Origin: a virus
IMG/VR virus record: IMGVR_UViG_3300025886_001308
Location: 1 to 24,175 of that record
Direction: 5' to 3' (one strand)
DNA length: 24,175 nt
A model generated the notes under the pieces. The model ran no database searches. It was not told where the DNA came from and worked only from the letters and a program-made list of their open reading frames with translations. Made by a program: the position numbers and the translations under genes. Below are positions 1-24,175 of the stretch, piece after piece (positions within the stretch are counted from its first letter, which is position 1; every line of letters starts with the position of its first letter).

Positions 1-1
1 A

Positions 2-217
2 GATGCCCCTCAACAGTCAAACTCTCCCCAAGTAAGGAAGGGTGTCGTAAGAACAACACAAGGGAACTTCCAGCAATCAACGTTACGAAAAAAATCGAAA
101 AGTGCAGCGGAAATGTCCGCAAAGACACAAAGCAAATCCAGCGAAGCGCAGAAACGTGTGCGACGGAGGATGCAGCTCCTCAAAGGAAGACGCCCAAATC
201 GACCAGCGAGACCATAA
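2..217 (+). CDS. 3' end of a plus-strand gene of unknown function (partial, basic C-terminus)
   Basis: An open frame enters from the left edge and stops with TAA at 215-217, giving about 71 residues. They are rich in Gln, Ser, Lys and Arg and end in a strongly basic tail (QKRVRRRMQLLKGRRPNRPARP in two parts: QKRVRRRMQLL then KGRRPNRPARP). This is the only plus-strand gene in the window and it converges on the ATPase gene, with the hairpin at 227-259 between them. The neighbouring plus frame is also open and ends at 226-228, but it encodes an unlikely Cys-scattered peptide, so this frame is preferred. The composition suggests a disordered, nucleic-acid-binding or structural tail. No family can be assigned from the fragment. 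Confidence 0.45.
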   Translation, partial: DAPQQSNSPQVRKGVVRTTQGNFQQSTLRKKSKSAAEMSAKTQSKSSEAQKRVRRRMQLLKGRRPNRPARP

Positions 218-226
218 GCGCCAAGT

Positions 227-259
227 AACGCCCCCGCACTGTATTGTTGCGGGGGCGTT
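227..259. terminator. Bidirectional hairpin terminator between convergent genes
   Basis: A perfect 12-bp inverted repeat, AACGCCCCCGCA and TGCGGGGGCGTT, encloses a 9-nt loop. It lies between the plus-strand stop (215-217) and the minus-strand ATPase stop (267-269), so it can end transcription from both sides. The U tract is short on each strand (TT), so termination would rely on the very GC-rich stem. Confidence 0.75.
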
Positions 260-266
260 CTAGGTT

Positions 267-1862
267 CTACAGGTATTGACCGCCGGCGCGATGATCTTCC
301 ACCTTCACCTTCTTGTCGTCTGCCAGGTCATGGACAAGTGATCGGACCTTGACGATCTCGTCCCCCTTGCGGCCGGTAATCTTACCCCAATCGGATGCAT
401 CCGATGTGTTCGGGAGATCCTTGGCTTCCTTAAACTCTTGATCAACCGCTGCGCGCAGATCTTCCTTACTGATACCATTAGTCTCGCCGCCAATATGACG
501 CTTGACAGCAGTCTTCTTTGCTCTGGATACAATATTCTCAAGCATAGCACCGGAGATGAAGTCGCGGAAGTACAATGTCTCACGATCCCCCTTTGAGTAA
601 CTAATCTCAAGAAATCGCTTATCGTCAGTCTCTTCAAAGATGTAATCAACTGCCGTCTTGATCATCGCATCTACATCCCCATCCAGCGGAAGAGCTGCGT
701 GTAGATATTTGGAAAGGATAGCTGTTGATGCCTCCTCGTTAGGTCGATCAAGCTTGATCTTAATGTCTAGACGACCAGGGCGGAGTACAGCAGGATCAAC
801 AAGATCTTGTCTGTTAGTCGCGCCGATGACAAGAACATTATGTAGACCCTCTACACCATCAAGTTCTGCAAGAAGAGTAGGCACAATCGTGCTTTCCATA
901 TCGGAAGATCGACCTGAGCCTCGCATCCTAAAGAGACTTTCCATTTCATCAAAGAAGATCACTACAGGGCTCTCAGGAGTAGCGGCTTCGCGCGCGCGTT
1001 GGAATAGCTCGCGGATCTTCCGCTCCGACTCGCCAACCCACTTCGTCAGAAGCTCAGGGCCGGAGATGTTCATAAACTGCGCCTGGCCATCCTTTGTTGC
1101 CAGACTATTTGCGATTGCCTTCGCGATCATCGTCTTACCACACCCAGGCGGGCCGTATAGCAGAATACCCTTTGGAGCTTCAAGCTCAAACTCAGCAAAC
1201 ACATCTGGGTATCTGTATGGAAGCTCGACACTATCATGGACGATTTCAATCGCTTCACCTGCGCCACCAATCATATCATATGTCACATCAGGAACTTTCT
1301 CAAGAAGAGCGTCCTTAGCATCTTCATGATAGACATACTCCAAAGCAAGTGCGGATTGTGGGTCAACAAGAACCTCATCCCCAGCCTTGAGTGGTCGGTT
1401 ATCATCAACCACTAGGCCTTCGCGGAGGTAAATGATCTTACGCTCATCCATTCGACCTTCAATGATGATACGACCATCATCAAGCACATCGATAACCTTA
1501 CTAATCTCGCCTGCATCAGCATACGGACCCAACTCAAGTGCGACCATCTGCTCGTTCATTAGGAGGTAGCGGCCGCGAGTAAGATCGTCTGGGTTGATGT
1601 TGATGGAAACATTACATCGCATTCGCCGACCATTGGCAATAACTTCAGCAGTGCCATCTTCGTTCATGGATAGATATGAAGCGTAGATGCTTGGTGGAGT
1701 TGAAAGACGCTCAAGCTCGGCGCGCATCTCTCCGATCTTTTTCTTTGCCTGGGTGAGCGTATATTCCAGCTTTTGATTCATGACGATGGTCTCATCATGC
1801 TCATCCATCATCTGACTGATCTGCTCCGACAATCTTATGTTTTCTTCGGATTCTTCACTCAA
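267..1862 (-). CDS. mpa: Proteasome-associated AAA ATPase, Mpa/ARC family
   Basis: 531-residue homologue of the actinobacterial ring ATPase that captures Pup-tagged proteins, unfolds them and passes them to the 20S proteasome. Visible layout: N-terminal coiled coil about 8-52 (the Pup-binding element in known Mpa); OB-fold region about 58-190; AAA module with Walker A GPPGCGKT 237-244, pore-loop W275-V-G, Walker B with D305-E306, and arginine fingers in RPGR 361-364. After the AAA core comes the ARC-specific segment around 405-455 (DDKRFLEISYSKGD, then FISGAMLENIV), followed by DLPNTSDASDWGKITGRKGD. The protein ends in GQYL, the docking tail that inserts into 20S alpha-ring pockets. It is shorter than M. 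tuberculosis Mpa (about 609), mostly at the N-terminus, and no key motif is missing. The start is TTG with GGAG 8 nt upstream. It follows the methyltransferase gene by 40 bp and probably shares its promoter. The identification is firm; the role in infection is inferred. Confidence 0.95.
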   Translation of the reverse strand: MSEESEENIRLSEQISQMMDEHDETIVMNQKLEYTLTQAKKKIGEMRAELERLSTPPSIYASYLSMNEDGTAEVIANGRRMRCNVSININPDDLTRGRYLLMNEQMVALELGPYADAGEISKVIDVLDDGRIIIEGRMDERKIIYLREGLVVDDNRPLKAGDEVLVDPQSALALEYVYHEDAKDALLEKVPDVTYDMIGGAGEAIEIVHDSVELPYRYPDVFAEFELEAPKGILLYGPPGCGKTMIAKAIANSLATKDGQAQFMNISGPELLTKWVGESERKIRELFQRAREAATPESPVVIFFDEMESLFRMRGSGRSSDMESTIVPTLLAELDGVEGLHNVLVIGATNRQDLVDPAVLRPGRLDIKIKLDRPNEEASTAILSKYLHAALPLDGDVDAMIKTAVDYIFEETDDKRFLEISYSKGDRETLYFRDFISGAMLENIVSRAKKTAVKRHIGGETNGISKEDLRAAVDQEFKEAKDLPNTSDASDWGKITGRKGDEIVKVRSLVHDLADDKKVKVEDHRAGGQYL

Positions 1863-1902
1863 CTTTATGTCTCCTTTGGAAGTCTTTCAATCAGTATATA
1901 TG

Positions 1903-3483
1903 TTAAGGTTTGCGGTACACAAAAACAGCCTCATACTTGCGATACATCTCACCGCCAGCGGCTTTCTTAATACGGACAAAACTTTCGGTGCGCGGTTTAC
2001 CTTCCTCGTCCACGCGATTTCCACCAGGCATAGTCGATAGACTCATCTTCAATGTTTCCACATACTCCATCCCTAACTCTTCAAGGATGTTGCGACTGTC
2101 GGTTTCAAGCGGAAGAGTTTCATTATCAAATATGCAGTTGGCAATGTTCCACAATAGATATCGATCGGATCGCAAAAACTCAACAGCAGTTTTCAGTGTC
2201 GGGCGAAGGAATCCATCGCGCCATGCATCATATGAATCGAACTTGTGTGCCGATTGCTCGGGATCTTCGGAATAGATTTCCTTGGCAAAGTACGGAGGGC
2301 TAGTGAATACCATATCCAACTTCCCTCGATACTTCTGAAAATCTGGATCATTCCCTATTACTTCCGATCCCACTTGAAATATAGCATACTTATTCGTATG
2401 AGGAAATAGGGAGTTTGCTCTATTTGTACGAGTGTTATAGAAATCAGCTAAATTGGAATACTTCGTTGATCCGTCTGGTAGATTATGATCGGTATTCGGA
2501 TCTGTGCCAATATACTGAATGTTCCGATCATCCTTAACTGCCATGGCACCAAGAATACGACCGCCCCAACCCATTGATGGATCATAAATGTTAATCTCAT
2601 CCTGATCCTTGATATGTTCAGTGTACCGCTCATAGAGATATCGAGCAGTCAGTGGTGGGAAGTTTACCGCATACTGGCAGAACGAAACACGGAAGGTTTT
2701 GAGACCCAACGGGAATATTCTTTGCCCTAACTTGTAGTATCTGATCTGGTATCCATCACAATCATCTGGGTTTCCCATGTTGCATTTGGACGATTCAGGT
2801 ATCGGGAGGTCCGAGATACGCTCTTTCGGAATAAAAAGCTCATGCTCGATTTCGGAGTCCTCAGCAGCGCCTGTATACCCCATATCCAGACGTTTGGGGG
2901 CTAGCCAGTAGTCATCTTCCAAATAATGTCTTTTATTATCTTCAAACCACTTTACCCACTCCTCACCACTCTCAGTATGAAATAGGAAATCTTTCTCATT
3001 ATTCCGTCGCACAGGCAAAGAATAGTGATAGAATCCATCTCGCTGATAATGACGGCGGACATACTTCAGAAAGCGTTCGTGAAGACTATCATCAATAACC
3101 CAATCATATACTGACTTTGCCTTACTCAAGTCTTTGCTGTATGCAATTCTCGTCTGGAGCATACCGGGATACCATTGGTTTGCCACGTTTCCAATATTCG
3201 TCTCATTGCGAATAACATTCTTGTCGCCCGTTAGGATATCCTCAGTTAGAAACTCATGAACCGGATAAGTAGACATTCGATCTAACTGACGAATGATGCC
3301 TTGTTCATCAAGCCCGTTGCGAGGCGGAATACCCTCATCCCAAGTCTTGGCGATGACCTTGCGAAGTTGTCGTGTCCAGTCTGAGAACTCATCATCACTC
3401 ATCGACATCGACTCTTCAAAGAGGATGTTGATTGCTGGGTCGTCAAGCAATGCTGCGTTTCTGGTGTAGAAGTGATTTTCCAT
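1903..3483 (-). CDS. Amino-type (N6-adenine/N4-cytosine) DNA methyltransferase-like protein
   Basis: 526 residues. The C-terminal half carries a SAM-dependent Rossmann methyltransferase: motif I is DPSMGWGGRI (301-310), with an acidic residue after the next strand (GTDPN 326-330), and catalytic motif IV is TSPPYF (394-399), typical of enzymes that methylate exocyclic amino groups of DNA. The target-recognition part would be the region after 400 or the long N-terminus. About 270 residues precede motif I and match nothing I recognise; a YHYSLPVRRN stretch near 152 and a segment before motif I (YAVNFPPLTARYLYE) look conserved rather than random. It is the first gene after the sigma70 promoter at 3491-3518 and is followed by the proteasomal ATPase. 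It could serve in self-protection against restriction, or act on a modified base. Specificity cannot be read from the sequence. Confidence 0.8.
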   Translation of the reverse strand: MENHFYTRNAALLDDPAINILFEESMSMSDDEFSDWTRQLRKVIAKTWDEGIPPRNGLDEQGIIRQLDRMSTYPVHEFLTEDILTGDKNVIRNETNIGNVANQWYPGMLQTRIAYSKDLSKAKSVYDWVIDDSLHERFLKYVRRHYQRDGFYHYSLPVRRNNEKDFLFHTESGEEWVKWFEDNKRHYLEDDYWLAPKRLDMGYTGAAEDSEIEHELFIPKERISDLPIPESSKCNMGNPDDCDGYQIRYYKLGQRIFPLGLKTFRVSFCQYAVNFPPLTARYLYERYTEHIKDQDEINIYDPSMGWGGRILGAMAVKDDRNIQYIGTDPNTDHNLPDGSTKYSNLADFYNTRTNRANSLFPHTNKYAIFQVGSEVIGNDPDFQKYRGKLDMVFTSPPYFAKEIYSEDPEQSAHKFDSYDAWRDGFLRPTLKTAVEFLRSDRYLLWNIANCIFDNETLPLETDSRNILEELGMEYVETLKMSLSTMPGGNRVDEEGKPRTESFVRIKKAAGGEMYRKYEAVFVYRKP

Positions 3484-3490
3484 ATGCTAT

Positions 3491-3518
3491 ATTATAGTCC
3501 CTTTTTCGGGGTTGTCAA
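3491..3518 (-). promoter_or_regulatory. Consensus sigma70 promoter for the methyltransferase-ATPase operon
   Basis: Minus strand reads TTGACA (3513-3518), a 16-nt spacer, and a perfect TATAAT (3491-3496). The ATG of the methyltransferase lies only 7 bases past the -10 box (start base 3483), so the leader is very short or absent. The spacer contains CCCCGAAAAAGGG, an imperfect palindrome that recurs in the promoter at 13160-13187. Confidence 0.85.
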
Positions 3519-3533
3519 GTGGTTTCTTCATAA

Positions 3534-3553
3534 AAGGATACGATTTTATCCTT
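3534..3553 (-). terminator. Terminator after the PLP-enzyme gene
   Basis: On the minus strand AAGGATA pairs with TATCCTT around a 6-nt loop and is followed by a short T-rich run (TTAT). The first base of the stem is part of the PLP gene stop codon. It separates the long operon from the next promoter at 3491-3518. Confidence 0.6.
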
Positions 3554-4356
3554 CAGGCAACATTCCATAGAAGAACAACAGGCGGCTTCTCATTACTCTC
3601 ATAGTATTCGTGCATGACACTCCACGCTTTGCCATCATATTCTGGCACGCTATCAAACGGCGGAGCATCGGCAGGCTTGACTTTCTGGGTGAACTTGTAG
3701 GGCGAGCGGATATGGGTGGCTCTTCCGATCTCGCGCTCGTCCATCCCATGACCAACACCGACCACAAAGCAATTGGCGTCTGGCCAAGCAAGTTGAAGCG
3801 AGCGATTCAGTGTCCCCGAACTACCAACACTCCACACATGATCTGGTTGAATATCAATACGTCTTGCTACCTTGATCATAGATCCAGTCACAGTCGGGTG
3901 TTCAAGCCCAAGCGGAAACTCCATTCGGTGTTCAGGATCCTTTGCGACATACTCACGACAACGCGCTTTAGTCACCGAAAGATATCCATTAGGTATCCAA
4001 TGATACTTGGCACCAAGAGCGCGCCCCGTATGTTGGTTGGGATGCAAATTGCTCATATCCCTTTTCGCCATAAAGATATGTGCTTTCTTGCCATAGATAC
4101 CGCACACCCTTGGCAAAGAAATTTGAGCATATCCAACAGCCGGGCACGCTCCAAAGCACCACTCATCAATGTCTGCATACTCTGGTGCATGACCGATCAT
4201 ATAGTCGAGGGCGCGAGTCTTCGATCCGTTTGTCAGCAGGTCGTCGCGCACAACGAAGATCCCATCATGTTCTGCGATGATCGGATCGGGATTGGGGTCA
4301 GACCATCCCTCAACTTTTTTTAGGTAATCTTCGGCTGTCATTTCAAATAAACTCAT
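3553..4356 (-). CDS. PLP-dependent fold-type-II enzyme, ACC deaminase/D-cysteine desulfhydrase-like
   Basis: 267 residues. VVRDDLLTNGSKTRALDYMIG near 35-54 matches the signature of the tryptophan-synthase-beta-like fold around the PLP lysine, here K46, as in ACC deaminase and D-cysteine desulfhydrase. FGACPAVGYAQISLPRVCGI (68-87) fits the following helix of that fold, and VGSSGTLNRSLQLAWP (177-192) is the glycine/serine loop that holds the cofactor phosphate. Fold-type-II enzymes act by elimination, replacement or deamination at amino acids. Length is well below the usual 320-340, so it is a compact version. The gene overlaps the upstream 377-residue gene by 4 bp (ATGA), which implies coupled translation. 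The substrate is unknown. The class is fairly secure; the reaction is not. Confidence 0.78.
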   Translation of the reverse strand: MSLFEMTAEDYLKKVEGWSDPNPDPIIAEHDGIFVVRDDLLTNGSKTRALDYMIGHAPEYADIDEWCFGACPAVGYAQISLPRVCGIYGKKAHIFMAKRDMSNLHPNQHTGRALGAKYHWIPNGYLSVTKARCREYVAKDPEHRMEFPLGLEHPTVTGSMIKVARRIDIQPDHVWSVGSSGTLNRSLQLAWPDANCFVVGVGHGMDEREIGRATHIRSPYKFTQKVKPADAPPFDSVPEYDGKAWSVMHEYYESNEKPPVVLLWNVA

Positions 4357-5486
4357 CGCGCGGTCCTCATCGTTTCATTATAGCGCATCATCCAATATGG
4401 TAACATGGCATCGATGCCTGGTCCAATCTTATCACTGTATACACCGAACCATTCATCTGGGTCGCGCGACCAGCAAAATCCTTTATAGTACGGCTCGTTA
4501 ATTCTCCTCTTCAGTGAATTATAAGAAGCAGGGGAGAGTTGAGTGTGTCCGGCAAGCAGATCAAAGTGTGGGTTATTATCATGCTCCACCATACTATGTA
4601 GTTTATCTCTCCATCGACGAACACCAGACCCACAGTCGTGAAAAGGGTTCAGCAGCATAAGAGAGTGTGCAATCATTAGATTGAGATTATATGTGTAAGT
4701 GTTCTGAATTGTTCGATTGTAGTGTAATGTCATTATCCAGTTGATACATGGATTGAAGAACACGCTATCGGGTCTATCACCATATGGTTTTACTGCGGCT
4801 GAATATAGCGCATCCAAACAAACCCGGAGCGGGGCATCAAGTTTATGGGCTGATGTTCCGTGAGTATTGCCTCGGTGATCCACAAGAGAGTAGTCTGTTA
4901 CTTGCATCCTATCCCACAGATCAGAAACGATTTCCTTGACACGCCATCGAACTTCAGGAACAAATTTCCACGCGCATGTTAAGCCAAACAACACACCACT
5001 GATTTGATCCTTGGTTGTCTTCGTCAGAAAGACATGATCCTCCCCATTAAACTCACCATGATATATGCGACCCTCGCGGATGCGATCACCAAAAGTGTTT
5101 CCTGATCCCATTAATGAAGCAACGGGATCGTATCCAATACGCGCCCAGGCACCATCAAGCGGAAAAACTTGACGAACGAGAACGCCAGGTGTTCCGGTGA
5201 CAGTCGTTAACAGCTCAATTCCATCAAGCGCATCGTGGACAAAGGCAATAGATTGATCGCGCGAATTCTGGCCCGGGCGCCTGAATCGATCGATATAGAA
5301 GACTTGATGTCTATATGACATTGCGGCTAAGTGTAATCCAGTGTATAGTGCATTGTCATCATCTGTTGCAAGGCGATTACCGGGTGGTTCTCTATATGCA
5401 ACAAACGACACTCCACTCACCGAATGATCACGATGATATCGGCTTTCGATATTATTAATAGTATGCTGGATATCTGGTTCCATCAA
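4353..5486 (-). CDS. Putative six-hairpin (alpha/alpha) glycosidase-like protein
   Basis: 377 residues. I see no T4 homologue. Two blocks resemble bacterial six-hairpin glycosidase-superfamily proteins: DDDNALYTGLHLAAMSYRHQ (42-61) followed by a segment ending LLTTVTGTPGVLVRQVFP, and later TKDQISGVLFGL followed by helical sequence and SLVDHRGNTHGTSAH. In that superfamily these correspond to repeated helical hairpins and acidic catalytic or sugar-binding residues. The remaining sequence is helical and rich in aromatic residues (Trp, Tyr, His), which suits carbohydrate binding. There is no signal peptide. It overlaps its neighbours on both sides by 4 bp, so it belongs to the same translational unit as the PLP and 131-residue genes. 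The fold call is pattern memory only; a non-enzymatic toroid is also possible. Confidence 0.45.
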   Translation of the reverse strand: MMEPDIQHTINNIESRYHRDHSVSGVSFVAYREPPGNRLATDDDNALYTGLHLAAMSYRHQVFYIDRFRRPGQNSRDQSIAFVHDALDGIELLTTVTGTPGVLVRQVFPLDGAWARIGYDPVASLMGSGNTFGDRIREGRIYHGEFNGEDHVFLTKTTKDQISGVLFGLTCAWKFVPEVRWRVKEIVSDLWDRMQVTDYSLVDHRGNTHGTSAHKLDAPLRVCLDALYSAAVKPYGDRPDSVFFNPCINWIMTLHYNRTIQNTYTYNLNLMIAHSLMLLNPFHDCGSGVRRWRDKLHSMVEHDNNPHFDLLAGHTQLSPASYNSLKRRINEPYYKGFCWSRDPDEWFGVYSDKIGPGIDAMLPYWMMRYNETMRTAR

Positions 5487-5878
5487 GATCGGTGACCCTT
5501 TCCTTCCATCGTATCACTATCAACGAAGCGCTCGCGGATAGATTCGATAACACACTCAAAGTCTTCGGTTGTTGCCAAGCGCATACGAATAATATCATCG
5601 GTATCTTCCGTATCACCAATTCCTCGGCGCTTCCTCATCTCCACCATAAAGGCATCCGAATATTTATCATCTCTCCAAATAAACTCGGGAGCTTCCTCGC
5701 CCTCATTCCAAACTATTACTTCATATATACGCTCGGTTTCTTCATCGAATATGACCGTAACATTACATTCTAGATCCAAATAGCGAGAGTTGTCCCCATA
5801 ACAATCGTATGAGTATTTTTCACCACCGATCGCGCGTAGTGGGATGCGTGAAAACATATCATCATATACTCGTTTCAT
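5483..5878 (-). CDS. Conserved-looking acidic protein of unknown function (131 aa)
   Basis: Not recognised. The protein is acidic, with a beta-rich first half (ECNVTVIFDEETERIYEVIV), a central WNEGEEAPEFIWRDDKYSDA segment, and a helical C-terminus ending in a basic GKGHRS. No signal peptide or membrane segment is visible. The gene starts 11 bp after the oxygenase gene and ends with a 4-bp overlap into the glycosidase-like gene, so it is very likely translated with them. Its position inside the accessory block suggests a small partner of one of the flanking enzymes, but nothing in the sequence shows which. Confidence 0.7.
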   Translation of the reverse strand: MKRVYDDMFSRIPLRAIGGEKYSYDCYGDNSRYLDLECNVTVIFDEETERIYEVIVWNEGEEAPEFIWRDDKYSDAFMVEMRKRRGIGDTEDTDDIIRMRLATTEDFECVIESIRERFVDSDTMEGKGHRS

Positions 5879-5889
5879 ATCAAAATCTC

Positions 5890-7089
5890 CTAAAGAGGGT
5901 AGAGTGCATCATATACCATTCCCCGAAGATCGGGGTCAGCTTCAACATCAACAACAAGGTGAATGCGATCTTCTGTTCCATTGTTGACAGCCGTATGTGG
6001 TTTGCGCGTGTCGATTGACCATAACGAACCTACGACCATATTCACTTCCTTTGGCTGATTGTATGTGTCCCACATCATAAACTTCACATCCTCGTTTGTG
6101 ATGATCGGGAAGTGGAAACGAAGAAGTTGTCCTTCTGCGACACCAGCATCAGAATCAACCTGATCTGTATGTCGGCGAAGCTCTCCACCATTGGGTGTTA
6201 GTCGCATTAAACGGATGCGATGATGGATGCCGGGGATCAGTTTCAGAAGATCCTCGACAGCAGGAAGCTGCGAGCGAAGTAATGTATCCTGAAGCGCAAA
6301 GGTCACACCAGCGTGTTCCTTTTTCCATTTGTTATTCATCTCGGATGGTTTGGTGATGAATGATGGATCATCGGTGTATCCGCGCAAAGACAAGGCTCCC
6401 CATGAATGCTTGTCGTTGTAGTTGCTGTAGTGATCAGTGAAGGTCAGGCCGAGATCGTTTAGTTGATCTTGTAGCTTAGTGATATGTGGAGTAATCTCAC
6501 CCGGCGGGATGGCCATCTGATCTAGAGTGCTTCGCTCAAGTGGATCAATCACAGGATGGTTTCGTGTGTCATCAAACAGTGTGGCTCCCGAAGGTGTGCC
6601 ATTCTTGAAATATACCGTGTATATCTCAGCAAACGATGTGATCTTCGTTCCTACCTTGTGAAATCCAGCCTCGCGAAGTACCTCGTTCTGAACTATCCAA
6701 TCTGCCCATGCAAAAGCCCAGCAAGGTTCATTGATGGAGTGAAGGTGTTCAATTGTTTTGGTAGCATCTCGGAAATATCTACCGTTACCAGAGTACAGTG
6801 ACAAGTTAGTGATCGTCAAATCACCAGGCAACTTCTCACCAATGGTAACTTTCCCATACATATTAATCTTGCCTTTGACCTTTGCTTCTTTGATATTATA
6901 TCGGCAGAATCCATGATTTACATAACTACCATCAGCAATTGATTCAGCAATCCTATGCTTCTTGACTTCACTGAAGGGTGAGCAGGCAAACTCATTATAT
7001 TCACGATAACATCCTTCTATGTCTTTGAGAACTTCAAGGGGGACACCATGCTGCCACGCCTTCATTTCCGTTTCGTCTTTACCTGCCAT
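5890..7089 (-). CDS. Aspartyl/asparaginyl beta-hydroxylase-like 2-oxoglutarate oxygenase with extra N-terminal domain
   Basis: 399 residues. The C-terminal ~120 match the AspH-type cupin: iron ligands H307-x-D309 (RRHTDQ), strand FHFPIITNEDVKFMMW (325-340), GSLWSIDTRKPHTAVNNG with the distal iron ligand H365, and R375 ten residues later in the position that binds 2-oxoglutarate. These enzymes couple O2 and 2-oxoglutarate to hydroxylation of a substrate side chain or small molecule. The first ~165 residues form a separate domain; VLREAGFHKVGTKITSFAEI (137-156) looks like the end of a GNAT acetyltransferase fold, though no clear acetyl-CoA loop is seen. The middle contains WGALSLRGYTDDP, typical of phage members of this hydroxylase group. 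Start ATG overlaps the gp46 stop (TAATG). The substrate is unknown. Confidence 0.75.
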   Translation of the reverse strand: MAGKDETEMKAWQHGVPLEVLKDIEGCYREYNEFACSPFSEVKKHRIAESIADGSYVNHGFCRYNIKEAKVKGKINMYGKVTIGEKLPGDLTITNLSLYSGNGRYFRDATKTIEHLHSINEPCWAFAWADWIVQNEVLREAGFHKVGTKITSFAEIYTVYFKNGTPSGATLFDDTRNHPVIDPLERSTLDQMAIPPGEITPHITKLQDQLNDLGLTFTDHYSNYNDKHSWGALSLRGYTDDPSFITKPSEMNNKWKKEHAGVTFALQDTLLRSQLPAVEDLLKLIPGIHHRIRLMRLTPNGGELRRHTDQVDSDAGVAEGQLLRFHFPIITNEDVKFMMWDTYNQPKEVNMVVGSLWSIDTRKPHTAVNNGTEDRIHLVVDVEADPDLRGMVYDALYPL

Positions 7090-8813
7090 TATATTCCCGA
7101 TACAATCTTAGAGAATCCGCGCACCTTTTCAAATCGCATCGTATTCTTGAACTTATCGGCAATCTGGTCACCCTTATGACTCACAACAATGACTGTCTGA
7201 TCTTCGCCTAGATTATACAGTATCTTGGTCACTTCCGCAAGTCCTCCATCGTCCAAAGAGCTATCAAATATCTCATCAAGAATGAGCAGATTAGTAGAGC
7301 AACTATTCTTCATTCTGGCTATGGCACGCCAAGTCAACAGAAGGGCAAGGTCGATGCGCGATTTCTCACCCTCACTAAATGACGCATAGCTGAAATCATC
7401 CCGATGTCGAGAGAGGATTGTTTCGGTGAAGTTCTCGTCGAGGTGAAACTTCACGAAGAAGTCGAGTTTGGCAAGGTATTGATTGACAAGTCGATTGATG
7501 ATCGGTAGGTATTGTTTAACAATCAGAGTTTTAATCCCACTGTCCTTCAGTAGTCCGCCAACTGCTTTGTACACTTCGGCGCGCGAAGCCAGTTCCTCTT
7601 TCTGACTTTCAAGTTCGCGTCGAGCGGACTGTGCTTCGGTAATCCCTGCCTCAATGTCTGCCGTATCCTTCTGCGAACCAACCTTTGTGAGATGCTCGTT
7701 CAATGAATCGATGATACGCTGTGTGGCCCTTATGTCTGAGTTGATATTAGTTATCTGAGTAGTAGTCGTTGCGATTTCATTCTTCAGTACATTCCCATGA
7801 TCGATCATGCGTGTAATATCGGCGATCCTCTTCGTTAGGTCACCTAGATGTTTCTGATGTTCATCGCGCTCGGTGGTCTTGGTCTTCGCAGCAAACTGCT
7901 TGAATGCCGAATCAATTGTTTGCTCGCACATCGGGCAGTCATCTCGGTCATGGAGAAAGTTGAGTTGCTTATCATATCCAGCAACCTTTCCTTCCAGCTT
8001 GGACCGAATGCTCTTTGCTTTATCGAGACTCTTGGTGTGAAAATCAAGACGAGCATAGTCTTCATGCGCAGCCAGTTCATTGATACTACAGTCAAGACTT
8101 TTCAACGAAGCTTCACCGGCAGCAATTGTTTTGGTGTGATCGCCAATCTTCTGTTGCAGCTCATCAACCTCTGTGTTATTTGACCTCTTAATTGAGTCAA
8201 GTGTCTTTGACTGTAGATCGATATACTGATCCTTTAGGTCAATACCAGACTTAACACCATTGACCTCATCTTTATGGTCAGCAACGCGCGTCTTTAGCGC
8301 GTCATTCATTTGCCCGAAGATTGCGATGTCGAGAAGATCTTCGATGATCTCTCGTCGCTGGCCAGTGGGCAACTGCATGAAGGGAACGAAGGTGGAGCTA
8401 CCGAGGATAACGACTTGACAGAATGACTTGTACCCGAATCCGAGGATTTGGTTTTCAAGAATATCCTGATAGTCTTTGGCAGCAGCAGGGCACGGAACTT
8501 CAGTTCCATTACAAGTGATCGTAAAGACATTTGGCTTGATTCCCCGTACCACATGGTATTGCTTTGCTCCGATGGTAAAGTTGATAGTAACCACAAGATC
8601 CCGTTCGTTAATACTATTAACCAACTGCGGGCGGTTCACCTTACGAAAAGGTTTCCCGAAAAGAACGAATGTCAGAGCATCCAAAATCGTAGACTTGCCT
8701 GATCCATTATCGCCCATAATCAACGTGGTCTGGTTATTGGACAGATCAATGACCGTAGGATAGTCACCGGTAGACAAGATGTTCTTGTATGTCAGTTCCT
8801 CAAATGTTACCAT
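7089..8813 (-). CDS. 46: gp46 recombination endonuclease subunit (SbcC/Rad50-like)
   Basis: 574 residues, close to T4 gp46 (560). With gp47 it forms the Mre11/Rad50-like complex that resects DNA ends for recombination-dependent replication. Walker A is GDNGSGKST (34-42). Long coiled-coil arms (about 180-400) flank the zinc hook C293-P-M-C296. Near the C-terminus the ABC signature SFSEGEKSRIDLALLL and the Walker B stretch LLILDEIFD are intact, followed by a VVSHKG switch motif. The ATG overlaps the gp47 stop by one base, and its own stop overlaps the oxygenase start, so expression is coupled along the operon. Confidence 0.95.
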   Translation of the reverse strand: MVTFEELTYKNILSTGDYPTVIDLSNNQTTLIMGDNGSGKSTILDALTFVLFGKPFRKVNRPQLVNSINERDLVVTINFTIGAKQYHVVRGIKPNVFTITCNGTEVPCPAAAKDYQDILENQILGFGYKSFCQVVILGSSTFVPFMQLPTGQRREIIEDLLDIAIFGQMNDALKTRVADHKDEVNGVKSGIDLKDQYIDLQSKTLDSIKRSNNTEVDELQQKIGDHTKTIAAGEASLKSLDCSINELAAHEDYARLDFHTKSLDKAKSIRSKLEGKVAGYDKQLNFLHDRDDCPMCEQTIDSAFKQFAAKTKTTERDEHQKHLGDLTKRIADITRMIDHGNVLKNEIATTTTQITNINSDIRATQRIIDSLNEHLTKVGSQKDTADIEAGITEAQSARRELESQKEELASRAEVYKAVGGLLKDSGIKTLIVKQYLPIINRLVNQYLAKLDFFVKFHLDENFTETILSRHRDDFSYASFSEGEKSRIDLALLLTWRAIARMKNSCSTNLLILDEIFDSSLDDGGLAEVTKILYNLGEDQTVIVVSHKGDQIADKFKNTMRFEKVRGFSKIVSGI

Positions 8814-9898
8814 CAGTCCCCCTCTCTCGTTAGTGCTTCAGAGTAAAGTCCGGCAAGCAAGTCCTTAATATCATTCTTTCGACTCACTTCCATACTATCA
8901 ACATACGAAGTCAAGATCGACATTGTGTCTTGCGCTTGATCTACAGTCTGCTGTGCTGTAGTGGATAGTAGATCATCACTGTAGTCCTCAACAATCGCAA
9001 CATTGAATGGCGAAGCCTTATACAACTTATCAAGCACCATATCATACCAATATGGATTAGTCTTATCCTGAACAACGAACTTGACACATCGATTTCGATA
9101 TCGCTCAAAGTCATCCGACATCATATCTTCAAGGGACTTCTTGCTATCATTATAGAATATCTTGTGATACATACGGTATGGATTCTCGATGAACTTTAGA
9201 TCATGATCATCCAGATCGAACACATGGAAGCCGCGCGGATCTTGATAATCACTCCACGTCATTTCATATGGCGCGCCCAAATAGAAGACTGTGCCGTCAT
9301 CCGATTTGTGGTGATAATGACCAGTCATCACCTTATCAAAGCGATCAAAGATCGACGGGTCTTGGCCATGAATATTGGGCGCGCCTCGGTGCATCTGAAA
9401 ACCAGAAAGCTCCAAGTGACCCATCACGACAGCAGCGTCCGTCTCCGTGATCAGCTTGTGACTTCGTTCGCGGTTGTCTTCGTTGATCCACGGAACGAAC
9501 AGAATCTTCTTACCACAGATCTCAACTTCAGTTGGCTCCTGATATACCCAAGGCTCACATTCACCTTCAAATGTCGTGAACAGTTCTGTCATCGAATTGA
9601 TATTGGAGTCGTTTCTGTTATGTAGGTCATGATTTCCAATGATGACATGTGTGTCGATCTTCTCTCGCCATAGACGAAAGATAAAATCATCACGGAACGT
9701 CTGAAGCGTGCGAAAGTTGATATACTTACGACGATCACATATATCACCAAGATGAATCACAGTTGATATGTTGTTGTCCTTGAGATAAGGAAAGAACACA
9801 TTGTTATAAAAGTCCATAAAGTAATCAAGAAATACTGGACTATCGTTCCTAGCGCCGAAATGTGTATCGGTAATTAAAGCGACTAAGTTTTTACTCAA
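8813..9898 (-). CDS. 47: gp47 recombination endonuclease subunit (SbcD/Mre11-like)
   Basis: 361 residues (T4 gp47 is about 340). It is the metallophosphoesterase nuclease that partners gp46. The metal-binding motifs are all present in order: D11-x-H13 (TDTHFG), GDICDRR with D52, GNHD 88-91, GHLELSGF, and GHYHH in the last motif of the phosphoesterase core. The C-terminal ~100 residues are helical and should contact the base of the gp46 coiled coil. The start is TTG (9896-9898) with GGAG 7 nt upstream, 15 bp after the small membrane peptide gene. Confidence 0.94.
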   Translation of the reverse strand: MSKNLVALITDTHFGARNDSPVFLDYFMDFYNNVFFPYLKDNNISTVIHLGDICDRRKYINFRTLQTFRDDFIFRLWREKIDTHVIIGNHDLHNRNDSNINSMTELFTTFEGECEPWVYQEPTEVEICGKKILFVPWINEDNRERSHKLITETDAAVVMGHLELSGFQMHRGAPNIHGQDPSIFDRFDKVMTGHYHHKSDDGTVFYLGAPYEMTWSDYQDPRGFHVFDLDDHDLKFIENPYRMYHKIFYNDSKKSLEDMMSDDFERYRNRCVKFVVQDKTNPYWYDMVLDKLYKASPFNVAIVEDYSDDLLSTTAQQTVDQAQDTMSILTSYVDSMEVSRKNDIKDLLAGLYSEALTREGD

Positions 9899-9913
9899 AT
9901 CAAGTCTCCTATT

Positions 9914-9988
9914 TTATATTGGACTTTTGATCAAAAGGATCATGATCAATAATATAATAGCACCCAAAAATATTGTAATAATATTCAT
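9914..9988 (-). CDS. 24-residue hydrophobic membrane micropeptide
   Basis: The short frame reads MNIITIFLGAIILLIMILLI then KSPI. It is almost entirely one membrane-spanning helix of about 18 residues with a single Lys near the C-terminus. The ATG overlaps the gp55 stop (ATGA), and an exceptionally good ribosome binding site (GGAGGA, 5 nt before the ATG) lies inside the gp55 3' end. It ends 15 bp before the gp47 start. A strong RBS, exact overlap and a clean transmembrane composition argue that it is translated. Function unknown; small phage membrane peptides can modulate host envelope enzymes, lysis or superinfection, but no such link is visible here. Confidence 0.6.
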   Translation of the reverse strand: MNIITIFLGAIILLIMILLIKSPI

Positions 9989-10566
9989 TTTTCCTCCACG
10001 AACAAAGAAGCCCCATTGGATGTTCGTTCGCGCTTCGCCTTAACCTTCCGTTGCTTTTCGCGCTGCTCTTTCAGTGATTCTTCATAGTTCTTGATGAACT
10101 CGTTACGGGCTGCGTGTTCTTCTCGAATATTAGTCTTACGAGTAGTTCCACCCTGTGCAATGGCTTCTTCCAAATCAAGATTGTCAAGCTGCTTATACTT
10201 AACATAGAGTTGCCTCTTCTCTTTCTGAATACGCCGAAGAAACGCATACCAGATGATCTGTGTAAAATACGCGAATGGGTTCTGCGTTTTCTCGGGATCA
10301 AAGTTGTAGATATACTGGATACAGTTCTCCACACCATCCATGATCATATCGTCTCTGTAAGTGTAGTTGATGAAGTTCGGTTTGTATGAAAGATGCGTAG
10401 CGATCTTCATAAAACAATCCCCAATGTAATCAGGGATTCTTGGGCGAGGATCATCATTATTATCTGCTTCAATTATCTTCGCATTATATTCAACCATAGC
10501 AGCAAAGAACTGCTTGTTATCTACATAATGAGATTTTGATTGCTCTTGATTATTACGGCGCTGCAT
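9985..10566 (-). CDS. 55: gp55 late-transcription sigma factor
   Basis: 193 residues (T4 gp55 is 185). This divergent sigma70-family protein directs host RNA polymerase to TATAAATA-type late promoters, which are present upstream of the head and tail genes in this window. Alignable stretches with T4 gp55 are the start (HYVDNKQFFAAMVEYNAKI), the central DDMIMDGVENCIQYIYNFDP, and NPFAYFTQIIWYAFLRRIQKEK (in parts), corresponding to the sigma region 2 core-binding and -10 recognition helices. The basic tail and final FVEEK would contact the sliding clamp in the T4 model. The ATG overlaps the previous stop by one base (TAATG). Confidence 0.95.
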   Translation of the reverse strand: MQRRNNQEQSKSHYVDNKQFFAAMVEYNAKIIEADNNDDPRPRIPDYIGDCFMKIATHLSYKPNFINYTYRDDMIMDGVENCIQYIYNFDPEKTQNPFAYFTQIIWYAFLRRIQKEKRQLYVKYKQLDNLDLEEAIAQGGTTRKTNIREEHAARNEFIKNYEESLKEQREKQRKVKAKRERTSNGASLFVEEK

Positions 10567-11000
10567 TAGTGAATTGTCCCTTTCATATCTCGTGTCATGA
10601 ACTCACTAAGAAACTCATCAAGTTCAGGTTCGTTTGTCTCTTCATCATAATCTTCCGATGTTTTTGATGAGTTGATCATATCCAACTGACCCTTTAACTT
10701 TTCGGTGCGATTATTAATACTTTCGAGGGAGTCTTTATACCAATCCGACATTTCTGAGTTTACGGCAAAATACGTTGTAATGCTCGACGGTGTAAGCTTA
10801 ATCGGTTGATCGGGATCTTCCGTGAAAGGTAGCCATTTTCGAATAAGGGGAGGTGAGTATGTGTATTCATCCATCACCATCACACAGGCGTCCCATAATC
10901 GAACAGATCCAAACCAATCTGCGCCAGTTGTCTTTGCCATTAATTCTGTACCATCCACTAATACAATATAGTGAACTTTCATATTATCTACTGCTATCAT
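10566..11000 (-). CDS. Sm/LSM-like small conserved protein of marine T4-like phages
   Basis: 144 residues. The first ~90 follow the pattern of a small beta-barrel protein commonly found next to gene 55 in marine T4-like phages: VHYIVLVDGTELMAKTTG (9-26), a strand DACVMVMDEY, then RKWLPFTEDPDQPIKLTPSS and a segment ending in NSEMSDWYKDSLESINN. The first part resembles an Sm1-type motif (strand, Asp-Gly, strand). The acidic C-terminal ~50 residues (SEDYDEETNEPELDEFLSEF) look disordered. The gene overlaps uvsW by 4 bp upstream and gene 55 by 1 bp downstream. An RNA-binding or transcription-linked role would fit but is unproven. Confidence 0.6.
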   Translation of the reverse strand: MIAVDNMKVHYIVLVDGTELMAKTTGADWFGSVRLWDACVMVMDEYTYSPPLIRKWLPFTEDPDQPIKLTPSSITTYFAVNSEMSDWYKDSLESINNRTEKLKGQLDMINSSKTSEDYDEETNEPELDEFLSEFMTRDMKGTIH

Positions 11001-12469
11001 TTGATCTCCACTTTGTACAATTTGACTGGAAATTTCTCTGCGACATAATATTTGTGCCTCTCAATGAAATGAGTTGTTGCGAAGTTCTTTTTACTCCCAG
11101 TTGTTAAGTCGTCTACAATATCATATAGAGTTGCTGCGTTCTTTGTTTCTGTAGTTCGGAGAACGCGACCGATACTTTGAAGCACTCGGATCTTTGACTT
11201 GCCCGGATGCGAGAAGATTACATTGTGCAGATTCTTGATATTTACTCCTGTACTGAAAACACCCGCCGAAGCAATAATTATTACATCATCATTATCTTCT
11301 GTAATGGCACGGACCTGTTCCCTCAATTCTGCGGCAGTGCCACCCCAGACGTAGAATATTTGCTTGTTTTCTGCCTTTTCTTCGATCATACGATATAGCA
11401 CGTTGCCATGCTTCTCAACGAAGTTGAATAGTAGTAACGTATTCCCCGAAAGTGAAAGTGTTAGGTTACGAATAAAGATATTTCTCTTATGGTTGCCTAT
11501 CAGAAAGTCAATCTCTTCGTGGTACTTCATCTTCACCACTTCGCGACATTGCTCTTTCGGGTACTTTAGTGCGACAGCCTTGATCTGTAGTTTAGCAAGG
11601 TGTCCATCATCTTGCAAGTCCTTTGTCTTAATTATTTTGCGAATGCGACCAAATAATCCTTCAAGCACCAGAGAATGAGTCTTGGCATCGGCAATTGTTC
11701 CCGTCATACCGAAACGAAACTTAACATTAGTCATCTTCGTCATCATCGTTTGAATGGACTTGGCTTGAAACTGATGTGCCTCATCACCAATAACAACATC
11801 AAACTGATCAAACCATTTCTTTGACAACTTATATGCAGACTGCCATGTTGATATGACGACAGGCAAGTCTGTATCTTTTGACTTACCACCAGAAATACGA
11901 TGAACACTCTCTTCCGCATTCCATTCATCATTACGCGCATAGTCATCAAAGTCGCTGTATAGCTGATGAACGAGCGAAATCGTGGGGACAATAATTAGGA
12001 TCTTCCCTTCACATTGTTGCTGATAGTATCGCGTCAGTAGATATGCGATCAGCGATTTACCGGAGCCAGTTGGACAAAGAATGAGCTTGCGGTGATCACG
12101 AACACAGGAAACAAAAGCTTCTGTTTGATAGTCGCGCTGCTCGAAGGGCAGGTTAAGTGTGTTCGCGAAATCATTGGCTTCCATCAGGCTAAACGACGAT
12201 GCTATGTTCAGGTCAGACGGATAGGATATATCGTAATCTCTATCCTGAGCAAACTGCTCAATATGATGAAGCAACCCACCGTATATCGTGTGATTACGAA
12301 CATCCAAAATTCTAATCTTGCCATCCCAGATCCGGTTGCGAAACGCGGGCATAAACTGGTGGCCGGGGACCATAAATGTAAAGTGGTCCCCCATCTCGGC
12401 GAGGATGTGAGGCTCCCCACTAACATGGAGATATACCTCATTTATTTTTGTCAGCTCAATATCAGACAT
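10997..12469 (-). CDS. uvsW: UvsW-like RNA-DNA/DNA helicase
   Basis: 490 residues (T4 UvsW about 500). This SF2 helicase unwinds R-loops and branched recombination intermediates and switches T4 replication from origin- to recombination-dependent initiation. An N-terminal substrate-binding domain (about 1-100) contains FMVPGHQFMPAFRNRIWDGK. The helicase core has QRDYQTEAF (Q-type motif), Walker A CPTGSGKS (132-139), GDEAHQF with DEAH 229-232, GMTGTI, and motif VI QSIGRVLRT near 440. The gene begins 18 bp after pup and ends overlapping the Sm-like gene by 4 bp (ATGA). Confidence 0.95.
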   Translation of the reverse strand: MSDIELTKINEVYLHVSGEPHILAEMGDHFTFMVPGHQFMPAFRNRIWDGKIRILDVRNHTIYGGLLHHIEQFAQDRDYDISYPSDLNIASSFSLMEANDFANTLNLPFEQRDYQTEAFVSCVRDHRKLILCPTGSGKSLIAYLLTRYYQQQCEGKILIIVPTISLVHQLYSDFDDYARNDEWNAEESVHRISGGKSKDTDLPVVISTWQSAYKLSKKWFDQFDVVIGDEAHQFQAKSIQTMMTKMTNVKFRFGMTGTIADAKTHSLVLEGLFGRIRKIIKTKDLQDDGHLAKLQIKAVALKYPKEQCREVVKMKYHEEIDFLIGNHKRNIFIRNLTLSLSGNTLLLFNFVEKHGNVLYRMIEEKAENKQIFYVWGGTAAELREQVRAITEDNDDVIIIASAGVFSTGVNIKNLHNVIFSHPGKSKIRVLQSIGRVLRTTETKNAATLYDIVDDLTTGSKKNFATTHFIERHKYYVAEKFPVKLYKVEIK

Positions 12470-12487
12470 AATGAAGAGGATTGGTAG

Positions 12488-12667
12488 CTATTCGCCACCA
12501 CGCTGTACAAAGCTCTTAACGAACTCTTCAGCATTCTCCTCTAGAACATCATCGATGGCATCTAACAGACTATCAATTTCTGATGTGTCTGCTGTATCCG
12601 ATGTTGTTTCTTCGGGCTGCTCCTCTGGAGCATCCTCTGTCTTCTGCGCCGTCTTCTGTTCTGCCAT
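12488..12667 (-). CDS. pup: Prokaryotic ubiquitin-like protein, Pup (phage-encoded)
   Basis: 59 residues, close to bacterial Pup (60-69). The N-terminal ~30 (MAEQKTAQKTEDAPEEQPEE and following TTSDTADTSE) are acidic and disordered, as in Pup, where this part threads into the ATPase pore. The helical core IDSLLDAIDDVLEENAEEFV (31-50) is nearly the same as in mycobacterial Pup and is the part that binds the Mpa coiled coil. The end, VKSFVQRGGE, finishes in Gly-Gly-Glu: the ligation-ready form that needs no deamidation by Dop. Lysines at 5, 9 and 51. The gene sits 26 bp after uvsY and 18 bp before uvsW, in an operon started by the promoter at 13160-13187. The ribosome binding site is weak (ACGGGG). 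It cannot be confused with the acidic gp22 or gp67 proteins because of the conserved core and tail. Identification is firm. Confidence 0.97.
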   Translation of the reverse strand: MAEQKTAQKTEDAPEEQPEETTSDTADTSEIDSLLDAIDDVLEENAEEFVKSFVQRGGE

Positions 12668-12693
12668 TGTATTGCCCCGTTAGTTGAGTTCGC

Positions 12694-13128
12694 TTATCCG
12701 CCGGTAAGGAACTGCTGCCACTTTATCGCATTGTTGATCTGAAAGGATCGATTATTGACCTGAGACATAATACTCTTGATCAGGTCGATCTTTTCCTTCT
12801 GATCTCCAAGCTCAATCACATACTTATTTAGGACGGGATCACCATCAACGAATCGTTGAGTATCCTGCTTCATTACCTTTAAATCAAAAGGATCCCATTC
12901 ATACTTTTTTAGGGCATCTTCATCTAACTTACCCGAGAAATACATCCAGCGAAGAGTCTTTACCTCTTCAACTCGTGCCATCATTCTGCGGTATACTGCA
13001 TTCTCAGCAGATAGCATCTTATGGTACTTGTGATGCAGGTCGGGGATCTTCAGCGACTCAACATCGAGGGATGTCGAATCCATTGCCTTGTCCTTTTGCC
13101 ACTCATCTTCAATGTCACTTAATGTCAT
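12694..13128 (-). CDS. uvsY: UvsY-like recombination mediator
   Basis: 144 residues (T4 UvsY 137). It loads the UvsX recombinase onto gp32-coated single-stranded DNA. It shares the T4 pattern: an N-terminal DIEDEWQKD segment followed by DSTSLDVESLKIPDLHHKY, a central basic helix RMMARVEEVKTLRWMYFSGK corresponding to the T4 KKVALKARLDYYSG region, then ALKKYEWDPFDLK and a C-terminal helical part ending in FQINNAIKWQQFLTGG. It is the first gene after the sigma70 promoter at 13160-13187 and heads the operon containing pup. Confidence 0.88.
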   Translation of the reverse strand: MTLSDIEDEWQKDKAMDSTSLDVESLKIPDLHHKYHKMLSAENAVYRRMMARVEEVKTLRWMYFSGKLDEDALKKYEWDPFDLKVMKQDTQRFVDGDPVLNKYVIELGDQKEKIDLIKSIMSQVNNRSFQINNAIKWQQFLTGG

Positions 13129-13159
13129 GTTGTATGATTTATTACCTTTCCATATACAT

Positions 13160-13187
13160 ATTATACTCCCTTTTTGGGATTTGTCAA
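13160..13187 (-). promoter_or_regulatory. Consensus sigma70 promoter for the uvsY-pup-uvsW operon
   Basis: Minus strand reads TTGACA (13182-13187), a 16-nt spacer, and TATAAT (13160-13165). The spacer holds TCCCAAAAAGGGA, a palindrome nearly shared with the promoter at 3491-3518; both are followed by AT after the -10 box. The predicted transcript would start about 25 bases before the uvsY ATG (base 13128). Confidence 0.85.
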
Positions 13188-13193
13188 GTGTTA

Positions 13194-13703
13194 TTATGAA
13201 GAAACTGTAGAAATATCGTATCGAAGATATCGGAAGGATGCCGTGACGGAAAGATAATCAACGTCAGTGGAAGTAGAGTTAAACTGGAGCGGGGAGATGT
13301 TAATCGGAAACATATCAATGAACGTAATGTTATGTGTGGCAACCATATTTGAGTTGAAGATCATCAATGTAGCATCAGACATAACCGCATCTGGCCCACC
13401 GGTTGATACATTGTCGGCATACTCTTTATAGCTTTCAGGGAAACCAATGCCACGGGACCAATCCACAAGTTCAATGAATGTCTTTAGGTCTTCGTCTACC
13501 TTGAAGTCAACAACCAACGGATCAAATTCAACCGTTCGCCCAGGGCGATAACCGATCTGAAAAGGAGTTGGATGTTCTGCTTCAGGGACGGTCATTCCCG
13601 GCAAATTCACATTCTGAATAAACCAACTGACGGTTGGCAGCTTTCGCACATTGAATCGAAATCCAAGATTAGACAACATGTTGATATTATCAGGCTGTGG
13701 CAT
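13194..13703 (-). CDS. gp3/gp19-like tail protein (tail terminator or tube-fold protein)
   Basis: 169 residues from the chosen ATG at 13703; an upstream in-frame ATG at 13784 would run through the coding part of the preceding small gene and lacks conserved sequence. AGAGG lies 9 nt before the chosen start. The protein has the tail-tube-like fold pattern of T4-type phages: FRFNVRKLPTVSWFIQNVNL (5' end), PGMTVPEAEHPTPFQIGYRP, LVVDFKVDEDLKTFIELVDW, then IGFPESYKEYAD, and a C-terminal beta part (DYLSVTASFRYLRYDIS). The position right after gene 23 and before uvsY matches where marine T4-like genomes keep gene 3. A second gp19-like tube protein or a gp54-like initiator is the alternative. Confidence 0.6.
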   Translation of the reverse strand: MPQPDNINMLSNLGFRFNVRKLPTVSWFIQNVNLPGMTVPEAEHPTPFQIGYRPGRTVEFDPLVVDFKVDEDLKTFIELVDWSRGIGFPESYKEYADNVSTGGPDAVMSDATLMIFNSNMVATHNITFIDMFPINISPLQFNSTSTDVDYLSVTASFRYLRYDISTVSS

Positions 13704-13866
13704 CGTCATCATCCTCTGCGTAGTATATGCGCTTGGCAAGAGCTTCTGTTGATTCTTCACGCACATCAACATATCCGCGCTCAATTATCCATTGTGCGCG
13801 ATCGGTACATCTCTCAACTATTTCAGGGGAAGCATATTCCCACTTGAGCTTCTTGCGTGGTTCCAT
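13690..13866 (-). CDS. Small protein of unknown function (58 aa)
   Basis: 58 residues with an amphipathic core (EYASPEIVERCTDRAQWIIE) followed by GYVDVREESTEALAKRIYYA and an acidic end EDDDDATA. Not recognised. It overlaps the start of the gp3/gp19-like gene by 14 bp. No Shine-Dalgarno sequence is visible; instead the late-promoter-like CTAAATAG lies only 4 nt before the ATG, so the message could be leaderless. A further upstream ATG at 13899 would lie inside the gp23 terminator and is unlikely. Confidence 0.6.
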   Translation of the reverse strand: MEPRKKLKWEYASPEIVERCTDRAQWIIERGYVDVREESTEALAKRIYYAEDDDDATA

Positions 13867-13870
13867 GTAA

Positions 13871-13878
13871 CTATTTAG
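13871..13878 (-). promoter_or_regulatory. Putative late promoter, CTAAATAG variant
   Basis: Minus strand CTAAATAG sits between the gp23 terminator (13891-13919) and the 58-residue gene. The same octamer occurs upstream of gp20 (20213-20220) and of the gp67-like gene (18415-18422), each in an intergenic space, which supports a promoter role. Confidence 0.5.
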
Positions 13879-13890
13879 TCCCACAAAAAA

Positions 13891-13919
13891 AGGGGACAAC
13901 CCCGAAAGGCTGTCCCCCT
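13891..13919 (-). terminator. Rho-independent terminator after gp23
   Basis: Minus strand AGGGGGACA pairs with TGTCCCCT, followed by seven T residues (TTTTTTT). It lies 38 bp after the capsid gene stop and would end the late head-gene transcript. Confidence 0.9.
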
Positions 13920-13957
13920 ATTCTGTCCCTAAATCGCGTTAGCGATCAGGTTCGATG

Positions 13958-15295
13958 CTACATAAGGTTGCGGACCAAAACCGAGCGGTAGTAGATGTTG
14001 CGGTTAGCAGCAGCAACACCGGCCCCATCGTTCAGGTCAACCGTGCCCGCACCACCCGTTGTGGCGAATGGGTTAGCAACCATGCCGTAGCGGGTCTTGA
14101 ATGCGATCTTTGGCTGGAACGAATTCTCACCAACGGCTCGCACCATCTGGAGCGGAACGTATGGGCAGTAGAAGAGTCCAGCGTCATATGCGCTCGATCC
14201 CTTATAACCTACCGTGAAGTATTCCGTACCATCTGTGGTGAAGTAAGGATCAATGAAGACCTTAAATCGACCATTGAGAACACCAGCAAACGTGTTGCCC
14301 GTGTCATCAACCTGAAGGTTGTCCTTCAGTGCTGGAGTGTGATCCAAAAGACCAGCCATCGAGAGAGCAGAAGCGATATCTGACGAGCAGATAATCATGT
14401 TACCCTTCCCGCGTCGAGTCGCCTTTGCGATCTGGTTAGCTTCACGCTCAAGCTGGAACATAAGTCCCTTGAAGCGTTCGACCGACCATCGACCGTTGGC
14501 ATCAACATCAAGATCAAACTCACCAGCGGTTGCTGTGTTAGTCGCAGCACCCGACGTTGCTGTCTTGTTGATCGAGCGAACGACTTCGCGGTTGATCTCA
14601 GCAAGAATTTCAGCGGAGAGGATATTTGAAAGCTCCGTCTCTGCATCAAGTCCGTGAATCGCTTTGAGATCCTGAGCAAGTTCAACACTGTACTCTGCCT
14701 TGAGGGCTCGTGACTTCGCGGTCACTGTGACCTTATCAATCGAGAATGCCATTTCAGCAATCTGACCACCCGCAGTAGTGCCGAGGTTTTCAGCATCACT
14801 AGTAGCCATACCACTACCCGTTTCGGCCGTATCAAGAATTGAGTGCGATCCCGCATGAGAATCAGCACCAGCAGGAATGGCCCCGCCCGCAGCAGTCGAA
14901 GAGAACGCAGTGTTCGCTTCGTTGAACAGCGCTTCGTTTGCACGACGCGGTGTAGCCGTGTCACTGGCTGAGTAGTTCGCGTACATCGCGAAGATCAGGC
15001 CTGTAGGACCGGTCATTGGCTGAACGCCGCAGATGTCATACGCAATCAGGTTAGGCATTGAACGTCGAACGAGCGAGATGAGAACGGGATCGTAAGAATC
15101 GACGCCGCTGCTGGCACCCAAGCCACCACCAGAGTTGGTTGGTGCTTCATGAAGACTCTGTTCGCGAATTGCCTGTTCTTGGTTCTCAAGAAGAACGGCC
15201 GTTACCGCTGACCGATATCGGTCAGTGATTGCCGGCATGTCTTCGTGATTCAGAACAGGGGCCCACTTTGACTGTAGTTCCTCTGAAAGATACAT
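13958..15295 (-). CDS. 23: gp23 major capsid protein
   Basis: 445 residues with the T4-family (HK97-fold) capsid signature: SLVRRSMPNLIAYDICGVQP in the N-terminal part, TVTAKSRALKAEYSVELAQD, LKAIHGLDAETELSNILSAE, and PKIAFKTRYGMVANPF near the end, all typical of gp23. Mature gp23 is made by gp21 cleavage after an (I/L)-x-E site; SLHE at 47-50 followed by APTNS fits that rule and lies just before the conserved part. The gene has its own late promoter at 15360-15367 and a strong terminator after it, as expected for the most abundant virion protein. Somewhat shorter than T4 gp23 (521), as is common in marine relatives. Confidence 0.97.
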   Translation of the reverse strand: MYLSEELQSKWAPVLNHEDMPAITDRYRSAVTAVLLENQEQAIREQSLHEAPTNSGGGLGASSGVDSYDPVLISLVRRSMPNLIAYDICGVQPMTGPTGLIFAMYANYSASDTATPRRANEALFNEANTAFSSTAAGGAIPAGADSHAGSHSILDTAETGSGMATSDAENLGTTAGGQIAEMAFSIDKVTVTAKSRALKAEYSVELAQDLKAIHGLDAETELSNILSAEILAEINREVVRSINKTATSGAATNTATAGEFDLDVDANGRWSVERFKGLMFQLEREANQIAKATRRGKGNMIICSSDIASALSMAGLLDHTPALKDNLQVDDTGNTFAGVLNGRFKVFIDPYFTTDGTEYFTVGYKGSSAYDAGLFYCPYVPLQMVRAVGENSFQPKIAFKTRYGMVANPFATTGGAGTVDLNDGAGVAAANRNIYYRSVLVRNLM

Positions 15296-15359
15296 TGATT
15301 ACTCCTTCTGTGAAATATTCAGGGCCCTTGTAGTATTCCCTGATCTTCTTTATCTTCTT

Positions 15360-15367
15360 TATTTATA
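15360..15367 (-). promoter_or_regulatory. T4-type late promoter of gene 23
   Basis: Minus strand TATAAATA, an exact match to the T4 late -10 element recognised by gp55, 65 bp before the gp23 ATG. AAGGAGTAATC lies immediately before the ATG as ribosome binding site. Confidence 0.8.
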
Positions 15368-15399
15368 AGTTATCAAGTCTTCAATAACCCGTACTAATT

Positions 15400-16701
15400 T
15401 TAGCTAAGCTGAGTACCAAGAGCGCGGACATACTTGGACATTGTATTGTCCAACTTTGGTGCTTCCGCAGATTCATCAAGAACCTGTGAGAACTCCTCGT
15501 CTACGTCTGAGTCATCTTCTTCTCCTACAACAACACTCTGTGGGAGATAACTCTCCTTCAGGATATTGATTGCTTCACGATACTGATCCCCGTCCTCGAA
15601 CGTAATGTTCTCAGCAAGGGTAGCAACCTTCTCGATCTGACTATCAGCAAGCCCCGAAAGCTCATCTACGAGAATGCTCTCGGAAATGGCCTCATTGCGT
15701 GCAGACACAAGATCAATATTAGCTTCAATCTGCTCGTTAAGAGCAACCTTCAGCTCATCAATCTCTGATGCCAGTTCGTCAAGAACATCAACCTTCTCCG
15801 TTGGAACGTCAATGTAACTTTCTGTAAAGAGATTATGGAGACCTGAGATGAACTCTTCAGTCATTTCGGATCGAAGTCCGCGTTCAACTGCTAGTTCATT
15901 CGTGGTCATCCACTCTTCGACAACGTAATTGAGATACTCATCAATCTTTGATGTCAGCTCTGATTCGTGAATCTCGATCGATTCAGCAAGCTCAGTCTTA
16001 AAGGACTCTTCAAGCTCATCGAGCTTTCCATTGACCTGTACAAGAACTGCTGCTTCGAAAATCGTCTTTGCCTTCTTCTGGAAATCTTCAGTAAGATCTT
16101 CGTCTCCGAACAATGCGCTCATGTCTTCGGAAAGATCAAGATCGGCTGATGTGATTCGACGGCGAATATCCGAGACAGTCTCTTCAACCATCTCACTGTC
16201 GTCATCTTCTTCAGCTTCTTCTTCAAGAACAGCGGAAAGAAGCTCTGCGTAACGACCGCGAAGCTCATCTTCGTCAAGCTCATTCACAAGATCAAAAATG
16301 TCTTCGTCAACTTCGATGATCTCCGTATTTTCATCAACATCCTCGGAATCGGCCTCAAAGACTACATCAAGATCTTCAATATCGTCAAAGTTATCATCTT
16401 CCTTGACCTTCTGGATCTTCTCGCCACCAGAATTATCTGACTTCCGTGACTTGGCCTTTGATGTAGCATCAACTGCCTTTTTGATCAGAGCGTGCTTGGA
16501 TTCTGGATCCGTAAGGAGCTTGTCCTTCATAGGCGCTTCAACGCCACTCTTCGTTTTTGGATCGTTACCACCCTTACCGGGATCGCTGCCTTCTGACGGT
16601 AGCTCAGCCTGACCTGGCGTTGCAACCTTTGGAGATTGCGTACCCGATTCGGCACCTTCGGCGATCGATCGGATCGCGCTTTCTAGACTTTGCTTGCTCA
16701 T
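15400..16701 (-). CDS. 22: gp22-like prohead core scaffolding protein
   Basis: 433 residues, very acidic and helical. A disordered N-terminal ~110 (Gly, Pro, Ser, Lys-rich; PGQAELPSEGSDPGKGGNDP) leads to an Asp/Glu-rich stretch (about 110-180) and then long predicted coiled-coil helices (ESFKTELAESIEIHESELTS, NEQIEANIDLVSARNEAISE). The composition and position between gp21 and gp23 match the scaffold core around which the T4 prohead forms and which gp21 degrades. T4 gp22 is much shorter (269), so the disordered N-terminal part is extra. It has its own late promoter at 16747-16754. Confidence 0.85.
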   Translation of the reverse strand: MSKQSLESAIRSIAEGAESGTQSPKVATPGQAELPSEGSDPGKGGNDPKTKSGVEAPMKDKLLTDPESKHALIKKAVDATSKAKSRKSDNSGGEKIQKVKEDDNFDDIEDLDVVFEADSEDVDENTEIIEVDEDIFDLVNELDEDELRGRYAELLSAVLEEEAEEDDDSEMVEETVSDIRRRITSADLDLSEDMSALFGDEDLTEDFQKKAKTIFEAAVLVQVNGKLDELEESFKTELAESIEIHESELTSKIDEYLNYVVEEWMTTNELAVERGLRSEMTEEFISGLHNLFTESYIDVPTEKVDVLDELASEIDELKVALNEQIEANIDLVSARNEAISESILVDELSGLADSQIEKVATLAENITFEDGDQYREAINILKESYLPQSVVVGEEDDSDVDEEFSQVLDESAEAPKLDNTMSKYVRALGTQLS

Positions 16702-16746
16702 TATTCGACTCCCCTGTAAGAACGGTACTTCTTACCGATGTGGATC

Positions 16747-16754
16747 TATTTATA
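16747..16754 (-). promoter_or_regulatory. T4-type late promoter of gene 22
   Basis: Minus strand TATAAATA 46 bp before the gp22 ATG, in the 60-bp gap after gene 21. GGGGAG stands just upstream of the start as ribosome binding site. Confidence 0.8.
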
Positions 16755-16761
16755 AAAACTG

Positions 16762-17427
16762 CTACTTTAGAAGTAGCCTCATATATTCAGTGAATGCGTC
16801 GAGCTTTCGCTCTTCCAGTTCCTTTGATGACATCTGCTTCATACTCTCAGCCATCTGTTCAACGCGCCATGTGTTGGCGCCTGCATCATACCAATACTCG
16901 CGACCCTCCATGATACCCTGAACAAAAGCGTTAGGTGCGGACGGATCAGCAACAATATCAGCAGCAGTAGCGAGGTGGAAGTCATCTTGGACAACCTGAA
17001 CTCCGTCACGACCCGCTTTGAGCGTTCCCATTCCACGAGAAGAAACACCAAGCTGCGCTCCCTCGGAAATAAGATTGCGCACGATGTTCCCATAAGGTGT
17101 ACCAAGAATCTTGGCTGTTCCGATGAAGTCGTTTCCACTCTCTTCAATGTCTGTGATCATATGGGAAACACGATCAAGATTGATCGTAGGGCCCTCGGGA
17201 TGACCCAACTCACCGAAGGCTCGGTTCTTCTTGACATATTCTTCATTGTATCGGCCGAGTTCTCGAATCATTGTCTGCTTCGGATACAGTCTACCGTTTT
17301 TATTGGTGATCTCTGCTTGCAAGAAAGGGCCCTTAATCTTGTAGGTCTTCTCTTTCTTGCCTTCCGTCAATTCAACTTCTTCGACGATATACTCGACCTG
17401 TTCTGTTAGCTCGCTAATCAACTTCAT
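16762..17427 (-). CDS. 21: gp21 prohead maturation protease
   Basis: 221 residues (T4 gp21 212). Serine protease of the assemblin-like fold that cleaves scaffold and capsid proteins during head maturation. The family pattern is intact: AEITNKNGRLYPKQTM (N-terminal strand), AFGELGHPEGPTINLDRVSH with the catalytic His in ELGHP, and the nucleophile in LGVSSRGMGTLK. The stretch DFHLATAADIVADPSAPNAF is typical of the family as well. AAGGAG lies 6 nt before the ATG. It is 10 bp downstream of the previous gene, whose end contains a CTAAATAA late-promoter-like element. Confidence 0.95.
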   Translation of the reverse strand: MKLISELTEQVEYIVEEVELTEGKKEKTYKIKGPFLQAEITNKNGRLYPKQTMIRELGRYNEEYVKKNRAFGELGHPEGPTINLDRVSHMITDIEESGNDFIGTAKILGTPYGNIVRNLISEGAQLGVSSRGMGTLKAGRDGVQVVQDDFHLATAADIVADPSAPNAFVQGIMEGREYWYDAGANTWRVEQMAESMKQMSSKELEERKLDAFTEYMRLLLK

Positions 17428-17437
17428 GACTTTCTCC

Positions 17438-18169
17438 TTACAGATTATTTAGCTGATGCAAACGACCAGAAATCTGTGTCTGTTGAAGAGCAAACTTCTC
17501 TAGTTTAGCAAATTCTTTCGCAGACGAGGCGAGCTTCTTTGCGAACTTTGTCTGGTTGTTTGTGTTCAGGTTTCCATGTGTCTGGAGCAACGCAGTTGCA
17601 ACTTCAGGCGAAACCTTTGTAGATGATCCATCAGCAAAGCGGACTGTTCCTGATTGAGACAGTGAGGTCAGTTTCTTGATATCATCGATGGTATTCTCTG
17701 TGATATCAAATTCAACTTCCTCTTTCACACCACTAAGAACTGACTTTAGCTCGTTCTCATTACTAACGTGTGTTAGTACCTTCCGAACATTTTTAGGAAG
17801 AGTGGCATTAATCTTCATCGCGCCGTTAATGTTACCCTCACCTGTAAGGCGAAGCACCTTCGACATTTTCTTTCCATATACAGCAACGTCCTTCTTGCTG
17901 AGTAGCTTGGCAGCATCAACAGCTTCATCAACCTGATCGACTTCTTCATTAGCCAGGGTATACATACCATTCTCTGTTTTCTTGTATATAGGCTTGATTG
18001 ACTTATCAACCTGATCTTCTGCGGTCCCATCGGGATTACGGTTTTGGGCGCTTGCGTCGTCAAGCTGAGATTCATCCGATGCAAGATCGGCAAGCTTCTG
18101 CTCTTCCCCGTCTTCTGCGCGGATTGACTTGGCTTTAACCTTTTCTCGGAGTTCTTTAAACTTCATCAT
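17438..18169 (-). CDS. Putative prohead core / internal head protein (gp68 position)
   Basis: 243 residues between the gp67-like peptide and gp21, where T4 encodes gp68. The first ~60 residues are charged and disordered. The middle is helical (DEAVDAAKLLSKKDVAVYGK, VLRLTGEGNINGAMKINATL). The C-terminus has SGTVRFADGSSTKVSPEVAT followed by ALLQTHGNLNTNNQTKFAKK, a module that I associate with head-cluster proteins of marine T4-like phages. It is longer than T4 gp68 (141) and direct homology is not visible. GGGAGAGGAA precedes the tandem ATGs (18169, 18166). The head-core role is inferred mainly from position. Confidence 0.55.
   Translation of the reverse strand: MMKFKELREKVKAKSIRAEDGEEQKLADLASDESQLDDASAQNRNPDGTAEDQVDKSIKPIYKKTENGMYTLANEEVDQVDEAVDAAKLLSKKDVAVYGKKMSKVLRLTGEGNINGAMKINATLPKNVRKVLTHVSNENELKSVLSGVKEEVEFDITENTIDDIKKLTSLSQSGTVRFADGSSTKVSPEVATALLQTHGNLNTNNQTKFAKKLASSAKEFAKLEKFALQQTQISGRLHQLNNL
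17445..17452 (-). promoter_or_regulatory. Possible late promoter of gene 21 (CTAAATAA)
   Basis: Minus strand CTAAATAA overlaps the last codons of the preceding gene, 17 bp before the gp21 ATG. It differs by one base from the CTAAATAG elements elsewhere in the window. Confidence 0.4.
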
Positions 18170-18207
18170 CGGATATTTCCTCTCCCGGTATCAATAGGGG
18201 CGTTTAC

Positions 18208-18363
18208 TTATTCTTCATCTGCATCAAACAAGCTCTGAGCTAATTCGATCTTCTTGTTGTCCAAGGCATTTGTCATACGAGAGCCAAGTTCAGCCTCGAC
18301 GGAATTCTTGAATTCAAGGGCATCTTGAGTTTTCACCGAACGAATAATATCTTTGATGCTCAT
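18208..18363 (-). CDS. 67: gp67-like prohead core peptide
   Basis: 51 residues: MSIKDIIRSVKTQDALEFKN, then a helical part with SRMTNALDNKKIELAQSLF and an acidic end DADEE. T4 gp67 (80 residues) has the same arrangement, a short helix, a segment of the form (D/V)A-x-x-F, then KK-x-x-IA-x-x-(F/L) and an acidic tail; here the tail is much reduced. gp67 is an essential prohead core component cleaved by gp21. The position directly after the portal gene matches T4. GGAGAT lies just before the ATG, and late-promoter elements stand 31 and 52 bp upstream. Confidence 0.75.
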   Translation of the reverse strand: MSIKDIIRSVKTQDALEFKNSVEAELGSRMTNALDNKKIELAQSLFDADEE

Positions 18364-18393
18364 TTAAATCTCCTAAATTTATTGTATTTGTTG

Positions 18394-18401
18394 TATTTAT
18401 A
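18394..18401 (-). promoter_or_regulatory. T4-type late promoter of the gp67-gp68-like genes
   Basis: Minus strand TATAAATA, 31 bp before the gp67-like ATG. Confidence 0.75.
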
Positions 18402-18414
18402 GATCTGCCTTTTT

Positions 18415-18422
18415 CTATTTAG
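18415..18422 (-). promoter_or_regulatory. Second late-promoter-like element (CTAAATAG) in tandem
   Basis: Minus strand CTAAATAG lies 13 bp upstream of the TATAAATA box, the same octamer as before gp20 and before the 58-residue gene. The two could be alternative late start sites. Confidence 0.45.
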
Positions 18423-18518
18423 GTGAAATTGGCAGGTGTTTTTTGGGTCTAGAACGTATATATAAAGAGTAATCGGCCAAGGCCAAAGTAGATACAGCAT
18501 TCATTATCATATATTATC

Positions 18519-18562
18519 CAATGTAGAGCTACGCTCCCCACTCCAAAGGAGTGGGTACATTG
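18519..18562. ncRNA. Perfect three-way-junction structure in the intergenic space after gp20
   Basis: CAATGTA (18519-18525) pairs with TACATTG (18556-18562). Enclosed are two adjacent hairpins with no unpaired junction bases: GAGC-TAC-GCTC (18526-18536) and CCCACTCC-AAA-GGAGTGGG (18537-18555). The 44 bases lie 13 bp past the portal gene stop and, on the minus strand, are not followed by a U run. It could be a terminator, an RNA-processing or stability element, or a small structured RNA. No known ribozyme core motif was seen. Confidence 0.5.
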
Positions 18563-18575
18563 AAGTAATCTTCAT

Positions 18576-20174
18576 TTACTGTTCCTCTTGGGAAGCCGCA
18601 TTATTATTCATTGGAGCTTCCTCTTCAGGTTCCATAGGTTGATCACCCAGACCTGCTGGACTAACAACAGTCTCCCCTGCTCCTTCTTCCTTCCTGATCT
18701 GAGCGGCAATCTCTTTGATTTCTTGTTCATCCTGTTTGAGAATATTCTTCTGGACCCATTCCTTTGATATATATGTCCCGACATGGGCATCAACCGTATC
18801 TAGGATATCCATGCGCCCACGGGTCATCTCAAGCTGCTGGAGTTCCATGAAGTGAGTGTCCTGTTCCCACTCAAAGCGCAAGTTCTTACGGATAGACTTC
18901 CAATCCTCGGCCAAGATAATGTTCTTGAGGATGAGGTGCTTCTCAAGCAAGTCGATGAATAGCAGAGCAAATCGATTGCGTAGTCGCTGAATGAACTTTC
19001 CGAACTTCACCTCATCCCGCGTGATCTCTGTGTCTCGACCGATTGAGAATCCACTATCTGATTCCATTCGCGTTCGTGGGACATTCATTGCCTGGTAAAG
19101 TTTGCGGCGGAAGTACAGAACATCTTCAATCTCTCCGAGGTTCTGTCCACCAGAGAGTGTGCTGACTTCAGTTCCTCTACCACCCTCTCTACGAGGGAGC
19201 CAGAAATCTTCAAGCATAGTTCGGTGATATCGAGCGTCTTCCACGGCGCCTGTTTCTGCGTTATATGTTACCTTGTTCTTGAACCGAATCATCAGATCCT
19301 TGAGATATGCGTCCGCTTTGTGCTTTGGTAGGTTTCCCACATCAACATAGAATACCCTTCGTTCTGGAGCGCGCGATATGCGATAGATGACCACAGCGTC
19401 TTCGAGCATTTTGAGCTGGTTCCAAGGGCGTACTGCCTTTTGCAGATTTGAGATGACTCGCTTGCGTGAAGCATCAATCAATCCAGATCCATTAAATGCA
19501 ATTGAATCTGGAGTAAGGGGAATTGGGCTGCTATTCTTTGACTCAAGCCCTCTTGCATTGTAGATGTAGTATTCCTTATCCTTGATAGCCAATGGAACAT
19601 TTTCTTTGGATGCTACTCCTGTCTTTAGCTTTGGACGCTCCTTGATCTTCTTGATCTTTCGGGGATCAATGTAACGGAGTTCCTGAATCCCTGCTTTTGG
19701 ATTAGTCTTATCGATGACAACGTGATAGTACACCTTGCCATCAACATACCAACGCCGGAAGATGTCATATGCCTTGAGCTTAAAGTCTAGCATTTCGAGA
19801 ATGTTATCGAACTCTACGGCAATCTTCTTCTTAACACCATCACCAAGTTCAACTCCATCAGTGTTCAAGGTCACACAGAAATCGTGATCAGCATCGACGA
19901 TCGCTTCATTGACAATATCATCAATGGCATAGTCCACTTCAGGGTAAACTGCCATAGTGCGGTACAGAGTGATGAGTTGGTTCTCATCCTTGATTGAACC
20001 ATCAATATCAATGGAGATGCCGTATTGACCACCACCACCATATCCACCGATCGGCGTTGCGTCTACCGCTTCTTCCTCGGATTCGGGAACGGTGAACGCA
20101 AGAAGGTTCTTTTCATCAGACGCTTCGCGTTCCTTCTTACTTCTAATCTCAAATCCGAAGAATGAATATGCCAT
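18576..20174 (-). CDS. 20: gp20 portal vertex protein
   Basis: 532 residues (T4 gp20 524). It forms the dodecameric portal that nucleates head assembly and through which gp17 packages DNA. Recognisable stretches: MAVYPEVDYAIDDIVNEAIV, YYHVVIDKTNPKAGIQELRY, IDPRKIKKIKE, VIYRISRAPERRVFYVDVGN, LPKHKADAYLKDLM, and EDFWLPRREGGRGTEVSTLS with GGQNLGEIEDVLYFRRKLYQ. These are diagnostic of T4-family portals. The C-terminus is disordered and acidic. Preceded by a CTAAATAG element and separated from gene 19 by a terminator. Confidence 0.97.
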   Translation of the reverse strand: MAYSFFGFEIRSKKEREASDEKNLLAFTVPESEEEAVDATPIGGYGGGGQYGISIDIDGSIKDENQLITLYRTMAVYPEVDYAIDDIVNEAIVDADHDFCVTLNTDGVELGDGVKKKIAVEFDNILEMLDFKLKAYDIFRRWYVDGKVYYHVVIDKTNPKAGIQELRYIDPRKIKKIKERPKLKTGVASKENVPLAIKDKEYYIYNARGLESKNSSPIPLTPDSIAFNGSGLIDASRKRVISNLQKAVRPWNQLKMLEDAVVIYRISRAPERRVFYVDVGNLPKHKADAYLKDLMIRFKNKVTYNAETGAVEDARYHRTMLEDFWLPRREGGRGTEVSTLSGGQNLGEIEDVLYFRRKLYQAMNVPRTRMESDSGFSIGRDTEITRDEVKFGKFIQRLRNRFALLFIDLLEKHLILKNIILAEDWKSIRKNLRFEWEQDTHFMELQQLEMTRGRMDILDTVDAHVGTYISKEWVQKNILKQDEQEIKEIAAQIRKEEGAGETVVSPAGLGDQPMEPEEEAPMNNNAASQEEQ

Positions 20175-20212
20175 ATGGAACTTACCTCATTATTTGTGTG
20201 GAGTCTCTTATT

Positions 20213-20220
20213 CTATTTAG
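20213..20220 (-). promoter_or_regulatory. Putative late promoter of gene 20 (CTAAATAG)
   Basis: Minus strand CTAAATAG, 39 bp before the gp20 ATG and immediately after the gp19 terminator, a usual arrangement for a new transcription unit. Confidence 0.6.
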
Positions 20221-20226
20221 GATAAA

Positions 20227-20280
20227 AAAAAGGGGATGTAGGCCCACCTCACTGGGTAAGGTAACCACATCCCCTTTTAA
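20227..20280 (-). terminator. Rho-independent terminator after gp19
   Basis: On the minus strand AAAAGGGGATGT pairs with ACATCCCCTTTT and is followed by further T residues. The outer arms enclose an inner GC-rich structure of about 27 nt. It lies 17 bp after the gp19 stop. Confidence 0.9.
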
Positions 20281-20296
20281 ATCAAAACTATCTGAA

Positions 20297-20842
20297 TTAC
20301 GAAGTAATTCCCTCGTTAATCCAGTAATCGAATGCCCAAGTCACCGTGAAGTCTTGAATGGCGTCTGCGGCGTCCCATGAGAGATCCATTGCAGCAATAT
20401 TGGTTGGCCAGAGATTGACCAGTTTGATGCGTTTGATTTCATCACCCTGCTTGCCAAATTGTACGACATCAGCAGTTGTCTGATAACTAATCGGTGATGT
20501 CCCGGCTGTTCGGATGTTACCCTCGTGTGTGTTGATAGTGTTCATCCATCCGTTGAGGGCATCAAAGACGAGGAAATCCTCATCATTGAATACTGTGACC
20601 GACCAGTCTTCGAAAGTTCGATTACCAGCAAGCTTGATTTCGCGACCAAAGTAGCTTATTGGAACTTGACTAACCGTAGCACCAGGCAACTGAGTTGCTC
20701 TACAAGTAAATGTTAACTTCTGTGATGCGGCCGCAGAAGCCGGACCAGCAGTAGCCGGCATTGCAAGCTCAATCTGATACAGATTAGACCGCGCGCCGCC
20801 ACCAGTTAGCTGGCTACGAATGTCATTGATGTTGAATGCCAT
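20297..20842 (-). CDS. 19: gp19 tail tube protein
   Basis: 181 residues (T4 gp19 163). Builds the inner tube of the contractile tail. Pattern of the family: NLYQIELAMPATAGP, TFTCRATQLPGATVSQVPIS, YFGREIKLAGNRTFEDWSVT, VFNDEDFLVFDALNGWMNTI, and the end DFTVTWAFDYWINEGITS. It lies 19 bp after gp18 and shares its late transcript, ended by the hairpin at 20227-20280. AAGGAGTC lies just before the ATG. Confidence 0.95.
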   Translation of the reverse strand: MAFNINDIRSQLTGGGARSNLYQIELAMPATAGPASAAASQKLTFTCRATQLPGATVSQVPISYFGREIKLAGNRTFEDWSVTVFNDEDFLVFDALNGWMNTINTHEGNIRTAGTSPISYQTTADVVQFGKQGDEIKRIKLVNLWPTNIAAMDLSWDAADAIQDFTVTWAFDYWINEGITS

Positions 20843-20861
20843 TTTAATGACTCCTTATGGA

Positions 20862-22973
20862 TTAAAACTGTCCGACGATCTCGTCAAATTGAACACCCGT
20901 TCGTGCTGCAATGAAGTTTAGCGTAATGAAGTTGATCGACCGTGCGGGCTTGATGTAGATATCTCCAACGAACTCGTTGCGGTCAATAACTTCTGGTGTG
21001 TTGTTTGTTGCGTCACATACAACCTTGAAGTCATAGATACCTCGTCGCCCCTGAACATCCCGAAGGAATGGTTCGACTAGGTTGCGGAACTGAGCGCGCG
21101 TGAACTCATCATTGAATTCGAATAGTGTGTATTTGGCTGCTGCGGCGATGGCTTTCTCAAGAACAATGAACAATCGTCGCACATTGATTCGATCAAATGC
21201 GCTTGGCTTGATCTGAAGTGTCTTGTCTCCGAAGAGGACAGTTCCCTGCCCCGGAAGATTCACGACTGGATTGATGCCGTTCTTATAAAGCTCATCGCGA
21301 TGTGCCCGTCGTGGGTTCCACGCGAGCTTGACAACGTTCTTAACCTGCCCTCGATTCAACCCAGCAGGGCTGAACCACGGATCACGAACATTATCGGTAT
21401 TTACACATAGACCAGCAATATCGGCGTTGAGTGGTACCCATCGATACACATCATTGAACTTGTCATACTGATACTTCCATCCAGAGTCCATGACAGCATA
21501 GGACGAGCTTCGCCCGTCAATCCCAGTAGATGTCGTTCGGAATCCTACGACGTTCGTTAGTGCTGTGCTGAGATTGCTCACATTCACACAGTCCGATGAC
21601 TGAGGTGATACGAACGCTACGCAGTCCTTACGATCTTCTACAAGATTGTCGATGACATAGCGAGAAACTACACCATCATGTGGTCCACAAACGACCAGCG
21701 AAATATCAACCTCTTCTGGATTGTTAAAGATATCATATCCATTCTGGAATGGGCCGGGAGTAGTAGCATTCCCGTCCGTTCCTCCAGATATGTCGCTCGA
21801 CAGAGGAAGGTGATTCTTTGTCGCCGCTCCGGGGAACGCTGACCCGATAATGTTTTTGAATGCAACGCCCGCAGCATCCGCCATCGATGTGCCGAGATCT
21901 ACATCAGATTGACCGGTAGTTGGAATGTCTACGGAGCCGAACGGGAGAACTACCGTGAAGTGTTCACCTGTAGTGATGCTAGTTGGGTGGTTTGCCCAGT
22001 ATATATATTGACTCTGATCATTTATTACGTTGACGTAATAATTGGAAGTTCCATCCGAATTCCTAGCATCCGATGCCTTAGATACATTTGGAAATGTCTC
22101 AAGGACGGTGTTCTTTGTTCCCGTGATGATACCCGTGCGATCTGAAATGGCAATGTGGATCTCATCCTCCGTCGCGTTTCGCTGAACTGCATATTCTGAA
22201 TTGCCAGGAACCAGGTCAAAGTTGTCGGCGAACTCCCACTTGCGAGAAACAAGTAGGTTACTTGCGGTAACTGGAATTTCACGATCGAGGGTGATAGTAT
22301 CTAGTGTCGAATTTTCAACAACAACATATGACCCGGATGGGATGTTCGCAGCAGGATGAATGGCCCCGGTGGAGTCTACTGTCGCGCCAAAATCAGCTTC
22401 AGGAGCATTCGCTGTCGAACTAAAGGTGACTACATCACCCTTCACGAATTCCAGATTGCGAACCTGCTGCCCCTCGAATCTTACAATATTAGACCCGGAA
22501 ACAACATTGGCCGAGAACCCAAGAGATGTGTTAGAAAACTGGCCAGGAACCGAATCGCAGACAGAAACTCGAAGCGCGTTTCCCACTGCACCGGGATACT
22601 TTGCTACCCAATCTCCGAATGTTGTCTTTGTAGTGACATCGTAGTCAGATCGATTCTTAACTAGAGCCGTAACACCAGCCGATGTTGCGTTATTTGCTCC
22701 ACTGGCATCTGATGTATTGACCACGCGAACAACTTTGAGTTTATTGCCATAGTCAAGGAAGTTTGATGCGGAGAACCAATGCTCAAAGTTATTTGAGTCT
22801 GGTTTACCGAAGCGCCGAACAAGCGCCGACTGAGAGTCAATCAAAACAATCTCGTCAACTGGTCCCCATGCGAATGTACCTACAAACGCACCATCTGTTG
22901 TGCCAACAGCCGGGATAATCGTAGTCAGGTCAACTTCTGTTACCTGAACCCCCGGTGAAATCTGGAAGGCCAT
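20862..22973 (-). CDS. 18: gp18 contractile tail sheath protein
   Basis: 703 residues (T4 gp18 659). The N-terminus ISPGVQVTEVDLTTIIPAVG and the following GAFVGTFAWGPVDEIVLI are typical of T4-type sheath. The variable middle (about 110-400) forms the outer protrusion domains. The conserved C-terminal part has LWNPRRAHRDELY-type sequence (here LAWNPRRAHRDELYKNGINP), VNLPGQGTVLFGDKTLQ, PSAFDRINVRRLFIVLEKAI, and an ending with YIKPARSINFITLNFIA. It contracts during infection to drive the tube through the envelope. The protruding middle is longer than in T4, as in several marine relatives. Confidence 0.97.
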   Translation of the reverse strand: MAFQISPGVQVTEVDLTTIIPAVGTTDGAFVGTFAWGPVDEIVLIDSQSALVRRFGKPDSNNFEHWFSASNFLDYGNKLKVVRVVNTSDASGANNATSAGVTALVKNRSDYDVTTKTTFGDWVAKYPGAVGNALRVSVCDSVPGQFSNTSLGFSANVVSGSNIVRFEGQQVRNLEFVKGDVVTFSSTANAPEADFGATVDSTGAIHPAANIPSGSYVVVENSTLDTITLDREIPVTASNLLVSRKWEFADNFDLVPGNSEYAVQRNATEDEIHIAISDRTGIITGTKNTVLETFPNVSKASDARNSDGTSNYYVNVINDQSQYIYWANHPTSITTGEHFTVVLPFGSVDIPTTGQSDVDLGTSMADAAGVAFKNIIGSAFPGAATKNHLPLSSDISGGTDGNATTPGPFQNGYDIFNNPEEVDISLVVCGPHDGVVSRYVIDNLVEDRKDCVAFVSPQSSDCVNVSNLSTALTNVVGFRTTSTGIDGRSSSYAVMDSGWKYQYDKFNDVYRWVPLNADIAGLCVNTDNVRDPWFSPAGLNRGQVKNVVKLAWNPRRAHRDELYKNGINPVVNLPGQGTVLFGDKTLQIKPSAFDRINVRRLFIVLEKAIAAAAKYTLFEFNDEFTRAQFRNLVEPFLRDVQGRRGIYDFKVVCDATNNTPEVIDRNEFVGDIYIKPARSINFITLNFIAARTGVQFDEIVGQF

Positions 22974-23029
22974 ATCTGTATCTCCTTCGTAAAATTATAC
23001 TCGAATTAACGAGCTTCTCTTCTGGGAGA

Positions 23030-23037
23030 TATTTATA
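23030..23037 (-). promoter_or_regulatory. T4-type late promoter of gene 18
   Basis: Minus strand TATAAATA, 57 bp before the gp18 ATG in the gap after gene 17. AAGGAGATAC before the ATG is the ribosome binding site. Confidence 0.8.
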
Positions 23038-23055
23038 CATATGCGTTTTTTAGAT

Positions 23056-24175
23056 CTACCAGTCGTCGTCTCCATCCCAAATCCAAGCATCACTTCCTTG
23101 TCTAGCTACGATGTATTTATCGACATCAGGATCTCCGGCGCTGATGATACCAAACGGCACAAGATTCTCTAGCTCGCGATCGTCGGCTTCCTTCTGTTTC
23201 AGTTTATCTGTTCGGATCTTATCTATCACCATCCTCTTGTGAGTATCAACGTTGGTGATTTCTTTGAAATATGGTTCAGTAGTACACCAAGCAAATAGAA
23301 CCAGATTCATCATGAGGTCATCGTGGTGTCCCGGTTCCGCTTCATAGCTATATCCTTTAGCAATGAAACTTGTCATCTCACATATCGTATCGAAGTCTTC
23401 TACGATCAGTCGATCCGCTTCAACAAGATTCTTGAGATTGGCGCATCCAATTTGCTTCACCTTCTTGCTCGTCTTGATTCCAAACTGGAGCTGACCTGCT
23501 CCAAACCCTGTCCCGAGACCTTGGCCTGCGCGACCTCGTGTGGTTACATAGAGGATGTGGTCGTATTCCAAATCTTCATGTAGAATCGTAGCGACTTGCT
23601 GACCAATGTCATTAATTTCAATGAGTACCCAAGCATCATTGTATGTTTTGGCTACATTCTGAATAACCGTTGGATATTCAAGTGGAGATATTGAGCTTGA
23701 CCGGTATTTAGCCACTACACGATATGGGAACTGACCCGAGTCGATCACTGAAAACGTCGAAAAGTCCAGCCCTTCTCCATGACTAACGTCTACCGTTATC
23801 GTATAGATGTGATCTGGTATCGGTTCCTCATATACATCAACTTGTCCTGATGACCGCAGCGGATCTGCGAATGGCATTTCCTTCAACTTCGTTGCGCTGA
23901 TCAGGGTATTCTGAGATCCGATGAACTCACATTCAAACTCCTGTGCAAACTGCTCTTTGGATGTGTTGCGGATCGTTGACTCTTTCCATTCATCATCCCG
24001 GCCGGGAACTTCTGACCAGTGAACCTCTACTGGAACATATTCAGACCTCTCCTCCTGCGCATCCATCCACATTCGATAGAAGTGGTTCATTCCACATGGA
24101 GTTGATATGATGACCATCTTGGTGGTTTTACCAGATGATATTGTCGGGTAGGTGGAAGCGAAGAACTCTTCTGCG
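23056..24175 (-). CDS. 17: gp17 large terminase subunit (5' end outside the window)
   Basis: The frame is open to the right edge, giving about 373 C-terminal residues; T4 gp17 has 610, so the N-terminal ATPase is mostly missing. The first visible residues, AEEFFASTYPTISSGKTTKM, continue into VIISTPCGMNHFYRMW, matching the end of the T4 ATPase domain (coupling motif). The nuclease domain follows: TVDVSHGEGLDFSTFSVID carries the first catalytic Asp of the RNase H-type fold, VLIEINDIGQQVA the middle acidic residue, and GHHDDLMMNLVLFAW the last Asp. It packages DNA through the portal and cuts concatemers. The protein ends in an acidic, Trp-rich tail (WDGDDDW). Confidence 0.96.
   Translation of the reverse strand, partial: AEEFFASTYPTISSGKTTKMVIISTPCGMNHFYRMWMDAQEERSEYVPVEVHWSEVPGRDDEWKESTIRNTSKEQFAQEFECEFIGSQNTLISATKLKEMPFADPLRSSGQVDVYEEPIPDHIYTITVDVSHGEGLDFSTFSVIDSGQFPYRVVAKYRSSSISPLEYPTVIQNVAKTYNDAWVLIEINDIGQQVATILHEDLEYDHILYVTTRGRAGQGLGTGFGAGQLQFGIKTSKKVKQIGCANLKNLVEADRLIVEDFDTICEMTSFIAKGYSYEAEPGHHDDLMMNLVLFAWCTTEPYFKEITNVDTHKRMVIDKIRTDKLKQKEADDRELENLVPFGIISAGDPDVDKYIVARQGSDAWIWDGDDDW

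Follow-up and report, generated by a model that had tools for sequence, protein, structure and literature searches.

Does a virus carry its own Pup, the tag protein of the Pup-proteasome pathway, within its recombination operon, and if so, what would it use the tag for? The locus that raises this question is a short open reading frame in the window, by which we mean the whole stretch of viral DNA analysed here (24,175 nucleotides). The frame occupies 12488..12667 on the minus strand, runs from an ATG start to a TAG stop and encodes a protein of 59 residues, MAEQKTAQKTEDAPEEQPEETTSDTADTSEIDSLLDAIDDVLEENAEEFVKSFVQRGGE, with an acidic, variable N-terminal half, a helical core carrying the Pup motif DAIDDVLEENAEEFV, and GGE as its final residues before the TAG; on the plus strand, reading over the same interval is interrupted by stops. 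The initial annotation, made from the letters alone, had recognised a 59-residue Pup-core product ending in GGE and had proposed a search against the Pfam Pup family. This search returned a significant match, and the product of the minus-strand frame passes the curated cut-offs of both PF05639 (67.6 bits against 27, E=1.8e-18) and TIGR03687 (66.8 bits against 41.45, E=1.2e-18), bearing out the assignment; PHROGs holds no Pup family. Pup chains in the PDB match the phage protein with E about 1e-9, and the alignment of its last 28-32 residues with the Pup chains in 3m91 and 3m9d is ungapped. The conserved helical core, through which members of this family engage the PafA groove and the coiled coil of Mpa, is predicted to be present, and the residues that are invariant across ten diverse phage Pups, including the IDDVLEENA helix, F49, Q55 and the GG pair, are all kept. 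With the Pups of mycobacteria, Streptomyces and Gram-negative Pup-proteasome bacteria, the phage protein shares a near-identical C-terminal core, the GG[EQ] end and an acidic, low-complexity N-terminal half, but it is shorter (59 residues compared to about 64), ends in QRGGE where actinobacterial Pups have QKGG[EQ], and is encoded between uvsY and uvsW, away from pafA and dop, unlike bacterial pup. The gap on the 5' side of the gene (12668..12693, minus strand) contains the G-rich stretch AACGGGGCAATACA ahead of the ATG, which resembles a Shine-Dalgarno sequence and is represented by AGGG or AGGA in relatives.

The position of pup between two recombination genes, likewise noted at the outset, was corroborated by the matches of both neighbours. 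Directly upstream, across a gap of 26 nt, lies the gene of the recombination mediator UvsY (12694..13128; PF11056 1e-17, phrog_231 1e-34), and directly downstream, after 18 nt, that of the helicase UvsW (10997..12469; PF21241 1.2e-14, phrog_16 7.8e-99), all three genes being on the minus strand. A search of viral metagenomes with Pup as bait, also suggested by the initial annotation, found pup between uvsY and uvsW in eight other IMG/VR contigs, and the same junctions are thereby seen in nine contigs, comprising four sequence types from several datasets. Because these contigs had been obtained by way of Pup itself, the retrieval was repeated with UvsW as bait: pup lay between uvsY and uvsW in all seven contigs with a UvsW 85-89% identical to that of the window (uvsY-uvsW gap, 196-200 nt), but in none of 68 more distant T4-like contigs (UvsW identity <=53%), and uvsY and uvsW abut or overlap in 46 of the 67 distant contigs that include uvsY. 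In two isolates, Melnitz EXVC044M and the cyanophage P-TIM40, both T4-like and marine, pup is absent and uvsY and uvsW overlap, unlike in the window, while the remaining order, capsid genes, uvsY, uvsW, a hypothetical gene, gp55, gp47 and gp46, is the same. Relative to these two phages pup is a clean insertion, and the simplest reading is that it was gained once, at the uvsY-uvsW junction, in an uncultured T4-like lineage.

That the window belongs to a T4-like phage follows from its gp23 major capsid protein gene (13958..15295, minus; PF07068 5.9e-140), a marker of these phages, together with the T4 core gene order. The genes of the recombination nucleases gp46 (7089-8813, minus; PF02463) and gp47 (8813-9898, minus; PF00149) are arranged as in Melnitz and P-TIM40, and a gp55-like late sigma factor gene (9985..10566, minus), the product of which gives a weak sigma70 match, occupies the position of the annotated late sigma factor in both. 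Taken with the family matches above, the window ORF is confirmed, at the level of sequence, as a genuine Pup of a T4-like phage. Between gp46 and the ATPase gene described below, a conserved set of minus-strand genes (1903-7089) encodes a methyltransferase-like protein (1903-3483), a PLP/threonine-dehydratase-like protein (3553-4356), a 377-residue protein without assignment (4353-5486), a small protein, also without assignment (5483-5878), and a relative of aspartyl/asparaginyl hydroxylases (5890-7089). Together these genes could serve to modify nucleotides or DNA; in Melnitz the corresponding place is occupied by a 'nucleotide modification associated domain' protein. A scan baited with the 526-residue neighbour of the ATPase gave no returns. 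The gp23 capsid protein contains only 3.1% lysine and one lysine-free run of 177 residues, and the tail tube and sheath proteins of the window are similarly lysine-poor (2.8-3.4%). Low lysine content in virion proteins might limit their pupylation, an observation made on the proteins of the window alone.

The frame is also maintained. The eight related contigs contain three further Pup protein types with 73-80% identity, and all four T4-like types end in GGE. Pairwise dN/dS over the whole gene is 0.05-0.33, with most pairs at <=0.15, and over the 32-residue core it is 0.02-0.12. Single values are rough, since the sequences are short; in every pair, though, the gene as a whole is constrained, with a low ratio comparable to that of gp23, while in one close pair the ratio is about 1 for the variable N-terminal half taken by itself. 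The pup frame is under purifying selection, on which ground we rejected a decaying ORF, and a frameshift in related phages, named at the outset as a reason to discard the assignment, was seen in none of the eight related contigs.

Viral metagenome assemblies can hold bacterial contamination and chimeric joins, and for one apparent Pup-phage this is what we found: MT835496.1 (L018), deposited in GenBank as 'Bacteriophage sp.' with a length of 159 kb, carries mpa-dop-pup-pafA in order, with the mpa frame in two pieces, so at least that part looks bacterial, and we rejected the entry. For the pup of the window, the chance that contamination, chimeric assembly or ORF decay accounts for the gene is negligible in view of the junctions replicated in nine contigs, the T4 core genes on both sides, the purifying selection and the lack of dop, prcBA or pafA alongside; contamination and a prophage-edge artefact were accordingly rejected. 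The bacterial loci retrieved with the same ATPase hold a complete mpa-dop-pup-prcB-prcA-pafA cluster within about 6 kb, or somewhat more in Streptomyces, and since all six genes stand together there, what the phage carries is neither a piece of chromosome nor a contaminant. Only pup and mpa are common to this canonical locus and the phage lineage, in which the two are unlinked and dop, prcBA and pafA were not found.

The ATPase in question is encoded at 267..1862 on the minus strand, about 10 kb from pup. Its gene has a TTG start, which aligns with the ATG start of the homologue in L036, and the 531-residue product matches the TIGR03689 equivalog of Mpa/ARC proteasomal AAA ATPases with 616.7 bits against a cut-off of 504.75. 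Two proteasomal OB domains (PF17758 and PF16450) and the AAA module PF00004 are recognised, and Walker A (GPPGCGKT), Walker B (VIFFDE) and the pore-loop residues are intact. An AlphaFold2 model (mean pLDDT 75.5) predicts an N-terminal helix of 52 residues (3-54), followed by the OB and AAA domains; mycobacterial Mpa structures account for all of its best PDB matches, and the fold matches substrate-engaged Mpa, with an rmsd of 5-11 Å over the whole chain that makes the relative placing of the domains unreliable. The equivalog match, the model and the PDB matches support the view that what had initially been described as a phage ATPase coiled coil is part of a full Mpa/ARC proteasomal ATPase. 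It has the coiled coil, OB and AAA domains and C-terminal GQYL of cellular Mpa/ARC (TIGR03689; PDB 5kzf, 7px9, 7pxd) at about 46-48% identity, but differs in being phage-encoded, 531 residues long, distant from pup and deeply diverged. The length of the phage branch, some 1.9-2.0 changes per site, makes an altered function possible. Two further contigs of the lineage contain the gene: G007 (27.3 kb) has pup and mpa in the same order as the window, and G040 (73.8 kb), which starts just upstream of mpa, has mpa together with additional replication genes of T4-like type, identified by visual inspection. One stretch of G040, at about 16-28 kb (L188-L190), departs from its densely coding surroundings in having mostly short ORFs, on both strands.

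A complete Pup-proteasome system would also comprise a ligase and a protease. PafA/Dop (PF03136) was found in none of 38 Pup-bearing IMG/VR records, in the Streptomyces phage Dagobah (discussed below) or in the Mpa-bearing contigs including G040, while the gene was detected, as expected, in Corynebacterium glutamicum as a control. Likewise, 20S subunits (PF00227) were found neither in 25 Pup-bearing records tested nor in G040, and neither in 36 IMG/VR records tested nor in Dagobah. Neither family was found in G000, G007 or G040, which are accordingly not classed as a complete system with its own PafA/Dop and 20S. The lineage sequence is incomplete, consisting of 24-, 27- and 74-kb pieces, and many Pup-bearing records are fragments; it is nevertheless likely that PafA/Dop and 20S are missing from the whole lineage genome. 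A hidden phage ligase or protease was rejected for the sampled sequence, which has no PF03136 or PF00227 match; the AlphaFold2 model of the 377-residue protein, in which a cryptic ligase fold was sought, was uninformative (pLDDT 46).

Since no ligase or protease was detected, the phage probably borrows those of its host. On balance we therefore lean towards a reading in which the phage supplies the Pup tag and the Mpa unfoldase and relies on the ligase and 20S protease of the host, raising or redirecting protein turnover; conjugation, docking, targets, benefit and host are what we infer in this reading. Phage Pup would be made already ending in glutamate and would therefore need no deamidation by Dop, in line with what is known of Pups ending in Glu, which require none before PafA ligation (PMC3511204, PMC8223512). 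Host PafA would join it to lysines of target proteins, and the phage Mpa-like hexameric ATPase, with or instead of that of the host, would capture the tag via its coiled coils; Pup is known to bind the Mpa coiled coil, with threading proposed to begin at the disordered N-terminus of Pup (PMC6466877). The ATPase would then dock on the host 20S through GQYL, the motif by which Mpa does so (PMC8223512), and unfold the targets into it. The setting would be an infected, probably Gram-negative host with a Pup-proteasome system, where the presence of PafA and 20S is presumed, and the outcome the removal of particular host proteins, amino-acid recycling, or both.

In proteasome-less corynebacteria, Pup and ARC work without a proteasome. 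By analogy, the phage pair might be a proteasome-independent unfolding or remodelling module, for example one that disassembles host complexes, and the lack of a 20S gene in the phage records tested would agree with this. However, all three lineage Mpas retain GQYL (as ATGQYL in G007 and G040), whose known role is docking on 20S, although their last 20 residues are otherwise variable, and we regard such a module as improbable. Slightly less probable still is simple supplementation, in which phage Pup would replace host Pup depleted after host shut-off, leaving host proteostasis normal and the choice of targets unchanged. The GGE form would be usable at once, and marine T4-like phages carry auxiliary genes to which pup could be analogous; a separate and strongly diverged phage Mpa, however, is not explained by supplementation itself.

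Pup is more widespread among phages than this lineage. Besides the window, 37 viral contigs contain Pup, of which eight are T4-like; the six other Pup contigs checked pass the Pfam cut-off, and the rest were identified by tblastn alone. The gene lies near the terminase large subunit gene in L013, L014, L016, L040 and L042, near the portal gene in L053, near the endolysin gene in L043 and Dagobah, and near a ribonucleotide reductase gene in L037, and these varied contexts imply several independent gains. A place just upstream of terminase genes recurs in unrelated phages (L014/L015, L040, L042, L013, L016). Both GGE and GGQ ends occur among phage Pups, and one contig, L011, carries a WhiB gene, which points to an actinobacterial host for that phage. 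A relative of UvsW is encoded in about 2,455 phage records, but among isolate phages tblastn with the window Pup returned only Dagobah and one probably misfiled bacterial fragment, and tblastn with the Pup of another phage returned no matches; because low-complexity filtering limits such searches, the single isolate is a lower bound. Dagobah Pup (QMP84414.1), annotated as 'ubiquitin-like protein Pup', is phage-borne and ends in GGE like that of the window, but this phage is a 47-kb actinophage in which pup lies between the endolysin gene and a primase/polymerase; its genome shows no Mpa. Conversely, eight further viral contigs (L019, L020, L062-L067) encode an Mpa relative without a detected Pup; the one in L019 adjoins a terminase gene, some have a shortened coiled coil, and that of L063 ends in GMYL, not GQYL.

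Many of the other Pup-bearing phage contigs have no detected Mpa, so Pup can serve a phage without it. This speaks for interference with host pupylation, the main rival reading, in which phage Pup would flood host PafA, Mpa or Dop and thereby blunt the pupylation of phage proteins, possibly a form of defence or quality control, with phage Mpa acting as a partner or an additional decoy. Lysine-poor proteins are over-represented in mycobacteriophages, which has been interpreted by the authors as pupylation avoidance (PMC10665810), and free Pup ending in Glu would presumably rival host Pup for PafA in any case. For a decoy, however, a ligatable GGE would be unnecessary, as would an ATPase with intact Walker motifs and GQYL, yet all of these are kept, and we consider such inhibition unlikely, if less so than the two preceding alternatives. 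Of the two roles offered in the initial annotation, redirected degradation would fit this anatomy better than competition.

The same annotation had assumed an actinobacterial setting, for which we found no support; the nearest isolates, the Pup C-terminus and the Mpa tree, in which the phages are weakly placed, point elsewhere. By UvsW and gp23, the nearest isolates are Methylophilales, Pelagibacter, Stenotrophomonas and cyanobacterial phages. The lineage Pup C-terminus, VK[NS]FVQRGGE, includes the QRGG that is present in 34 of 34 Pups from Gram-negative genomes and in none of 59 from Actinomycetota, which have QKGG, the Gram-negative sample comprising Methylomirabilota, Rokubacteria and the phylum of the MAGs L108, L119, L153 and L156, with Pups above the cut-off in 78 of 379 genomes. 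It is an imperfect host sign, because the WhiB-bearing phage L011 also has QRGG. In the Mpa trees, the sampled Actinomycetota form a group that excludes the phages (95-98 SH-aLRT), but the phages sit on a very long branch, and a tree joining phage Mpas to Actinomycetota is not rejected (AU p 0.44). Together, these three lines of evidence, none of them decisive, make a Gram-negative host of the lineage reasonably probable. Two labels in this material deserve caution: the 'Spirochaeta' MED672 MAG (L153) shares its GTDB phylum with 'Myxococcota' MAGs, making its name doubtful, and the Mpa genes of two 'Acidobacteria' MAGs (L114/L115) nest among Acidimicrobiia, by misbinning or transfer.

The Pup-proteasome pathway has so far been treated as purely cellular, and the analyses and reviews searched, dating from 2008-2021 (including PMC3511204, PMC8223512 and PMC6466877), do not mention phages. 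The initial statement that no phage Pup had been characterised holds in that we found no paper describing one, but GenBank already annotates one in Dagobah, whose paper leaves pup undiscussed (PMC7650747). Our literature search, which covered few subscription journals or preprints, found no phage pair of tag and unfoldase, no fixation at uvsY-uvsW and no spread of pup across phages; the protein families themselves are already known, and phage pup is not unique to the window lineage. The fixation of pup in the recombination operon, the presence of mpa nearby and the occurrence of pup in many unrelated phages argue that pupylation matters in infection, whether it serves the phage or threatens it. 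It is a serious possibility, to which we give not quite even weight, that phage Pup and phage ATPase, with borrowed ligase and protease, give the phage a degradation route of its own, aimed at selected host proteins, in Gram-negatives with a little-studied Pup system. If unrelated phages have captured pup repeatedly and independently, the Pup pathway would be a general battleground between phage and host. The phage pair consists of defined, testable proteins, one of them a natural Pup expected to function in the absence of Dop, and would provide an experimental way into how the choice of pupylation targets can be changed.
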